Shown: positions 1 through 64,000 of the stretch, piece after piece
How the letters are laid out: the number at the start of each line of letters is the position of its first letter
Position numbering within the stretch: position 1 is the stretch's first letter
NCBI RefSeq assembly: GCF_022014595.1
Contig: NZ_CP091740.1
Location: 3,026,200 to 3,090,199 of the forward strand
Length of the DNA stretch: 64,000 nt
Direction of reading: 5' to 3'
Origin: Solitalea lacus
GTDB lineage: Bacteria > Bacteroidota > Bacteroidia > Sphingobacteriales > Sphingobacteriaceae
Translations under genes and position numbers: made by a program
Notes under the pieces: model-generated
The model's input: the letters and a program-made list of their open reading frames with translations, nothing else
The model's database searches: none
Told to the model about the DNA's origin: nothing

Positions 1-2459
1 ACTACGGTTACTACTGCCTCACAGGTTGAGACATTATTGTTATTATCTGTAACAGTCAATGTCACTGCATTGGGGCCTACATTCGAACAATCAAAATTGG
101 ATTTATTTATAGTCAGTGATTTTATACCGCAATTATCTGACGAACCGTTGTTGATATCAGCTGCGGTAATCGAGGCTGAGCCAGTGGCATTCAGCTGAAT
201 TGTAATGTTTTTGCATTTGGCAATTGGAGCAACCTTATCTTCCACTGTCACCACAGTACTACAGGTTGAGGAATTACCATGAGAATCGGTAACCGTTAAG
301 GTAACATTGTTCGGGCCAATGTTCGAACAATCGAAAGCATTCTTGCTTAATGAATAGGTAAGCGCCCCCCCCGCTGTACAGTTATCGCTTGAACCATTGT
401 CGATATTTACTCCAGTGATTGTTGCCGTACCATTGGCCCCTAACTGAACCGTAATATTTTTACAAACAACTGTAGGAACAACCTTATCTTCTACTGTCAC
501 CACTGCCTCACAAGTTGAAGAATTGCCATGAGAATCGGTAACTGTTAAGATAACCTTATTCTGGCCGATGTTGGAACAATCGAAAGTGCTCTTGCTTACT
601 GAGAAAGTGAGCAAACCAACCGCTGTACAGTTATCGTTTGAACCATTGTCGATACTTACTCCAGTGATTGTTGCAGTACCATTGGCCCCTAACTGAACCG
701 TAATATTTTTACAGATAACGGTTGGCGCTACCTTATCTTCCACTGTCACCACAGTACTGCAGGTTGAGGAATTACCATGAGAATCGGTAACCGTTAAGGT
801 CACATCGTTCGGACCGATGTTCGAACAATCGAAAGTGTTCTTGCTTAATGAATATGTAAGTGGACCACCCGCTGTACAGTTATCGCTTGAACCATTGTCG
901 ATATTTACTCCAGTGATGGTTGCAATACCATTGGCCCCTAACTGAACCGTAATATTTTTACATATAACGGTTGGTGCAGCCTTATCCTCTACAGTTACTA
1001 CGGCCACACAAGTTGAAGAATTGCCATATGCATCGGTAACTGTTAAGGTAACATTGTTCGGACCGATGTTGGAACAATCGAAACTGGTTTTGCTTGCCGA
1101 TAGTGTCACAGAACCACAATTATCAGTCGAACCATTGTTTATATCCGCAGGCGCAATACTTACTGTCCCATTGGAACCCAACTGAATAGTAATATTTTTA
1201 CAAAGAGCTGCTGGTGGAGTAATGTCCCCTACTGTTACTAATGCAGATCCATCTCCTACATTGCTACAATTTGAATCTGAAACATTACCAATCGTGTATG
1301 TTTTGGTAGAAGAAGGAGAAACTGAAAATTGATACGGACTCGAGTTAATCCCGTTTACAGTAACAGGTGTAGTTCCATCTGTATAGGTTATTGACCAAGG
1401 AGCTGTTCCACTTAGGGCAATGCTTAATTGTGTTGAGATCCCCGGACAAATAGTTACCCCTCCACCACTAATGGTTGCAGTGGGTTTTGAACTTTGAGTA
1501 AGCACAAAAGGAGGGCTTGAAACAACTGAAGGACAACTTGTAATTTGATCCTGTACCTCAACTGTATAAGAACCGGGTGTATTAGTTGTATAGGTACTAC
1601 CGGTTGCTCCTGAAATATTATTACCATTAAACTTCCATTGATAAGAATAAGAAGGTTTCCCTCCTCCTGCATTGGCAGTAAGTACTGCTGAAGCTGAACC
1701 ACATAAAACAGGAACATCTGATGTAATAACTGCTGTTAAAGCTGGATAATTATTAACCTTAAATGAACCTGTCACAGGCAACAAATTGCCACAACCATCC
1801 TTGATTGTGCCAGTTACTGAATAAGTAAGCACCGCAGGCGAACCAGCTACCGAGGTATATGTGGCGTACCTGGATGTTACAGGATTAGGAATTATCAAGG
1901 AATTATACTGACCTGGAGTAGGACCTGTAGTAGAGTTAATTGTCAATGAGGTACCTGATGCAACGGCTCCGAAATCAAGCTGAGCAGAACAATTGACCCT
2001 AATATCAAGGTCTTTGGGTATACTTGGCCTTTTTACCGTAGTAATAACATAATCATAAACATCATTCCCTGGTTTACAAAATACAATTTCGGTCGGTGTA
2101 CCATCTACATGGGGAGTTACACAAGATAGTTCCCCGAGTGGTTTTGCAGGTCCACAATCAATCTTATAGCTAGCTGAAGCTACAGAACTTGGTCCTTTAA
2201 AAACATTGAAGCTCACCCCTCCAACATCAGGGTTCAAATACAACAGAAACCTGATACACTCATCCCTATCATTATTACAAAAATTACTAGTTCGATTACT
2301 TGTTGAATAGGTCCAGCTTGCATCCGGACTATTTTCCAGATGAACATCAATGGTTTGGGCCCTTGCACGGGGCAAATACCAAATGGTTACAATAAGACAG
2401 AAGACAATCAACCTCATTATCTTCAAAAGATTGATTTGGGGGAATAAAATAGCAGTCAT
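1..2459 (-). CDS. Giant HYR-repeat surface adhesin, 5' part only (runs off the window)
   Basis: The reading frame is open from ATG at 2459 to base 1 (819 codons) with no stop, so the 3' end lies outside the window. A signal peptide covers about residues 1-35 and ends in ARAQ. After a unique N-terminal region comes an Ig-like stretch (around YSYQWKFNG and PGSYTVEVQD). Then follow HYR-like repeats of about 83 residues, with cores such as CKNITVQLG, DNGSNDNC, FDCSNIGPN and VTLTVTDSHGN. The repeat boundary recurs near 234, 483, 732 and 981, a 249-bp period. The same repeat class occurs twice near the start of the 3116-residue adhesin at 6305-15655, so the two are paralogues. By analogy it should be exported by type IX secretion, but the C-terminal sorting domain is not visible here. 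It follows the OmpA-family gene but is separated from it by a terminator and has its own leader. Confidence 0.85.
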   Translation of the reverse strand, partial: MTAILFPQINLLKIMRLIVFCLIVTIWYLPRARAQTIDVHLENSPDASWTYSTSNRTSNFCNNDRDECIRFLLYLNPDVGGVSFNVFKGPSSVASASYKIDCGPAKPLGELSCVTPHVDGTPTEIVFCKPGNDVYDYVITTVKRPSIPKDLDIRVNCSAQLDFGAVASGTSLTINSTTGPTPGQYNSLIIPNPVTSRYATYTSVAGSPAVLTYSVTGTIKDGCGNLLPVTGSFKVNNYPALTAVITSDVPVLCGSASAVLTANAGGGKPSYSYQWKFNGNNISGATGSTYTTNTPGSYTVEVQDQITSCPSVVSSPPFVLTQSSKPTATISGGGVTICPGISTQLSIALSGTAPWSITYTDGTTPVTVNGINSSPYQFSVSPSSTKTYTIGNVSDSNCSNVGDGSALVTVGDITPPAALCKNITIQLGSNGTVSIAPADINNGSTDNCGSVTLSASKTSFDCSNIGPNNVTLTVTDAYGNSSTCVAVVTVEDKAAPTVICKNITVQLGANGIATITGVNIDNGSSDNCTAGGPLTYSLSKNTFDCSNIGPNDVTLTVTDSHGNSSTCSTVVTVEDKVAPTVICKNITVQLGANGTATITGVSIDNGSNDNCTAVGLLTFSVSKSTFDCSNIGQNKVILTVTDSHGNSSTCEAVVTVEDKVVPTVVCKNITVQLGANGTATITGVNIDNGSSDNCTAGGALTYSLSKNAFDCSNIGPNNVTLTVTDSHGNSSTCSTVVTVEDKVAPIAKCKNITIQLNATGSASITAADINNGSSDNCGIKSLTINKSNFDCSNVGPNAVTLTVTDNNNNVSTCEAVVTV

Positions 2460-2491
2460 AAGCGGGGATTTAAATATTTTTCACAATCCCA

Positions 2492-2545
2492 CTTATCAGT
2501 TTAATAAGCATTAACTGATTAATAAATGATTAATTATCTGATAAG
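2492..2545. promoter_or_regulatory. Inverted repeat CTTATCAG / CTGATAAG in the leader of the partial adhesin gene
   Basis: CTTATCAG (2492-2499) and CTGATAAG (2538-2545) form a perfect 8-bp inverted repeat 33 bp upstream of the start codon at 2459. The same pair recurs upstream of the relic at 2664-2797, and a degenerate version lies before the gene at 15655. This points to a shared regulatory leader (operator or 5'-UTR stem). The function is inferred. Confidence 0.45.
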
Positions 2546-2663
2546 CGTTCATTTAGATAAAGCGTTATATAAGGCCTTTTTCAAGGTCATTGAAATTGAA
2601 AAATCAGTTCATTATTTGAGAAATTGCCACTGCGTAACTCAAAAGAATAAAGCCCAACTACAC

Positions 2664-2797
2664 GGGACTAAACTCCAGATAGACTGCAATGGTTGAGGCA
2701 ATTGCCCGCGGCAACAAAAACCGATGAGAGTGGTACAGAAATTAATCAACCTAATTACCTTCAAAAGGTTGATTCTAAGGGGTAGCATAGTGGTCAT
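2664..2797 (-). pseudogene. Decayed 5' end of a third adhesin paralogue
   Basis: Read on the minus strand from ATG at 2797, the sequence matches the start of the partial adhesin at 2459. The signal-peptide stretch INLLKVIRLINFC corresponds to INLLKIMRLIVFC. After a frameshift, LPRAIASTIAVYLEFSP corresponds to LPRARAQTIDVHLENSP. Similarity stops near 2664, the frame is broken and nothing else of the gene remains. The upstream leader (about 2800-2930) is also shared with the other adhesin genes. It is best read as the residue of a tandem duplication, or of a larger adhesin gene that was deleted. Confidence 0.7.
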
Positions 2798-2827
2798 AAG
2801 CGAGATTTATAAAATTTTATAATCCCA

Positions 2828-2864
2828 CTTATCAGCGTAATTTAAATTTTGAGAGACTGATAAG
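2828..2864. promoter_or_regulatory. Inverted repeat CTTATCAG / CTGATAAG upstream of the adhesin relic
   Basis: CTTATCAG at 2828-2835 pairs with CTGATAAG at 2857-2864. The surrounding sequence (AAGCGTTATTTAGATA, then GTTTTTCCAGCAAG) is shared with the leaders before 2459 and 15655. It is a second copy of the family leader, now in front of a dead gene. Confidence 0.4.
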
Positions 2865-2945
2865 CGTTATTTAGATAGTAGCGTTTTTCCAGCAAGACCC
2901 TTTTTAAGGCCCTCGAAATAGATTCAATTTTATTTTTGATTTTAT

Positions 2946-2979
2946 AAAGAGGCTTCCTCCTGATGGAGTCAGCCTCTTT
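2946..2979 (-). terminator. Strong hairpin terminator after the OmpA-family gene
   Basis: AAAGAGGCT (2946-2954) pairs perfectly with AGCCTCTTT (2971-2979). An inner CTCC/GGAG pairing gives a long stem with a four-base loop. It lies 35 bp beyond the stop of the minus-strand gene ending at 3014 and closes the adhesin-PorP/SprF-OmpA transcription unit. Confidence 0.75.
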
Positions 2980-3013
2980 ATTATTGAGACCTAGTGATTA
3001 ATTATATCAAACC

Positions 3014-5248
3014 TTAATATTTAGTGATAGCAAACTCGGTTCTTCTATTCTCCTGAAACTCTTGGTCACTGCATTTAGCTCCGTTAGTACATTTATTTAC
3101 CGGTCTGGTTTCACCGTATCCTTTAGCCGTGATGCGCAGAGGCGAAATACCCGTAGAAATAATATAATTAACTGCTGACTGTGCCCTTTTCTGACTTAAT
3201 TCCATATTATATTGGTCAGTACCACGGGAATCGGTATGAGAACTTAGCTCAATGATCATTGTTGGATTATTGTTCAAAATTTGAACGAGTTTGTTCAACT
3301 CTTTTTTAGCATCTTCACGAATGTTCCATTTCGCATAATCATAGTAAATATTATCTAACCGGATGCCTTTATTTAATTCAATAGAATCCAATCCAATTGA
3401 TACTTTGGTAACTTTTGATTCTTTAAAACCCTTGGTACTTACAGTTGTCTTTGATGGCGTTATATAAGCTGTTTTTTCAGCATTAATGGAGTAATCTGTA
3501 TTCTCATCCATGTTAAAGGCAAAATATCCGTTTTCATCGGTAGGAGCTTTTAACTCAGTGTTATTTTTAAGATTGTATAAGGTGACGGTAGCATTGCTGA
3601 TGGATTTATTTGATTTTTTATTATAAACATTTCCTTCCAAAAGAAACTCAATAGAATCCAAACCTATTGTCAATTTGGTAATCTGTGATTCTTTATAACC
3701 CTTCGTGCTTAAATTATCCTTTGGAGGAGCGATGAAAGAGGTTTTTTCAGCATTAACTGTGTAATCTGAATTTTCATCCATACTAAATGAAAAATTACCT
3801 TTTTCATCCGTAGGGATTTTCAATTCTGTATTGGTTTTAAGATTATATAAGGTGACAACAGCATTGCTAATTGATTTATGCGTTTTTTTGTTGAAAACAT
3901 TTCCTTCCAAACGAAACTTTAGCTCCTTTTTGGCAAACTGATATACATCATCCATACCTATTCCCCCGGTGCGATTACTGGAAAGGAATCCGCTTTTATC
4001 ATCTTCAGCAAAAACGATCTTAAAATCATCCTGGGGAGTATTAAAAGGATACCCCAAATTTCTGGCTACCTTTCGGCCATTGAAATCAGAAGTATGGACC
4101 ACATAAATATCAAGGCCACCCAATCCCACTCTACCATTACTAGAAAAATAAAAATTACCCTCATTATCGAAGCTTGGAAAGCGCTCATCGCCAACGGTGT
4201 TAAAACCCTTCATGTTTACGGGTGATCCCCAGCTTCCATCCTCCTGGCGTTCGCAGAAATACAAATCCGATCCGCCCTGTCCTTCCGGCATATCAGAAGC
4301 GAAATAAAGCATGCTTCCATCGTTACTCAAACAAGCATCGCTAACCGAATAGTCCTGTTGCGAATTATAAGCAAAGGGTATCGGTGCACTCCAGGAGCTA
4401 TCTGTTTCATTATAGATGGATGAATACAATTCCAGTTTGATGGTGTAATTTTTGTTCTTTTTGTTTGATTTATCAAAGCGAGTACGGGTAAAAAATACTT
4501 CTTTACCATCTTTTGAGAAACAGACAGATCCGTTGTGAAATTCCCCGTTTAAAGTATTTGAAAAAGGCTTCACTTTTTTCCAGCCATTGCCATCCTTTTC
4601 TGCATAAAACAGCTTTAGGTAAGGTAATCCTGTCCAACCACAAACCTTTTTCGACAGATTATTATCTATATCAAAATGAAGAAAACGCTTATCCTTCACC
4701 GCTGAAGAATCAATTATTCGATCGGAAGAAAAGACGATACCATTTTGATATTTTGCAACTCCCCAATCGCTTTGCGGCGTGTTTAAAGCTGAATCCAGTT
4801 TAAAAATGTATTTAACAGGATGCTGCATCCATACAACGGCAGAATCGCAGGATTGAACCAATTGCCCGATAATAGGCAGAGCCGATCCACCTGCTTCCTT
4901 AAGATAACTTTCATAGATCCCTTTTGCCTCTGCATATTTTGAATTATTGCGCAATGCTTCCGCATAATAAAACACATCCATTGCAGTATGATCCGGCATT
5001 TGAACAACCTTAGCATACCAACTTTCTGTGGCGGCATAATTATTTACCTTACGATAGCTTTCGGCCAAACCCTGTGCTGCCGTATAAGTGGCTCGCCTTT
5101 CAAAAGCTTTTTCATATAGCCCAATGGCCACACTATAATTAAGCAATTCAGATTGGCGCTGTGCTTCAAGTAATGATGCCTGCGCATATGCCCCCGTTTG
5201 AGATATTAGGAGTATGCTTATAATCAGAGATAATGTAAATTTTACCAT
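3014..5248 (-). CDS. OmpA-family protein with TPR, PD40 and carboxypeptidase-regulatory-like domains (type IX secretion/gliding associated)
   Basis: This 744-residue exported protein has a signal peptide ending near AYAQ. A TPR-like helical region follows (about 25-130), then PD40/WD40-like beta-propeller repeats (motifs such as NDGSMLYFASD, GGSDLYF, FYFSSNG, GLGGLDIYV). Next are two tandem 90-residue carboxypeptidase-regulatory-like modules. The C-terminus is an OmpA peptidoglycan-binding domain (IYYDYAKWNI, ELSSHTDSRGTDQYN, LSQKRAQSAVNY, NRRTEF). This domain order is typical of Bacteroidota proteins encoded next to PorP/SprF and related to the PorE type of periplasmic, peptidoglycan-anchoring type IX factor. 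It starts 57 bp after the PorP/SprF gene and ends before a strong terminator. It probably anchors the export or adhesin apparatus to the wall; that role is inferred from family and context. Confidence 0.9.
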   Translation of the reverse strand: MVKFTLSLIISILLISQTGAYAQASLLEAQRQSELLNYSVAIGLYEKAFERRATYTAAQGLAESYRKVNNYAATESWYAKVVQMPDHTAMDVFYYAEALRNNSKYAEAKGIYESYLKEAGGSALPIIGQLVQSCDSAVVWMQHPVKYIFKLDSALNTPQSDWGVAKYQNGIVFSSDRIIDSSAVKDKRFLHFDIDNNLSKKVCGWTGLPYLKLFYAEKDGNGWKKVKPFSNTLNGEFHNGSVCFSKDGKEVFFTRTRFDKSNKKNKNYTIKLELYSSIYNETDSSWSAPIPFAYNSQQDYSVSDACLSNDGSMLYFASDMPEGQGGSDLYFCERQEDGSWGSPVNMKGFNTVGDERFPSFDNEGNFYFSSNGRVGLGGLDIYVVHTSDFNGRKVARNLGYPFNTPQDDFKIVFAEDDKSGFLSSNRTGGIGMDDVYQFAKKELKFRLEGNVFNKKTHKSISNAVVTLYNLKTNTELKIPTDEKGNFSFSMDENSDYTVNAEKTSFIAPPKDNLSTKGYKESQITKLTIGLDSIEFLLEGNVYNKKSNKSISNATVTLYNLKNNTELKAPTDENGYFAFNMDENTDYSINAEKTAYITPSKTTVSTKGFKESKVTKVSIGLDSIELNKGIRLDNIYYDYAKWNIREDAKKELNKLVQILNNNPTMIIELSSHTDSRGTDQYNMELSQKRAQSAVNYIISTGISPLRITAKGYGETRPVNKCTNGAKCSDQEFQENRRTEFAITKY
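3377..3916 (-). repeat. Tandem duplication of a 270-bp regulatory-like module inside the OmpA-family gene
   Basis: Two consecutive 90-codon units (3647-3916 and 3377-3646) share nearly all framework residues. Examples are EGNVFNKK/EGNVYNKK, VTLYNLK, ELK-PTDE-G and IGLDSIE. They encode carboxypeptidase-regulatory-like beta-sandwich modules. The close match suggests a fairly recent internal duplication. Confidence 0.8.
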
Positions 5249-5305
5249 AACTAATGAGGTTTATAACCGTCAGCTCTGCGGCTCAGCATTGATCGGTTTT
5301 GGTTA

Positions 5306-6289
5306 TTAAAAATATCTAGGTGTCAACATTTTAAGTTTTTTAGGAATAAAGGAATATCCCAATGACAGTTCATGGGTTCCATAGTTAAAGTCCTTGAACT
5401 TGTTAAAAGAGAAATCATAGGCATAACCGATTCTTATACGTTCAGTTACAAAAAACTCTGCCAGCCCGACAACTGCATTAGTAGTGGATAAATCCCGTTG
5501 AAGATTATCTTTATTCCACACACCAATCCCGGTCCTGTAAGAAGCTCCCAGCCACAAGCGTTCAGCAAACAACACAAACGTATTTAAATCGAGAGTAGTT
5601 GGTCCTTTTGATTCATTCTTTAACATAAAGGAGGGTTTCAGTAAAAGGCTTCCACTGAGAGGAATTAATCCTCCTGCTGTAAGATAGAAATGAGGCATTT
5701 TTTTAGGGATCAATACAGTGGGATCTTTTGTGTAGCTCATATATTGACCAATCAAGTTATCTAATGAAAATCCTGCGTATATGCGGTCGCTACTATAATA
5801 TAAACCAGCTCTGAGATCAGGAACAATTACTGATTGTTTTTCTTTAGGCACCCTAGGATCCTCAAGCTGATTAGGGTTCAGTTTTGCTCCATCGATAGAG
5901 TATTGAGAGATCCCTGCACCAAGTCCAAAGGCCAGGCGAGCTTTTTCGCTTACCGGTAACCGGTAAGCATAATTAAGGTAACCTGCAAGGGTGCTTTCTG
6001 CACCTAATTGATCCTTTAAAACATTTAATGCCAAACCTACATTTCCATTGTTTGCAATTGCATCCAATGCCAAACTAAAGGTCTCCGGATTGCCTTCCAG
6101 TCCTCCGGTCCACTGGCTGCGGTAAAAGGTGTGCAGGTTCATTTGCTCCTTATAACCGGCATAAGCGGGATTGATATAAATCCCATTAAACATGTACTGA
6201 GAAAATTGTGCATCCTGTTGGGCATATACAGCTGAATTGAGCAGCATTAACCAGAGGATTGTGAGAAGCGTTAGTGATTTCATATTCAA
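5306..6289 (-). CDS. PorP/SprF family type IX secretion outer-membrane protein
   Basis: The 327-residue protein has a signal peptide ending SAVYAQQ. It is followed by the family hallmark QFSQYMFNGIYINPAYAGY and HTFYRSQWTG, and then by alternating beta strands ending in LSLGYSF, as expected for an outer-membrane barrel. PorP/SprF proteins are encoded next to, and needed for secretion and surface attachment of, cargo carrying the type B (gliding-motility-type) C-terminal domain. That fits here: the gene starts 15 bp after the stop of the 3116-residue adhesin, which has such a domain, and 57 bp before the OmpA-family gene. The three should form one operon, with this protein the dedicated partner of the adhesin. 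Confidence 0.93.
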   Translation of the reverse strand: MNMKSLTLLTILWLMLLNSAVYAQQDAQFSQYMFNGIYINPAYAGYKEQMNLHTFYRSQWTGGLEGNPETFSLALDAIANNGNVGLALNVLKDQLGAESTLAGYLNYAYRLPVSEKARLAFGLGAGISQYSIDGAKLNPNQLEDPRVPKEKQSVIVPDLRAGLYYSSDRIYAGFSLDNLIGQYMSYTKDPTVLIPKKMPHFYLTAGGLIPLSGSLLLKPSFMLKNESKGPTTLDLNTFVLFAERLWLGASYRTGIGVWNKDNLQRDLSTTNAVVGLAEFFVTERIRIGYAYDFSFNKFKDFNYGTHELSLGYSFIPKKLKMLTPRYF

Positions 6290-6304
6290 AAAATTTAAAA
6301 ACAG

Positions 6305-9300
6305 TTATCGTAAAATGGTTACATATCCGGTGTATTTCACCGATCTATTGTCAGATGCCGTCACAGTTAGCACATAGAAGTAAGTGCCATCATGCAATTG
6401 AGAACCGTCCCAATCATTTTTATAATTTTGGCTTTTATAGACTTCATTTCCCCAGCGGCTCATTACAACCAACTCTGTTTTTAAGTCCTCAATGCCTTCA
6501 ATAACAAATGTTTCGTTAAATGCATCTCCATTAGGTGTAAAGACATTCGGTATTTTAAAGCCAAGTACGGTTTTAATTACTTCAGCAATGTTGCTTGATG
6601 GATCCAGTTCTGGTTGCGGGCCAACTACTTCTGCTCTATTGAGTACATTTCCGCCTTTTACCCCTTTAACCTTGAGCGTCAAGATGGCAGATTCATTTAC
6701 ATTCAGACTTACCAGGTTCCAGGTAATCTTATGAGTGTTTGGATCATAGACCGCTTGCCCCGAGTTAGCGCTGCTACTCACGTATACAAGAGCATCCGAA
6801 AGTGGATCCAATACCACTACATCATGGGCGTTAACGTGACCCGAATTCGACACCTCAATGCTATACTCAAATTCTTCATTCAGATTAACTGAATTAGGAA
6901 GCGTAGTCTTTTTAATAACCAGGTCCACATTATCATCCAAAACGTCCACTGTAATTTTTCCTGTAGCGCAAAGAGCAGGCTTTCCATTATCACAAACCGT
7001 ATAATAGAAGACGTCTTTACCATAGTATCCATTGGCTGGAGTATACTTGATTATATTATCACTTCCCACGGAAACCGTTCCATGGCTGGGTTGTGATACA
7101 TTAGAAAGTGTTAATCCAGCCGCCTTTCCTCTTGAAGGCACATTATCCGGATTAGTTGCACCTTCTAAAGCATCAGCTGATACAGGATGATTCATCAGGG
7201 TGCTCAGGTCAACGTCAGGAGCTATTGGACCAACATTACCAATTGTCACATTCTGAACAGCTGTCGATTTTAACCCATTCACATCGGTCACCGTCCAGGT
7301 AACTTTGGTAACGCCTTCAGTGAAAAATGCAGGGGCGTCATTAGTCACACTGGCAACCCCACAATTATCAGAAGTTACAGGAGTCCCCAAATTAATTGAC
7401 GAACCGGTATTTAATCCCTGAGAAACAATATCTGCAGGAGCGGTTATCTGCGGCGCAGTCACGTCTTTTACAATCACGTTTTGTATGGCTGTTTCCACAT
7501 TTCCATGGCCGTCGTCAAAGCTCCATGTGATAACGTAGCTTCCTTGAACGGTATATGTCAATGGATTAGTGGTAGTACCCATGATAGTACCTGAACAGTT
7601 ATCGGTAGTTGATGGCACCGAAACAGTTGCAGAGCACTCTCCTATTACATCAGCTAGAACTACTGGTTTCACTGGCTTAGTTTGATCCGTCACCGTAACT
7701 ATTTGGGTACAGGTTTGAATATTGCCTGCCACATCTTTCACCGTCCAGATCACTGTAGTGGTGCCTGCTGGGAAAGTGGCCGGAGCATTATTGGTAATGG
7801 TAAAGTTTCCAGTACCGGTACAGTTGTCAGTCACCACCGGCGGAGTTAAAGTCACCCCGGTTGCATCACAACCACTGTTGGCAGCTACCGTAATGTCTTG
7901 AGGACAGCTGGTAATTGTCGGCTGGGTTTGATCCGTTACCGTAACCAGTTGAGTACAGGTCTGCATATTGCCTGCCGCATCTTTCACCGTCCAGGTCACT
8001 GTAGTGGTGCCTGCCGGGAATGTGACCGGTGCATTATTGGTAATGGTAAAGTTTCCGGTTCCGGTACAGTTGTCAGTCACCACCGGCGGAGTTAAAGTCA
8101 CCCCGGTTGCATCACAACCACTGTTGGCAGCTACCGTAATGTCCTGCGGACAGGTGGTAATGGTTGGCTGGGTTTGATCCGTTACCGTAACTACTTGAGT
8201 ACAGGTTTGAATATTACCTGCCGCATCTTTCACCGTCCAGATTACCGTGGTGGTGCCTGCTGGGAAAGTGGCCGGTGCATTATAGGTAATGGTAAAGTTT
8301 CCTGCTCCGGTACAGTTGTCAGTCACCACTGGCGGAGTTAAAGTTACCCCGGTTGCATCACAACCACTGTTGGCAGCTACCGTAATGTCCTGCGGACAGG
8401 TGGTAATGGTCGGCTGGGTTTGATCTGTTACCGTAACTATTTGAGTACAGGTTTGAATATTACCTGCCGCATCTTTCACCGTCCAGGTCACTGTAGTGGT
8501 GCCTGCCGGGAATGTGGCCGGAGCATTATTGGTAATGGTAAAGTTTCCGGTTCCGGTACAGTTGTCAGTCACCACCGGCGGAGTTAAAGTCACCCCGGTT
8601 GCATCACAACCACTGTTGGCAGCTACCGTAATGTCCTGCGGACAGGTGGTAATTGTTGGCTGGGTTTGATCTGTTACTGTAACTAGTTGAGTACAGGTTT
8701 GAATATTGCCTGCCGCATCTTTCACCGTCCAGGTCACTGTAGTGGTGCCTGCTGGGAAAGTGGCTGGTGCATTATTGGTAATGGTAAAGTTTCCGGTTCC
8801 GGTACAGTTGTCAGTCACTACCGGCGGAGTTAAAGTCACCCCGGTTGCATCACAACCGCTGTTGGCAGCTACTGTTATATCCTGCGGACAGCTGGTAATT
8901 GTCGGCTGGGTTTGATCTGTTACCGTAACTACTTGAGTACAGGTTTGAATATTACCTGCCGCATCTTTCACCGTCCAGGTCACTGTAGTGGTGCCTGCTG
9001 GGAAAGTGGCCGGTGCATTATTGGTAATGGTAAAGTTTCCGGTTCCGGTACAGTTGTCAATCACCACCGGCGGAGTTAAAGTCACCCCGGTTGCATCACA
9101 ACCACTGTTAGCAGCTACCGTAATGTCCTGAGGACAGGTGGTAATTGTCGGCTGGGTTTGATCTGTTACCGTAACTACCTGGGTACAGGTTTGAATATTA
9201 CCTGCCGCATCTTTCACCGTCCAGGTCACTGTAGTGGTGCCTGCTGGGAAAGTGGCCGGTGCATTATTGGTAATGGTAAAGTTTCCGGTTCCGGTACAAT

Positions 9301-12300
9301 TGTCAATCACCACCGGCGGAGTTAAAGTCACCCCGGTTGCAACACAACCACTGTTGGCAGCTACTGTAATATCCTGCGGACAGCTGGTAATGGTTGGCTG
9401 GGTTTGATCCGTTACCGTAACTACTTGGGTACAGGTTTGAATATTGCCTGCCGCATCTTTCACCGTCCAGGTTACCGTGGTGGAACCTGCGGGGAAAGTG
9501 GCCGGTGCATTATTGGTAATGGTAAAGTTGCCGGTACCGGTACAGTTGTCAATCACCACCGGCGGAGTTAAAGTTACCCCGGTTGCATCACAACCGCTAT
9601 TGGCAGCTACCGTAATGTCTTGAGGACAAGTGGTAATGGTCGGCTGGGTTTGATCTGTTACCGTAACTACTTGAGTACAGGTTTGAATATTACCTGCCGC
9701 ATCTTTCACCGTCCAGGTCACTGTAGTGGTGCCTGCCGGGAATGTGGCCGGAGCATTATTGGTAATGGTAAAGTTTCCGGTTCCGGTACAGTTGTCAGTC
9801 ACCACCGGCGGAGTTAAAGTCACCCCGGTTGCATCACAACCGCTGTTGGCAGCTACTGTAATATCCTGAGGACATGTGGTAATGGTTGGCTGGGTTTGAT
9901 CAGTTACCGTAACTACTTGGGTACAGGTTTGAATATTGCCTGCCACATCTTTCACCGTCCAGGTCACTGTAGTGGTGCCTGCTGGGAAAGTGGCCGGAGC
10001 ATTATTGGTAATGGTAAAGTTTCCTGCTCCGGTACAGTTGTCAGTCACCACTGGCGGAGTTAAAGTTACCCCGGTTGCATCACAACCACTGTTGGCCGCT
10101 ACCGTAATATCCTGCGGACAGGTGGTAATGGTTGGCTGGGTTTGATCCGTTACCGTAACTACTTGGGTACAGGTTTGAATATTGCCTGCCGCATCTTTCA
10201 CCGTCCAGGTTACCGTGGTGGCCCCTGCCGGGAAAGTGGCCGGTGCATTATTGGTAATGGTAAAGTTTCCGGTTCCGGTACAGTTGTCAATCACCACCGG
10301 CGGAGTTAAAGTTACCCCGGTTGCATCACAACCGCTGTTGGCAGCTACCGTAATGTCTTGAGGACAGGTGGTAATGGTTGGCTGGGTTTGATCCGTTACC
10401 GTAACTACTTGAGTACAGGTTTGAATATTACCTGCCGCATCTTTCACCGTCCAGGTCACTGTAGTGGTGCCTGCCGGGAAAGTGGCCGGTGCATTATTGG
10501 TAATGGTAAAGTTTCCTGCTCCGGTACAGTTGTCAGTCACCACCGGCGGCGTTAAAGTCACCCCGGTTGCATCACAACCACTGTTGGCAGCTACCGTAAT
10601 GTCTTGAGGACAGGTGGTAATGGTAGGCTGGGTTTGATCCGTTACCGTAACTACTTGAGTACAGGTTTGAATATTACCTGCCGCATCTTTCACCGTCCAG
10701 GTCACTGTAGTGGTGCCTGCCGGGAATGTGGCCGGAGCATTATTGGTAATGGTAAAGTTTCCGGTTCCGGTACAGTTGTCAGTCACCACCGGCGGAGTTA
10801 AAGTTACCCCGGTTGCATCACAACCACTGTTGGCAGCTACCGTAATGTCCTGCGGACAGGTGGTAATGGTCGGCTGGGTTTGATCCGTTACCGTAACTAC
10901 CTGGGTACAGGTTTGAATATTGCCTGCCTGGTCTTTCACCGTCCAGGTCACCGTGGTGGCCCCTGCCGGGAAAGTGGCCGGTGCATTATTGGTAATTCTT
11001 AAACCTGCTGTAGCAGTACAGTTGTCGCTTGCCACTGGCCCAGTCAGGCTTACCCCTACGGCTCCACAGCCACTATTAGCTGCTACCGTCATATCTTCAG
11101 GGCAGGAGATAATAACCGGCATGGTTTGATCCACAACAGTTACTATCTGGGAATTACATTTTTGTGTATTGCCTGCCGCATCGGTTACTGTCCAGGTTAC
11201 AACAGTGTTACCCTCAGGAAAGATCACCGGTGCATCATTTGTGATTATTAAGTCTGCCACTGCAGTACAGTTGTCACTAACTTCCGGTGCTGTTAAGATC
11301 ACCCCTGTTGCTCCGCATCCGTTGTTGGCAGGTACAGTTATGCTTGGTGGACAAGACGCAATCGTCGGCTTGGTAATATCTTTTACAATCACATTTTGAG
11401 TGGCCGTTTCCACATTGCCATTGCCATCATCGAAGGTCCAGGTAATTACATGCGTACCTTGGGTGGTATAAGTTAAAGGGTTTGCAGTTGTACCTGTTAC
11501 AGTACCCCTACAATTGTCGTTGACTACCGGTGCCGTAGCCGTAGCGGAACATTGGCCAGTTACATTAGCAAGAATTGGCTTAACTGGTTTGGTTATATCT
11601 TTTACAATCACATTTTGAGCGGCCGTTTCCACATTACCATGGCCGTCATCAAACCTCCAGGTAATCACATGTGTACCTTGGGTTATATAGGTCAATGGAT
11701 CTGAGGTAGTACCTATGATGGTACCTGAACAGATATCGGTGGTCGTTGGCACAGTAGCAGTTGCCGAGCATTCGCCTGTTACATCATCTAAGACAGGCTT
11801 AACAGGCAAGGTTTTGTCTTTTATAATTACATTTTGAGTGGCTGTTTGCACGTTACCATTGCCGTCATTAAATGTCCAAGTGATCTGGTATGTACCTTGA
11901 GCAGTATAAGTCAAAGGATCGGAAGTAGTACCCTGAATGACATTTCCACAGTTTTCACCAGCTACAGGAATAGGAACAGTAACCGAACATTCACCCGTTA
12001 TATCTGCAAGGACTGGTTTTATTGGTTCGGTAATGTCCTTAACGATCACCTTTTGAATGGCTGTTTCAACGTTACCATTTCCATCGTCAAATCTCCAGGT
12101 GATGGTATAGGTACCTTGAGCCGTATAAGTCAGGGCGCTGGTTGTTGTACCGGTCACTAGTCCCTTACAGTTATCAGTAGTTGTTGGCACTGAAACAGTT
12201 GCCGAACATTCACCAGTAACATCAGCCAAAACTGGAATTTCCGGTTTGGTTATATCCTTTACAATAACCCGCTGAGTGGCCGTTTCAACATTACCATTAC

Positions 12301-15300
12301 CATCATTAAAGGTCCAGGTAATCGTGTGCGTTCCTTGAGTTGTATACGACAACGGATCAGTAGTAGTGCCTATGACAACACTTAAGCAGTTGTCGGTGGT
12401 TGTAGGCACTGAAGCAGTAGCCGAACATTCACCAGTAACATCAGCCAATGTAGGTTGTACAGGCTTGGTCACATCTTTTACGATCACACGTTGAGTGGCC
12501 GTTTCCACATTACCGTTGCCATCATCAAAGCTCCAAGTAATCAAATGAGTGCCTTGGGTAGTATATGTCAATGCATCAGTGGTAGTACCCAGGATTACCC
12601 CACCACAGTTATCTGTGGTTGATGGCACTGTGGCGGTTGCAGAGCATTCGCCTGTTACATCACCAAGAACTGGTTTAACGGGTTTGATGTTGTCTTTTAT
12701 GATTACGTTTTGGGTTGCAGTTTCCACGTTGCCGTTGCCATCATCGAAGATCCAGGTAATTACATGCGTACCCTGAGTCGAATAAGTCAAGGGACTAGCA
12801 GTTGTACCAATTACCGTCCCCTTGCAATTGTCGTTAACCACAGGTGCCGTAACCGTAGCCGTACATTGACCTGTTACATCAGCAAGGGTAGGTTTATCTG
12901 GTTTGGTTATATCTTGTACAATAACATTTTGAGTGGCTGTCTCAATGTTGCCGTTGCCGTCATCAAAGGACCAGGTGATCACATGTATACCTTGGGTCGA
13001 ATAAGTCTTTGCGTCAGCAGTGGTACCGGTCACCAAGCCTTTGCAATTGTCAGTGGTTGTTGGCGTCATAGCGGTTGCAGAACATTGACCTATTACGTCA
13101 GCTAAAACTGGTTTAACCGGTTTGGTTTGATCCGTTACAGTAACTATTTGAGCACAGGTGGTTGTATTGCCTGCTGCATCCTTAACCGTCCAGGTCACTG
13201 TGGTTGGGCCTGCCGGGAAGGTTGCAGGTGCATTATTAGTAATTGTAAATCCTCCTGCTACGCTACAATTGTCAATTACTACCGGAGGAGTAAGAGATAC
13301 GCCGGTTGCTCCACAGCCGCTGTTGGCAGCTACCGTAATGTTTGCCGGGCAGGTAGTAATCGTTGGTATAGTTTGATCGGTTACCGTAACTACTTGAGAA
13401 CAGGTTGTTGTATTGCCTGCAGCATCCTTAACCGTCCAGGTCACTGTGGTTGGGCCAGCCGGGAAGGTTGCAGGTGCATTATTAGTAATTGTAAACCCTC
13501 CTGCCACGCTACAGTTGTCAACTACTACCGGAGGAGTAAGAGATACGCCGGTTGCTCCACAGCCACTGTTGGCAGCTACTGTAATGTCTGACGGGCAGGT
13601 AGTAATAGTTGGCATTGTTTGATCCGTTACCGTTACCACCTGGGTACAAGTTGCTGTATTGCCTGCCAAATCCTTCACTGTCCAGGTAACTGTGGTGCTA
13701 CCTGCCGGGAAGGTCGTCGGTGCATTATTAGTAATTGTTAAACTCACTGTCCCGGTACAGTTATCGCTCACTACCGGTGGATTCAGGGTAACACCGGTTG
13801 CTCCACAGCCACTGTTGGCCGCTACCGTGATGTCCGAAGGACATGTAGTAATAGTCGGGATGGATTGATCAGCTACCGTTATTATTTGGGTACAGGTTTG
13901 AGTATTGCCAGCCAAGTCCCTTACTGTCCAGGTCACTGTGGTTGGACCTGTCGGAAAGGTCGTCGGAGCATCATTTGTGATTGTTAAGCTAGCAGTCCCA
14001 GTACAATTATCGCTCACCACCGGCGGAGTCAGGGATACCCCGGTTGCACTGCATCCGCTGTTGGCCGCTACCGTTTTATCAGCTGGACAGGTGGTAATTG
14101 TAGGCTTAGTTTGATCCGTTACCGTAACTACTTGAGTACAGGTTTGAGTATTGCCTGCCACGTCCCTTACTGTCCAGGTCACTGTGGTTGGGCCTGCAGG
14201 GAAGGTTGCCGGTGCATTGTTAGTGATTGTTAAACCTGCTACCGGAGTACAGTTGTCGCTCACTACTGGTGGAGTCAGGGTCACTCCGGTTGCTCCGCAA
14301 GCGCTGTTGGCTGCTATCGTTATGTCCGACGGACAAGTAATCGACGGCTTGCTTTGATCCGTGACTGTTACCACAGCCACACAGGTTGAAGTATTTCCTT
14401 TGGCATCTGTTACTGTCAAGGTTACATTGTTAGGACCTATGTTAGAACAATCGAAGCTGGTTTTGCTGGCTGATAAATTTACCGAACCGCAAACATCATT
14501 TGACCCATTATCAATATCAGCTGCAGTTATGGTTGCAGAACCTGCTGAATTCAAGGGAATTGTAATGTTTTTGCAGATTGCCGTAGGGGGTATATTGTCT
14601 ATTACAGTTACCACTGCTACACAGCTTGATGAATTACCTTTGGCATCCGTTACTGTCAGGGTTACGTTGTTAGCACCTAAGTTCGCACAAGTAAAGCTGG
14701 TCGGACTGGCTGAAAGACTTACTGAACCGCAAGCATCATTCGATCCATTATCAATAGAGGCGGCTGTAATGGTTGCAGAACCTGCTGCATTCAATTGTAT
14801 AGTTATATTTTTACAGATCGCAGTTGGTGGTACATTATCAGGCACTGAATTTATCGTAATTACCTGCGATGATTTTGAACAGTTATTGGCATCAATTACC
14901 GCTACAGTATATGTACCTGCGGATAATGAATTAAAAACACCACTAGATTGTAAAGCGCCTCCATTTAATCTATATTGATATGGGGGAGTTCCTCCACTTG
15001 CCGTAACATTGATCGAACCTAAAGTATTACACGTTTGATCAATATGAGTTTCAGTTAAATTAAGCTCAAACGATGTTCCTGCAGTAGATGGAATTTCTAT
15101 AAACACGTCAAATGCTGTTCCCAATCCATTGCCACAAGTGCCTCTTTGATTTATCTGAACTCGTAGCCTTCCTGTAAAATTTGCCACATATTCAATGTAA
15201 ACATCATCAGACGAGGTGGAGAGCGGATTTTTTGTAGGATCATTAGTTATTGTAAAACCCTTTTTTGACTTATCCGCTTCATCAAACAAGTCAATTACTA

Positions 15301-15655
15301 ACGGTTTTTTTGTATTACTTGTATAAATTCTATAGGTAAAGCCGGGGTAAACATTAACAATTGCATACTGTGTATTTCCAGAATTAATGCTGCTATTATC
15401 CAAGCGCGTTGCAGGCCCTCCTACGCAAAGAGACTGATCAACACCAATACGCAAGGCTCCGTTATCATAAGGACATTGCGCGTATACAGAAGTTAATTCA
15501 CACAGATTAAACAGCAGAATCAATACGGATAGCTTCTTAAACCTGTTAAGCCCGTTGAGAACGAATTCTCTTTTAAACTTAATCAGCCGAAGTGATTTAA
15601 TAAGGTTAGATTGACTGGATAGAAACATTAACATAAGCAGAATTTTTTTATTCAT
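6305..15655 (-). CDS. Giant HYR-repeat adhesin with type IX (gliding-motility type) C-terminal sorting domain
   Basis: The gene encodes 3116 residues. An unusually long N-terminus leads to a signal peptide ending SVYAQ, then a unique domain, a SprB-type repeat (GSINVTASGGTPPYQYRLNG) and two HYR modules like those of the partial adhesin at 1-2459. Then come a block of five HYR units (ITVAANSGCGATGV type), eight 73-residue units (KPVLADVTGECSAT type), two divergent HYR units, 13 near-identical 82-residue HYR units, one more 73-residue unit and a diverged HYR. The end carries a cadherin/Big_9-like segment (YTPANGYYGKDVFYYTVCD), a DUF11 domain (NSGHVNAHDVVVLDP) and the sorting domain (IPNVFTPNGDAFNETF, SRWGNEVYKS, WDGSQLHDGTYFYVL). 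It is exported across the outer membrane by type IX secretion and probably mediates adhesion or gliding. The downstream PorP/SprF gene fits as its partner. The antisense strand carries many long shadow reading frames caused by the repeats. Confidence 0.95.
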   Translation of the reverse strand: MNKKILLMLMFLSSQSNLIKSLRLIKFKREFVLNGLNRFKKLSVLILLFNLCELTSVYAQCPYDNGALRIGVDQSLCVGGPATRLDNSSINSGNTQYAIVNVYPGFTYRIYTSNTKKPLVIDLFDEADKSKKGFTITNDPTKNPLSTSSDDVYIEYVANFTGRLRVQINQRGTCGNGLGTAFDVFIEIPSTAGTSFELNLTETHIDQTCNTLGSINVTASGGTPPYQYRLNGGALQSSGVFNSLSAGTYTVAVIDANNCSKSSQVITINSVPDNVPPTAICKNITIQLNAAGSATITAASIDNGSNDACGSVSLSASPTSFTCANLGANNVTLTVTDAKGNSSSCVAVVTVIDNIPPTAICKNITIPLNSAGSATITAADIDNGSNDVCGSVNLSASKTSFDCSNIGPNNVTLTVTDAKGNTSTCVAVVTVTDQSKPSITCPSDITIAANSACGATGVTLTPPVVSDNCTPVAGLTITNNAPATFPAGPTTVTWTVRDVAGNTQTCTQVVTVTDQTKPTITTCPADKTVAANSGCSATGVSLTPPVVSDNCTGTASLTITNDAPTTFPTGPTTVTWTVRDLAGNTQTCTQIITVADQSIPTITTCPSDITVAANSGCGATGVTLNPPVVSDNCTGTVSLTITNNAPTTFPAGSTTVTWTVKDLAGNTATCTQVVTVTDQTMPTITTCPSDITVAANSGCGATGVSLTPPVVVDNCSVAGGFTITNNAPATFPAGPTTVTWTVKDAAGNTTTCSQVVTVTDQTIPTITTCPANITVAANSGCGATGVSLTPPVVIDNCSVAGGFTITNNAPATFPAGPTTVTWTVKDAAGNTTTCAQIVTVTDQTKPVKPVLADVIGQCSATAMTPTTTDNCKGLVTGTTADAKTYSTQGIHVITWSFDDGNGNIETATQNVIVQDITKPDKPTLADVTGQCTATVTAPVVNDNCKGTVIGTTASPLTYSTQGTHVITWIFDDGNGNVETATQNVIIKDNIKPVKPVLGDVTGECSATATVPSTTDNCGGVILGTTTDALTYTTQGTHLITWSFDDGNGNVETATQRVIVKDVTKPVQPTLADVTGECSATASVPTTTDNCLSVVIGTTTDPLSYTTQGTHTITWTFNDGNGNVETATQRVIVKDITKPEIPVLADVTGECSATVSVPTTTDNCKGLVTGTTTSALTYTAQGTYTITWRFDDGNGNVETAIQKVIVKDITEPIKPVLADITGECSVTVPIPVAGENCGNVIQGTTSDPLTYTAQGTYQITWTFNDGNGNVQTATQNVIIKDKTLPVKPVLDDVTGECSATATVPTTTDICSGTIIGTTSDPLTYITQGTHVITWRFDDGHGNVETAAQNVIVKDITKPVKPILANVTGQCSATATAPVVNDNCRGTVTGTTANPLTYTTQGTHVITWTFDDGNGNVETATQNVIVKDITKPTIASCPPSITVPANNGCGATGVILTAPEVSDNCTAVADLIITNDAPVIFPEGNTVVTWTVTDAAGNTQKCNSQIVTVVDQTMPVIISCPEDMTVAANSGCGAVGVSLTGPVASDNCTATAGLRITNNAPATFPAGATTVTWTVKDQAGNIQTCTQVVTVTDQTQPTITTCPQDITVAANSGCDATGVTLTPPVVTDNCTGTGNFTITNNAPATFPAGTTTVTWTVKDAAGNIQTCTQVVTVTDQTQPTITTCPQDITVAANSGCDATGVTLTPPVVTDNCTGAGNFTITNNAPATFPAGTTTVTWTVKDAAGNIQTCTQVVTVTDQTQPTITTCPQDITVAANSGCDATGVTLTPPVVIDNCTGTGNFTITNNAPATFPAGATTVTWTVKDAAGNIQTCTQVVTVTDQTQPTITTCPQDITVAANSGCDATGVTLTPPVVTDNCTGAGNFTITNNAPATFPAGTTTVTWTVKDVAGNIQTCTQVVTVTDQTQPTITTCPQDITVAANSGCDATGVTLTPPVVTDNCTGTGNFTITNNAPATFPAGTTTVTWTVKDAAGNIQTCTQVVTVTDQTQPTITTCPQDITVAANSGCDATGVTLTPPVVIDNCTGTGNFTITNNAPATFPAGSTTVTWTVKDAAGNIQTCTQVVTVTDQTQPTITSCPQDITVAANSGCVATGVTLTPPVVIDNCTGTGNFTITNNAPATFPAGTTTVTWTVKDAAGNIQTCTQVVTVTDQTQPTITTCPQDITVAANSGCDATGVTLTPPVVIDNCTGTGNFTITNNAPATFPAGTTTVTWTVKDAAGNIQTCTQVVTVTDQTQPTITSCPQDITVAANSGCDATGVTLTPPVVTDNCTGTGNFTITNNAPATFPAGTTTVTWTVKDAAGNIQTCTQLVTVTDQTQPTITTCPQDITVAANSGCDATGVTLTPPVVTDNCTGTGNFTITNNAPATFPAGTTTVTWTVKDAAGNIQTCTQIVTVTDQTQPTITTCPQDITVAANSGCDATGVTLTPPVVTDNCTGAGNFTITYNAPATFPAGTTTVIWTVKDAAGNIQTCTQVVTVTDQTQPTITTCPQDITVAANSGCDATGVTLTPPVVTDNCTGTGNFTITNNAPVTFPAGTTTVTWTVKDAAGNMQTCTQLVTVTDQTQPTITSCPQDITVAANSGCDATGVTLTPPVVTDNCTGTGNFTITNNAPATFPAGTTTVIWTVKDVAGNIQTCTQIVTVTDQTKPVKPVVLADVIGECSATVSVPSTTDNCSGTIMGTTTNPLTYTVQGSYVITWSFDDGHGNVETAIQNVIVKDVTAPQITAPADIVSQGLNTGSSINLGTPVTSDNCGVASVTNDAPAFFTEGVTKVTWTVTDVNGLKSTAVQNVTIGNVGPIAPDVDLSTLMNHPVSADALEGATNPDNVPSRGKAAGLTLSNVSQPSHGTVSVGSDNIIKYTPANGYYGKDVFYYTVCDNGKPALCATGKITVDVLDDNVDLVIKKTTLPNSVNLNEEFEYSIEVSNSGHVNAHDVVVLDPLSDALVYVSSSANSGQAVYDPNTHKITWNLVSLNVNESAILTLKVKGVKGGNVLNRAEVVGPQPELDPSSNIAEVIKTVLGFKIPNVFTPNGDAFNETFVIEGIEDLKTELVVMSRWGNEVYKSQNYKNDWDGSQLHDGTYFYVLTVTASDNRSVKYTGYVTILR
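7682..10879 (-). repeat. Array of 13 near-identical 246-bp HYR repeats
   Basis: The array is 3198 bp, exactly 13 x 246 bp (82 codons each). Each unit begins TQPTIT(T/S)CPQDITVAANS and ends CTQVVTVTDQ. Only a few substitutions separate units (T/I before DNC, T/A in CTG(T/A)GN, V/I/L in Q(V/I/L)VTV). No unit has an indel. The similarity at DNA level implies recent expansion or ongoing homogenisation by recombination. Confidence 0.95.
11375..13126 (-). repeat. Array of eight 219-bp HYR-variant repeats
   Basis: The array is 1752 bp, exactly 8 x 219 bp (73 codons). Each unit has the pattern KPVLADVTGECSAT, TTDNC, GTT, LTYTTQGTH, ITWSFDDGNGNVETATQ and VIVKD. Units differ more from one another than those of the 13-copy array, so this block is older. 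A ninth unit of the same class sits alone on the other side of the 13-copy array (around 7470-7680). Confidence 0.92.
13127..14353 (-). repeat. Block of five HYR repeats (four of 246 bp, one of 243 bp)
   Basis: The five consecutive units share ITVAANSGCGATGV, PPVVSDNC, APATFPAGPTTVTWTV and CTQVVTVTDQ. They belong to the same class as the 13-copy array but are more diverged from each other. The first unit lacks one codon. They are followed without gap by the 219-bp units. Confidence 0.88.
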
Positions 15656-15924
15656 TATTAGTGTTAAAACCTAACTCACTCATCAACTTATAACTGTCTG
15701 ACAAGCGTTATTTTAGGCAATAGGATTTCCAGCAAGGCCATTTCAGGTCCTCAGACATAGAAAAACAATCAATAAATTTTTAATTGGATTTTAGAGAGAG
15801 AGAGATTTAGATGATTGGTAAGCTGTTCTTTTTAAATAGTTTTAGTTTTATTAAACAGTGTATATTGTATATTTTATAATACGATTATTTCAAATTAGAC
15901 ACTCAATCACTTGAATAACAACGC

Positions 15925-16674
15925 TTAGAACGGATAGCTTCTTCCTTTTTGCAGTTTAAATTGCTTTTGATTATTACAAATGCAAGGTATGTGCCAATTT
16001 TGGATTTGAGGAAATAAATCCCCTTCTATCCAAGCAATTAGAAGATTTGAAGCAAACCGCTCCCGAATTCTATTTTTTAAAGCACTCGTACTGTTTACTA
16101 AAACAGGCTCTTCACTGTCACTTTCCATGATAGCATTATTGTTAACCTTTCGTGGCCGAACCGAAATAATTACATCGTCAGCCGTTGAAACATTATTACT
16201 TAAAGTAGGATCTGTTGTTTGAGCAGTGATCACTGCTGTATTTGATGCAATACCAATTTTATTTGCTCTTACTTTAATAAGGATGATTTGAAAATCTCCT
16301 GCTTTCAATTGATCTAAATTATATGACAGCTGTCGAGTTATTGGATCGTACACCACTGAAGAAACCGAAGATGAATAGTATTCGAAATTGATTGGTAGTA
16401 CATCCTTTACTCTGATCAATTTAGCCGTTGAAGGCCCTACATTTTCTAACCTTATTTGATAAGTAAAAATTTCTCCTTCTTTAACTGTAATTCTATCAAC
16501 AGAATTAGTAATGCTTAAGTCTGCATTATTAATACCTGTTAATTTGATTTCTTTGGCGAAAGCAAATGAGGCCAGAAAGAGTATACTAATAAAGAAAATA
16601 AAGAAGCTGATAATCCAGCGTTGGCGTTGATAATAGATACTCCTCAATGAGGAGCGATGAGAGCGATCGTTCAT
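15925..16674 (-). CDS. Small DUF11-domain exported or membrane-anchored protein
   Basis: The protein is 249 residues. A basic N-terminus and a hydrophobic segment (about 20-40, ending FAFAKE) indicate a signal peptide or anchor. A single DUF11 domain follows (about 50-165: ADLSITNSVD, FTYQIRLENVGPSTA, VKDVLPINFEY, SNTAVITA, DPTLSNN). DUF11 is also present near the C-terminus of the giant adhesin encoded 269 bp downstream on the same strand. The last about 80 residues match nothing I recognise and contain two cysteines (PCIC) but no type IX sorting domain. It may be a truncated or re-ended adhesin fragment, or a small accessory surface protein. Confidence 0.75.
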   Translation of the reverse strand: MNDRSHRSSLRSIYYQRQRWIISFFIFFISILFLASFAFAKEIKLTGINNADLSITNSVDRITVKEGEIFTYQIRLENVGPSTAKLIRVKDVLPINFEYYSSSVSSVVYDPITRQLSYNLDQLKAGDFQIILIKVRANKIGIASNTAVITAQTTDPTLSNNVSTADDVIISVRPRKVNNNAIMESDSEEPVLVNSTSALKNRIRERFASNLLIAWIEGDLFPQIQNWHIPCICNNQKQFKLQKGRSYPF

Positions 16675-16742
16675 AAATAGTAGGATTAATTAGATGGACA
16701 AATTGTATAGATTTTACATACTTTATTTTTACTTATTTAAAC

Positions 16743-16803
16743 ATGGCTTTGCAATCATATGAATCGACCCAGAACTACATCAACTCATATGATCACAAGC
16801 CAT
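16743..16803. repeat. Imperfect 19-20 bp inverted repeat with TCATATGA cores
   Basis: The left arm 16743-16762 (starts ATGGCTT, ends ATCATATGA) pairs with the right arm 16785-16803, separated by 22 bp. Each arm contains the palindrome TCATATGA (16755-16762, 16785-16792), 30 bp apart. It lies in the 490-bp spacer between the divergent DUF11 and thioesterase genes. It could be a two-site operator, a hairpin or the trace of a small mobile element. The rest of this spacer (to 17164) shows no convincing gene. Confidence 0.5.
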
Positions 16804-17094
16804 ATTGCTGATTTTTAGACAGAAAGACGGTTACTTTCAGATCAGTATTTGTCAAACCTTATGCCATAACAATGCATTCCTACAAGGTTCACATAGCACT
16901 AAAAAGCTACAAAACCGCTTTGGCCGGCATAAACAATTAATTAATTATCAATTCATTAATCGAACAAACATTTACTTTTCTAAAGTATAAGCTGATTTTT
17001 TGCACTATCAATAAAAATGCTGTATTGAAATCAATACATTTTTGTTTTAGAATGATTTTTATTTAGGCTGACAGACCAAGTAGAACAGAATAAG

Positions 17095-17102
17095 TATCTT
17101 TG
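17095..17102 (+). promoter_or_regulatory. Bacteroidota -7 box TATCTTTG before the thioesterase gene
   Basis: TATCTTTG fits the TAnnTTTG -7 consensus of Bacteroidota primary sigma factors and lies 62 bp before the start codon at 17165. No good -33 TTTG is seen at the expected spacing. Confidence 0.45.
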
Positions 17103-17164
17103 AGCCCTGAATCTTAACCTTTTAATGATGAGTGCATAAATAGCTGCACCAAAACCTAAAACTG

Positions 17165-17683
17165 ATGAAAGCAAAACCAGCAAAAGAGTCGTTAACTATA
17201 ATGAATGAATTGGTGTTACCCAATGACACTAATCCCCTAAATAATTTAATGGGAGGTCGTTTACTCCACATGATGGACATTGCAGCAGGAATTGCCGCAC
17301 AAAAACATTCAAATCGTGTAGTTGTTACAGCCTCAGTAGATAATGTTTCCTTTAAAAACCCAATTGGTTTAGGAGATGTAGTTACAATAAATGCGCAGGT
17401 AACTCGTGCGTTTAGCACCTCAATGGAAGTAAGAATGGACGTTTGGGGAGAAAACATTCCGAATGGCACACGCTTTAAGAGTAATGAAGCCTACTATACT
17501 TTTGTAGCAGTAGATCAGACAGGGCGCCCAATTCCTGTTCCTGAAGTTATTGCCGAAACTGAGGACGAGAAAAAATTTTATGACGGGGCTTTACGCCGCA
17601 GACAGCTACGCTTGATTTTAGCCGGCAAAATGAAACCCGATGAAGCTACTGAGCTTAAAGCATTATTTCTTTCAGAAGAATAA
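17165..17683 (+). CDS. Acyl-CoA thioesterase (hotdog fold, YciA/BACH-like)
   Basis: The 172-residue protein has the single-hotdog acyl-CoA hydrolase signature. NPLNNLMGGRLLHMMDIAAG carries the helix with the catalytic acidic residue, followed by VVVTASVDNVSFKNPIGLGD and the NEAYYTFVAVDQTGRP strand pair. It would hydrolyse acyl-CoA thioesters in the cytoplasm to free acid and CoA. The exact chain-length preference cannot be read from the sequence. It is convergent with the EVE-domain gene, with a shared hairpin terminator between them. Confidence 0.9.
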   Translation: MKAKPAKESLTIMNELVLPNDTNPLNNLMGGRLLHMMDIAAGIAAQKHSNRVVVTASVDNVSFKNPIGLGDVVTINAQVTRAFSTSMEVRMDVWGENIPNGTRFKSNEAYYTFVAVDQTGRPIPVPEVIAETEDEKKFYDGALRRRQLRLILAGKMKPDEATELKALFLSEE

Positions 17684-17705
17684 TTCTCAAACTATAAAAG
17701 AATGA

Positions 17706-17730
17706 GCCTGGAGAATAAGACATTCCAGGC
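17706..17730. terminator. Hairpin terminator between convergent thioesterase and EVE genes
   Basis: GCCTGGA (17706-17712) pairs with TCCAGGC (17724-17730), followed by CCATTTTAATTT on the plus strand. It sits between the two stops at 17683 and 17759. Confidence 0.65.
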
Positions 17731-17758
17731 CCATTTTAATTTCGAATATTACCTCAAC

Positions 17759-18166
17759 TTATTCTCCTGCCAATTCCAAAATACGGTCAAACTCTTCTGC
17801 TTTTAAAGGCATTACCGAAAGACGCCCTTGACGAACTAAAGCAATATCCTTTAATCGCTCATCGGCTTTAATGGTTTCTAAGGTTACGGTTTTTTTCATC
17901 GTTTCCACTGGCACCAAATCAACAACCACCCAGTTTTTGTCATCTGTTGTCGGATCCTGATAAAACTCTTTAACCACTTTAGCCAATCCAACTATTTCTT
18001 TACCCTCATTGCTGTGATAAAATAATACCAAGTCTCCCTCCTTCATCGCTTTCAGGTTGTTTCGTGCCTGGTAATTACGTACACCATCCCAAAATGTCCG
18101 GCCGTCTTCATTAAACTTTTGCCAACTGTATTTGTGCGGTTCTGATTTGACCAACCAATAATTCAT
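17759..18166 (-). CDS. EVE domain protein
   Basis: The 135-residue protein is almost entirely an EVE domain (PUA-like fold). MNYWLVKSEPHKYSW at the start, WDGVRNYQARNNLKAMKEGD with FYHS after it, and the LVRQGRLSVMPL segment are diagnostic of the bacterial homologues of thymocyte nuclear protein 1. EVE domains bind modified bases in nucleic acids. The cellular role of the stand-alone bacterial form is not settled. It is transcribed alone and convergent with the thioesterase gene. Confidence 0.92.
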   Translation of the reverse strand: MNYWLVKSEPHKYSWQKFNEDGRTFWDGVRNYQARNNLKAMKEGDLVLFYHSNEGKEIVGLAKVVKEFYQDPTTDDKNWVVVDLVPVETMKKTVTLETIKADERLKDIALVRQGRLSVMPLKAEEFDRILELAGE

Positions 18167-18220
18167 TATTTTTCTGCTTTTAAAACGTTTAAAGAGGCTT
18201 TTTCACTAGCTTTCACCCTA

Positions 18221-18242
18221 TTGGGGACAGCAATTGGGGACA
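18221..18242. repeat. Short direct repeat TTGGGGACA x2
   Basis: TTGGGGACA occurs at 18221-18229 and 18234-18242, separated by four bases, just upstream of the EVE gene. The rest of 18167-18660 is about 500 bp without a credible gene. It holds only overlapping short frames on both strands and, near 18607-18635, a weak hairpin followed by a T-run on the minus strand. It marks the edge of the accessory island. Confidence 0.4.
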
Positions 18243-18660
18243 AATATAAACCAAACACCCTTATAAAATGAAAAGGTAGAAAGTCTCACAAACAACGGTA
18301 ATTCATCCCTAATGATTTGTCTGGATTCAACAAACCCCACGTTTCTTTTTACTTCACCGACCCTGCTACCGGAAAAAAAGACAAAGAAGTACCTTAAGAA
18401 AAATGATGGAAATGTGAAAATGATAAAGGAAAATAATTTATTAAGAACCAACGGGTGTTGCCTTAGAGCACGAAGAAAAAAATATAATTCTATAACAAGT
18501 GTTGGTGACTTTTAATCGTAGGTAAAAGCTGAAAGGGAGAAATACAGACCTTTAATCAGGAAACACGACTGACCCGCTAACGCATATCTCATTTTCAAAA
18601 AAAAGACTGCCCATATTTTTCCGAACAGCCATTTTTTTAACCTCTTTTTATTGCTTGGTT

Positions 18661-19410
18661 TTACATTTTTTTTGTCGCTGACCAAGTACCTTGAATACCA
18701 AATTCATCCGATTGAGGATTAACATCTTTCCATGTACCGGTTGCAGTATTTCCGCTAATAGTTCCTTTAAAATTCACACCATCATCAATCATGCAGTCTA
18801 TTGCATTGTTGACAAAAGTACCTGTAATCATATGAGGTCTATCAGAATGAGATTTCACAAGACCTTCAATTTTATTGTCTGTTACCACAAAATTAAATGT
18901 TGCACCTTCCTCATTGTTATAATAAGCTTTTCCTTCATAACAGTGTACTACATGCTCTGACGTCTCCTTTATTACTGCAATACCAGCTTGAGAATGACCT
19001 GCGATTGTTATCGCACTGAAACTTGGAGAAGAGCCATCAGCTTTCACAGAAAACACGAATGAACCGATTTGGTTTGTAAATATGACTTGAGAATCGGAAT
19101 CTTTTTTAATTGTGCCAGACGACGCAAAGACATACTCTTGCCCATCTATGATCAAAGTAGCTGTAGCTGATCCATCTGCTTTAATATTAATTACGATATT
19201 ACCTGACGAACCTGTAAATACCCCTTTGTAAATTCCGTAATTACTTTTGTCATAAACAGCCGCTATACTCAGGCCGAAGACGTACACGCCGGTAAGCTCC
19301 ATGCAAACCAGCCTGCTTTTCCCTGCAATCCACCGAGCTAACTTTCCATAACCGGCTTCATCATTACTTACCCGAATGTTCATGTTTGTCCAAGTCGGCT
19401 TTAGAAACAT
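18661..19410 (-). CDS. Chimeric ORF: IS110 transposase fragment fused to a beta-rich hypothetical protein
   Basis: The reading frame encodes 249 residues. Residues about 10-45 (NIRVSNDEAGYGKLARWIAG, RLVCMELTGVY) are the N-terminal DEDD region of an IS110-family transposase. From about residue 47 the sequence changes to a beta-strand-rich protein with repeated turns (NYGIYKGVFTGSSG, IKADGSATATLIIDG, GTISGNTATGTWKD, GIQGTWSATKKM). It resembles the mature part of small Bacteroidota lipoproteins without the usual signal peptide. The likely history is insertion or recombination of an IS110 element in the 5' part of the gene, then loss of most of the element, leaving an in-frame fusion. The fused product has no export signal, so whether it is expressed or works is doubtful. 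Confidence 0.6.
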   Translation of the reverse strand: MFLKPTWTNMNIRVSNDEAGYGKLARWIAGKSRLVCMELTGVYVFGLSIAAVYDKSNYGIYKGVFTGSSGNIVINIKADGSATATLIIDGQEYVFASSGTIKKDSDSQVIFTNQIGSFVFSVKADGSSPSFSAITIAGHSQAGIAVIKETSEHVVHCYEGKAYYNNEEGATFNFVVTDNKIEGLVKSHSDRPHMITGTFVNNAIDCMIDDGVNFKGTISGNTATGTWKDVNPQSDEFGIQGTWSATKKM

Positions 19411-19438
19411 CGATGTCGATGCTTACCGACTTTTTCAT
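19272..19438 (-). mobile_element. IS110-family transposase 5' remnant (frameshifted)
   Basis: From ATG at 19438 the minus strand reads MKKSVSIDIDVSKADLD, the usual start of IS110 transposases (first Asp of DEDD). This frame closes soon after. The next part of the transposase (GYGKLARWIAG, CMELTGVY) continues in the frame of the ORF beginning at 19410, so there is a frameshift or small deletion. Nothing of the remaining transposase is present. Confidence 0.75.
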
Positions 19439-19499
19439 AGATTTGAGTTGAAGAAAAACTAATACCCTTAACAGGCCTGACAACCTAAGATTCTATCGG

Positions 19500-19680
19500 G
19501 TTCTGTTCAACCATTGAAGAGAACGGGGCCCGTTCTGAGGTTAGGCACAAACGCCTGGCAAGCGCCCTGGGTGCACCCGCTCTTTTCTCTGGAAAATTTA
19601 ATTATTTTATTCACTCAAACCTAAGGGCAAGCGCCGGAACGTTAGCGGCAACACTCTCCACCTGACGCTGAAAAAATTTC
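19500..19680. other. GC-richer, palindrome-rich spacer upstream of the IS110 remnant
   Basis: This stretch is clearly GC-richer than its surroundings. It holds GAACGGG-G-CCCGTTC (19521-19535), the palindrome GGGTGCACCC (about 19568-19577) and several GCGCC/GGCG runs. It lies immediately upstream of the transposase start, where IS110 elements carry the non-coding end that specifies the bridge (seeker) RNA. A decayed remnant of that end is a reasonable reading, but no covariance evidence is available. Confidence 0.35.
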
Positions 19681-19805
19681 ATTTTTCAACTTAAAATCTG
19701 ACAGATTTTTTGCCAAATTTTCAGCATTCAGCCTGCTGGTATTTGACTTGCATTTCAAGTTTTCTGAATAAATTATTCTTTAACCCTTTAAAAAAGGAGG
19801 TCATT

Positions 19806-20246
19806 ATGACACTTGTTAAGTACAACCCGTCTTCTCCTTCCCGGGGTGGATGGATGGACGATTTCTTCAGCAGCAGCTTGTTTCCAAACTTCGAGTGGGG
19901 AAGAGCAAGTTCAACAAATACCCCGGCAGTCAATATCAGGGAAAATCCTGATAACTATGAGTTGGAAGTCGCAGCTCCCGGGCTTGATAAAAAAGATTTC
20001 GAAGTATTGGTGGACAATGGTTTGCTGACTATCTCCGGGCGCAAAGAAACCCAGAGCGAAGAAAATAACAACAATTTCACTCGGAGGGAATTTTCTTACA
20101 ATTCCTTTATGCGGTCCTTTTCTTTGCCAGAAGGTGTAAAGCAAGATGAAGTGGTTGCCAACTACCTGAACGGCATCCTCCATGTCACGCTTCCGAAATC
20201 AGAACAGGCAAAGGCAAAAGCTCCACGCACCATTAAGATTTCTTAA
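19806..20246 (+). CDS. Small heat shock protein Hsp20 (alpha-crystallin family)
   Basis: The start at 19806 is chosen because AGGAGG (19795-19800) lies five bases upstream and the encoded N-terminus (MTLVKYNPSSP) is typical. A longer frame from 19710 is not supported. The 146-residue protein has an alpha-crystallin domain (AVNIRENPDNYELEVAAPGLDKKDFEV, LLTISGRKE, FSYNSFMRSFSLPEGV) and the family motif YLNGILHVTLPKSE, and ends in an IxI-like tail (RTIKIS). It is an ATP-independent holdase chaperone in the cytoplasm. The strong Shine-Dalgarno is unusual for this genome and supports recent acquisition with the neighbouring island. Confidence 0.93.
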   Translation: MTLVKYNPSSPSRGGWMDDFFSSSLFPNFEWGRASSTNTPAVNIRENPDNYELEVAAPGLDKKDFEVLVDNGLLTISGRKETQSEENNNNFTRREFSYNSFMRSFSLPEGVKQDEVVANYLNGILHVTLPKSEQAKAKAPRTIKIS

Positions 20247-20257
20247 AATTATTCCTT

Positions 20258-20309
20258 CCTAGCTGCAAGGCGGGCAACAGTCCCCTGTTGGCTGCCAAGC
20301 AGTCCTAGG
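20258..20309. other. Long imperfect hairpin downstream of hsp20
   Basis: The arms CCTAG-CTGC-AGGC-CAACAG and CTGTTG-GC-GCC-GCAG-CTAGG fold onto each other around a TCCC loop (20281-20284), with CAACAG/CTGTTG perfect next to the loop. No T-run follows, so it may be a structured 3' end or processing signal rather than a simple terminator. Downstream, AAGGAGG near 20332 has no start codon at proper distance, and a TTCCC/GGGAA hairpin lies at about 20354-20370. Confidence 0.45.
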
Positions 20310-20443
20310 GGGATAGAAATCTAAAAATCCGAAGGAGGAACATAAAAAACTGGTTCCCCTGCTCAGGGAAAAACCAAAGAGAAAGAATTTCACCTGAGAC
20401 AAAACAGTTAAATCAAAAATAACAACTCAAAAATCGGGAAGTC

Positions 20444-21268
20444 ATGAGCGGAATAAAAAATTTCCTTCGCGAGTTGCAGCGCTTTGACATCGACATTTCA
20501 AAAAATGTTATTACCTATAATGGTTATCTCAGTCCTAAGCTATATGCAGTTTGGCTTCAAAAGCTTTACCTGCAATTCAACACCGAGTTGTACGCACACC
20601 TCAAAGGCATTCCGATTGATAAGGAGCGTATAAAGTTTCTGAAAGAATTGCAGCTTCAGCTTACTGAAATAGATGAGTTTTTGTTGCAAACCCGCGATTT
20701 GCTGGCGCAATTACAGTCCCTGCTGTCTAACAAAGTTGCTGAATATAGAACTGTTTTACCGCGATTGAAAAAAATGAACATTCACATTGACGTAGAAGGA
20801 GCCACCGTCAAGCAGCTTGAAGAGATTGACCTGCTTGTTTTCATTGACGGGCAAATCAGTTATAGCTATGAGGCAATCTCATTAGCATACAGCATGATAA
20901 CACTCGAATTGGACATTCCCTCCTTCTATGGCATTGAGTCAAAGGTTCAGACCTACAAACTCAGGTGGAAAGGAAGCATGCGCCATTTGACGGAATTGTT
21001 TGTGGAATTGCAAAGAAAAGGCTGGATTGCCACGATTGAAGATAATCAGATGGATGCAGCAGTACAAAATATTGTCAGCCTGTTTGATATCAGACGTACA
21101 CGCATCCCCGAAGATAAAGAAGAATATACTTCGATGGCAGAGATACTAAAGGGCGCACTGAAAAACACAGGCGAACGGCACTATCAGCTTCTTTATGGTA
21201 AAGGCTATCAGCCTGTGTTTGATGAGATGAAAAGCAATAAATCAATCGGGAAATCATCTGGCAGCTGA
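20444..21268 (+). CDS. RteC-like domain protein
   Basis: The 274-residue soluble protein is helix-rich. A coiled-coil-like segment lies at about 60-110 (ELQLQLTEIDEFLLQTRDLLAQLQ). The C-terminal half has the pattern YKLRWKGSMRHLTELFVELQRKGWI, then LFDIRRTRIP and SMAEILKGALK, which resembles the RteC family of Bacteroides conjugative transposons (W-x-GS-x(3)-L-x-EL...G-I). RteC proteins regulate excision or transfer of such elements. Here the assignment rests on this motif only, and no integrase or mobilisation gene is next to it. It shares the island with hsp20 and the IS110 remnant, so it may be a leftover of a mobile element. Confidence 0.6.
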   Translation: MSGIKNFLRELQRFDIDISKNVITYNGYLSPKLYAVWLQKLYLQFNTELYAHLKGIPIDKERIKFLKELQLQLTEIDEFLLQTRDLLAQLQSLLSNKVAEYRTVLPRLKKMNIHIDVEGATVKQLEEIDLLVFIDGQISYSYEAISLAYSMITLELDIPSFYGIESKVQTYKLRWKGSMRHLTELFVELQRKGWIATIEDNQMDAAVQNIVSLFDIRRTRIPEDKEEYTSMAEILKGALKNTGERHYQLLYGKGYQPVFDEMKSNKSIGKSSGS

Positions 21269-21280
21269 TGGTTAGCGCGT

Positions 21281-21315
21281 GTGAGCGAGGCTCGACCGCC
21301 CTCGCACTCACAGGC
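21281..21315. terminator. Hairpin after the RteC-like gene
   Basis: GTGTGAGCGAGG and CCCTCGCACTCACA form a bulged stem over a loop of about 8 bases directly after the stop at 21268. No long T-run follows, so terminator function is probable but not certain. Confidence 0.45.
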
Positions 21316-21448
21316 AGTCTCCCTATAAGCAATGGCGAATTAATTTATTTTAAAAGATGTACAGAAACCAATATTTAAAAAACTTAGCAAGTTTCGGGTC
21401 GTGTGAAAATCATTTCATACCTACATTTGTTTATCAAATTCAGATAAA

Positions 21449-22303
21449 ATGAATGAGCAAGATCAAATCAATTTCAATCGTATTGCTGATGCAATCGATT
21501 ATATGCAACAAAACTTCAAGTCGCAACCTGATTTGAACGAAGTAGCTGAAAAAGTAAATATTAGTCCGTTTCACTTTCAACGTATGTTTACCGAATGGGC
21601 AGGCACCAGTCCGAAAAAATTCTTGCAGTACATAAGCGTTACTCATGCAAAACAAATGCTTAAACGAAATAATGCCACTTTATTTGATACTGCACTAGAA
21701 ACAGGACTTTCAGGAACCGGCCGTTTGCATGATTTGTTTGTTAAGATTGAAGGTATGACTCCTGGCGAATATAAAAATGGAGGAGAAAACCTTGCCATCA
21801 ATTACAGCTTTGCCGAAACCCCATTCGGAACCATAATTATTGCCTCAACTTCAAAAGGGATTTGTTATACTGCATTTGCAGACAATGAGAATGAAGCGTT
21901 TGTGACTTTAACCAAATATTTCCCTAATGCCCGATTTCATCAGTTTAATGACCTGATGCAACAAAATGCCTTGAATATTTTCAAACACGACTGGCATGAA
22001 CTTGACGAAGTAAAATTGCATTTGAAGGGCACTCCTTTTCAACTAAAAGTTTGGGAAATCTTACTAAAAATTCCAGTTGGCAATGTCACAACTTATGGAG
22101 AGATCGCTAAACGGCTGGACAATCCTAAAGCTTCAAGAGCTGTAGGCAGCGCAGTTGGTGATAATCCGGTTGCTTTTCTGATCCCCTGTCACCGTGTTAT
22201 TCAATCAACGGGTATATTAGGTCAATACCACTGGGGAAGTATTAGAAAAACAGCTATGATTGGATGGGAAGCAGCCCAGGTTAGCCTGGATAAAATGTTT
22301 TAA
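21449..22303 (+). CDS. ada: Bifunctional AraC-type regulator / O6-methylguanine-DNA methyltransferase (Ada C-terminal type)
   Basis: This 284-residue fusion starts with an AraC helix-turn-helix pair at about 10-105 (FHFQRMFTEWAGTSPKKFLQ, MTPGEYKNGG). It ends with a methylated-DNA-cysteine methyltransferase domain at about 115-275 (GTPFQLKVWEILLKIPVGNVTTY, ASRAVGSAVGDNPVAFLIPCHRV). The acceptor cysteine is C247 in PCHRV. The N-terminal zinc domain of classical Ada, which accepts methyl groups from phosphotriesters and turns on transcription, is absent here. A separate small gene two positions downstream encodes it. First gene of a tight four-gene alkylation-repair operon with 3-bp, 0-bp and overlapping junctions, so it probably regulates its own operon. 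Confidence 0.95.
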   Translation: MNEQDQINFNRIADAIDYMQQNFKSQPDLNEVAEKVNISPFHFQRMFTEWAGTSPKKFLQYISVTHAKQMLKRNNATLFDTALETGLSGTGRLHDLFVKIEGMTPGEYKNGGENLAINYSFAETPFGTIIIASTSKGICYTAFADNENEAFVTLTKYFPNARFHQFNDLMQQNALNIFKHDWHELDEVKLHLKGTPFQLKVWEILLKIPVGNVTTYGEIAKRLDNPKASRAVGSAVGDNPVAFLIPCHRVIQSTGILGQYHWGSIRKTAMIGWEAAQVSLDKMF

Positions 22304-22306
22304 ACA

Positions 22307-23020
22307 ATGGCAACTGTAATTGAAAGAATAAAAGCTCTTGATTGGCCTTTGTTATATGAATCAATGCATGAAAAAGGATTTGCTTTAGCTCCTCAAGTTC
22401 TTAATTATGAAGAATGTGATGAATTAATTACACTCTATGATAAGCATCAAGGGTACCGAAAAACTGTGGTTATGGAGCGTCACCGTTTCGGGCAAGGAGA
22501 ATATAAATACTTCAATTATCCTTTGCCTGCCATTTTACAAACTATCCGAATGGAAGTTTATCCATGCATTGCTCCTATTGCTAACACTTGGATGAAACAG
22601 CTCCAAATCGACACTCATTTCCCGGAAACTTTTGATGCTTTACAATCACTTTGTCATCAGCATCATCAAACTAAACCTACTGTATTAATTTTGAAGTACG
22701 GTAAGGGTGGATTCAATACCCTTCACCAGGATTTGTATGGAGAAATATATTTTCCGATACAGTTAGTATTGTTTTTGAATGAGCCCGAACAAGATTTTGC
22801 CGGAGGAGAGTTTGTGATGACTGAGCAAATACCACGAGCACAATCAAAAGCAATTGTTTTAAAACCCAGAAAAGGTGATATGCTACTTTTCACAACTAAC
22901 TTCAGACCTGTAAAGGGGACAAAAGGTTATTACCGTGTTAACATGAAACATGGGGTAAGTGAAGTACATAGTGGCCAAAGACATACGCTGGGAATTATTT
23001 TCCATGATGCATTAAGCTAG
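22307..23020 (+). CDS. 2OG-Fe(II) oxygenase
   Basis: The 237-residue protein carries a double-stranded beta-helix iron site. H140 and D142 lie in TLHQDLYGE, H215 in NMKHGVSEV and R225 in SGQRHTLGI (2-oxoglutarate binding). FNEPEQDF-like turns (FLNEPEQDFAGGEFVMTEQ) match the prolyl-hydroxylase-like bacterial group (COG3826 type). It starts three bases after the ada-like gene and abuts the Ada zinc-domain gene. Placement next to AlkB suggests a role in alkylation damage repair, but its substrate is unknown. Confidence 0.88.
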   Translation: MATVIERIKALDWPLLYESMHEKGFALAPQVLNYEECDELITLYDKHQGYRKTVVMERHRFGQGEYKYFNYPLPAILQTIRMEVYPCIAPIANTWMKQLQIDTHFPETFDALQSLCHQHHQTKPTVLILKYGKGGFNTLHQDLYGEIYFPIQLVLFLNEPEQDFAGGEFVMTEQIPRAQSKAIVLKPRKGDMLLFTTNFRPVKGTKGYYRVNMKHGVSEVHSGQRHTLGIIFHDALS

Positions 23021-23272
23021 ATGATTGAACATATTAAGGTCGATGATAAACACCTAAGAAGCATGATCCACTCCGGTTTGATACGATTTGGGGGCAATGT
23101 TAAGCTCAAAATTTACGGTATGCTTAATTGTTCATCAGGTAAAAGAATGAAAACTGAATACCGCGTATTTTTTAATTCAGCCGATGAAGCCCGTAAAGCA
23201 GGGTACAGACCTTGTGGAAATTGTTTGAGAAAAGAATATAAACTTTGGAAGAATGGATTTATTTGGAAATGA
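23021..23272 (+). CDS. Stand-alone Ada-type metal-binding domain protein
   Basis: The protein is 83 residues. The core KIYGMLNCSSGKRMK (C37) and AGYRPCGNCLRKEY (C65, C68) align with the zinc-binding N-terminal domain of Ada. In Ada four cysteines bind zinc and one accepts a methyl group from methylphosphotriesters. Here the position of Ada Cys42 is a lysine (K41), so only three of the four ligands are visible. This three-cysteine form is common in small Bacteroidota homologues as I remember them. The gene directly abuts the oxygenase gene and overlaps alkB by 20 bp. It may act with the AraC-methyltransferase protein as the missing half of a split Ada, or as a separate metal or DNA-binding factor. 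Confidence 0.85.
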   Translation: MIEHIKVDDKHLRSMIHSGLIRFGGNVKLKIYGMLNCSSGKRMKTEYRVFFNSADEARKAGYRPCGNCLRKEYKLWKNGFIWK

Positions 23273-23870
23273 ACTTACTGCAGAGACCAATTTATTGCCC
23301 TATGATGGAGAGGTAAATTATTATGGTCGAATAATGTCAAGAGTACAAGCAAATGCATACTTTGAAAACCTTTTGCATTCCATCCAATGGAAAAACGATG
23401 AGGCCATCATTCTTGGAAAACATATCATTACCAAGCGTAAAGCTGCTTGGTATGGAAATGAAAAGTATGCTTACACTTATTCAAACACTACCAAACAGGC
23501 ATTAGCATGGACCAACGAACTCATCGAGCTAAAAAATCTGGTAGAAGAAACTTGCAATTACAATTTTAACTCCTGCTTGCTTAACCTGTATCATACCGGA
23601 GAGGAAGGTATGGCATGGCATAGTGACGATGAAAAATCACTTGGCGTAAATACTACTATAGCCTCTTTAACATTGGGTGCTGAGAGAAAATTCTCATATA
23701 AACACAAGCAAACAAAACAAACAGTATCTCTTTTTCTTGAAAATGGCAGTCTGTTAATCATGAAAGGTGCAACCCAAACCAATTGGCTGCATCGCTTACC
23801 GCCAACCAAAAAAGTATCACTCCCTCGTATTAACCTCACTTTTCGAACAATAATTGACCAGCTGATTTGA
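23253..23870 (+). CDS. alkB: AlkB-type alpha-ketoglutarate-dependent DNA/RNA demethylase
   Basis: The 205-residue protein has the full AlkB active site. H123 and D125 are in MAWHSDDE, H180 is in NWLHRLPP, and R192 and R198 are in PRINLTFR. The nucleotide-recognition lid region YGNEKYAYTY fits the ALKBH2/3-like group. It removes 1-methyladenine and 3-methylcytosine oxidatively using Fe(II) and 2-oxoglutarate. Last gene of the alkylation-repair operon; its start lies inside the Ada zinc-domain gene, implying translational coupling. Confidence 0.95.
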   Translation: MDLFGNELTAETNLLPYDGEVNYYGRIMSRVQANAYFENLLHSIQWKNDEAIILGKHIITKRKAAWYGNEKYAYTYSNTTKQALAWTNELIELKNLVEETCNYNFNSCLLNLYHTGEEGMAWHSDDEKSLGVNTTIASLTLGAERKFSYKHKQTKQTVSLFLENGSLLIMKGATQTNWLHRLPPTKKVSLPRINLTFRTIIDQLI

Positions 23871-23994
23871 TTCAGCTGCTTAAAACCTTATTTTCGAAAT
23901 CCACAATCATATTTTACATACGAAAACAAATGAAAAAGCTCTTATGCTTATTTCTTATCCAATCGCATTGTATACAAATTAAATTCGTCATAAT

Positions 23995-24981
23995 ATGAAA
24001 GCTGCTGTAATAACCCAACCAGGCGGACCAGAGGTTTTACAAATACGAAATCGAGAAATACCTTCGATTACTGAAAGCGAAGTTTTAATAAAAGTAATTG
24101 CAGCGGGTATAAACCGCCCGGATATAGCTCAACGGACAGGACGATACCCTGCACCTGCTGGAGCTCCGGTTGACATACCGGGACTGGAACTTGCTGGAAC
24201 TGTGGAGCAAATCGGATCAAAGGTAAACAACCTTAAACCTGGTGACAAAATTTGTGCATTAGTAGCTGGTGGTTCTTATGCTGAATATTGTGTGGTTCCC
24301 GCTGCCTTGTGCCTGCCAGTTCCTCAAGGATTATCAATGATTGAGGCGGCATCACTTCCTGAAACCTTTTTTACTGTTTGGAGTAATGTTTTTGACAGAG
24401 GCCAGTTAAAACCAGGAGAAACCTTTTTGGTACACGGTGGCAGTAGCGGTATTGGCACCACTGCTATTCAAATGGTTAAAGCTTTGGGAAACACCGTTTA
24501 TGCTACGGCCGGAAGCGATGAAAAGTGTAATTATTGTAAAAAGCTTGGTGCAGATAAATGCATCAATTATAATACTGAAGATTTTGAAACCATAATAAAA
24601 ACGGTTACAAACAATAAAGGTGTCGATGTTATTTTGGACATGGTTGGCGGTGAATACATCAATAAAAACATCAACTCACTGGCAGATGAAGGCCGATTGG
24701 TTTTTATCAACGCAATGAAAGGTTTTAAGGTTGAAGTTGATTTTTTAAAAGTAATGCAAAAACGCCTGACTATAACCGGAAGCACCTTGCGTCCTCGTTC
24801 GATTGAATTTAAGGCTGCCATTGCAGAAAATTTAAAAAAACATATTTGGCCGTTGCTTGAACAAAGTAAAATCAAACCAGTGATCCATCAAACCTTTTCG
24901 TTAGAACAAGTGGCAGAGGCCCACAAATTGATGGAAAGTAGTAAACATATGGGGAAAATTGTGTTAATTATTGGCCAATAG
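23995..24981 (+). CDS. Zinc-independent quinone oxidoreductase (MDR family, PIG3-like)
   Basis: The 328-residue medium-chain dehydrogenase/reductase begins MKAAVITQPGGPEVL. It has the quinone reductase pattern AGINRPDIAQRTGRYP and PGLELAGTV, and the NADPH-binding motif LVHGGSSGIGTTAIQMVKALG. The cysteine ligands of zinc alcohol dehydrogenases are absent, and the C-terminus HMGKIVLIIG is usual. It is predicted to reduce quinones or enones with NADPH in the cytoplasm. It is a separate unit 125 bp after alkB. Confidence 0.92.
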   Translation: MKAAVITQPGGPEVLQIRNREIPSITESEVLIKVIAAGINRPDIAQRTGRYPAPAGAPVDIPGLELAGTVEQIGSKVNNLKPGDKICALVAGGSYAEYCVVPAALCLPVPQGLSMIEAASLPETFFTVWSNVFDRGQLKPGETFLVHGGSSGIGTTAIQMVKALGNTVYATAGSDEKCNYCKKLGADKCINYNTEDFETIIKTVTNNKGVDVILDMVGGEYINKNINSLADEGRLVFINAMKGFKVEVDFLKVMQKRLTITGSTLRPRSIEFKAAIAENLKKHIWPLLEQSKIKPVIHQTFSLEQVAEAHKLMESSKHMGKIVLIIGQ

Positions 24982-25024
24982 CATTTATAAAGTAAAACAA
25001 ACTAAACCTCTATCTTTTTAACCA

Positions 25025-26038
25025 ATGAATAACAAACTCGCCGAAACTCTTCATGCTGAAGAATTGTTAAGCACTGAATCTCTGAATAAAATCAAAGCAC
25101 AAAACAGCAACCCTTTGTTTTCTGTCCATTGGGAGCTTAGATCATTACTATATATCGGAGTAGTGCTTTTAAGTTCCGGATTAAGCATAACAGTGTACAA
25201 AAACATTGATACAATAGGTCACCAGCTTATTTTATTGTTCATTGCTTTAATATTCATTTTAGGATTTGGTTACTGTTTAAAAAAGAAAACTCCTTTTACC
25301 TTTGAAAAGACAACATCACCAGGCTCCTTTTTCGATTATATTTTATTATTGTCTTGCTTAACTTTTGTGACCTTTGTCGGATACCTTCAATATGTTTATA
25401 CGCTTTTTGGCACACATTACGGAATGGCGACATTTATTCCGATGGTAGTTCTTTTCTCTGCAGCTTATTATTTTGATCACTTGGGGGTGTTAAGCTTAGC
25501 TATCACCAATCTGGCTCTTTGGATGGGACTCTCCATTACCCCTACCCGATTTTTAGAAGAGAATGATTTCGACAATGAACGAATTATTTATACTGCTTTA
25601 ATTTTAGGGGTAATATTATTACTTGGAGCTTCTTTCTCAGAAAAATTCAACATTAAGAAACACTTCAAATTCACGTACCAGAATTTCGGCCTGCACATAA
25701 CGTTTGTAGCCTTACTGGCTACGTATTTCTTTTATTATCTCTCAGGGTATTATGAAACCGTGCCCTCCTTTTATCGTTCTATTGCTATTGTTTGGCTGCT
25801 GTTATTAGGGATTATTGCTTATTTCTATTATCTGGACTCAATAAAAGACAAGTCATTTTACTTTCTGCTAATCATAACCCTTTATAGTTATGTTGCTATC
25901 AGCTGTATAGCAGTTAGAATACTTTCAACTTCGCATGATATGGGGGCCGTTTACCTTATTCTGATGTACTTTATCGGATCCGCTGTGGGCGTCGTTTTAT
26001 TTCTCATCAACCTAAACAAAAAACTTAAATCAGCATGA
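25025..26038 (+). CDS. DUF2157-like polytopic membrane protein
   Basis: The 337-residue protein has a short soluble N-terminus (LAETLHAEELLSTESLNKIKAQ), as in DUF2157 proteins, followed by about ten hydrophobic segments (for example LLYIGVVLLSSGLSI, LILLFIALIFILGFG, TYFFYYLSGYYE). No catalytic motif is seen. Its stop overlaps the start of the next membrane gene by 4 bp (ATGA type), so the pair is translationally coupled and probably forms one complex. Function unknown. Confidence 0.8.
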   Translation: MNNKLAETLHAEELLSTESLNKIKAQNSNPLFSVHWELRSLLYIGVVLLSSGLSITVYKNIDTIGHQLILLFIALIFILGFGYCLKKKTPFTFEKTTSPGSFFDYILLLSCLTFVTFVGYLQYVYTLFGTHYGMATFIPMVVLFSAAYYFDHLGVLSLAITNLALWMGLSITPTRFLEENDFDNERIIYTALILGVILLLGASFSEKFNIKKHFKFTYQNFGLHITFVALLATYFFYYLSGYYETVPSFYRSIAIVWLLLLGIIAYFYYLDSIKDKSFYFLLIITLYSYVAISCIAVRILSTSHDMGAVYLILMYFIGSAVGVVLFLINLNKKLKSA

Positions 26039-27201
26039 TTATCTACAATAAAACCTGGTATAGTAATTTAAGAGTACAAACAAAAGCCCAACAATCCTGT
26101 GATACCGGATATATTACTACTGATGAATTAAAGGCAATAAAACAGAAATATGCTGTAGGATTTTATAGCCCAAATGTATTTATACGAATTGGGTTATTTA
26201 TTCTTACCTGCGTCATTATATTATTTGCAAGTGGCCTGGTTGGTCTAATGACCATGGACTCCATACGTTCTTTAACTGGCTATGGCGTTTTGACTATCAT
26301 AGGAGGAATCATTACGTATGCGGTTCTGGGACTAATGGTAAAAGATAAATTTCATTACCGCTCCGGAGTTGATGATGCGTTACTGTACCTTAGCGCAATT
26401 CTCATTTTCACGGGTATTTATCTATTGCTAAATGAGTCTATAAACCTTTATCCAGAATTTGGAGCTTTTCTGGCCTGCTTAATAGCTATCTTTCTAACAT
26501 TAAGATTTGCTGATACGGTAACTTGTGCTGTTGCCTATTTAACCCTTTTCTATTGCTGCTATATCCTTACAACTCGATTTTCTTCAGCAATTACCCCCTT
26601 CTTATTAATGTTGGTGTCTGTATTCATGTATTTGAGTGCTCGTAAAACATTAAATAAACCATATGCAATTAATTACAGCGATTGTTTAACAGTTTTACAA
26701 ATTGTCACATTAACAACTTTCTATCTTTCAGGCAACTATTTTGTTGTAAGGGAAGTTGGCAGTAATTTATCCAATCTTGCTCCAGGTACCTCATTACCGT
26801 TGAGTTGGTTTTTCTGGGCTTGGACCATTGCGATTCCATTTGCTTACATTTTATTAGGCATTAAAAAGAAAGATGTGATTTTAATACGAGCAGGGTTATT
26901 ATTTATTGGAATAGCTGCACTCACATATAGAAATTACTATTATTTAATGCCTATCGAAATAATGTTGATTATGAGTGGAATTGTTGCAATAGGAACCTCA
27001 TATAGCATCATTAAGTACTTAACTCCATCTAAAAAAGGTTTTACCTATGCTGATTTAAACGAAAAGCATATCATGGATAAATTAAATATTGAATCAATAG
27101 TTATTGCGGAAACTTTAGCTCCTGCTCCTATTCAAACGGAAAGCAGACCTGCGTTTGGAGGCGGTGATTTTGGAGGTGGCGGTGCCGGAGAGAAATTTTA
27201 A
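26035..27201 (+). CDS. DUF4401-like polytopic membrane protein with glycine-rich tail
   Basis: The protein has 388 residues and about ten membrane segments starting near VFIRIGLFILTCVII. A cytosolic-looking C-terminal extension ends in a glycine-rich tail (FGGGDFGGGGAGEKF). The tail resembles that of TPM-domain (YgcG-type) membrane proteins, although the domain itself is absent. It overlaps the preceding DUF2157-like gene by 4 bp and ends at a strong hairpin. Such pairs are common in Bacteroidota. No function can be given from sequence; the DUF4401 assignment is from general resemblance. Confidence 0.75.
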   Translation: MIIYNKTWYSNLRVQTKAQQSCDTGYITTDELKAIKQKYAVGFYSPNVFIRIGLFILTCVIILFASGLVGLMTMDSIRSLTGYGVLTIIGGIITYAVLGLMVKDKFHYRSGVDDALLYLSAILIFTGIYLLLNESINLYPEFGAFLACLIAIFLTLRFADTVTCAVAYLTLFYCCYILTTRFSSAITPFLLMLVSVFMYLSARKTLNKPYAINYSDCLTVLQIVTLTTFYLSGNYFVVREVGSNLSNLAPGTSLPLSWFFWAWTIAIPFAYILLGIKKKDVILIRAGLLFIGIAALTYRNYYYLMPIEIMLIMSGIVAIGTSYSIIKYLTPSKKGFTYADLNEKHIMDKLNIESIVIAETLAPAPIQTESRPAFGGGDFGGGGAGEKF

Positions 27202-27213
27202 CAATGAGAGCTT

Positions 27214-27256
27214 GTAAATGTCCTTATCCTAAATAATAGAGAATAAGGGCATTTAC
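27214..27256. terminator. Hairpin terminator between convergent membrane-protein and holA genes
   Basis: GTAAATGTCCTTAT (27214-27227) pairs with ATAAGGGCATTTAC (27243-27256) with one G-T wobble, a 14-bp stem over a 15-base loop. Its right edge touches the holA stop codon. It probably serves both genes. Confidence 0.75.
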
Positions 27257-28281
27257 TAATGCAATATCTTCCAAACCAACTCTTTCATCAATTCGCCTTC
27301 ATCAGTATTGCCTGTACTGCCTACACCTTTACTTTTAAGATCATACTCTCGTAAAAAGCTAATAATTTGCATCACTTTCCCTTGGGGATAATTACGGGCG
27401 GCAAGTTCATAATCTCCTACAAAAAACGGATTTACACCTAATGCCGATGCCACTGCCGATTTTGATTTGTCCTTTAAGCAATGATACACGAATAATTTAC
27501 TGAAATAACCCGCAAGGGTTGCCATTACCACAACAGCAGGGTTTTCTTTCTTATTTGCTGCAAAATAGTTAATAATTTGATTGGCCTTTAACACATCTCT
27601 CTTGCCCAAAGCATTTTGCAGCTCAAACACATTATACTCTTTACTAATGCCAATATTGGTTTCAATTTCCTTAATCCCAATTTCGGAACCTTTAGGAATA
27701 TTTATCATTAGCTTTTCCAGTTCGTTGGCAATTTTCAGCAAATCATTCCCTAAATATTCGGCAAGTAATGCTGTTGCTTGTGGACTGATCCTTGCCCCAT
27801 TTTCCTGAACATGTTCATTAATCCAGCCTGGAACCTGATTATCATATAATTTCTTCGACTCGAATAAAGCTCCGTGTTTTTCTATATTCTTAAAAATCTT
27901 TACCCTCCCATCAATTTTGCTATGCTTATAGCAAAACACCAAAACAGTTGAACGTAAAGGGTTTTCAACATAGGCAGCAAATGGGTCTTGATCTTTATCG
28001 CCTTTATCTTTACCAAATTTGATATTCTGCGCCTCTTTCACAATTACCACCTGATATTCCGACATCATTGGATACCGTTTCGCATTATTTAAAACAGTAG
28101 TCATATCGGTTTCCTTGCCATACAAAATGGTTTGATTAAAACCCTTTTCGGCATCAGATAGCACATTGTTTTCGATGTAATTGCTTATCAAATCGATGTA
28201 ATACTCCTCCTCACCATGTAAAAAATAGATGGGACGATATTTTTTTGCTTTAAGTTCTTTAAGAATTTCGGCAGCAGTCAT
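27256..28281 (-). CDS. holA: DNA polymerase III subunit delta
   Basis: The 341-residue protein has the HolA pattern: IYFLHGEEEYYIDLISNYI at the N-terminus (degenerate Walker A region), LNNAKRYPMMSEYQVVIVKEAQ, and the C-terminal helical region (AFELQNALGKRD-like: VFELQNALGKRDVLKANQI, YFAANKKENPAVV). Delta is the clamp-loader subunit that opens the beta clamp. It is a housekeeping gene, on the minus strand next to the PD-(D/E)XK gene, with which it may be cotranscribed (gap 90 bp). Confidence 0.93.
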   Translation of the reverse strand: MTAAEILKELKAKKYRPIYFLHGEEEYYIDLISNYIENNVLSDAEKGFNQTILYGKETDMTTVLNNAKRYPMMSEYQVVIVKEAQNIKFGKDKGDKDQDPFAAYVENPLRSTVLVFCYKHSKIDGRVKIFKNIEKHGALFESKKLYDNQVPGWINEHVQENGARISPQATALLAEYLGNDLLKIANELEKLMINIPKGSEIGIKEIETNIGISKEYNVFELQNALGKRDVLKANQIINYFAANKKENPAVVVMATLAGYFSKLFVYHCLKDKSKSAVASALGVNPFFVGDYELAARNYPQGKVMQIISFLREYDLKSKGVGSTGNTDEGELMKELVWKILH

Positions 28282-28371
28282 GCGGTAAAAATAGAGATTT
28301 CAGTTTTATTTTGGAGTTTGATTACTCGTTCAAAGCCTATAATTTGATCGTGATGAATTTAGGACGATCAA

Positions 28372-28827
28372 TTATCGACTATACTCCGGCACTTCATGTA
28401 AAAACCTATAGGTTTTCTTATCATGATCCACTTCACAACAATAATGCTCCAGGCCATTGGTTAAAACTATGATTTTCACTTTATGAGTTGAATTATAGCG
28501 AGCAAGTTGGTCAAACGCCTTTTGTGTAAGCTTTACTGAACTCGCCTTACATTCTACCAACAAATGCTTATGGCCAAGAGAATTATAAATCAAAATATCC
28601 GAGCGCTTACTCAGTTCGTTTACCTTTAATCCACCTTCAATATTAATTAAGCCTTTTGGATAATTCTTTTGATTGATGAGAAACTGAATAAAGTGCTGGC
28701 GCACCCATTCTTCCGGCGTTAACACCAGGTTTTTCCGTCTTACTTCATCAAAAATAAACAGTTTATCACCTTCCTGTTTTAACTGAAAAGGATACGGTGG
28801 AAGATTTAAAGCTGTTAATTGTTGCAT
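28372..28827 (-). CDS. HsdR N-terminal-like PD-(D/E)XK protein
   Basis: The 151-residue single-domain protein resembles the N-terminal nuclease domain of type I restriction subunit R. The putative catalytic residues are D77 (KRSDILIY) and E92/K94 (LLVECKAS), with Q107 in a following helix (FDQLARYN). No helicase, HsdM or HsdS gene is nearby, so it is not a restriction system. This short form next to holA is frequent in Bacteroidota. Nuclease or DNA-repair function is inferred from fold only. Confidence 0.85.
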   Translation of the reverse strand: MQQLTALNLPPYPFQLKQEGDKLFIFDEVRRKNLVLTPEEWVRQHFIQFLINQKNYPKGLINIEGGLKVNELSKRSDILIYNSLGHKHLLVECKASSVKLTQKAFDQLARYNSTHKVKIIVLTNGLEHYCCEVDHDKKTYRFLHEVPEYSR

Positions 28828-28903
28828 GTGGGCAAAGGTAAAATTATTTGAGGTTACTCGTCACTTTTGATAAGCTTCAACAATTAATTTTAGTGAAAAG
28901 AAA

Positions 28904-28911
28904 TATATTTG
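28904..28911 (+). promoter_or_regulatory. -7 box TATATTTG before the SpeD cassette
   Basis: TATATTTG fits TAnnTTTG and lies 34 bp before the SpeD start at 28946, the expected place for a short leader. No matching -33 element is seen at 19-21 bp. On the other strand, TACCTTTG (28833-28840) may serve the divergent PD-(D/E)XK gene. Confidence 0.5.
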
Positions 28912-28945
28912 CTGCTCAATTAAAATCCGTTAGCAAAACCTATTA

Positions 28946-29302
28946 ATGACGAGCTATAAACCCGGTTTACACATCATAGCCGAATTTACAACTGCCGAAA
29001 TCAATCTTTTAAAAAATGCAGAACCTTGTAAACAACTTTTTGACAATCTGATCTATAGCTTAGATCTTTCAAAAGTGGGGGAAGTCTATCATAATTTCGA
29101 AAACGGAGGATTCACTGCTGTTGTTTGTTTAACCGAATCGCACCTTTCTATACATACCTGGCCCGAGTTCAACCTTGCAACCTTTGATGTTTTCCTTTCG
29201 AATTTTAAACAAGACAATAACGACAAGGTGAAAAGCATTTATGCCGAAACGCTTGCTTTCTTTAATGGAATAGAAAAAAGCAAACAAGAAATTGAGCGCT
29301 AA
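28946..29302 (+). CDS. SpeD-type pyruvoyl-dependent decarboxylase (AdoMet decarboxylase family)
   Basis: The 118-residue protein has the proenzyme self-cleavage motif TESHLSIHTWPE. Cleavage is expected between E64 and S65, with S65 becoming the pyruvoyl group, and H70 is conserved. In bacterial SpeD the next motif is DVFTCG, whose cysteine is the catalytic proton donor. Here it reads DVFLSN, with serine S85 at that place. The reaction would be decarboxylation of S-adenosylmethionine to the aminopropyl donor. Some SpeD homologues are known to act on arginine or ornithine instead, so the substrate is open. First gene of a seven-gene cassette; the DUF4178 gene begins two bases after its stop. 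Confidence 0.88.
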   Translation: MTSYKPGLHIIAEFTTAEINLLKNAEPCKQLFDNLIYSLDLSKVGEVYHNFENGGFTAVVCLTESHLSIHTWPEFNLATFDVFLSNFKQDNNDKVKSIYAETLAFFNGIEKSKQEIER

Positions 29303-29304
29303 AT

Positions 29305-30618
29305 ATGGGAAGTTTATTACATCATAGCTATTTAGGAAGCAGCGGAGTCATTAATTGCCCTGAATGCAGTTCAACGATAAAAGTACTAGATTATCAGAAC
29401 AGTATTTGTTTTGGGTGCCCAACATGCCATACTTTTTTCAAAGCCGAAAGAACTCCTCAAAAATTAAGAACATTCAAGCTCTCCGACGGTTCAACTGTTC
29501 CAGCCATACCAATTGGAACCAAAGGTGAAATTAACGGCTATACATTTGTGGTAGCTGCTTATATGGTTAAAAAGGAAAGCGGCAATGAATACCGATGGAG
29601 AGAATATCTGTTGATCAACGAAAATAAAGGTTACGCTTTTTTATCAGAATATGATGGGCATTGGAATTTTATTGTTGGGAAAAACTTTTTAGTTGATCTA
29701 AAACCACAAGGCAACATGTATCAGGCACGATACAACCAACTTCCATTTAAGTTATTCAATAAGTACACGCCCCAAATAATTTATGCTTTAGGTGAGTTTG
29801 ACTGGAACATATTAGAAGACAATATTGCTTGTAGGGAATTCATTGCCCCTCCATTCATGCTTGTGCATGAAAAACAAGGAAACAATAGCGATTGGTTTAT
29901 GGCTACCTATAAATCAAGCACTGAGGTTGCTGAAGCATTTTCAATAGAAAATAAATTGTTGCCTGCAAAGATTGGAATTGGTGCCAATGAGGTTTCCTCA
30001 ATGGAAAAACAGCAAAATGGCATAATAAAAATTACATTAATGGCCATTTTGTTTCTTTTCTTGTATCATGTTTTTTGTGCATATTCCAATGAATCGGCAG
30101 TACTTTTCGATCAAAACATCTTTCCTGAACGAGACTCTTCTAGTTGGGGTAGCACAAATTTCAAGGCCATTACAACCAAAAGTTTTAAGGTAAATGGACC
30201 TACCGTACTAGATATTTATTTAAAGTCAGAAGTTGACAACAATTGGGTGGAAGTTCCGGTTACTCTTGTTGAGGAAAAAACCGGAAAGTTTTATGAATTC
30301 ACCAAAGCCATTGAATACTATCATGGCTCAGAAGATGGCGAATCATGGTCAGAAGGAAGTAAAAGTACTGATGCGACCTTAAGCCGCATTCCTACAGGTA
30401 TTTATCATTTGATTATTGAGCCTTCATCAGATAGCCTATTTCCAAACTCAGTTAGAGTGACCGTAAATAAAAATAATACAGTATGGTCTAATTTCTTTTT
30501 GATCTCCCTATTATTGATTTCAGTGCCGGTTTTACAGTTTTTTAGAATTAATCAGTTTGATAAGAACAGATGGATGAATAGTGATTATTCACCATACAAC
30601 ACCGAAGACCATGATTGA
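29305..30618 (+). CDS. DUF4178 zinc-ribbon membrane protein
   Basis: The 437-residue protein has an N-terminal zinc ribbon (C18, C21 and C35, C38, C41 in CPEC and CFGCPTC). DUF4178 follows at about 50-215 (IPIGTKGEINGYTFVV, EYRWREYLLINENKGYAFLSEYDGHWNFI). A membrane segment at about 235-255 comes next, then a roughly 130-residue extracytoplasmic beta-rich domain (FKVNGPTVLDIYLKS, IPTGIYHLIIEP), and a second membrane segment at about 393-415 with a short cytosolic tail. DUF4178 proteins recur beside SpeD, SpeE and DUF350 genes in many bacteria, as I recall, and have no established biochemical role. Its stop overlaps the next small gene (ATGATTGA). Confidence 0.85.
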   Translation: MGSLLHHSYLGSSGVINCPECSSTIKVLDYQNSICFGCPTCHTFFKAERTPQKLRTFKLSDGSTVPAIPIGTKGEINGYTFVVAAYMVKKESGNEYRWREYLLINENKGYAFLSEYDGHWNFIVGKNFLVDLKPQGNMYQARYNQLPFKLFNKYTPQIIYALGEFDWNILEDNIACREFIAPPFMLVHEKQGNNSDWFMATYKSSTEVAEAFSIENKLLPAKIGIGANEVSSMEKQQNGIIKITLMAILFLFLYHVFCAYSNESAVLFDQNIFPERDSSSWGSTNFKAITTKSFKVNGPTVLDIYLKSEVDNNWVEVPVTLVEEKTGKFYEFTKAIEYYHGSEDGESWSEGSKSTDATLSRIPTGIYHLIIEPSSDSLFPNSVRVTVNKNNTVWSNFFLISLLLISVPVLQFFRINQFDKNRWMNSDYSPYNTEDHD

Positions 30619-30775
30619 AGAAATTAAAACAATTAAGTATTACTATATCATTGCCTTAATGGTAATCTTAGGAGGTTATATGTGGGTTAACCAACAAGGG
30701 ATTCGTTTTTTAGGTGATGACAACGAAAGCAAAGAACAACGCTCAGGTTACACACGAAGCTATTATCATAAATAA
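30611..30775 (+). CDS. Small single-span membrane peptide of the polyamine cassette
   Basis: The protein is 54 residues. The start at 30611 is preferred over 30581 because it overlaps the stop of the DUF4178 gene by 8 bp, an arrangement that favours coupling. One membrane helix (about 9-24, YYIIALMVILGGYMWV) is followed by a polar tail ending in SGYTRSYYHK. It is too short for confident family assignment. The tail is rich in Tyr, Arg and Lys and could be an interaction or modification site. Its conserved position in a tight cassette argues that it is real. Confidence 0.65.
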   Translation: MIEEIKTIKYYYIIALMVILGGYMWVNQQGIRFLGDDNESKEQRSGYTRSYYHK

Positions 30776-30791
30776 CATTAAATACTTCACT

Positions 30792-31016
30792 ATGACATTA
30801 TCTGAACTTATCAATTTAAAGTACGTAGTTGCCCTAGTTTTATATTCAGGCTTAGGAATTCTGATCCTTCTGATTTCATTCTGGATAATCGAGAAACTTA
30901 CTCCCGAAAACCTGTGGAAAGAGATTTTAGAAAAAAGAAACATGGCACTTGCGCTAATGGCTTCGGCATACATGATAGCACTAGCCATCATCATTGCTTC
31001 GGCCATTCACGGATAA
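30792..31016 (+). CDS. DUF350 membrane protein
   Basis: The start at 30792 (MTLSELINLKYVVAL) gives a 74-residue protein with two membrane segments, the length of one DUF350 unit. Upstream in-frame starts overlap the previous gene and add no family sequence. The family pattern is seen in FWIIEKLTPENLWKEI and EKRNMALALMASAYMIALA, including the conserved Asn-Met/Ala-Ala run. DUF350 proteins are small inner-membrane proteins, often encoded with polyamine enzymes or PspA-type genes. Role unknown. It lies 16 bp after the peptide gene and 46 bp before the SpeE-like gene. Confidence 0.82.
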   Translation: MTLSELINLKYVVALVLYSGLGILILLISFWIIEKLTPENLWKEILEKRNMALALMASAYMIALAIIIASAIHG

Positions 31017-31062
31017 AAATCACCGGCAAGAAGAGATCCAGTTTTGCCAATTATTAAACAGC

Positions 31063-32574
31063 ATGAGACCAAACCGCTTTCATCTTTTATTACTATTTTC
31101 TGTTTTTGTGGTGGCCACATGTGGCCTCATTTATGAGCTGGTAGCGGGTACATTGGCCAGTTACCTGCTTGGAGACTCCGTCACCCAGTTTTCAACTATC
31201 ATTGGAGTGTACCTGTTCTCAATGGGTATAGGTTCATGGCTATCAAAATATTTTGATAAAAACCTGCTTTCCTGGTTCATCCAAATAGAAATTCTGGTAG
31301 GGTTAATAGGCGGTACAAGTTCTACCCTTTTGTTCTTTTTATTTGAACAAACAGAATCGTTCAGGTTGGTGCTATATATGATGGTAATGCTTACCGGTAT
31401 TTTTGTAGGACTGGAAATTCCTTTGTTGATGAGGATCTTGGAAAATCGTTTTGAATTCAAAGAGCTTGTATCAAAAGTTTTTACGTTCGACTATATTGGC
31501 GCCTTGCTTGCCTCCGTGATCTTTCCGCTATTACTAATACCTCATCTGGGCATCATCCGAACTTCTTATTTTTTTGGATTACTCAACATTGGCGTCGCAC
31601 TTGTGGTGCTTGTGCAGTTTAGCAAAGAAATAAGCTGGTTTAAACGATTGCAGCTACAGGCATTAGTTAGTCTTGTACTTTTACTGGCCGGGTTTGTTTA
31701 TGCAGATAGGATTATGAGTTTTACGGAATCAATGGCCTATCCTGATAAGATCATTTATTCAAAAACCACTCATTATCAACGTATTATCATCACCAAAAAT
31801 CAACGGGAACTTCGCTTGTTTTTGAATGGTAACCTTCAGTTTAGTTCAGCCGATGAATACCGTTATCATGAAGCGCTTGTACATCCGGGACTGGCCACTT
31901 TGCCCTATGCTAAAAATGTATTGGTTTTAGGAGGCGGTGATGGATTGGCGGTTAGAGAGATCTTGAAATACACCAGCATAAACCATATTACCCTAGTTGA
32001 CCTGGATAAAGAAATGACTTCTATGTTCACTCAAAACAGCATGTTGGCTAATTTGAATAAACACTCGTTTTCCAACCCTAAAGTAAAGGTGATTAATGCT
32101 GATGCCTTTACTTGGGCCAAAAGTCATTCGGGACAGTTCGATTTTGTTGTAGTCGACTTCCCTGACCCTTCAAATTTTTCTATCGGAAAGTTATACAGCA
32201 ACCGTTTCTATCAGGAGATCGAAAAACTTTTATCTCCCGAAGGTATTGTGGTCATTCAATCAACCTCACCGTATGTGGCTCCCAAATCTTTTTGGTGCAT
32301 CGATAAAACACTTCAGTCGGTTGGTTTTAATACAGTTCCCTATCATGTTTATGTTCCATCCTTTGGCGAGTGGGGCTATGTAATGGGCATGAAAAAACAT
32401 AATTATCAACTTCCGGCAAACTTCCCGGTAGGACTTAAGTATGTAAACCGCGAGAGTCTTAAGCAAATGATCTACTTCCCCGCTGATATGGCCAAGGTCC
32501 CAACTGAAGTGAATAAACTTAACAACCAAGTATTAGTGCATTATTTTGAAGATGAGTGGGCAAAATACTTATAA
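31063..32574 (+). CDS. speE: Membrane-anchored spermidine synthase-like aminopropyltransferase
   Basis: The start at 31063 (MRPNRFHLLLLF) gives 503 residues. An alternative at 30994 would overlap the DUF350 gene. About seven membrane helices (8-215) precede a spermidine synthase domain. Motifs are HYQRIIITK, LFLNGNLQFSSADEYRYHE, the nucleotide-binding GGGDG (290-294), VDLD and the catalytic pair D365/D368 in VVDFPDPSNF. The reaction is transfer of an aminopropyl group from decarboxylated AdoMet to an amine. The membrane half places the active domain at the inner membrane, unlike soluble housekeeping SpeE. It overlaps the following FAD gene by about 25 bp. Confidence 0.88.
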   Translation: MRPNRFHLLLLFSVFVVATCGLIYELVAGTLASYLLGDSVTQFSTIIGVYLFSMGIGSWLSKYFDKNLLSWFIQIEILVGLIGGTSSTLLFFLFEQTESFRLVLYMMVMLTGIFVGLEIPLLMRILENRFEFKELVSKVFTFDYIGALLASVIFPLLLIPHLGIIRTSYFFGLLNIGVALVVLVQFSKEISWFKRLQLQALVSLVLLLAGFVYADRIMSFTESMAYPDKIIYSKTTHYQRIIITKNQRELRLFLNGNLQFSSADEYRYHEALVHPGLATLPYAKNVLVLGGGDGLAVREILKYTSINHITLVDLDKEMTSMFTQNSMLANLNKHSFSNPKVKVINADAFTWAKSHSGQFDFVVVDFPDPSNFSIGKLYSNRFYQEIEKLLSPEGIVVIQSTSPYVAPKSFWCIDKTLQSVGFNTVPYHVYVPSFGEWGYVMGMKKHNYQLPANFPVGLKYVNRESLKQMIYFPADMAKVPTEVNKLNNQVLVHYFEDEWAKYL

Positions 32575-34228
32575 CCAATCGACAAATTTACTAAGTCGTT
32601 TAAACCGAAAGGCATTTTTATTAAGGGCCGGAATTGGCTTAACCGCAGCCATTGCAGGTGGTTACCTCTTTAAACGAAAAAGATCAGCAAAAACGGCACA
32701 TATTAATGGCTCTATCATAGGGGCCAATGCTAAAATTGGTCATTTGCTCAGGGATAAACTTTCAATTCCTCAACCCTCTACGACAGAAGAGGTTGATTAT
32801 TTAATTGTAGGTGGAGGTATTTCCGGATTATCGGCAGCAAGAATGCTAAAAAAACAAGGTGTTTCTAATTTCAAACTGATTGAAATGGATAAGCATACTG
32901 GCGGAAATTCTTCAAAAGGTGAGAATAAGGTTTCTGCATATCCTTGGGGTGCACACTACTTACCTATCCCCGATCTATCAGATACTGTTATTATTGATTT
33001 TTTACAAGAGATTGGCAGCATTACCGGATTTGATGCCGAAGGCCTGCCGATTTATAACGAATATCACCTTTGTTTTGAGCCCGAAGAACGCCTCTATTAT
33101 AAAGGCCAGTGGCAAGAAGGATTAATTCCCAACTCAGGACTATCAGCTATTGAAAAAGAGGAAATAAGTCGTTTTATCAGACTAATGGATACTTATCGGA
33201 ACTGTAAAGGAAATGATGGTAAATATGCCTTTTCTTTTCCTGTAAAAAACAGTTCTTCTGATAAACAGTTTACTGATTTAGATAAAATAAGCTTTTCTGC
33301 ATTTTTAGAGCAGCAAAAATTCAGCTCTCCTCAACTGCTTTGGTACTTGAATTACGCCTGTAAAGATGATTTTGGCAGCACAATACAAGAAACTTCTGCG
33401 TGGGCCGGCATTTGTTACTTTGCAGGTCGCAAAGGGAAAGCATCAAACGCTAAAAACGGCGATTTACTTACTTGGCCCGAGGGAAATGCCTGGCTTGCGG
33501 ATCAACTACGCAATCAAGTTACTGAACATATTATTGTTAATCAGTTGGCATATAAAATTCAGTTAAAGCAAGATGGCGTGGAGATAGAAATCTACGATAC
33601 GGTATCAGCAAAAAGCAAAACCATAAAAGCCAAAAAGGCTTTGCTGGCTACCCCGCAGTTTGTAAATCAACGTTTGTTGAACAATGTAAAATCCATACGT
33701 AACACTAGTTTCTACGAACAGTTTAACTACGCCCCTTGGATGATTACCAATATTACCATTAATCAATTACCTGATGCAAAAGGAATTGGATTATGCTGGG
33801 ATAACGTTTTGTATGACAGCCCTTCGGTTGGCTATGTGAATGCATGTCACCAGCACATTAATCAAACTGAAAAAAAGAAAGTATTAACTTATTACCTTCC
33901 ACTCACCGGTAAAGAGCCTAAAATACAACGATTAGCGGCCTTTTCGCGCAGTTATCAAGATTGGGTTGATCTAATATGCCAAGACATGGAACGATCGCAC
34001 CCAGGTATTACGCCGTCTATTGAAATGATTGACATTTGGATTTGGGGTCATGGCATGATAAGACCTCAGCCAGGTTTTATATGGGGCGAAGGAAAGCAAA
34101 CAGCGGCACAACCAATTGACAATAAAATCTACTTCGCTCATTCAGATTTAAGCGGTATTTCAATTTTTGAGGAAGCCTTTCATCAGGGAATAGATGCAGC
34201 CGTAAGCATGTTGACCAAACAAAGTTAA
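32546..34228 (+). CDS. FAD-dependent amine oxidase-like protein with N-terminal membrane anchor
   Basis: The protein has 560 residues; a start at 32552 is equally possible. Basic residues and a hydrophobic helix (about 23-42, AFLLRAGIGLTAAIAGGY) act as anchor or export signal without a clear twin-arginine. The FAD-binding site follows: VDYLIVGGGISGLSAARML (GGGISG at 89-94) and LIEMDKHTGGNS. The C-terminal GHGMIRPQPGF and IYFAHSDLSGISIFEEAFHQG fit flavin amine oxidases that clamp FAD at the end. Substrates may be polyamines or a lipid/peptide-linked amine; this is inferred from neighbours. Overlap with the SpeE-like gene suggests translational coupling. Confidence 0.82.
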   Translation: MKMSGQNTYNQSTNLLSRLNRKAFLLRAGIGLTAAIAGGYLFKRKRSAKTAHINGSIIGANAKIGHLLRDKLSIPQPSTTEEVDYLIVGGGISGLSAARMLKKQGVSNFKLIEMDKHTGGNSSKGENKVSAYPWGAHYLPIPDLSDTVIIDFLQEIGSITGFDAEGLPIYNEYHLCFEPEERLYYKGQWQEGLIPNSGLSAIEKEEISRFIRLMDTYRNCKGNDGKYAFSFPVKNSSSDKQFTDLDKISFSAFLEQQKFSSPQLLWYLNYACKDDFGSTIQETSAWAGICYFAGRKGKASNAKNGDLLTWPEGNAWLADQLRNQVTEHIIVNQLAYKIQLKQDGVEIEIYDTVSAKSKTIKAKKALLATPQFVNQRLLNNVKSIRNTSFYEQFNYAPWMITNITINQLPDAKGIGLCWDNVLYDSPSVGYVNACHQHINQTEKKKVLTYYLPLTGKEPKIQRLAAFSRSYQDWVDLICQDMERSHPGITPSIEMIDIWIWGHGMIRPQPGFIWGEGKQTAAQPIDNKIYFAHSDLSGISIFEEAFHQGIDAAVSMLTKQS

Positions 34229-34239
34229 ACTATTGATTT

Positions 34240-35283
34240 ATGCCACTTAAGCAATACTGGATAAACTCTTTAAATGCCGATTTAGCATTTATCATTGCTC
34301 CCCCTTTTATTTCCTTGCTGGCTGTAATTATGTTTCCTGAACATTTTCAACAAGCTTCCGGCATACCCACTATCTATTGGGTTATCCTAATTTTGCTGAT
34401 TGACGTTGCTCACGTATACACCACCTTATATCAAACTTATTTTAATCCGAGCCGATTAAAACAGCATCAATCTCTTTATTTGGCTATCCCTGCTTTGTGC
34501 TATATAACAGGAGTGTTGCTTCATACTATTGATAGCATGCTTTTTTGGCGAATATTGGCTTATTTAGCCGTATATCATTTTGTAAAGCAACAGTATGGGT
34601 TTATGCGACTTTATTCTCGTCACGAGGAATTACCCTCTTGGAGTAAAAAAATCGATGTACTTATTATTTATAGTTCAACCCTGTACCCAATACTTTATTG
34701 GCATTTAACTGATGATAGAAATTTCAATTGGTTCATTGAAGACGAGTTCTTTACTTTTCAGTCAGATCTGTTATTAACCCTGATATCATCCTTATACATC
34801 GTTATTATTAGTATTTACGTGGCTAAAGAACTGTATCGGAGCATCCTTCATAAGCAAATCAACCTACCCAAAAACTTAATCATCCTTGGCACCGGATTAT
34901 CCTGGTATTTTGGCATTGTACATTATAATGGAGACATGGCCTTTACTACTTTAAATGTTGTTTCTCATGGCATTCCATACATGGCCTTAGTTTGGTTCAG
35001 ACAGAAAAAAGAAAATCCAGTCTATAAAAGCCCTTTGTTACAAAAACTAAAAAGCCCTTATGGGTTGTTCGTGTTTTTCGGCATTATAGCAGTATTAGCT
35101 TATTTAGAAGAAGGTTTATGGGATGGTTTTATATGGCGTGAGCATAAGTCGGTTTTCGGCATATTTAGTTTACTTCCGGAAATAAGTAGTAAAGAGATGT
35201 TGGCATTATTGGTTCCCTTGTTATCCTTACCCCAGTCGACACACTATGTATTAGATGGTTTTATATGGAAACAGGGACATTAA
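34240..35283 (+). CDS. Polytopic membrane protein with conserved-looking His motifs (polyamine cassette)
   Basis: The 347-residue protein has about eight to ten membrane helices. Polar motifs sit within or next to helices: DVAHVYTTLYQTYF, YHFVKQQYGFMRLYSR, VVSHGIPYMALVWF and LPQSTHYVLDGFIWK. Histidines and glutamines in membrane segments are reminiscent of metal- or heme-binding membrane enzymes, but I do not recognise a named family. It starts 11 bp after the FAD gene and ends the cassette. A membrane oxidase, desaturase-like enzyme or transporter partner of the FAD protein is possible; unresolved. Confidence 0.75.
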   Translation: MPLKQYWINSLNADLAFIIAPPFISLLAVIMFPEHFQQASGIPTIYWVILILLIDVAHVYTTLYQTYFNPSRLKQHQSLYLAIPALCYITGVLLHTIDSMLFWRILAYLAVYHFVKQQYGFMRLYSRHEELPSWSKKIDVLIIYSSTLYPILYWHLTDDRNFNWFIEDEFFTFQSDLLLTLISSLYIVIISIYVAKELYRSILHKQINLPKNLIILGTGLSWYFGIVHYNGDMAFTTLNVVSHGIPYMALVWFRQKKENPVYKSPLLQKLKSPYGLFVFFGIIAVLAYLEEGLWDGFIWREHKSVFGIFSLLPEISSKEMLALLVPLLSLPQSTHYVLDGFIWKQGH

Positions 35284-35369
35284 TTCTAACTTGAACGCCT
35301 GTTCCTCTATAGATATATTCTTCAAGTTGCCGATTTGTGATCGTATCATTTGTTTTCATAGCACTTAAA

Positions 35370-35396
35370 AAAGCAGCCTTTGGGGAAGACTGCTTT
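35370..35396 (+). terminator. Hairpin terminator after the polyamine cassette
   Basis: AAAGCAG (35370-35376) pairs with CTGCTTT (35390-35396), followed by a T-rich stretch. It lies 87 bp after the stop at 35283. The remaining spacer to 35532 shows no supported gene. Confidence 0.55.
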
Positions 35397-35532
35397 CATT
35401 ACTATTTCTTTTTTATTAGTTGTATCTGCTCATGGAGCTACCAATGCATAGCTTAAGTATCTTTGAACCAATACGGAATCAACCAGCTGCACACATCAGC
35501 ATTGGTAAAAAGGCCCCATCAAGCTTAAACCA

Positions 35533-35727
35533 TTAAACTTTGGATTTAGCTTTACACATTAACACTACCAGCCAAAGAAGGCTAAATGGCAATATTATCC
35601 TACTAATCAAACTGAGCTTCAAAAGAGTTGCTGCAAATGGCCAGTGATTAAAACCGGCAATACCTCCTAGAACAATGATGATCATCAAAAGCGCATTGAT
35701 AAAGATAGATACTTTTTTCATTAACAT
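35533..35727 (-). CDS. Small two-span membrane protein
   Basis: The start at 35727 (MLMKKVSIF) is preferred over 35799, because the longer form overlaps the lipoprotein gene. The 64-residue product has two hydrophobic helices (ALLMIIIVLGGIAGF and ILPFSLLWLVVLM) and a basic tail (CKAKSKV). No family recognised. It begins 11 bp after the stop of the upstream lipoprotein gene and is probably cotranscribed with it. Confidence 0.6.
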   Translation of the reverse strand: MLMKKVSIFINALLMIIIVLGGIAGFNHWPFAATLLKLSLISRIILPFSLLWLVVLMCKAKSKV

Positions 35728-35738
35728 ATTTTGGAGTT

Positions 35739-36368
35739 TTACAATTTGGTTAATGAAACATATGTTTTTTGATAGTTGCCGAAAAATCTTGTATCCCACA
35801 ATCGTTCATATGAAACACCACCAATGTAGACTGTCTCTACGGTAGCTCCAAATATAGTGTAGTTGGTACTGAAATCACCATTTGCGAAGGCGTGAGTATA
35901 CGTATGACTGCCGTAAGTGACGCCATCGACAGCAAAAACCGATGTAAGAACTTGATTGGGAATTCCATTGACAGTACCAACCCATACTGCAAGTTTAGAG
36001 GCAAATCCAATAGCCTGTAAATGAGGAAATGTAAAATAATGCACACCTGGTGAACCATAGCTTTGTTCGGATTCATCAAGCATATTACTGATATTCTCAG
36101 TACTTTGAGTTTCAGTTAGACGAATAGTAGTGTCTTTTCTCGAGGATAGATATTGGTTCAATTCGGTAAGACTATTAATCTTCTTTACGTTCTTTGAAGC
36201 AACCCTTTTACTTTTCTTAAATCCATTTTTGAGTAGCAAAGCTTCAGCTTTTTCCAGAAAGACTGCACTTTCTGGAGGATCTGGCATTTCTGATTCTTTG
36301 TTACAGGATACAGACAAGAATGCAATGATGATAGCAAAAGCAAGAGTAAATTTGTTTTTCTTTAGCAT
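35739..36368 (-). CDS. Hypothetical lipoprotein
   Basis: The protein is 209 residues. A lipobox (FLSVSC, C22) follows a hydrophobic signal, so it is an exported lipoprotein. A lysine-rich segment (about 45-65) precedes a beta-rich C-terminal half with aromatic patches (HYFTFPHLQAIGF, GSHTYTHAFANGDF, WDTRFFGNYQKTYV). No known domain is evident. It pairs with the small membrane protein that follows. Confidence 0.75.
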   Translation of the reverse strand: MLKKNKFTLAFAIIIAFLSVSCNKESEMPDPPESAVFLEKAEALLLKNGFKKSKRVASKNVKKINSLTELNQYLSSRKDTTIRLTETQSTENISNMLDESEQSYGSPGVHYFTFPHLQAIGFASKLAVWVGTVNGIPNQVLTSVFAVDGVTYGSHTYTHAFANGDFSTNYTIFGATVETVYIGGVSYERLWDTRFFGNYQKTYVSLTKL

Positions 36369-36754
36369 ATGAGTTAATTATTTAAACTCAAAATTAATAA
36401 ATATAACTAAAACAAATACTTTACTTCTAAACTATGTTAAATAGTTTTTTACGCTTTAAGCGGCGGTTGGAGCTGAACCGGCGGGACCTAAACAGTGATG
36501 ATACTGTTAGGTGTACTTGCTGCACGAACATTGTTTTTTTTTAGCCTGTATTATTATTAATCCCCAACTGGTTTAACTATAAACTGGTAGAGTTTTTTAC
36601 GCCTCGTCTATTTAAATCCAATTACATTCATAACTACCTCAAATACACAGATCACCAAAATTTATCAAAAGATTACACAAACGGTTGCGTAATATCGGAT
36701 TTAACGTCTTTTTTAAATTAAACTTATCTTAGGCCAGCAGAACATAAAACTTTA
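36369..36754. other. Gene-free spacer with hairpin and short direct repeats
   Basis: No credible gene in this 386-bp divergent spacer. It contains a bulged hairpin ACCTAAACAGT/ACTGTTAGGT (36486-36512). The 12-mer AGTTTTTTACGC occurs twice, near 36441 and near 36588. Control elements for the GH35 gene may lie here, but none fits a known consensus. Confidence 0.4.
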
Positions 36755-38620
36755 ATGAAAAAAACGTTATTACTGGCTCTAATGCTTTTTTCCGGCACTA
36801 CACTTTTTGCCCAAAAAGCTAAGCATTCTTTTAAGATTGAGAATGGTGATTTTATTTATGATGGCAAACCAATTCAATTGCACTCAGGTGAATTACACTT
36901 TGCCCGTGTACCTAAAGAATACTGGCGTCATCGTTTAAAAATGGTAAAAGCAATGGGCTTAAATGCCGTTGCAACCTATATTTTCTGGAACTACCATGAA
37001 GTGGCTCCGGGTGTATGGGATTTCAAAACTGATAACCGTAATATTTCTGAATTTGTAAAAATTGCTGGCGAAGAAGGTTTAATGGTAATCCTTCGTCCAG
37101 GACCATATGCTTGTGCTGAATGGGAATACGGAGGTTATCCTTGGTTTTTGCAAAATGTTGAAGGTTTAGAAGTAAGAAGAAACAATCCTAAATTTTTGGA
37201 GGCCTGCAAAGTCTATATTAATAAATTGGCTGCTGAAGTTAAAAACCTTCAAATAACAAAAGGAGGCCCCATTATTATGGTTCAGGCTGAAAATGAATTT
37301 GGTTCTTATGTTGCCCAACGTAAAGATATTCCATTAGCCGAACACAAACAGTACAGTGCTGCCATTAAACAACAACTGCTTGATGCAGGTTTTGATGTTC
37401 CTTTATTTACCTCTGATGGCAGCTGGTTATTTGAAGGCGGATCAATTGATGGAGCCTTACCTACTGCTAACGGTGAGGATAATATAGAGAATTTGAAAAA
37501 GGTTGTTAATCAATACAACGGTAATAAAGGCCCATATATGGTGGCTGAGTTTTACCCGGGCTGGTTAGATCATTGGGCCGAACCGTTTCCGAAAGTACCT
37601 ACAGAAGATGTGGTGAAACAAACAGAAAAGTATTTAAAAAATAATGTTTCATTTAATTACTACATGGTTCACGGTGGGACCAACTTTGGCTATACAACTG
37701 GAGCAAACTACGACAAAAATCATGATATTCAACCTGACATGACCAGCTATGATTATGATGCGCCAATTAGTGAAGCTGGCTGGGCTACTCCAAAATATCA
37801 GGCAATTCGTGAATTGTTAAAAAAACATGTTAGCTACAAAATACCTGAAGTCCCTGTTGCAAATAATGTAATTGAGATTCCTGAGATAAAACTCACAAAA
37901 TCGACTGCTTTGTTTGGCCTTAAGAGTTCAATTAAACCAATAGCTGATGACAAACCGCTAACATTTGAGCAATTGAACCAAGGGCATGGATTTGTGCTGT
38001 ACAGTAGAAAGTTTAATCAGCCTATTTCGGGTAAACTTGAACTAAATGGATTACGCGACTATGCTCTGATTTATGTTAACGGAGAAAAAGTAGCCGAGTT
38101 AAATCGTTACTATAAAAACTATACCTGCGAAATTGATATTCCGTTTAATGCCACAGTTGATATTTTGGTTGAAAATATGGGCCGTATAAACTATGGTGCC
38201 AAAATCACAGAGAACAATAAAGGGATCATTAGTCCGGTAATTATCAATGGTAATCAAATTACTGGCAACTGGCAGATGTATAAGATGCCATTGGAAGAGC
38301 AAAGTGAACTTTCCAAGTTAACTACCAAGGCCGAAGAAGGACAACCTACAGTACTTTCTGGCTCATTTAATTTAACAGAACTTGGAGACACCTTCCTGGA
38401 TATGGAACAATGGGGCAAAGGTATTGTATTTGTAAACGGACATCATTTAGGAAGATACTGGAGCGTAGGACCACAGCAAACGTTATACGTACCAGGCTGC
38501 TGGTTAAAAAAAGGTCAAAATGATATTGTGGTAGTTGAATTGAAACATATTCCGGGTACAACGTTAAAAGGAGTAAAAACTCCTGTGCTCGACAAGCTTA
38601 ATACAGATGTAAAACCTTAA
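36755..38620 (+). CDS. Exported glycoside hydrolase family 35 beta-galactosidase
   Basis: The 621-residue protein has a signal peptide (cleavage near TTLFAQ, 1-20). A GH35 TIM barrel covers about 25-340: YIFWNYHEVAPG, RPGPYACAEWEYGG, the acid/base E181 in QAENEFGSY, and the nucleophile E265 in VAEFYPGWLDHW. Two beta-sandwich jelly-roll domains follow, ending in GIVFVNGHHLGRYWSVGPQ and YVPGCWLKKGQND, typical of GH35. It removes terminal beta-galactosyl residues from oligosaccharides in the periplasm. No SusC/SusD or other carbohydrate gene is adjacent, so it is not in a polysaccharide-utilisation locus. Convergent with the NlpE-like gene across a strong terminator. Confidence 0.95.
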   Translation: MKKTLLLALMLFSGTTLFAQKAKHSFKIENGDFIYDGKPIQLHSGELHFARVPKEYWRHRLKMVKAMGLNAVATYIFWNYHEVAPGVWDFKTDNRNISEFVKIAGEEGLMVILRPGPYACAEWEYGGYPWFLQNVEGLEVRRNNPKFLEACKVYINKLAAEVKNLQITKGGPIIMVQAENEFGSYVAQRKDIPLAEHKQYSAAIKQQLLDAGFDVPLFTSDGSWLFEGGSIDGALPTANGEDNIENLKKVVNQYNGNKGPYMVAEFYPGWLDHWAEPFPKVPTEDVVKQTEKYLKNNVSFNYYMVHGGTNFGYTTGANYDKNHDIQPDMTSYDYDAPISEAGWATPKYQAIRELLKKHVSYKIPEVPVANNVIEIPEIKLTKSTALFGLKSSIKPIADDKPLTFEQLNQGHGFVLYSRKFNQPISGKLELNGLRDYALIYVNGEKVAELNRYYKNYTCEIDIPFNATVDILVENMGRINYGAKITENNKGIISPVIINGNQITGNWQMYKMPLEEQSELSKLTTKAEEGQPTVLSGSFNLTELGDTFLDMEQWGKGIVFVNGHHLGRYWSVGPQQTLYVPGCWLKKGQNDIVVVELKHIPGTTLKGVKTPVLDKLNTDVKP

Positions 38621-38633
38621 CCAATATTAAAAA

Positions 38634-38663
38634 AGAAACCCGGGTCATTTAACCTGGGTTTTC
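38634..38663. terminator. Bidirectional terminator between GH35 and NlpE-like genes
   Basis: AGAAACCCGGGT (38634-38645) pairs with ACCTGGGTTTTCT (from 38652), with flanking A- and T-runs on both sides. It lies between stops at 38620 and 38675. Confidence 0.8.
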
Positions 38664-38674
38664 TTTTTTAACAT

Positions 38675-39160
38675 TTATCGTTTACTTAAAATGTAATTAA
38701 GCTTCGAATCTATTCGTTTCCGATCCTTATCCAACATTAGCAATTCATCTTTTTCGCTTAGCCTTACGAAATACCGCTCCTTATCCACTTTACCAAAATT
38801 GATTACATATAGAGTTGCATCGACATCATCTTCAAATCCTTTTACCGTATTATACTTCCCATTAGTCACAAAAGGTTTTCCATCCCCTTTACCCATATAA
38901 GTTTCTTTTAATACAAATGTATTGTCGCTATACAACTCCAGTTCGGTTTGTAAACCCCTGCAATCTGCACAAGGCAATATACCGGTATATGCCATCAACA
39001 TGTTTTTAGGTTTCTCTAGAGTTATTGAATCATCATCTTCAATGGAATCCATTAACGATTCAATACTATCTGCCGACGCCTCTGCCGCTTTTTGTTTCAG
39101 GTTTGATTGACATGAAGACAGAAAAATAACTCCCCAAAAAACTAAAAAATAATACTTCAT
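38675..39160 (-). CDS. NlpE-like lipoprotein
   Basis: The 161-residue protein has a lipobox (FLSSC, C17). An acidic linker (SLMDSIEDDDSI) is followed by the NlpE N-terminal signature YTGILPCADCRGLQTELEL with its CxxC, then TFVLKETYMGKGDG. In enterobacteria NlpE senses envelope and copper stress via the Cpx system. Bacteroidota homologues share the domain but no Cpx partner is visible here. Probably an outer-membrane lipoprotein of envelope stress or metal handling. Confidence 0.85.
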   Translation of the reverse strand: MKYYFLVFWGVIFLSSCQSNLKQKAAEASADSIESLMDSIEDDDSITLEKPKNMLMAYTGILPCADCRGLQTELELYSDNTFVLKETYMGKGDGKPFVTNGKYNTVKGFEDDVDATLYVINFGKVDKERYFVRLSEKDELLMLDKDRKRIDSKLNYILSKR

Positions 39161-39335
39161 AAGAGCTCATAGTTAATATACGTTTTAAGGTAACAAAAAG
39201 AATGCATATAAAATATTTACGCTATATAGAATAATATCGGGTCATAGAGCCTTTACCCCCACTGAAACAGAACTATCAACTGAATACGTTTAAAGCCTTG
39301 TTGAATACATATGCAATTGTAAAACTTTCATCAAA

Positions 39336-39361
39336 CTATTGTATTATTCATGATACAATAG
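39336..39361. promoter_or_regulatory. Inverted repeat CTATTGTAT / ATACAATAG
   Basis: A perfect 9-bp inverted repeat with an 8-bp spacer (39336-39344, 39353-39361) lies in the 394-bp spacer before the first PepSY-like gene. A related palindrome TTGTATACAA occurs about 180 bp before the second paralogue (near 40316-40325). A shared operator is possible. Confidence 0.4.
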
Positions 39362-39440
39362 CGTCAGAATGATACATTAAAAACACACTCTTTGATACAC
39401 AAATAACACACTGAACAACAATACTTTACATAATTTCATA

Positions 39441-39478
39441 TTAATCAAAACGAACACCATACTAATCAAAACGAACAC
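39441..39478 (+). promoter_or_regulatory. Direct repeat (T/C)TAATCAAAACGAACAC x2, 21 bp apart
   Basis: Two 17-bp copies differing at the first base only (39441-39457, 39462-39478) are spaced exactly two helical turns, about 80-115 bp before the first PepSY-like gene. A related single copy (TAAATCAACCAAAACGAATA, 40351-40370) precedes the second paralogue. Likely activator binding sites; the regulator is unknown. Confidence 0.5.
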
Positions 39479-39554
39479 AAGGAACTTTAAATTTTAACAA
39501 ATGTTTTTAAACGATAATAACTAACGGGTTCTGTACCTTATTAACTAACACTAA

Positions 39555-40091
39555 ATGATCAAAACCATGAAAAAGCTATTTATTTCACTCACCCTAACGT
39601 TAGCAATTACATCTTTAATTGCGGGCAAATCCTTGGCACAGGTTCAACTTCCTGAAGTAACTGTTACCACTACCTCAACCGGTGCCGTTGTTGATCAAAA
39701 AATAACAGATGCATTCAGCAAATCTTTCTCAACCGCCAGCAATATGCAATGGTACTCGGTTGATAATAACAAACGTTACCTGGTAAACTTCACCATGGAT
39801 GACTTGAGAAACCATGTTCTTTATACAAAGAAAGGCGCGATAATCTATCATATTATATACGGATTTGAAAAAAATTTACCAATGACACTTAACTCACAAG
39901 TAAAAGGTAAATATGGTGCGTACAGTATTACTTCGGCAATAAATGTTAAACAAAATCAACGAAATATCTGGATGATTAACCTTGAAGACACTAAAGGTTA
40001 TGTTTTAGTACGAATGGCTGATGGACAAATGGACGAAATGCGAAAAATTACTAAAGCGCAGTTAGAACTTGTCGGACTGGCTAAAAATTAA
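39555..40091 (+). CDS. PepSY-like secreted protein, copy 1
   Basis: The 178-residue protein (a start at 39567, MKKLF, is possible) has a signal peptide ending GKSLAQ. A hydroxyl-rich stretch (VTVTTTSTGAVV) is followed by KITDAFSKSF, MQWYSVDNNKRYLVNFTMDD, KGAIIYHIIYGFEKNLP and the C-terminal INLEDTKGYVLVRMADGQM. This resembles small periplasmic PepSY-like proteins of Bacteroidota, but the match is loose. It is a paralogue of the next gene, at roughly half identity by eye. Periplasmic or surface location; function unknown. Ends at a strong terminator. Confidence 0.75.
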   Translation: MIKTMKKLFISLTLTLAITSLIAGKSLAQVQLPEVTVTTTSTGAVVDQKITDAFSKSFSTASNMQWYSVDNNKRYLVNFTMDDLRNHVLYTKKGAIIYHIIYGFEKNLPMTLNSQVKGKYGAYSITSAINVKQNQRNIWMINLEDTKGYVLVRMADGQMDEMRKITKAQLELVGLAKN

Positions 40092-40127
40092 TTACCAAAG
40101 GGAGATAGGATAAAATTGGACGGGCTT

Positions 40128-40169
40128 GTGCGCAACCTTTAATCAATTGTGATACAAAAGGTTGCGCAC
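40128..40169 (+). terminator. Strong terminator after PepSY-like copy 1
   Basis: GTGCGCAACCTTT (40128-40140) pairs perfectly with AAAGGTTGCGCAC (40157-40169), followed by TTTGTTATT. It separates the two paralogues, which are therefore transcribed independently. Confidence 0.85.
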
Positions 40170-40423
40170 TTTGTTATTATAAATCACTCTTTTTACTCAA
40201 AAACTAAACTAAACGTCCGCAAGCAGAAGATTTATTAAAAAGTAAGTTAAACATATGCAAACAAAAATCAATGCGTATAAATACCTATAATGCAATATGT
40301 ATTACACTAAATCATTGTATACAAACAATTTACATATTAAATTAGCCTCATAAATCAACCAAAACGAATAATATCGTTAGCAGTATCTACTTAAATTAAC
40401 CGAGTTATTAAAGCATTAAATTT

Positions 40424-40431
40424 TAGCTTTG
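40424..40431 (+). promoter_or_regulatory. -7 box TAGCTTTG before PepSY-like copy 2
   Basis: TAGCTTTG matches TAnnTTTG and lies 70 bp before the start at 40501. No good -33 match. Confidence 0.4.
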
Positions 40432-40500
40432 CTCAATTGGCCGCACGTTTACCAAAGTTGAAGTTCTGATGCCAATTATCACATCTAAAATTATTAAGCC

Positions 40501-41013
40501 ATGAAAAAGTTAGTTATTTCTTCAGCCCTAAGCTGTGCATTAAGTGTATTTGCTATAGCTAACGTTTCTGCACAAGTGCAACTACCTGAAATTACCGTAA
40601 CAAGCACTGCATCTGGCTCAGAAGTGAGTGCTAAGGTTACAAAAGCATTTAGCGAAACCTTTAAAAACGTCAAAGATGTTCGTTGGTATGAAATCAATAA
40701 GCGCTATCTGGTAAAATTCATTATGGATGACTTACGCAATCATGCAGTTTATGCAAAGAATGGCCATTTGATTTATCAGATCACTTATGGATTTGAAAAA
40801 AATCTTCCAATGGATTTAAGTGCACAAGTAAAAGACAAATACTACTCTTATGACATTGTGTCGGCCATAAATATTAAGCAAGACGGACATAATGCATGGA
40901 TTGTAAATCTAGAAGACATCCGATATCTTTTGATGGTTCGATTGGCCGATGGCGATATGAGTGAAATAAAACGACTTACAAAATCATCTCCTCAATTAGA
41001 CGCATCACGTTAA
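40501..41013 (+). CDS. PepSY-like secreted protein, copy 2
   Basis: The 170-residue protein has a signal peptide ending ANVSAQ. The body is colinear with copy 1: VQLPEITVTSTASGS, KVTKAFSETF, VRWYEINKRYLVKFIMDDLRNH, LIYQITYGFEKNLPMDLS and WIVNLEDIRYLLMVRLADGDM. The tandem arrangement and shared upstream motifs show gene duplication with separate promoters. Function unknown; exported. Confidence 0.75.
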   Translation: MKKLVISSALSCALSVFAIANVSAQVQLPEITVTSTASGSEVSAKVTKAFSETFKNVKDVRWYEINKRYLVKFIMDDLRNHAVYAKNGHLIYQITYGFEKNLPMDLSAQVKDKYYSYDIVSAINIKQDGHNAWIVNLEDIRYLLMVRLADGDMSEIKRLTKSSPQLDASR

Positions 41014-41014
41014 T

Positions 41015-41048
41015 AAAAAAGGTGGAATGCTTACATTCCACCTTTTTT
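41015..41048. terminator. Perfect bidirectional terminator between PepSY-like copy 2 and valS
   Basis: AAAAAAGGTGGAATG (41015-41029) and CATTCCACCTTTTTT (41034-41048) form a 15-bp perfect stem with a 4-base loop and A/T runs on both sides. It serves both convergent genes. Confidence 0.9.
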
Positions 41049-41067
41049 ATATACTATTACGCCACGT

Positions 41068-43707
41068 TTATGCCAACGTAGTCAAATTCTCTTCCAAAGC
41101 TTTAATTTTAGCTTCAGCATCAGCCTTTTTATTCCTTTCGTTTTGAATAATTTCGGGCTTAGCATTCTGCACAAAGCGCTCATTGCTTAATTTGGCATCA
41201 ACCGATTTTAAGAATCCTTTTAAATAGTCCAATTCTTTATTAATACGTTCACGTTCTGCATCAATATCAATGTTTGAACCTAAATCAACAAAGAATTCAT
41301 CAATGCCTACATGAAAACCTGCTCCAGTAACCTTTTCAGTAACAAAGTCAATTGAAGAGGTATTGGCCAATTTGGTAATTAAACCAATGTATGACTGATA
41401 ATGAATATCACTGTTTATTTTTATTGCCAATGGCAATGCCTCTTTCGGACTAATCTGCTTTGAGTTGCGGATGTTACGAACCTGTGAAATCACATTTAAC
41501 ACAGCATCCATAGCCTTTAATGCTTTAGCATCTACTGGAACTGATTTTGGATAATGAGATACAATGATACAGTCCATTTCCGAACGTTCAGCAATCTCAT
41601 GCCATAATTCTTCTGTTAAAAATGGCATAAATGGATGTACAAGCTTCAACAAACGTTCAAAAATCTCGATGGTTGCATTATAGGTATCACGATCAATTGG
41701 CTGGCCGTAAACAGGTTTGATCATTTCCAGGTACCACGAACAGAAATCGTCCCAAATCAATTTATAGGTACTCATCAGCGCATCTGATAAGCGGAAAGAA
41801 TTGAAGTGCTCTTCAATTTCAGCTAAGGCTGCGTTAAATTTATTTTCAAACCAGGCAATCGCTATCTCGTTATTAACATCGCCACCTTCTTTAATTTCCC
41901 AACCTTTTACCAAACGGAATGCATTCCAGATTTTATTGGCAAAATTTCGTCCTTGTTCACAATAGGCTTCATCGAACATTAAATCATTACCGGCAGGAGA
42001 TGAAAGCAACATACCCACACGCACTCCGTCGGCACCGTATTTCTCAATCAAATCTAACGGATCGGGTGAGTTACCTAATGATTTTGACATCTTACGGCCC
42101 AATTTATCACGTACAATTCCGGTTAAGTATACGTTTTTGAATGGCACTTCATTACGAAACTCTTTACCAGCCATGATCATACGCGCTACCCAGAAGAACA
42201 AAATCTCTGGAGCGGTTACTAAATCATTGGTTGGATAGTAATATTGCAAATCAGCATTGCCTTTGCTTGATGGATCAGCAAATACTGAGGTATCAAAAAC
42301 AGAAATTGGCCATAACCATGATGAGAACCAAGTATCAACAACGTCTTCATCTTGGGTAAGGTTAAAAGTTTCCTGTTGAGGGATACGTGCTTTTAATTCA
42401 GCTTCTGCTTCTTCTTTTGTTTTCGCAACGACAACATCACCGTTTTCATCATACCAAGCCGGAATACGTTGTCCCCACCACAATTGGCGCGAAATATTCC
42501 AGTCTTTTACATTTTCCATCCAGTGACGGTAAGTATTGATAAACTTATCCGGAATCAGCTGAACTTCACCATTTAATACTACTTCTAAAGCAGGCTTAGC
42601 CAGTTCACTCATTTTACAGAACCACTGTAATGAAAGTTTAGGTTCAATAGCAGCATCAGTACGCTCCGAAAACCCTACCTGGCTCTTATAATCCTCCACT
42701 TTCTCAAGCTGAGTAGTCTCTTTCAGTAAAAAAGTTATTTCTTTTCTGGCTGTAAAACGATCAACACCTACCAGTATTTCAGCTTTTTCATTTAATGAAC
42801 CATCGTCATTTAAAATATCAATTACCGGAAGCTTGTGTTTCAGCCCTAGCTCGTAGTCATTCAGGTCGTGTGCAGGCGTAACCTTTAAACAGCCTGTACC
42901 AAATTCCATATCAACGTATTCATCCAAAATAATCGGAATTTCACGATTGATTAATGGAACAAAAACTTTTTTACCATGCAAATGGGTAAAGCGCTCGTCA
43001 TTTGGATTAATACAAACAGCTGTATCGGCCATAATAGTTTCCGGACGAGTGGTAGCTATGGTAATAAAGTCAGCGGAAGGCTTTCCTGAATCAGAAATAA
43101 AATAGTTGATATAATATAGTTTCTGATTTACTTCTTTACGGATTACTTCTTCATCAGAAACAGCGGTTTTACCCTGTGGATCCCAGTTAATCATTCTAAT
43201 TCCACGATAAATCCATCCTTTTTTGTATAAGTGGATGAATGTATCAATAACCGCTTCCGACATCTGCTCTTCCATGGTGAAACGGGTACGATCCCAGTCA
43301 CAAGAAGCACCTAGTTTTTTCAACTGTTCAAGAATAATACCTCCGTATTTTTCTTTCCATTCCCAGGCATATTTCAAAAACTCTTCGCGAGAAAGGTCCT
43401 TTTTGCTAATGCCCATTTCCTTAAGCATGGCCACCACTTTAGCTTCAGTTGCAATAGAAGCGTGATCGGTACCTGGCACCCAGCAAGCATTTTTATTTTG
43501 CATACGTGCTCTGCGCACCAAAACATCCTGAATGGTATTGTTTAACATGTGCCCCATGTGTAACACGCCGGTCACGTTTGGCGGCGGAATTACAACTGTG
43601 TAAGGTTCACGTTCATCAGGAACAGATTTAAAAAATTTCTTTTCTAACCAGTAGCTATACCACTTATCTTCGGTTTCGCGCGGATTGTATGTTTTTGAAA
43701 TGCTCAT
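41068..43707 (-). CDS. valS: Valyl-tRNA synthetase
   Basis: The start at 43707 (MSISKTYNPRETEDKWYSYW) is chosen. The frame extends to 43839, but the extra residues do not belong to the family. The 879-residue class I synthetase has a HIGH-type motif (PPNVTGVLHMGHMLN) and an editing domain around TTRPETIMADTAV and GTGCLKVTPAHDLNDYE. KMSKS is in LGRKMSKSLGNSPDP, followed by an anticodon-binding region and a C-terminal coiled coil (ERERINKELDYLKGF and following) typical of ValRS. It charges tRNA-Val and edits Thr-tRNA-Val. An upstream TATTTTTG (43767-43774, minus) may be its -7 box. Confidence 0.97.
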   Translation of the reverse strand: MSISKTYNPRETEDKWYSYWLEKKFFKSVPDEREPYTVVIPPPNVTGVLHMGHMLNNTIQDVLVRRARMQNKNACWVPGTDHASIATEAKVVAMLKEMGISKKDLSREEFLKYAWEWKEKYGGIILEQLKKLGASCDWDRTRFTMEEQMSEAVIDTFIHLYKKGWIYRGIRMINWDPQGKTAVSDEEVIRKEVNQKLYYINYFISDSGKPSADFITIATTRPETIMADTAVCINPNDERFTHLHGKKVFVPLINREIPIILDEYVDMEFGTGCLKVTPAHDLNDYELGLKHKLPVIDILNDDGSLNEKAEILVGVDRFTARKEITFLLKETTQLEKVEDYKSQVGFSERTDAAIEPKLSLQWFCKMSELAKPALEVVLNGEVQLIPDKFINTYRHWMENVKDWNISRQLWWGQRIPAWYDENGDVVVAKTKEEAEAELKARIPQQETFNLTQDEDVVDTWFSSWLWPISVFDTSVFADPSSKGNADLQYYYPTNDLVTAPEILFFWVARMIMAGKEFRNEVPFKNVYLTGIVRDKLGRKMSKSLGNSPDPLDLIEKYGADGVRVGMLLSSPAGNDLMFDEAYCEQGRNFANKIWNAFRLVKGWEIKEGGDVNNEIAIAWFENKFNAALAEIEEHFNSFRLSDALMSTYKLIWDDFCSWYLEMIKPVYGQPIDRDTYNATIEIFERLLKLVHPFMPFLTEELWHEIAERSEMDCIIVSHYPKSVPVDAKALKAMDAVLNVISQVRNIRNSKQISPKEALPLAIKINSDIHYQSYIGLITKLANTSSIDFVTEKVTGAGFHVGIDEFFVDLGSNIDIDAERERINKELDYLKGFLKSVDAKLSNERFVQNAKPEIIQNERNKKADAEAKIKALEENLTTLA

Positions 43708-43835
43708 AGTTGAATTACACAGATTAATCTTGATTACAATGATTAGTATCTGTAATCTAAAGTTTGCAAAAATAGGAAATTGAAGGGAGATGACAGTGGT
43801 AGTATTTAAAGAAATTGGTGCTGTATTGCAAAGAA

Positions 43836-44375
43836 TCAAAGTTCTTTAAATGCTTCATAAGTCAACTCCCAACGCTTCACGGGTTGCTCAAAACTCAATG
43901 CCCCCGGAATTGTCTGGTATTCTTTCACCATTCTGAATCCAACCTTTTCCAGCATCCTATTTGGAGCTTGATTGAAGGAATAAGGCTCGCAGTACAATGT
44001 TTTAAGCTGAAGATTTTGGAAGAAATAAGGCAAACTCATTTTTACCAACTGTGCTCCGGCTCCTTTATGCCTGTTTTCAGCGTTCCAAAAATGGAGGTGC
44101 ATAGAAGCTTCTTGCCCGAAAACTATTTTATTCACATTTGAATGCCCTACCGGTTTTCCATCAATTAGCCAAATAATACAATATGCTTGCTTTTCATTGT
44201 AGGAATGGTGCAATTGAGCAGAAATAAGATAAACAAGCTGCTGTTGATCAGGCATTTTATCCAAATCAACCCCCATGCTCTTTAAATAATCAGGTTCAGC
44301 GCTTGTCCAATAGTTAACCAAGAGCTCTACATCCTGTTGTTCAATTTCTCTAACCGACAAAAGATTTTCATTCAT
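43836..44375 (-). CDS. GNAT family N-acetyltransferase
   Basis: The 179-residue protein has the acetyl-CoA-binding loop (WNAENRHKGAGAQLVKMSLPYFF) and a following beta strand and helix (LYCEPYSFNQAPNRMLEKVGF), as in RimJ/RimL-like GNATs. Substrate unknown. It lies upstream of valS on the same strand, 128 bp from its start, and divergent from mnmD. Confidence 0.85.
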   Translation of the reverse strand: MNENLLSVREIEQQDVELLVNYWTSAEPDYLKSMGVDLDKMPDQQQLVYLISAQLHHSYNEKQAYCIIWLIDGKPVGHSNVNKIVFGQEASMHLHFWNAENRHKGAGAQLVKMSLPYFFQNLQLKTLYCEPYSFNQAPNRMLEKVGFRMVKEYQTIPGALSFEQPVKRWELTYEAFKEL

Positions 44376-44413
44376 AATTATAATAATTAGCTAAAGAAAC
44401 CCTGTATTTAGTT

Positions 44414-44421
44414 TAATTTCG
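44414..44421 (+). promoter_or_regulatory. Weak -7 box TAATTTCG before mnmD
   Basis: TAATTTCG is a variant of TAnnTTTG, 22 bp before the mnmD start at 44443. Position fits a short leader. Confidence 0.35.
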
Positions 44422-44442
44422 CGTTTATACTAAGAGTTTCCC

Positions 44443-45132
44443 ATGCAGTTCAGCAATGTTCAATTAATCAAAACTGCCGATGGCAGTTATACGCTTCTTC
44501 AACAAGATTTAATGCAAACCTATCATTCGGTAAACGGAGCATTACAAGAGGCAAAACATGTATTTTTGGAAACAGGACTGATGCATTTTCGCCTTCTTAC
44601 AAACCCAAACGAAGTTAACATTTTAGAAGTGGGTTTTGGTACCGGCCTCAATTTTTTGGTTACTGCTGAGTATTGTGAACATGAAAATATAAAACTAAAC
44701 TATTTTGGAGTTGAAGCTTACCCGGTTAGCCTCGAAGTCATTTCACAAACAGAATTCGAGCTTCAATTGACCAATCCTTCAATATGGCAAAACTATATTT
44801 CAAATTACACACGTTTGCTTAATGGAGAATTGATCGATCTGGGTGCCAATGTTAAGCTTAAAATTGAGCGTCAAAAGATATTGCAAACTAATCTATCTCC
44901 TACGTTCGATATCGTTTATTATGATGCATTTGCTCCGGCAATTCAGCCTGAGATGTGGTCTGAAGAGACGATTAGGCATGTTGCATCATTCTTAAAACCG
45001 GGCGGACTATTTGTAACCTATAGCATTACCGGTAACTTAAAACGAATTTTAAAATCATTGGGATTCACCATTGAAAAGCCTAAAGGAGCTGCCGGAAAAA
45101 GGGAAATGTTAAGAGCCAGAAAAGTATTTTAG
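44443..45132 (+). CDS. mnmD: tRNA (mnm5s2U34) methyltransferase MnmD
   Basis: The 229-residue protein corresponds to the methyltransferase half of MnmC without the oxidase half. Motifs are QEAKHVFLETG, the SAM-binding ILEVGFGTGLNFLVTAEY, VEAYPVSLE, the catalytic-region DIVYYDAFAP with PEMWSEETI, and the C-terminal KPKGAAGKREMLRA. It methylates nm5s2U34 to mnm5s2U34 in tRNA wobble positions. It is a separate gene in most Bacteroidota. Confidence 0.93.
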   Translation: MQFSNVQLIKTADGSYTLLQQDLMQTYHSVNGALQEAKHVFLETGLMHFRLLTNPNEVNILEVGFGTGLNFLVTAEYCEHENIKLNYFGVEAYPVSLEVISQTEFELQLTNPSIWQNYISNYTRLLNGELIDLGANVKLKIERQKILQTNLSPTFDIVYYDAFAPAIQPEMWSEETIRHVASFLKPGGLFVTYSITGNLKRILKSLGFTIEKPKGAAGKREMLRARKVF

Positions 45133-45219
45133 CAATACAAATTTAAATTTTAGAAAAACGATTATTGCTTATCTGGTTAGATGTTCTCAATTTAATTATC
45201 CTTAGCCAAACTGTTCTGT

Positions 45220-45402
45220 TTAAACAGTTTTCAGAAACCTTGAAACTCTTTCCAACGAGGGGCGTTCATAGGCCAGAAATGCCTTGGTATAAATCTCTAT
45301 TGCTGTGTTAAACCAGGGACCGTTCAGATCATTCCTTTCTTTAAACTGAATCATGTTAATTAAAGGGTTAACTATTACGACTCCTGCACTCATATTTAAC
45401 AA
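45220..45402 (-). CDS. Small hypothetical protein
   Basis: The protein is 60 residues (57 if starting at 45393). It contains IQFKERNDLNGPWFNTAIEIYTKAFLAYERPSLERV in two helices-like stretches, with no signal peptide or known domain. Amino-acid composition is protein-like, and the ORF faces the promoter of the small plus-strand gene. Low to moderate support. Confidence 0.4.
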   Translation of the reverse strand: MLNMSAGVVIVNPLINMIQFKERNDLNGPWFNTAIEIYTKAFLAYERPSLERVSRFLKTV

Positions 45403-45491
45403 AATGACAATTTTCTATTAATAACAATATTTGATATAATTTCATTATTCGAAGCAATAGTTTAACATTTTTAAATATTATAAAATATTAT

Positions 45492-45521
45492 TTTGAAAAA
45501 TTATCAAACTATATATATTTG
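45492..45521 (+). promoter_or_regulatory. Bacteroidota promoter TTTG-N18-TATATTTG
   Basis: TTTG at 45492-45495 and TATATTTG at 45514-45521 are separated by 18 bp, close to the usual 19-21. The start codon of the small gene follows 31 bp downstream. It is one of only two -33/-7 pairs seen in the window. Confidence 0.65.
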
Positions 45522-45551
45522 TAAGACTAAAACAAATAATCAAATATCGAA

Positions 45552-45713
45552 ATGGGAAACTCGCAGTTTGAAATTGAAAACACCCGTTATTTTCACCAGC
45601 TTTTACTTCAACTTCCTTTATTTTATTTTCAGGGCCAGTACTTTTGTTTTGATGATGTGAGAAATATTCCGCATGATTCTCAAAATCGTCGCTTGGCTAA
45701 TCCTGAGGAATAA
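45552..45713 (+). CDS. Small hypothetical protein (53 residues)
   Basis: ATG at 45552, TAA at 45711. The product is charged and aromatic (MGNSQFEIENTRYFHQ, then FYFQGQYFCFDDV, ending NPEE) with no signal peptide, no membrane helix and no family match I recognise. It is supported by a good promoter directly upstream and by its own start near it. Could be a regulatory or toxin/antidote-type small protein, but this is not shown. Confidence 0.5.
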   Translation: MGNSQFEIENTRYFHQLLLQLPLFYFQGQYFCFDDVRNIPHDSQNRRLANPEE

Positions 45714-45780
45714 GCAGAGATTCTGATTTTCACGCCTTCATCTCCCATTCTACTTTTCAAACATTCTATCAAGCTTTGCC

Positions 45781-45788
45781 TATCTTTG
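45781..45788 (+). promoter_or_regulatory. -7 box TATCTTTG before mazG
   Basis: TATCTTTG lies 20 bp before the mazG start at 45809. The -33 region is weak. Confidence 0.5.
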
Positions 45789-45808
45789 CAGAACTAAAAT
45801 AAATCTGC

Positions 45809-46606
45809 ATGCTCGACGATCGTAAAATTATTGCATATAACCCTCAGGATGCTTTTCAACGTTTATTAATCATTATGGATGACCTACGTGCAGGTTGCCC
45901 ATGGGATATGAAACAAACCCACGACAGTTTACGCCATTTGACCATTGAAGAAGTTTATGAACTTGCTGATGCAATTTTGGATAAAGACATGAACGAGGTA
46001 AAAAAAGAGCTGGGCGACATTATGCTACACCTGGTGTTTTATGCCAAAATAGCTTCAGAAACAAATGATTTTACCATTACGGATGTGTTAAACGGTATTT
46101 GCGATAAAATTATTTCACGCCACCCTCATATTTATGGAGATGTAACTGTACAAGATGAAGCAGAGGTAAAACGTAACTGGGAGCAGCTAAAACTGAAAGA
46201 AGGCAATAAGTCGGTTTTGGAAGGTGTTCCTGTGTCGTTGCCTGCTCTTGTAAAAGCGTCTCGTATACAGGAAAAAGCGCGTGGAGTAGGTTTTGATTGG
46301 GAAGAAAAACATCAGGTTTGGGAAAAAGTAGAAGAAGAACTGGCCGAATTTAGGGCTGAATTTAATGAAGACAAACCTATTGATAAGGAAAAAGCCGAAG
46401 CCGAATTTGGAGATTTACTTTTTTCACTTATCAATTATGCTCGCTTTTTAGACATTAACGCTGAAGACGCACTGGAAAAAACCAATAAAAAGTTCATCAA
46501 GCGGTTTCAATACCTCGAAAGTAAAGCCAAAGAAAATGGACAAAACCTTAAAGACATGTCACTGGCCGAAATGGATGTTTATTGGAACGAAGCCAAGAAG
46601 TTATAA
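45809..46606 (+). CDS. mazG: Nucleoside triphosphate pyrophosphohydrolase MazG
   Basis: The 265-residue protein has two MazG domains. The N-terminal one contains CPWDMKQTHDSLRHLTIEEVYEL and ELGDIMLHLVFYAKI (EExxE...D metal site). The C-terminal one contains VEEELAEFRAEF and AEFGDLLFSLINYARF. It hydrolyses (d)NTPs to monophosphates and limits mutagenic nucleotides and (p)ppGpp effects. Own terminator downstream. Confidence 0.95.
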   Translation: MLDDRKIIAYNPQDAFQRLLIIMDDLRAGCPWDMKQTHDSLRHLTIEEVYELADAILDKDMNEVKKELGDIMLHLVFYAKIASETNDFTITDVLNGICDKIISRHPHIYGDVTVQDEAEVKRNWEQLKLKEGNKSVLEGVPVSLPALVKASRIQEKARGVGFDWEEKHQVWEKVEEELAEFRAEFNEDKPIDKEKAEAEFGDLLFSLINYARFLDINAEDALEKTNKKFIKRFQYLESKAKENGQNLKDMSLAEMDVYWNEAKKL

Positions 46607-46624
46607 TTCTTCAATAAAATATTG

Positions 46625-46659
46625 AAACGCCTGAAATTGCTGAACAGTTTTAGGCGTTT
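46625..46659 (+). terminator. Terminator after mazG
   Basis: AAACGCCT (46625-46632) pairs with AGGCGTTT (46652-46659), followed by TTAG, 18 bp after the mazG stop. Confidence 0.7.
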
Positions 46660-46784
46660 TTAGTTTCAGCTCTGTTATACCTTTACAGCGTTAAATCACT
46701 CCACCTCAAAAAAAAGTTAACTTACCTCAAAAATTTGTGCAATTATCAGAAGAAACTTTATTTTAGGTTAAAAGTATTAATTCA

Positions 46785-47828
46785 TTGAAAAGTAGAGCAA
46801 GTCAGCTGACTATACATATCTTAGGTTGTGCCATTTACATTACGGCTCTTCTTGTTCTGTCTCCGGAACGGAAATCCTTATTGGATTTATTTACCCGTTC
46901 AGGAGGTCAGCTTTTTATTACTGACAAATTACTGGTTTTAGCCTTCTTCTACCTAAACTATTTCGTATTAATACCCAAGTTTTTCTTTAAAAAGAGATAT
47001 GCCATTTACTTATCATTGGTAGCATTAAGCTTATTAGCTATAATTCTTCTGCCCGATATGCTGATACGGTCTTGTCAAAACATTAATGACTTATCACATG
47101 GTGTAAGTGAGGTTAAGCGGTTCAAACCTAATAAATCCATCTTTGGGCGTTATTCGTTCAGGATAAGTCAAAACCTTTTCTTGTTCCTTTCAGCACTGTT
47201 TCTTTCTTTAGTGATTAAAATAAGTAACCGATGGAAACAAGCTGAGCAACAAAAATTAAGCGTAGAACTCTCTTACTTAAAGGCTCAAATTAACCCACAC
47301 TTCCTTTTTAACACCCTTAATAGTATTTATTCATTAGCACTTGAAAAATCTGAGGCAGCACCGATGGCAGTTGTAAAACTGTCTGACATGATGCGTTATA
47401 TCATTCATGATGCTAACCATGATTTTGTTCCTCTTGACAAAGAAATCAAATACATAACTGATTACATTGAATTACAAAAACTACGTTTCGGCAACTCTGT
47501 TGACTTGCAGTATGCTGTTACTGGTAATGTGTTTGGTAAAAAGATTGCACCTTTAATTTTGATTGCCTTTATAGAAAATGCATTTAAATACGGGGTAAAT
47601 GCTGAAGAAAACTCCAAGATTAATATTGCTATCAATATTGAAAAAGACGAACTTCATCTATCGGTTGAGAACAACAAAGTTCATCATGCCTCAACAGATG
47701 CATCAAATGGCTTAGGAATTGAAAATGCAAAAAACCGTTTGAACTTACTCTACCCTTCTAACCATAATTTAATTATCAACAATAATTTGCATAACTTTTC
47801 AGTTCTATTAACTATAAATCTGAAATGA
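46785..47828 (+). CDS. LytS/YehU-type sensor histidine kinase
   Basis: The 347-residue protein has a TTG start at 46785; no in-frame ATG occurs before residue about 92. Four hydrophobic segments (10-30, 48-65, 75-92, 130-148) precede a short coiled linker. The His_kinase domain has H172 in QINPHFLFNTLNSIY, and the C-terminal ATPase has IENAFKYG and GLGIENAKNRL. This is the family that pairs with LytTR regulators. The next gene overlaps its stop by 4 bp and encodes such a regulator. Confidence 0.92.
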   Translation: MKSRASQLTIHILGCAIYITALLVLSPERKSLLDLFTRSGGQLFITDKLLVLAFFYLNYFVLIPKFFFKKRYAIYLSLVALSLLAIILLPDMLIRSCQNINDLSHGVSEVKRFKPNKSIFGRYSFRISQNLFLFLSALFLSLVIKISNRWKQAEQQKLSVELSYLKAQINPHFLFNTLNSIYSLALEKSEAAPMAVVKLSDMMRYIIHDANHDFVPLDKEIKYITDYIELQKLRFGNSVDLQYAVTGNVFGKKIAPLILIAFIENAFKYGVNAEENSKINIAINIEKDELHLSVENNKVHHASTDASNGLGIENAKNRLNLLYPSNHNLIINNNLHNFSVLLTINLK

Positions 47829-48517
47829 TAACTGCAATTGCTATTGACGACGAACTTCCGGCTTTAAAAGTAATTGAAGTTTTTTGCAGCAAGGTTGATT
47901 TTATTGATCTTCAAAAGACTTTCAACAAACCTAATGAGGCTTTAAAACACCTTCGAAAGTTTCCCATCGATTTGGTCTTTGTAGATATCAACATGCCTTC
48001 CCTGAATGGTATTGATTTCTATAAATCAGTTGAGCAAAATACAATGGCTATTTTTACAACCGCCTATAGTGAATATGCTGTTGAAGGCTTTAATTTAAGT
48101 GCAGTAGATTATCTTTTAAAACCATTTACATTTGACCGTTTTGAACAGGCCGTAAACAAAGCAAACGAGTATTATTATTACAAAAACCAAATTAGTTCAA
48201 CCAAAATCAAATACATATTTATACGTGCCGATTACAGTTTACTAAAATTAGATATAAGTGAGATTCTGTTTATTGAAGGCCTGGACGATTACTTAAAGAT
48301 TCACATTGCCAATGGCAGACCCATTGTTACCCGAATGACGTTCAAGTCCATTCTTGAAAAGCTTCCATTAAACGAATTTGTACGTGTACATCGCTCTTTC
48401 GCCGTTCCTGTTAATAAAATGAATAGCATTAGGAATAAAACCATCACCATTAATAACCAGGAAATCCCCATTGGAAGCAGTTATGAAGAAACTGTAAATA
48501 AGCTATTGAAACATTAA
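47825..48517 (+). CDS. LytTR response regulator
   Basis: The 230-residue protein has a receiver domain with acidic pocket near D8/D9 (AIAIDDE) and phospho-acceptor D54 in LVFVDINMPSLNG. K near LLKPFTFDRFEQ completes the site. A LytTR DNA-binding domain follows (IFIRADYSLLKLDISEILFIEGLDDYLKI, FVRVHRSFAVPVNKM). Target genes are not visible. It forms a two-component system with the upstream kinase through a 4-bp overlap. Confidence 0.94.
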   Translation: MITAIAIDDELPALKVIEVFCSKVDFIDLQKTFNKPNEALKHLRKFPIDLVFVDINMPSLNGIDFYKSVEQNTMAIFTTAYSEYAVEGFNLSAVDYLLKPFTFDRFEQAVNKANEYYYYKNQISSTKIKYIFIRADYSLLKLDISEILFIEGLDDYLKIHIANGRPIVTRMTFKSILEKLPLNEFVRVHRSFAVPVNKMNSIRNKTITINNQEIPIGSSYEETVNKLLKH

Positions 48518-48631
48518 CAATCTTACTCTACCTCAACAAATTTCCGTTTCACCTCATTTTTTTCATTCTCCAATTTATTTACAACAAATTTGATTAACAC
48601 GGTTTTGCTACAACCGGAAAATCATTTGAGC

Positions 48632-48772
48632 ATGGAAAGAAAAGACTTTTTAAAAAGCAGTATCAATGGTATTATTGGAATTTCATGCATGGCACCAATC
48701 TTAATTACAGTTACCCTTAACGCACAAACTGGTGGATACGATTTGAATCACACCATTTATATATCAGCTTAA
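48632..48772 (+). CDS. Short signal-peptide-like ORF, possibly a truncated secreted protein
   Basis: The frame encodes 46 residues from ATG at 48632 (48590 is the frame's first ATG). MERKDFLKSSINGIIG resembles the N-terminal leader of exported Bacteroidota enzymes (ERK-FLK-type), followed by a hydrophobic stretch (GIISCMAP-like region, about 15-30) and NAQ. It then stops after a short polar tail. It may be the surviving leader of a deleted gene or a small secreted peptide. Confidence 0.35.
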   Translation: MERKDFLKSSINGIIGISCMAPILITVTLNAQTGGYDLNHTIYISA

Positions 48773-48812
48773 TGCACACTTTCATCAAAAATAAAATTGC
48801 AGACACGGTGGT

Positions 48813-48867
48813 ACCGGGGAAACTTCATAAGAGTGTTAATTTTCTTTCCGTATTCTTAATCCCCGGT
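48813..48867. other. Long-range hairpin ACCGGGGA / TCCCCGGT before a hypothetical gene
   Basis: An 8-bp GC-rich stem (48813-48820, 48860-48867) encloses a 39-base loop containing a TAAGA/TCTTA inner stem. It lies 18 bp before the start codon at 48885. Possible 5'-UTR structure or remnant terminator. Confidence 0.4.
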
Positions 48868-48884
48868 TAACACACCTTCTAGGC

Positions 48885-49382
48885 ATGAACGCATTAATTA
48901 AACTAGGATTTAAGCACCTCTTCACTATAAAGTCATCAACTGTTTTCGAGCAAAATGTTTTTCAAGATAGTTACAACGAACTTCTAATGCAAGCTCAAGC
49001 ATTTGATGTTGAAAACAGATATACAAACTGGCAACAGCTTGCTAAAGCAATACCTAAAGCAGCTCAAACTCTACCGTATAAAGCCGGTTTCGCCATTGGC
49101 CTTTACATCCATAAATTGAATAGGATTGTTCCAAACTTTACTGATAACATTGGCAACCCTCTCCTGTTTAATGAGCATAAATTTGAAATAATCCAATCTG
49201 ATTTTAAGGATAAATCGAAACATGTAGTTGCCTTAACTTACATTACTGACACTTTAATTTTAATTGACAGCTTTGGAGAGTACTTAATATTGGCATACAA
49301 GGAACAATCGACCGACAATACCCTAAAATCAACCTTTACTATCAAAATGCAACCTGGAATATCCGTTGTTTCATACCAATAG
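48885..49382 (+). CDS. Hypothetical protein
   Basis: The 165-residue protein has no signal peptide. Its mixed alpha/beta content has a distinctive central AGFAIGLYIHKLNRIVPNF and a beta-rich C-terminal half (HVVALTYITDTLILIDSFGEYLILAY). I recognise no domain. It sits alone between the LytTR region and the S33 lipoprotein. Confidence 0.65.
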   Translation: MNALIKLGFKHLFTIKSSTVFEQNVFQDSYNELLMQAQAFDVENRYTNWQQLAKAIPKAAQTLPYKAGFAIGLYIHKLNRIVPNFTDNIGNPLLFNEHKFEIIQSDFKDKSKHVVALTYITDTLILIDSFGEYLILAYKEQSTDNTLKSTFTIKMQPGISVVSYQ

Positions 49383-49438
49383 CTTTAAGCGTCCTTATGT
49401 TTAATCTATTTGCAGCTTCTTGTAATGAGAAAAACAAG

Positions 49439-49469
49439 TTGACTATTAATTAAAAACCATTAACTTTAG
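49439..49469 (+). promoter_or_regulatory. Promoter TTG-N19-TAACTTTAG before the S33 lipoprotein gene
   Basis: TTG (49439-49441) and TAACTTTAG (49461-49469) are spaced by 19 bp, the usual Bacteroidota spacing. The start codon at 49490 is 20 bp downstream. Confidence 0.5.
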
Positions 49470-49489
49470 TTAACCCAACACCTGTTATT

Positions 49490-50536
49490 ATGAAAATCAC
49501 TTCCAAAACATTATTGGTTCTATTTATTGCAATATGGGGTATGATACTCTCATGCTCTAACAATAAAAACATTAAGGACGGCTACTTTAGTTCTTCCGAT
49601 AAAGGAGTGCAAACAGGGGGAATAAAAATAATTCCAATTCAAACACAAAAGGGGAAATTCAATATTTGGACGAAAACAATTGGCAATAATCCTGAGATAA
49701 AAGTATTGCTATTAAATGGAGGACCAGGGGCCACTCATGAATATTTCGAGTGTTTTGAAAGCTTCTTTCCCAAAGAAGGCATTGAATTCATTTATTATGA
49801 TCAATTAGGGTGCGGTAATTCCGATAACCCCAAAGATACTTCACTTTGGGACCTTCCTCGGTTTACTGAAGAGGTTGAACAAGTTAGAACTGCATTAAAC
49901 CTAAACAAAGACAATTTCTATTTACTTGGTCATTCTTGGGGAGGTATTTTAGCCATGGAATATGCTATAAAATACCAGCAAAATTTAAAAGGGCTTATCA
50001 TTTCCAACATGATGTCAAGTTCCCCTGATTATGATAAGTACGCCAATGAAGTACTAGCCAAGCAAATGAATCCAGCAGTTCTTGATTCAATAAGAGCTAT
50101 TGAAGCTAAAAATGATTTTGAAAATCCAAAGTATATGGAATTATTGCTTCCGAACTTTTATGAGAAACATATCTGCCGTATACCTGTTCAAAAATGGCCT
50201 GAACCCATGAATCGTTCGTTTGGCAAAATAAATCAATCCTTATACGTTACCATGCAGGGCCCAAGTGAGTTTGGAATTTCAGGCAAATTAAAAAAGTGGG
50301 ATAGAAAAAATGATTTAAAAAACATTAGTGTCCCCACTTTGATCATCGGCTCAAAACATGACACCATGGATCCGGAGCATATGAAATGGATGGCAACTCA
50401 AGTACAAAACGGCAGTTATTTATTTTGCCCAAACGGCAGCCATATGAGCATGTATGATGATCAGGAAACTTACATGAATGGTGTTGTCAAGTTTATTAAA
50501 GCAATTGCTGAAGGAAAGAAAAAGGTGGATTTATAG
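49490..50536 (+). CDS. S33 family prolyl aminopeptidase-like lipoprotein
   Basis: The 348-residue alpha/beta hydrolase has a lipobox (MILSC, C22), so it is anchored in the envelope. Motifs include NGGPGATHEYFE (oxyanion region), YYDQLGCGNSD, the nucleophile S149 in LLGHSWGG, and a later Asp (GSKHDTMDPEH) and His (PNGSHMSMYD). This matches proline iminopeptidases, which cleave N-terminal proline. Exported forms are common in Bacteroidota. Single gene. Confidence 0.9.
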   Translation: MKITSKTLLVLFIAIWGMILSCSNNKNIKDGYFSSSDKGVQTGGIKIIPIQTQKGKFNIWTKTIGNNPEIKVLLLNGGPGATHEYFECFESFFPKEGIEFIYYDQLGCGNSDNPKDTSLWDLPRFTEEVEQVRTALNLNKDNFYLLGHSWGGILAMEYAIKYQQNLKGLIISNMMSSSPDYDKYANEVLAKQMNPAVLDSIRAIEAKNDFENPKYMELLLPNFYEKHICRIPVQKWPEPMNRSFGKINQSLYVTMQGPSEFGISGKLKKWDRKNDLKNISVPTLIIGSKHDTMDPEHMKWMATQVQNGSYLFCPNGSHMSMYDDQETYMNGVVKFIKAIAEGKKKVDL

Positions 50537-50611
50537 TATTAATACTTAATAATAGTGATTACTTCATTAGGCGCTTTTATAGTTTTTGCTACATTAGCGC
50601 CGTAGTTCATA

Positions 50612-52450
50612 ATGTTAGGTCGTATGGGATTAGAGTTTAATGTGTATTCTGTAGTTTTACTAACAGCAGGACTATTTACGCTATTCATTTCTTGTTTAAT
50701 TTTCAAAAAATTAGACGGAACCAGACGCTGGTTCTCTCTACTTACATTTCTTATTTCTTTATGGGCTATTACCTATGGCTTTGAGTTAAGTTGCCTAACC
50801 TTAGCAGATATGCTTTTTTGGATAAACCTTGAGTATATCGGTATTGCTTTTTTACCTACAGCCTGGATTTCTTTCATAATTCACTTTACTGGAAAAGAGA
50901 AATGGTTAAGTTGGCAAGCATTATTTCTAATCTTCATTATTCCGGTTATAACTGTTGGAATGGTGTGGACTAATACAGAACATCATCTCCATTATACAAC
51001 TGTAAGTATTGATAAAGAACATGCATTTCCTTTACTCAATATTAAACCCGGAATTTGGTATCGTGTTTTTACAGTTTATTTCTATTTTCTCTTAGCATGG
51101 GGTGGTTACCTTTTAATTCGCACCTTCAAACAGGCTGATCAAATCTATAAAAAGCAAAACAGAAGCATTTTACTAGGAGCCTTTATCCCTTGGATAGTTA
51201 ATTTTCTATACCATTTAGGACTAAGACCTCAGGAACATATTGATTTAACTCCTTTTGCTTTTATTGCAACCGGATTAATGATCAGTTTAGGTTTGCTTCG
51301 TTACAAGCTGTTTGATATCATACCTATTGGCAGAGAAAAAGTTATCAACGCAATGCATGATGGCTTTCTAATTCTTGATCATAATGACCGAATCGTTGAT
51401 TTTAATGAAAACACCTTAACTTTTTTAGAGGGCATTATTCCTAATCCCTTAATTGGCACAAAGCTTATACAGCTGTTTCCTAATGCAAAACATCTCAACC
51501 AAATTGTTCAGGATCGGATAAACGGTAACACGGAAATTGAAGTTAACATTAATAATCAATCAGCTTTTTTTGATGTTTCGGTCACCTCTTTATTTCAGAA
51601 AAATACGATTTACAGTGGCGTAGCACTGATCTTCAGAGACATAACAGAATTAAAAAAAGATGCTATACAACTTAAAATACAATCAGATCAATTGTCGGAG
51701 CTGAATAAATTAAAAGACCGTGTTTTCACCATCATTTCGCACGATTTAAGAACACCAATTCATCAACTCGGTGATATTTTAAACATGACCATAAAAGGGA
51801 TGATTAGTGAACAAGAGTTGAACTTATTAATGCCTGAACTTGCTAAAAGCGTCAAACAAACCGCAAGTGTTTTGGATAACCTATTGTTTTGGTCAAAAAC
51901 ACAAATACAAGGTAAGTCACCAGAGGCGGTGATATTAAATTTATTTAATCAAGCTCAAGCCGAAATTGAATTCCTCACCCCAAGGGCATCAGAAAAAAAC
52001 ATTTCAATTGAATGCCAAATTGAAAATGATCTGAATGCTTTTTCTGATAAAGAAATGACTCGACTTATTTTACGAAACTTAATAAACAACGCCATCAAGT
52101 TTTGTAATCCAGGAGATGTAATTACAATTTCAGCAGTAAATAACAAAGATAACTTTGCAGAAATATGCATTAAAGACACTGGTACAGGTATCAAACCAGA
52201 AATATTAAGCAAACTTTTTTGCTCAACCACATTTTCAACCCCCGGCACCTTTAATGAGCAAGGCTCGGGTTTAGGCCTGCTGCTATGCAAAGATTTTGTT
52301 GAAAAGAATGATGGTAAAATTTGGGCCGAAAGCATTTGGCAGCAAGGCAGTAAATTTTATTTTACTCTGCCTGTTGCATCCCATTTAAAAGGTAACGGTA
52401 ACAAAGATTCTTATAAGGAAAAGGCGCTTGATTTATTGCGTCCTAATTAG
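50612..52450 (+). CDS. Sensor histidine kinase with N-terminal 7TM sensor and PAS domain
   Basis: The 612-residue protein has seven hydrophobic helices at 10-235 (7TM histidine-kinase N-terminal type, with FWINLEYIGIAFLPTAWISF and the WYRVFTVYFYFLLAWG segment). A PAS domain follows (about 240-345, DGFLILDHNDRIVDFNE). HisKA has FTIISHDLRTPIHQLGD, and the ATPase domain has LINNAIKFCNPGD, DTGTGI and GSGLGLLLCKDFVEKNDG. No response regulator is adjacent. Convergent with the next gene, sharing 8 bp. Confidence 0.93.
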   Translation: MLGRMGLEFNVYSVVLLTAGLFTLFISCLIFKKLDGTRRWFSLLTFLISLWAITYGFELSCLTLADMLFWINLEYIGIAFLPTAWISFIIHFTGKEKWLSWQALFLIFIIPVITVGMVWTNTEHHLHYTTVSIDKEHAFPLLNIKPGIWYRVFTVYFYFLLAWGGYLLIRTFKQADQIYKKQNRSILLGAFIPWIVNFLYHLGLRPQEHIDLTPFAFIATGLMISLGLLRYKLFDIIPIGREKVINAMHDGFLILDHNDRIVDFNENTLTFLEGIIPNPLIGTKLIQLFPNAKHLNQIVQDRINGNTEIEVNINNQSAFFDVSVTSLFQKNTIYSGVALIFRDITELKKDAIQLKIQSDQLSELNKLKDRVFTIISHDLRTPIHQLGDILNMTIKGMISEQELNLLMPELAKSVKQTASVLDNLLFWSKTQIQGKSPEAVILNLFNQAQAEIEFLTPRASEKNISIECQIENDLNAFSDKEMTRLILRNLINNAIKFCNPGDVITISAVNNKDNFAEICIKDTGTGIKPEILSKLFCSTTFSTPGTFNEQGSGLGLLLCKDFVEKNDGKIWAESIWQQGSKFYFTLPVASHLKGNGNKDSYKEKALDLLRPN

Positions 52451-53576
52451 CCTGCATTTTAGCCTTTGAATAAATTCCCTCAATTTCTTTTAGTGCAAAT
52501 TCATCCGGATTCAACTTTTTAAACTCTTCAATCAGCTGCTCGGTTTCTTCACTTCCTTCATGTGATTGAGAGAGCTCAATACAATTTTCCTTAATTATTT
52601 CGGCCAAAACCAATTCCCGTATTTTACCATTATACTGTTCTTTGGCTAATTCAAAACGTTCAGTAAAAGTGGACAACTGTGGATTTACGTTCAATACTTC
52701 AACATAATCTCCCACTAACAGATTGATATATCGAACCAAAAAATCCCGGTAATTAACCACAGGTAAATAAGCTTCAAATTGGTTCATTGCCATGGGTTCA
52801 AACCGCTTGTAAAAATGAACATTCACATCAGACCATGGAATTCCTAATTCATGAGCAATAAGGACATTTTGTGAAGGATACTTTAATAAGGCTAATAATT
52901 CAGAAAACTGAATGTCGACTATTTCCAATGCTTCAAAAAAGCGAACTGAATAGTCACCGTCCTTACCACGATTGTGCATAAAATATTCTTCCTGAAACTT
53001 TTTTCTGGCCTTATAATAATTAGCTAATGAATCTGTAAATGCCGTTTCAGATAATAATACAGCTTGAGTATATGATTTATTATATAGTCCTATATTATTG
53101 TTTAAGGCGGTAAAAGTTCGCTGTCGGTGCTCCAGTGGCTTAATAATCGTAAAATCCCTTACATCAAATACAAACCTCTTCTCTCTTTCCAATAAAAAAT
53201 TATTGACAATCTCTCCGCAGTTGTAGTATTTAAGTGTGTTTTTTAGCCCTTGTTTTACATCACCTGTCATATACAAACTATAATCAGGAAATAAAAAGCC
53301 TTTTATATTATTATTCAACCAATCTGACTCATTACTGAGGCTAAATAAAGTTAAAGACGGTTCTGTTACCCTAAGAGTGTCTTCAAAAGAACCATCATCA
53401 TGCAAACAAATGCTGTCAGTAAAAGCTTTTTTACCAAAATAGCCTTCACGATGAACAATTAAATAAGCGCCTGCCTTAGTGTTCTCAAATTGACCTGAAA
53501 TGATTACAAAGCGTTCTTGAGAATAAGCTGTTACAGATAAGACAAGTAGAAAAAAGATGTATAGAGGTTTAGTCAT
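52443..53576 (-). CDS. Exported hypothetical protein, DUF4369-like N-terminus
   Basis: The 377-residue protein has a signal peptide ending VTAYSQ. The first about 110 residues (VIISGQFENTKAGAYLIVHREGYFG, DGSFEDTLRV, LFSLSNE) resemble the beta-sandwich domain found before the thioredoxin module of Bacteroidota TlpA-like proteins. There is no thioredoxin domain and no CxxC. The C-terminal two-thirds is helical and charged. Function unknown. Its stop overlaps that of the histidine kinase by 8 bp in convergent orientation. Confidence 0.75.
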   Translation of the reverse strand: MTKPLYIFFLLVLSVTAYSQERFVIISGQFENTKAGAYLIVHREGYFGKKAFTDSICLHDDGSFEDTLRVTEPSLTLFSLSNESDWLNNNIKGFLFPDYSLYMTGDVKQGLKNTLKYYNCGEIVNNFLLEREKRFVFDVRDFTIIKPLEHRQRTFTALNNNIGLYNKSYTQAVLLSETAFTDSLANYYKARKKFQEEYFMHNRGKDGDYSVRFFEALEIVDIQFSELLALLKYPSQNVLIAHELGIPWSDVNVHFYKRFEPMAMNQFEAYLPVVNYRDFLVRYINLLVGDYVEVLNVNPQLSTFTERFELAKEQYNGKIRELVLAEIIKENCIELSQSHEGSEETEQLIEEFKKLNPDEFALKEIEGIYSKAKMQAN

Positions 53577-53823
53577 AGTACAAAAGCACTGGAATCTTTT
53601 CTACGAAAAAAAGACCAAAAAGTTCTACTATTTGTGGAATAATGTGTAGTTAATTCAACTTTTCACACAAAATAGTAGCTGAAATGGGCTCAATATTAAA
53701 AAGAAATAGAATTGGCAAAACTAAACCATTACAACCATGAAGTTCAGACCGCACCTTTATTGAGATTTTAACCTGAGAATTATCCGTGGATTAAAGCGAA
53801 AAACAAAACTTAATTTCTATTTA

Positions 53824-55041
53824 TTATTTAAATCGAAGTGCCTTTACTGGTGTTATTCGTGTAACAAGCATTGAAGGAATTAAGAGCATTAACATGCTGA
53901 TTAAAAGAGTGCCAACATTGAGTATTAGCACTGTTAACCAATTAATCTCAATTGGGACAAACTTCATATAATAAGACTGCTGATCAAGTGAGATGAACTT
54001 AAACTTTTCCTGCACCAGACAGAAACCAATACCTATCACATTACCAATGAACATTCCTCTTAAAATGAGATAGGAAGCTTTGTAAAGAAAAATTTTTCGA
54101 ATATTCAGATTGGTAAAACCTAAGGCCTTTAACAAACCAATCATATTGGTTCTTTCTAAGATGAGAATTAATAAAGCAGAAATCATATTAATACCTGCAA
54201 CCAGTAGCATTAAAACTAGAATCACAATGGCATTAACATCCAGTAAGGCCAACCATTCAAAAATAGCTGGGAAACGTTCCCTGGCTGAATAAGCTGCTAA
54301 ATCCTCTCCCGCTTTGTTAAAAATCTCTTTAGAAAGCGTATCAATTTTTTTGTAATCACTTACTGCCAGTTCGTAGCCTCCAACCTCCTGTTTACTCCAA
54401 TCATTTAATCGTTGAACAACTTTAATATCTCCAATAACATACAATTTATTAAGCTCCTCAATTCCCAAATCAAAAATCCCGGCGATTTTGAACTTCCTAC
54501 GGCGCATAGGTTCCTGTATAAAATACATTAGAACAACATCTCCAGCTTTAACCTTTAATCGATCTGCAGTAAATTTTGACAACATTATCTCATTGGTAAC
54601 ACTATCCTTGTTGAGTTTCAGAGTGCTTCCTGAAACCATTTTATCTGCATAAAAAGACCAGTCAAAATCCATATCAACACCTTTCAACACCACCCCTTCA
54701 ATATCTTCATTTGCCGATATGATTCCTGTTTTAGTTGCAAAAGCCTGAACATGTGTGATTTCAGCAGTAGTTTTTAATAAATGCTCTGCCTGTGCATTCA
54801 GCTTAATGGGAGTATTTTCCAATGAAGTACTCAAATCATATTTAACTAATTGAATAGCACCAGAAAAACCTATTATTTTATCCCGTATTTCGGCTTTAAA
54901 ACCGGTTACAATTGCAAATGAAGCAATCATAACAGCCAGCCCCAATGCAATACCTGTTATAGCAATACGAACAATTACCTTTGAAAAAGTACGTTGTGAT
55001 GAGGAAGAAATTCGTTTAGCAATAAATAGTTCAGTGTTCAA
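53824..55041 (-). CDS. LolE/FtsX-type ABC transporter permease
   Basis: The 405-residue protein starts MNTELFIAKRISSSSQRTFSKVIVRIAITGIALGLAVMI, the usual LolC/E opening. It has a periplasmic MacB-type domain (residues about 50-260) and three C-terminal helices with ERTNMIGLLKALGFTNLNIRKIF (the coupling helix). It would work with a separate ATPase in lipoprotein release from the inner membrane. The ATPase is not encoded next to it. Divergent from the DUF1343 gene across a short spacer. Confidence 0.88.
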   Translation of the reverse strand: MNTELFIAKRISSSSQRTFSKVIVRIAITGIALGLAVMIASFAIVTGFKAEIRDKIIGFSGAIQLVKYDLSTSLENTPIKLNAQAEHLLKTTAEITHVQAFATKTGIISANEDIEGVVLKGVDMDFDWSFYADKMVSGSTLKLNKDSVTNEIMLSKFTADRLKVKAGDVVLMYFIQEPMRRRKFKIAGIFDLGIEELNKLYVIGDIKVVQRLNDWSKQEVGGYELAVSDYKKIDTLSKEIFNKAGEDLAAYSARERFPAIFEWLALLDVNAIVILVLMLLVAGINMISALLILILERTNMIGLLKALGFTNLNIRKIFLYKASYLILRGMFIGNVIGIGFCLVQEKFKFISLDQQSYYMKFVPIEINWLTVLILNVGTLLISMLMLLIPSMLVTRITPVKALRFK

Positions 55042-55142
55042 TATTTTTGCGCATTTTTAAAGGTAGTACAAAGGTGTGTGATTTTTCGAATATTAACGCA
55101 CTCTTACAAAAGATATTTTTACAGCAGATAAGTTCCATAATT

Positions 55143-56345
55143 ATGAAAAAAACAATCCTGTCCGGTTTTATTTTGTTACTTATTGGAATAGTAACCGGGT
55201 ATTCTCAGATCGTTATCCCTCTTTCTAAAAAAAACAACCCGATTATAACCGGAGCTCAAAGAACAGCTCAATATTTCCCTTATTTAAAGAATAAGCAAGT
55301 TGGATTGGTTGTCAACCAAACTTCAACCATTGGCACCACCCATTTAGCCGACACATTACTCTCAGCGGGAATAAAAGTAAAAGCAGTGTTTGCACCAGAG
55401 CATGGTTTTAGGGGTGACGCTGACGCTGGTGAAAAAGTAGACAATACCATAGATAAAAAAACAGGCTTGCCAATTATCTCGTTATACGGCAAACATTACA
55501 AACCTTATCCTGAAGATTTTAATGGAATTGACGTAGTTATTTTTGACATTCAGGATGTAGGCGTTCGTTTTTATACTTACATCTCAACCTTACATTACGT
55601 GATGGAGGCCTGTTCGGAAAACGATATTGAATTGTTAATTCTCGACCGTCCGAACCCTAACGGTTTTTATGTGGATGGCCCTATTCTTGACCCTAAATTT
55701 AAATCATTTGTAGGCATGCACCCGGTGCCAATCGTTCATGGTATGACAATAGGTGAATACGCCAAAATGATTAACGGAGAGGGATGGTTAAAGGATGGCA
55801 AACAATGTAAACTAAAAGTGATTACTATGCAAAACTGGGATCACAACCGGGCTTACACATTACCTATAAAACCTTCTCCTAACCTTCCCAACAACCAGTC
55901 AATTTATCTATATCCAAGTATTTGCTTTTTTGAAGGTACCGAAATTAGTTTGGCCAGGGGTACATTATTTCCTTTTCAGGCCATTGGCGCTCCGGAGTTA
56001 ACCAAGTATTCTTTCTCATTTACCCCCAAAAGTATTCCTGGAATGAGTAAAAATCCACCGCAAGAAAATAAGACTTGCTACGGAATCGACCTTAGAAATT
56101 ATAATCTTTCGGGCATTGTCAAAACTAAAAAGCTTAACCTAAATTGGTTAATGGAAATGTACAAAGCATATCCTGACAAAGAGAAGTTTTTCTTGAAAAC
56201 CTTATTCTTTGATAAACTTGCAGGAACCGATCAGTTACGTAAGCAGTTAATTGCCGGAAAAACTGAATCTGAGATTCGAAAAAGTTGGGAGCCAGCTCTT
56301 ACTCAATACAAAGAAATGCGTAAAAAGTATTTATTATATAACTAG
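55143..56345 (+). CDS. DUF1343 / NamZ-type exo-beta-N-acetylmuramidase-like protein
   Basis: The start at 55143 (MKKTILSGFILLL) gives about 400 residues with a signal peptide ending TGYSQ. A longer frame from 55047 adds no family sequence. Family motifs are KNKQVGLVVNQTSTIG, VFAPEHGFRGDADAGE, DVVIFDIQDVGVRFYTYISTL, LLILDRPNPNG, PIVHGMTIGEYAKMINGEGW and FFEGTEISLARGT. NamZ enzymes of this family release terminal N-acetylmuramic acid in wall recycling or degradation. Secreted. Confidence 0.9.
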   Translation: MKKTILSGFILLLIGIVTGYSQIVIPLSKKNNPIITGAQRTAQYFPYLKNKQVGLVVNQTSTIGTTHLADTLLSAGIKVKAVFAPEHGFRGDADAGEKVDNTIDKKTGLPIISLYGKHYKPYPEDFNGIDVVIFDIQDVGVRFYTYISTLHYVMEACSENDIELLILDRPNPNGFYVDGPILDPKFKSFVGMHPVPIVHGMTIGEYAKMINGEGWLKDGKQCKLKVITMQNWDHNRAYTLPIKPSPNLPNNQSIYLYPSICFFEGTEISLARGTLFPFQAIGAPELTKYSFSFTPKSIPGMSKNPPQENKTCYGIDLRNYNLSGIVKTKKLNLNWLMEMYKAYPDKEKFFLKTLFFDKLAGTDQLRKQLIAGKTESEIRKSWEPALTQYKEMRKKYLLYN

Positions 56346-56356
56346 ATTTTAGGTCT

Positions 56357-56391
56357 ATGGTTATAGGTTTTACTCTTAAACCTATAACCAT
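56357..56391. terminator. Perfect 14-bp hairpin between convergent DUF1343 and corA genes
   Basis: ATGGTTATAGGTTT (56357-56370) and AAACCTATAACCAT (56378-56391) flank a 7-base loop. The corA stop codon lies within the stem. No long T-run, but the position fits a shared terminator. Confidence 0.65.
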
Positions 56392-57359
56392 CCCGATCGT
56401 TTAAAAAATAAGTAGAGTATCATGCACGAACCTAAAGTGAGGGCCAAAGCGAGCGGGTATCCGAATTGCCAATCTAATTCGGGCATAAATTTGAAGTTCA
56501 TGCCATAAATACCGGCAATCATGGTGGGCACTCCGATGATGGCTGCCCAGCCGGCAAATTTCTTCGACACTTCATTCTGTGAAATAGAAATCATGGAAAA
56601 ATTGGCATCGAGGACATTGTTCAAAAGCTCCCTTCCAGTATCAACCATCTCGTTAATGCGAAGAACATGATCATAAATATCACGGAAGTACGGACGGGTA
56701 TCCTCAGAAATCAGCTCTAGATCAAACCGCGTTAACCGGTTGCAGACATCAATCAGTGGTGAAACAGCACGTTTAACACTTAGCAATTCACGCTTGAGCC
56801 AGTAAATCTGGGCTGTAGTCTCGCGACTGGTTTTCTTTTTAAAAATATTCTCTTCAAGTATTTCGAGCTCCCGTTCCAGCGCATCAATCACAGGAAAATA
56901 TTGGTCAACAATCGAATCCATCACTGCATATAAAGCAAAACCAGGTCCTTTGCGCAACAAATGCGGCGTGCTCTCACAACGGGCTCGTACTTCAGCGTAT
57001 GATAACGTTGACCTGTGACGCACAGAAATGATAAAGTTATGCCCAAGAAAGAAGTGGGTTTCGCCAAAATCAATGCAGTGCTCTTCACTGTTCATTTGTG
57101 CAGTGCGTAAAACAATAAACAGCGATTCACCGTATGTTTCAATTTTAGGCCGTTGATGGGCCGTATGAGCATCTTCAATGGCAAGATCATGCAGATTGAA
57201 CTCATCCTGCACCCGTTCAAGTATTTCCTCACCAGGCTCGTGAAGCCCAATCCAGATAAACTTATCGGGCTGTTGGAGAATTTGATTGATTGCGTTGAGT
57301 TCAACGTTTGCCACCCGTCGGCCGTCGGCATAAGCCGCACAATTAACAACTGCTCCCAT
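56382..57359 (-). CDS. corA: CorA family magnesium/cobalt transporter
   Basis: The start at 57359 (MGAVVNCAAYADG) is preferred; an upstream in-frame ATG at 57380 is possible. The roughly 325-residue protein has a cytosolic funnel domain (WIGLHEPGEEILERVQDEFNLHDLAIEDA) and a long helix. It ends with two membrane helices bearing the signature YGMNF at the end of the first (IAGIYGMNFKFMPEL) and FFKRSGWL. It forms a pentameric Mg2+ channel. Confidence 0.94.
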   Translation of the reverse strand: MGAVVNCAAYADGRRVANVELNAINQILQQPDKFIWIGLHEPGEEILERVQDEFNLHDLAIEDAHTAHQRPKIETYGESLFIVLRTAQMNSEEHCIDFGETHFFLGHNFIISVRHRSTLSYAEVRARCESTPHLLRKGPGFALYAVMDSIVDQYFPVIDALERELEILEENIFKKKTSRETTAQIYWLKRELLSVKRAVSPLIDVCNRLTRFDLELISEDTRPYFRDIYDHVLRINEMVDTGRELLNNVLDANFSMISISQNEVSKKFAGWAAIIGVPTMIAGIYGMNFKFMPELDWQFGYPLALALTLGSCMILYLFFKRSGWL

Positions 57360-57428
57360 TTCAAAACAGCTTTTAAGCAATTTACCATTTTTTGCCTATT
57401 GTATTATGCCAAACTTCTTTCCCTTAAC

Positions 57429-57436
57429 TACCTTTG
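57429..57436 (+). promoter_or_regulatory. -7 box TACCTTTG before fmt
   Basis: TACCTTTG fits TAnnTTTG, 17 bp before the fmt start at 57454. The -33 region is poor. Confidence 0.5.
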
Positions 57437-57453
57437 CAGCTCATTTATAGTTT

Positions 57454-58386
57454 ATGAGGATAGTTTTTATGGGCACTCCTGATTTTGCGGTTGCCTCTTT
57501 AGATATTTTAGTACAAAACAATTACGACATAGCAGCAGTTGTTACCGTACCCGACAAGCCTGCCGGCAGAGGGCAACAGCTCAGTGAATCAGCGGTAAAA
57601 AAATACGCAGTAGAGAAAGGGTTAAAAGTCTTGCAACCTGAAAAACTGCGCAACCCTGAGTTTACCAGCGAATTACAGTCATTAAATGCTGATTTATTTA
57701 TTGTGGTGGCCTTTAGAATGTTACCAGAAATAGTATGGAGCATGCCTCCTAAAGGCACTTTTAATTTGCATGGCTCTCTTTTGCCTCAGTATCGGGGTGC
57801 TGCACCAATTAACTGGGCAGTAATTAATGGCGAAAAAGAAACGGGAGTTACCACATTTTTCTTAAAACATGAAATTGACACTGGCAACATAATTTTCAAC
57901 GCTAAAACGCCAATTACGGATGAAGACAATGCGGGATCTGTTCATGACCGCTTAATGGGAATTGGCGCTGAACTGGTGTTAAAAACTGTAAAAGCCATTG
58001 AATCGAACGCGGCTAACCCGATAAGCCAAGAGCAAGTTATTTCTGATCTTGGTCTTCAGCAAGCCAACCTTCTACATGCGCCTAAAATTTTTAAAGACGA
58101 TTGTAAGATCAACTGGAACCAATCGACAGAGAAAATATTCAACTTTATTCGTGGATTAAGTCCATATCCTACTGCATTTACTGAACTAAATGGTCTAAGT
58201 CTGAAGCTATTTAAAGTTGACAAGGAGCTTGTTCAACATAACGATACACCTGAAAAGGTAATCTCGGATGGCAAAAAGTTTTTGAAGTTTGCCACTACAG
58301 ATGGATATATTAATGTATTGGAACTACAACTTCAAGGTAAAAAACGAATGGGAGTTGAAGAATTCCTGAGAGGATATAGAATCTAA
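57454..58386 (+). CDS. fmt: Methionyl-tRNA formyltransferase
   Basis: The 310-residue protein starts MRIVFMGTPDFAVASLDIL. It has the formyl-tetrahydrofolate-binding motif HGSLLPQYRGAAPINWAVINGE, the catalytic D in EIDTGNIIF, and a C-terminal tRNA-binding OB-like domain (INWNQSTEKIFNFIRGLSPYPTAFTEL). It formylates initiator Met-tRNA. Followed by a clear terminator. Confidence 0.96.
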   Translation: MRIVFMGTPDFAVASLDILVQNNYDIAAVVTVPDKPAGRGQQLSESAVKKYAVEKGLKVLQPEKLRNPEFTSELQSLNADLFIVVAFRMLPEIVWSMPPKGTFNLHGSLLPQYRGAAPINWAVINGEKETGVTTFFLKHEIDTGNIIFNAKTPITDEDNAGSVHDRLMGIGAELVLKTVKAIESNAANPISQEQVISDLGLQQANLLHAPKIFKDDCKINWNQSTEKIFNFIRGLSPYPTAFTELNGLSLKLFKVDKELVQHNDTPEKVISDGKKFLKFATTDGYINVLELQLQGKKRMGVEEFLRGYRI

Positions 58387-58496
58387 CCACCCTTTCCCTT
58401 CGAAACTCAAGAGATCTTTTTAGCTAGCTTTTACTTCAAATCCCCTTCTGAGAAAATAAAACAATAAAACAGTTCTCTTACTTAGAAAAGAAGTAG

Positions 58497-58533
58497 AAAT
58501 CCTCTTCACTAGTTTGATTAGTGATGAGGATTT
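58497..58533. terminator. Terminator between convergent fmt and lipoprotein genes
   Basis: AAATCCTC (58497-58504) pairs with GAGGATTT (58526-58533), with an inner TCACTA/TAGTGA stem and a TTTTCTTTTA tract after it on the plus strand. Confidence 0.8.
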
Positions 58534-58555
58534 TCTTTTATACTTATCTTATGCA

Positions 58556-59101
58556 TTAAAACTTATAAACCACCCCGTTGATTTTGATTTCATCATATTT
58601 TTCATCAAGCCCAACTCCCTTACGAAAAGTTCTGAAATATATATTTGGTTTGCCAGAAACACTTTCTTCGTATTTAAACTTCATAGTATCTTCCGATTTC
58701 TCTATAACTGTAATTTTTATATTGTTGGGATTACTTAAGATCGTTGTTGCATAAAAAACTTCATCAAGTGCTTCATTAAAATCAGCAATTAGAACTTCAG
58801 GAACATCAGTATAAAAATTGTAGCCTTGTATTAATTTGTTTCCATCAATCCGGTAATAAGCATTGTCAAATGCGTCACCTCCCACCAATGCTTGATAATG
58901 AAAATATTCCTTCCCGTTTAATATTTTCTTTTCTTTAATCTCTGCGTAATTGTCACTATTTATTCTCCAATAATTACCAACCTGTAAAGGGAAAAAGCCT
59001 AAGTTTTTATCAATTGCAGGGGCAGGACTATCTTTTTTCTTACAAGCGACTCCGGCAATAGCAAAGAGAACAATAAAGGCTGTATAAATAAGTTTTTTCA
59101 T
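58556..59101 (-). CDS. Hypothetical lipoprotein
   Basis: The 181-residue protein has a signal and lipobox ending GVAC (C20) followed by KKKDSP. The mature part (FFPLQVGNYWRINSDNY, GKEYFHYQAL, YYRIDGNKLIQGYNF) is beta-rich and typical of small Bacteroidota envelope lipoproteins of unknown role. Confidence 0.8.
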   Translation of the reverse strand: MKKLIYTAFIVLFAIAGVACKKKDSPAPAIDKNLGFFPLQVGNYWRINSDNYAEIKEKKILNGKEYFHYQALVGGDAFDNAYYRIDGNKLIQGYNFYTDVPEVLIADFNEALDEVFYATTILSNPNNIKITVIEKSEDTMKFKYEESVSGKPNIYFRTFRKGVGLDEKYDEIKINGVVYKF

Positions 59102-59167
59102 GGGCTTCGATATATAGTAGATAACTTTTTATTCTACCTATACGAACGAAATGATCGATGTGTTAAT

Positions 59168-60742
59168 TTAATTTTTTGTTAAAAATGATTTTTCTTCTTT
59201 AATGGCAGCAGCAACCAAGGTATCAATATTTGAAACAGGTTGTTGAAGCAGATAAATACCTGTACCATATTCACGGGCATGTTTGTTAGTTAACTCACCC
59301 ACCTTTTTTACTGAATTAAAGAGTTTAAAGGCTCCTGCGTCATAATTTTTAACCCAATCAACATAAATCATGGTTTTAAAATCAAGTTTTTCAGGCAGCC
59401 ATAACATAAAGCTCGCGTTCAGGCTTTGAACCGGCGGCAAGTTTAATTTCACACTTTGATTAAAATGATGAACGGCTCCGGCAAAACCATAATTATCACA
59501 AAAAATCACGGTTTGTTTTTGTTCCTCTATTGGAAGAGAATGATAAACTTTTGCCACTTTTTGGGCCACTTCGTCCCAACCGAACATGTCTGCATAATCT
59601 TGCGGAAGGTCATGAATATGCCCGTCTTCCCAACGCCACGGACCATCAATTCCTTTTTTTTGCATTCGTTCACCAAAAGCAATCATTTTAGGAACAGGAA
59701 GATAAGGGATACATATTGGTAATAACCGATAAAGCAACAATGCTGGAATAATTACAACAACAGGTCGAAACCAATAGCTAACCTTTCCATCTAACCATTG
59801 TTCAATTTTAACGGCTCCGGCAGCTAACAGCATTGGATAAATACCAAGCGTGTAATAGCTTTTTCCGCTCGTTAACATCAAAATAAAAACAACGAAGAAA
59901 GCCGTGAGCCCAATTACTTTATATTTTGATAATAATGGAGAAAACAGAAGAGCGATAAAACCAATGATCCAGATTGGGAGTACCGTTAGGTTCATGACAA
60001 GCTGATCTTTTAGAAAATCTAACGTATTTACATTGGTTAATTGAGTTTCCCTTAGTTCTTGCATATGATGCCATACCGGAAAATTATAGCTATACTGCCA
60101 AATCAAGTTGGGAAGGAAAATTAAAAAAGCAATTAAAACTGCGATCCAAAAATTTCGTTTACCAAATACGTTACGTTCTGGAGTTATTATAAAAGCAATG
60201 AGGGTAGACAGGATAAAAAATGCTGAGGAATATTTGGTCATCATACCTAAACCGAAAGCTATTCCAAGGTAAATCAACATGCTATCCGATCTTTCATTTA
60301 GATACCTTACAATCAAGTAGGCATACATTGTCCAAAAGAATAACTCAACAATTACAGGTTGAAATAAAACACTGGTTCTTACAAATGCAGAAGAAAACAA
60401 AACCAGGCAACATGCTAATATTTCGGCATAACGCTTCCCTCCCATTTGACGGGCAATAAGCCCCGTCAGCCCTACAATCATTGCCCCAAACAATGCCGGA
60501 AAAAGCCGTACAGCAAAAATTGACGTACCAAAAATAGTTTTGGTGACAAACGCCAGCAAAGGAACCAATGGAGGCACCTCAAGGTATCCCCAAGCTAAAT
60601 GATCGCCTTCTGCAAGGTATAAAAATTCATCGCGATGAAACCCATAACTGCCTGACACTAAGAAGAGTTGTAGAAATTTGATTATAACGACTAGAACGAT
60701 AACCGCATTACGAGTTAACCAGGAGCTGTTGTTTTCAGTCAT
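59168..60742 (-). CDS. GT39/PMT-type (ArnT-like) membrane glycosyltransferase
   Basis: The 524-residue protein has about 11-13 membrane helices. The signature near the N-terminus, FHRDEFLYLAEGDHLAWGYLEVPP, contains the conserved first-loop DE of family GT83/GT39 lipid-linked sugar transferases. A long C-terminal periplasmic segment follows. It would transfer a sugar from a polyprenyl phosphate carrier to a cell-envelope acceptor. Acceptor unknown. Confidence 0.85.
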   Translation of the reverse strand: MTENNSSWLTRNAVIVLVVIIKFLQLFLVSGSYGFHRDEFLYLAEGDHLAWGYLEVPPLVPLLAFVTKTIFGTSIFAVRLFPALFGAMIVGLTGLIARQMGGKRYAEILACCLVLFSSAFVRTSVLFQPVIVELFFWTMYAYLIVRYLNERSDSMLIYLGIAFGLGMMTKYSSAFFILSTLIAFIITPERNVFGKRNFWIAVLIAFLIFLPNLIWQYSYNFPVWHHMQELRETQLTNVNTLDFLKDQLVMNLTVLPIWIIGFIALLFSPLLSKYKVIGLTAFFVVFILMLTSGKSYYTLGIYPMLLAAGAVKIEQWLDGKVSYWFRPVVVIIPALLLYRLLPICIPYLPVPKMIAFGERMQKKGIDGPWRWEDGHIHDLPQDYADMFGWDEVAQKVAKVYHSLPIEEQKQTVIFCDNYGFAGAVHHFNQSVKLNLPPVQSLNASFMLWLPEKLDFKTMIYVDWVKNYDAGAFKLFNSVKKVGELTNKHAREYGTGIYLLQQPVSNIDTLVAAAIKEEKSFLTKN

Positions 60743-60897
60743 TTTCAGGATGGATTGTTCCCCGAAGATATTACTTTAATTTTTCACAGCATAGCGGATA
60801 TATAAAACAGACTCTTGTCATACAAAATCAATCACATGCTTCAGAACCAGTATATTGTAGGACTTTCTAAAGAACCCAAAGGGTAATTAGGATTTAG

Positions 60898-61740
60898 TTA
60901 TATTGAAAACCGATTCAGCATGTCAGTTAACATTTTGGAATAATTATTAAAAAACCGCTTTTCCTGGTAGCCTACAACCCAACGGATACCCTGTGCAGCA
61001 TTAGTCAGGAATATTTCATCGGCATCACGTAATGCTTCCGGACGTATTTTTAATTCATGAAACTTTAATCCGGTATGCAGACCCATTGCCAGTATTACTC
61101 TTCGCATTACTCCGGCAACACAGCCTTCAGTTAAAGCAGGAGTATAAAATTCGCCATTCTTTACCAAAAATAAGTTGGAGCTAATACCTTCAACCAGATA
61201 CCCTTCATCATTTAGTAAAATCACATCATCCAAGCCTTTTTGCTGTTTGTAAACTGCCGCCAAAATATAAGGCAAACTGTTCCCGGTTTTTAAGCCCGAT
61301 AAAGGATTGAAATTCTTTCTGACATCGTCATACAAATCAATAATCACCCCTTTCTTATTAATCTCATAAGCCGGCTCCTCCAATTTCTGCATCTCAATTA
61401 CAAAAGTTCCCGTGTTAATTTCAGGAGTGTACAGTCCTCCCCCTTCCCTAAAAACAGAAATCCGAACGCGTGCCTGATCAAAAATCTTATTGCTCTTGGC
61501 CAACTGATGTACTTGATCATTTAAAAACTCGGCCGTAAACACCTTATGATTAGAAAAATATAATCGCTTCATGCCTTCCTGCAGGCGTTCAACATGATAC
61601 TCCAGAAATTTCAATTCCCCATTAATCATTCTTACACTTTCAAAAAGGCTATCTCCGTAGCGAAAAGCCCTATTTTTAGCGGTAAACAAAGGTTGTTCTT
61701 CTGGGAGTATCTCCCCATTATAATTAATGAAATGACGCAT
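60898..61740 (-). CDS. Class IV PLP-dependent aminotransferase (4-amino-4-deoxychorismate lyase / branched-chain aminotransferase type)
   Basis: The 280-residue protein shows the class IV pattern: NGEILPEEQPLFTAKNRAFRYGDSLFESVRM, the lysine region LSGLKTGNSLPYILA, VILLNDEGYLVEGISSNLFLV, and PALTEGCVAGVMRRVIL. Both PabC and IlvE-like members share these, and I cannot separate them by eye. Cytoplasmic. Same strand as rluD, about 100 bp downstream. Confidence 0.86.
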   Translation of the reverse strand: MRHFINYNGEILPEEQPLFTAKNRAFRYGDSLFESVRMINGELKFLEYHVERLQEGMKRLYFSNHKVFTAEFLNDQVHQLAKSNKIFDQARVRISVFREGGGLYTPEINTGTFVIEMQKLEEPAYEINKKGVIIDLYDDVRKNFNPLSGLKTGNSLPYILAAVYKQQKGLDDVILLNDEGYLVEGISSNLFLVKNGEFYTPALTEGCVAGVMRRVILAMGLHTGLKFHELKIRPEALRDADEIFLTNAAQGIRWVVGYQEKRFFNNYSKMLTDMLNRFSI

Positions 61741-61847
61741 TTAATTTTAAATTGATTAACAAGTTCGGATTATCGGTCCACCTTTTTATCCAAAATCTTT
61801 AATAATCCAAACCTGTAATTACTATTAATCTGATGACCTCTAAAAAA

Positions 61848-62906
61848 CTATTCTTCCCTTTGGGCAGCGTACTTCCGCCATTTGTCCAAAGCAGCCTTAA
61901 AATCACTAGGCAGTTCCGTGTCAAAATGAATGTACTCCTTTTTTGTAGGATGAATGAATCCCAATGTTTTAGCGTGCAAAGCCTGGCGAGGCAAAAGCTC
62001 AAAGCAGTTCTCAACAAATTGCTTGTACTTACCAAAAACGGTACCTTTTAAAATTTTATTGCCTCCATAAGTTTCATCATTAAACAACGGATGACCAATA
62101 CTTTTCATATGAGCCCTTATTTGATGTGTACGACCTGTTTCCAACTCACACTCAATTAGTGTAACATAGTTCAGGCGCTCCAGAATACGGTAATGTGTTA
62201 CACTCCATTTCCCTTTCTCTTCGGTATCAAACATATCCTGTACACGACGATCCTTTGCGCTTCTACCAATGTATCCAGTAATGGTACCATCTTCGGTCAA
62301 ATCGCCCCAAACCAAAGCAAGGTATTTTCTGGTGATAGAGTGATCAAAAAACTGGCGGGCCAAATGTGTCATTGCCCATTCATTCTTTGAGATAAGCAAA
62401 AGCCCAGAAGTATCTTTGTCAATACGATGAACCAAACCAGGCCGGCCATCATTGCCCGGCAGTGTTGGTAGCTGCTGGAAATGATATACCAATGCATTCA
62501 CCAATGTACCGGTATAATTTCCGTACCCAGGATGAACAACCATGCCGGCAGCCTTATTAACAATCAACAGATCATTATCTTCATAAACAATCTCAATAGG
62601 TAAATCTTCCGGATACACCTCCGTATCTCGGGGTGGGTGAGGCATTACAATTGATATCTCATCCAAAGGCTTTACCTTATAACTTGCTTTTACCGGTTTT
62701 TCATTAACCAGTACGTTACCTGCATCTATAGAATTCTGAATCCGGTTACGGGAAAAGTTCTCCAACCGGTTCATCAAAAATTTATCAATACGCAACAACG
62801 ATTGCCCTTTATCAACCACAATCCTGAAATGCTCATAAAGGTCGCTGGCCCCTTCAGGCTCATTAAACTCTTCTTCGTTGTATTCTTCGTTTTCAAGCAT
62901 GAGCAC
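61848..62906 (-). CDS. rluD: 23S rRNA pseudouridine synthase RluD-type
   Basis: The 352-residue protein (start 62906 or 62900) has an N-terminal acidic extension, then an S4 domain (LRIDKFLMNRLENFSRNRIQNSI). The RluA/RluD catalytic motif follows in GLVHRIDKDTSGLLLISK (the Asp after HRI), with a later GRTHQIRAHMKSIGHPLFNDETYGG. It isomerises uridines in the helix 69 region of 23S rRNA. Confidence 0.93.
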   Translation of the reverse strand: MLMLENEEYNEEEFNEPEGASDLYEHFRIVVDKGQSLLRIDKFLMNRLENFSRNRIQNSIDAGNVLVNEKPVKASYKVKPLDEISIVMPHPPRDTEVYPEDLPIEIVYEDNDLLIVNKAAGMVVHPGYGNYTGTLVNALVYHFQQLPTLPGNDGRPGLVHRIDKDTSGLLLISKNEWAMTHLARQFFDHSITRKYLALVWGDLTEDGTITGYIGRSAKDRRVQDMFDTEEKGKWSVTHYRILERLNYVTLIECELETGRTHQIRAHMKSIGHPLFNDETYGGNKILKGTVFGKYKQFVENCFELLPRQALHAKTLGFIHPTKKEYIHFDTELPSDFKAALDKWRKYAAQREE

Positions 62907-63035
62907 AAAGATAAAGCTCTGCGCTCAAAAACCCGATCTCTTGAAAAAATCAACCCAAACAGAGTCTTTTAAAACTTATTAACAATTACTAAAAAAAATA
63001 TCGCAATCAACCAATCACTTAACTGAAATGATAAT

Positions 63036-63043
63036 TAGCTTTG
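63036..63043 (+). promoter_or_regulatory. -7 box TAGCTTTG before the partial outer-membrane-like gene
   Basis: TAGCTTTG fits TAnnTTTG, 28 bp before the ATG at 63072. No -33 match. Confidence 0.45.
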
Positions 63044-63071
63044 TCGATAAATTAACTAAAGACCATATAGT

Positions 63072-64000
63072 ATGATTAAAACCTTTACAAAACTATTTGT
63101 AATAACTACTTCTTTGGTTTTGGGCAGTTTAAATCTATTTGCCCAGGATGAAGTGGTAAACGTATTAAAAGCTAAAGAAGATGCTGGTAAACTTGCCCAG
63201 GCTTATTTAAATCCATTTTTAAAAGGTTTCGGAACTGGTTTAAACAATGGCTGGTTTCAAACTGCTAAAACCCATGGATTAGGCCGTTTTGACATTACCA
63301 TCACTCCAAGTGTAAGTTTTGTTCCAACTGAAGGTCGTTCATTTGACTTGAAAACACTTGGACTTTCATCAAATGTTAGATACAGTCAAACCAATACTTT
63401 TTCGCCAACCTTAATGGGCGATAACAATGAAGGACCTGAGGTTGCTGTCTATGGCAAACATCCTGTAACCGGCAACGATGCGGAGCTGGCAAAATTTCGC
63501 TTACCTCAAGGATTAGGGTTTCATGTGGCTCCTGCCCCAATGGCGCAAGTTTCAGTGGGTTTAATTAAAGGAACTGAAGTTGGTGTACGTTTTATCCCTG
63601 CTCTTAATATGGGCGATGCCGGCAATATCAAACTTTTTGGTTTCGGCATTAAACATGATGTCAAGCAATGGATCCCAGGCATGAAGCTTCTTCCTTTTGA
63701 TTTAAGTGTAATGGCTGCATTTACCAATCTTACTTATAGAAAAGGAACAGAGCTTACCCCTGACCAGGGAGCTTTACCCAAGTCAGAAGTTTATAATCAA
63801 TCAACAGCTAACCAACGTTTAGAATTTACCAGCAAGGGCTTTATGACTAATGCTATCATCTCTAAGAAGATATCTGTTTTAACAGTATTTGGAGGCGTTG
63901 GTTACCAAAGTACAACATCGGAAGTGGGACTATTAGGAAAATATCCGATTACAACCGGAGTTAATGCTGTCGGTAATAAAACTTATGAAATTGTAACAGA
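63072..64000 (+). CDS. DUF6588-like outer-membrane beta-barrel protein (partial, 3' end outside window)
   Basis: The frame is open from ATG 63072 to the window end (309 codons). A signal peptide ends SLNLFAQ. The mature part has KAYLNPF-like (QAYLNPFLKGFGTGLNNGWF) and repeated amphipathic beta strands (FGFGIKHDVKQWIPGMKLLPF, VMAAFTNLTYRKG), consistent with a barrel or surface protein. The DUF6588 label is a memory-based match; function unknown. Confidence 0.7.
   Translation, partial: MIKTFTKLFVITTSLVLGSLNLFAQDEVVNVLKAKEDAGKLAQAYLNPFLKGFGTGLNNGWFQTAKTHGLGRFDITITPSVSFVPTEGRSFDLKTLGLSSNVRYSQTNTFSPTLMGDNNEGPEVAVYGKHPVTGNDAELAKFRLPQGLGFHVAPAPMAQVSVGLIKGTEVGVRFIPALNMGDAGNIKLFGFGIKHDVKQWIPGMKLLPFDLSVMAAFTNLTYRKGTELTPDQGALPKSEVYNQSTANQRLEFTSKGFMTNAIISKKISVLTVFGGVGYQSTTSEVGLLGKYPITTGVNAVGNKTYEIVT

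Follow-up and report, generated by a model that had tools for sequence, protein, structure and literature searches.

Periscope Proteins are surface proteins built from tandem folded domains that are highly identical and differ in number between strains, the variation in length being strongest where repeat identity is highest; SasG, Rib, Sgo_0707, CshA and CdrA are members (PMC8201768, PMC9704523). Their repeats are delimited as tandem units of over 50 residues sharing at least 80% identity (PMC8201768). Another kind of long repetitive surface protein is the SprB-type gliding adhesin of Flavobacterium. Type B CTD proteins have been shown to bind PorP-like proteins, as SprB, a type B adhesin of Flavobacterium johnsoniae, does with SprF, and it has been proposed that type B proteins encoded beside PorE-like genes are static (non-mobile) and wall-anchored, a PorP-like gene with no adjacent PorE-like gene being the mark of a motile, SprB-like protein (PMC9143113).

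Here, we analysed a window of 64,000 nucleotides from Solitalea lacus that carries a gene rich in HYR domains with an array of 13 tandem units, and for which Periscope-type stalk proteins are the closest known kind. Both are secreted surface proteins with beta-sandwich stalks of tandem, highly identical folded domains longer than 50 residues (here 82 residues, 92.7-100% identical between units at the protein level), and for both homologous recombination between units is proposed. The window protein differs in its domain (HYR), its type IX export, its PorP and PorE-like anchor and its DNA identity of only 94%, and, whereas length variation between strains is documented for Periscope Proteins, the window array is known from one genome. 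Neither 'HYR' nor 'Bacteroid' occurs in the text of the Periscope review (PMC9704523), and the literature library searched gave nothing that ties HYR to gliding, SprB or type IX secretion. With the SprB-type adhesins, the window protein shares its giant repetitive build, a type B sorting domain, an adjacent PorP/SprF gene and the presence of SprA and a GldJ-like protein in the genome; sprB and sprF, however, have no PorE-like neighbour, whereas here a PorE-like OmpA ORF lies directly after the PorP gene. Considering this adjoining gene together with the proposal in PMC9143113, the HYR adhesin is more likely to be a static stalk than a gliding adhesin.

We read the array as a stalk segment of a long type IX-secreted HYR adhesin, whose units were amplified within the gene and have been kept alike by short-tract recombination and purifying selection, and we put the probability of this reading at roughly 0.8.

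The adhesin gene and its neighbourhood

The features of the locus are collected in the table below. Pfam recognizes 20 HYR and five HYR_4C stretches in the adhesin ORF, as well as Big_9, DUF11 and CHU_C domains. The HYR family PF02494 scores 549.6 bits (curated gathering cut-off 21.7), CHU_C PF13585 76.1 bits (Pfam cut-off 27) and the type B sorting domain TIGR04131 39.3 bits (NCBIfam cut-off 35). The HYR identity that the earlier note had given to the array units is thus confirmed (PF02494, E = 5e-169), and so is its view that they belong to an adhesin-type protein, a label that rests on the architecture, as no known adhesive domain was recognized at the N-terminus. The true start of the ORF may be a later GTG near residue 31.

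Features of the HYR adhesin locus (window coordinates)
Feature	Position	Strand	Basis or remark
Neighbouring paralogous adhesin, N-terminal part	1..2459	-	C-terminus, outside the window, 78% identical; without the 13-unit array
PorE-like OmpA-family protein (peptidoglycan-anchor type)	3014..5248	-	Best NCBIfam models CHU_0125 OmpA and T9SS_PorE, both below cut-offs
PorP/SprF-family outer-membrane partner	5306..6289	-	TIGR03519, 264 bits vs 90.6
HYR-rich adhesin ORF, 3116 aa	6305..15655	-	ORF call; Pfam HYR, HYR_4C, DUF11, CHU_C; TIGR04131
CHU_C / type B T9SS C-terminal sorting domain	6314..6556	-	Pfam and NCBIfam
DUF11 domain	6578..6925	-	Pfam
Big_9 Ig-like domain	6947..7231	-	Pfam
Single HYR_4C unit	7463..7681	-	Sharp C-terminal array border
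HYR array, 13 x 246-bp (82-aa) units, indel-free	7682..10879	-	Tandem Repeats Finder, fixed lattice, self-identity; mean pairwise DNA identity 0.938
Two diverged edge HYR units, E0 and E0a	10880..11377	-	E0: 77% DNA identity, pS 0.48 to array; E0a more distant
Eight 73-aa HYR_4C units	11378..13126	-	Old, diverged (pS 0.66)
Five 82-aa HYR units	13127..14353	-	Array type but diverged (pS 0.50 within; 0.56 to array)

The adhesin gene is followed, in order, by the PorP/SprF-family gene, the PorE-like OmpA gene and the paralogous adhesin gene. Elsewhere in the same genome we identified the SprA translocon (2510 bits vs a cut-off of 200) and a GldJ-like protein, which matches its family in two pieces and below the cut-off. 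The sorting domain, the adjacent PorP/SprF gene and SprA in the genome are the features expected of type B cargo of the type IX secretion system (T9SS), which the adhesin is accordingly predicted to be. Judged by homology, it would leave the cell through SprA; the neighbouring PorP/SprF-family protein would retain it at the outer membrane, and the PorE-like OmpA protein, also encoded next to it, would link it to peptidoglycan. The exported protein would comprise a signal peptide, an N-terminal region of putative ligand role, about 30 Ig-like HYR/HYR_4C domains, DUF11 and the type B sorting domain, with the 13 units, nearly identical as protein, probably serving as a rod-like spacer.

These genes are part of an adhesin island (C1:3012000-3043000; window 1-17000 and the DNA upstream) with three adhesin, three PorP and two PorE-like genes. 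The position of the island is conserved in the sister species, between a gene for a 177-aa protein and a 4HBT/EVE pair, with different adhesins; it lies on one contig in one sister species and in pieces in the other two. In the sister species, the gene directly before PorP encodes a protein that has a sorting domain and three copies of DUF11; in the window, the HYR adhesin stands between PorP and an ORF of 249 aa (15925-16674, minus strand) that has DUF11 only and no sorting domain. This ORF has the look of a truncated remnant, its partner genes having come to lie after the HYR adhesin. Between two PorP genes of the same genome (L072 14264-14851, C1:3021260-3021853) lies an adhesin C-terminus interrupted by eight stop codons, a decayed adhesin of the same island. 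The PorE-like gene carries at window 3378-3918 a 270-bp unit in two copies (78%), a duplicated carboxypeptidase-regulatory-like domain; its relatives match in two pieces around this segment, as if single-copy there.

Relationships and exchange among the units

Tandem Repeats Finder returned a period of 246 with 93% matches and 0% indels over 7680-10996, and when the sequence was divided into fixed 246-bp slots, each of the 13 units between 7682 and 10879 matched a reference unit at 91-98% identity, with sharp edges (24% in the slot below 7682, 75% in slot 10880-11125). Self-identity at lag 246 is 0.935, compared with at most 0.274 among 200 shuffles. The length of exactly 13 x 246 bp without indels, as described in the earlier note, therefore stands, and the whole array is in frame and stop-free within a single ORF. 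The description of its units as near-identical fits the protein (93-100%) but overstates the likeness of the DNA: pairs of units differ at 5-25 of 246 bases (about 15 on average), no two of the 13 are identical, and 47-48 of the 246 columns vary. With a mean pairwise identity of 0.938, 'only a few substitutions' was likewise too strong.

A tree of all 82-aa units places the 13 array units in a single cluster (support 96/98) that excludes the edge unit and the five N-terminal ones. Silent divergence (pS) is 0.19 within the array and 0.48 between the array and edge unit E0; the five N-terminal units stand at 0.50 from one another and at 0.56 from the array. The history that the array units have in common is therefore younger than that of the remaining stalk. 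The array probably arose by the amplification of one unit inside the gene, or by homogenization.

That the variation is shuffled between units, through gene conversion or unequal crossover, had been claimed in the earlier note, and several lines of evidence bear out the shuffling. A run-length permutation test was significant both for all sites (p < 0.0005) and for silent sites (p = 0.0035), and linkage (r2) decayed from 0.27 for sites less than 15 bp apart to about 0.1 for more distant ones (p = 0.018). As a null for exchange, we used the best tree to simulate 100 alignments that had rate variation but no recombination; the z of the real alignment, 6.1, compares with a maximum of 3.5 in the simulations, and its site incompatibility of 0.64 with a maximum of 0.61. 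Moreover, unit 1 is a mosaic: it equals unit 11 over its first third, units 5 and 10 in the middle and unit 2 over its last third. Three tests thus reject divergence without exchange. A near-site incompatibility test on the array units fell short of significance (p = 0.07-0.16), so that the runs test and the simulations carry the argument for exchange. On these patterns, exchange between units over short tracts is well supported, and it goes beyond what a single tree accounts for, which is the criterion for concerted evolution; conversion and unequal crossover are not told apart by one genome.

How often unit number changes is a separate matter. An unstable, contingency-style array, in which RecA-dependent unequal crossover often alters the number of units between cells and thereby tunes length (a strict Periscope behaviour), would be consistent with the mosaic units, and homologous recombination could use the exact matches between units (217 with a length of 25 bp or more, 58 with 50 bp or more and 6 with 100 bp or more). 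The 58 matches of 50 bp or more would in principle permit unequal exchange, and the point that gain or loss of whole units would preserve the frame (246 = 3 x 82) holds. The sequence nevertheless bears no sign of unequal exchange happening now. The least-diverged pair of array units still differs at 5 sites, with a minimum pS of 0.063, so that no freshly duplicated pair, and hence no sign of current copy-number flux, was found among the 13; neighbouring units are not more alike than distant ones (Mantel r = -0.08); and a mean identity of 94% is modest when set against the 99% of a sister-species array. Taken together, these features provide mild evidence against recent copy-number change, and we regard frequent change between cells as rather unlikely.

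Selection and the reliability of the assembly

Most of the variation within the array is silent. Third codon positions account for 38 of 48 variable columns, pS is 0.19 as against a pN of 0.018 (dN/dS 0.08), transitions outnumber transversions by 34 to 21, and four cysteines are kept at the same places in all 13 units. The low dN/dS and the conserved cysteines indicate that the sameness of the protein owes much to selection. Recombination alone, to which the earlier note had ascribed the homogeneity, is therefore only part of the explanation: exchange contributes, while purifying selection drives much of the likeness at the protein level. The array is maintained by recombination between units together with strong purifying selection.

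Selection might in principle suffice, if an old array had been held alike without any exchange and the shuffled pattern reflected recurrent silent mutation, and the third-position bias, the excess of transitions and the low dN/dS would all fit. This explanation is very improbable in view of the runs test, the linkage decay and the 100 tree simulations, which included rate variation. In addition, the other 82-aa units, under similar constraint, have a pS of about 0.5, and an array that had undergone neither amplification nor homogenization would be expected at about 0.5 too.

A true copy number hidden by collapsed or mis-sized units, which the earlier note raised as a possibility, is the least probable alternative of all: tandem arrays are a known short-read problem, and the related sister-species array described below combines frame breaks with a long exact repeat, but here the units can all be told apart, exact repeats anywhere in the adhesin gene reach 171 bp at most, the array contains no repeated 175-mer, the frame is intact across all units and the genome is a single 4.40-Mb contig, making collapse unlikely unless the assembly used unpaired reads of less than about 170 bp.

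The array of that sister species (L078 10041-15728) comprises 11 HYR_4C units of 219 bp, 99% identical, with an exact repeat of 1314 bp. Two +1-bp shifts (unit spacing 220) split its frame into three ORFs; they are either a sequencing error or a real break, and assembly or sequencing error is a real concern there.

Fold, relatives and biological meaning

An AlphaFold2 model of two units (20-row alignment) is all beta, with two folded domains, a pLDDT of 90 and a pTM of 0.72. Its best match in the PDB is the ligand-binding region of the adhesin SraP (4m00, 4m03; Foldseek E 3.7e-8), with a Z of 8.3, just above the tool's 'common' level, over 148 residues; the resemblance covers two domains at only 25-28% sequence identity and an rmsd of 5.0 A. 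SraP is exported by a system different from type IX secretion. Further fold matches are cadherin, titin and Rib tandems (Rib2R 6s5y), and by sequence no HYR relative of weight was found among PDB chains (best E 0.023). The modelled fold would thus fit an Ig-like stalk and shows no ligand.

No array unit was found at E <= 1e-25 in three sister species or in 147 other genomes of the family. In the syntenic island of the sister species we looked for an orthologous array with another number of units, but did not find the HYR adhesin gene. Flavobacterium, Fluviicola and others have HYR relatives with 50-60% identity at the protein level; a scan of viruses gave no relatives. The array of Flavobacterium caseinilyticum (L043; 11.8 x 243 bp, 90% identical; pS 0.24, pN 0.045) shares the domain, a similar unit length, the exchange signal and the lack of stops with the window array, but has only about 59% protein identity to its unit. 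Our pS/pN comparison of arrays leaves aside that of L078, whose lattice is broken by the shifts, and that of L074, for which the antisense frame had been taken. The latter array, located in the same genome (L074 1317-18294, C1 about 4385117-4402094), is very long, with about 69 units of 231 bp and 4 of 234 bp at 98%, and lies close to an adhesin C-terminus with an open frame of 6175 aa; it is a better candidate for length variation than the window array. The HYR_4C units at 11378-13126 are old (pS 0.66), yet the sister species has homogenized an HYR_4C array to 99%. The type of unit that is amplified differs between genes and between species, and the arrangement is ordinary for the phylum, with similar arrays elsewhere in the genus and in Flavobacterium.

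In the stalk reading preferred here, one HYR unit was amplified within the gene to give the array, recombination tracts of tens to about 170 bp and purifying selection on the 82-aa sequence keep the units alike, and unequal exchange can add or remove whole domains in frame, because the unit is exactly 82 codons. The resulting protein may be a rod-shaped, anchored adhesin whose length varies on long time scales. A stronger version, in which it is a true length-variable Periscope stalk of Bacteroidota, its unit number drifting between strains by recombination and its hold provided by PorP and PorE-like proteins instead of a sortase or beta-barrel anchor, is a tentative idea that we consider somewhat less probable than even.

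Among the repetitive stalk proteins of bacteria, a kind already known, this is a good example but an ordinary one. The array illustrates clearly, on a small scale, how silent mutation, exchange between units and purifying selection shape a repetitive stalk, and it shows that reliable assembly of such arrays is possible where distinct silent marks distinguish the units. If its length does vary, the Periscope idea would extend to type IX-secreted HYR stalks, a widespread and little-studied type of Bacteroidota adhesin.
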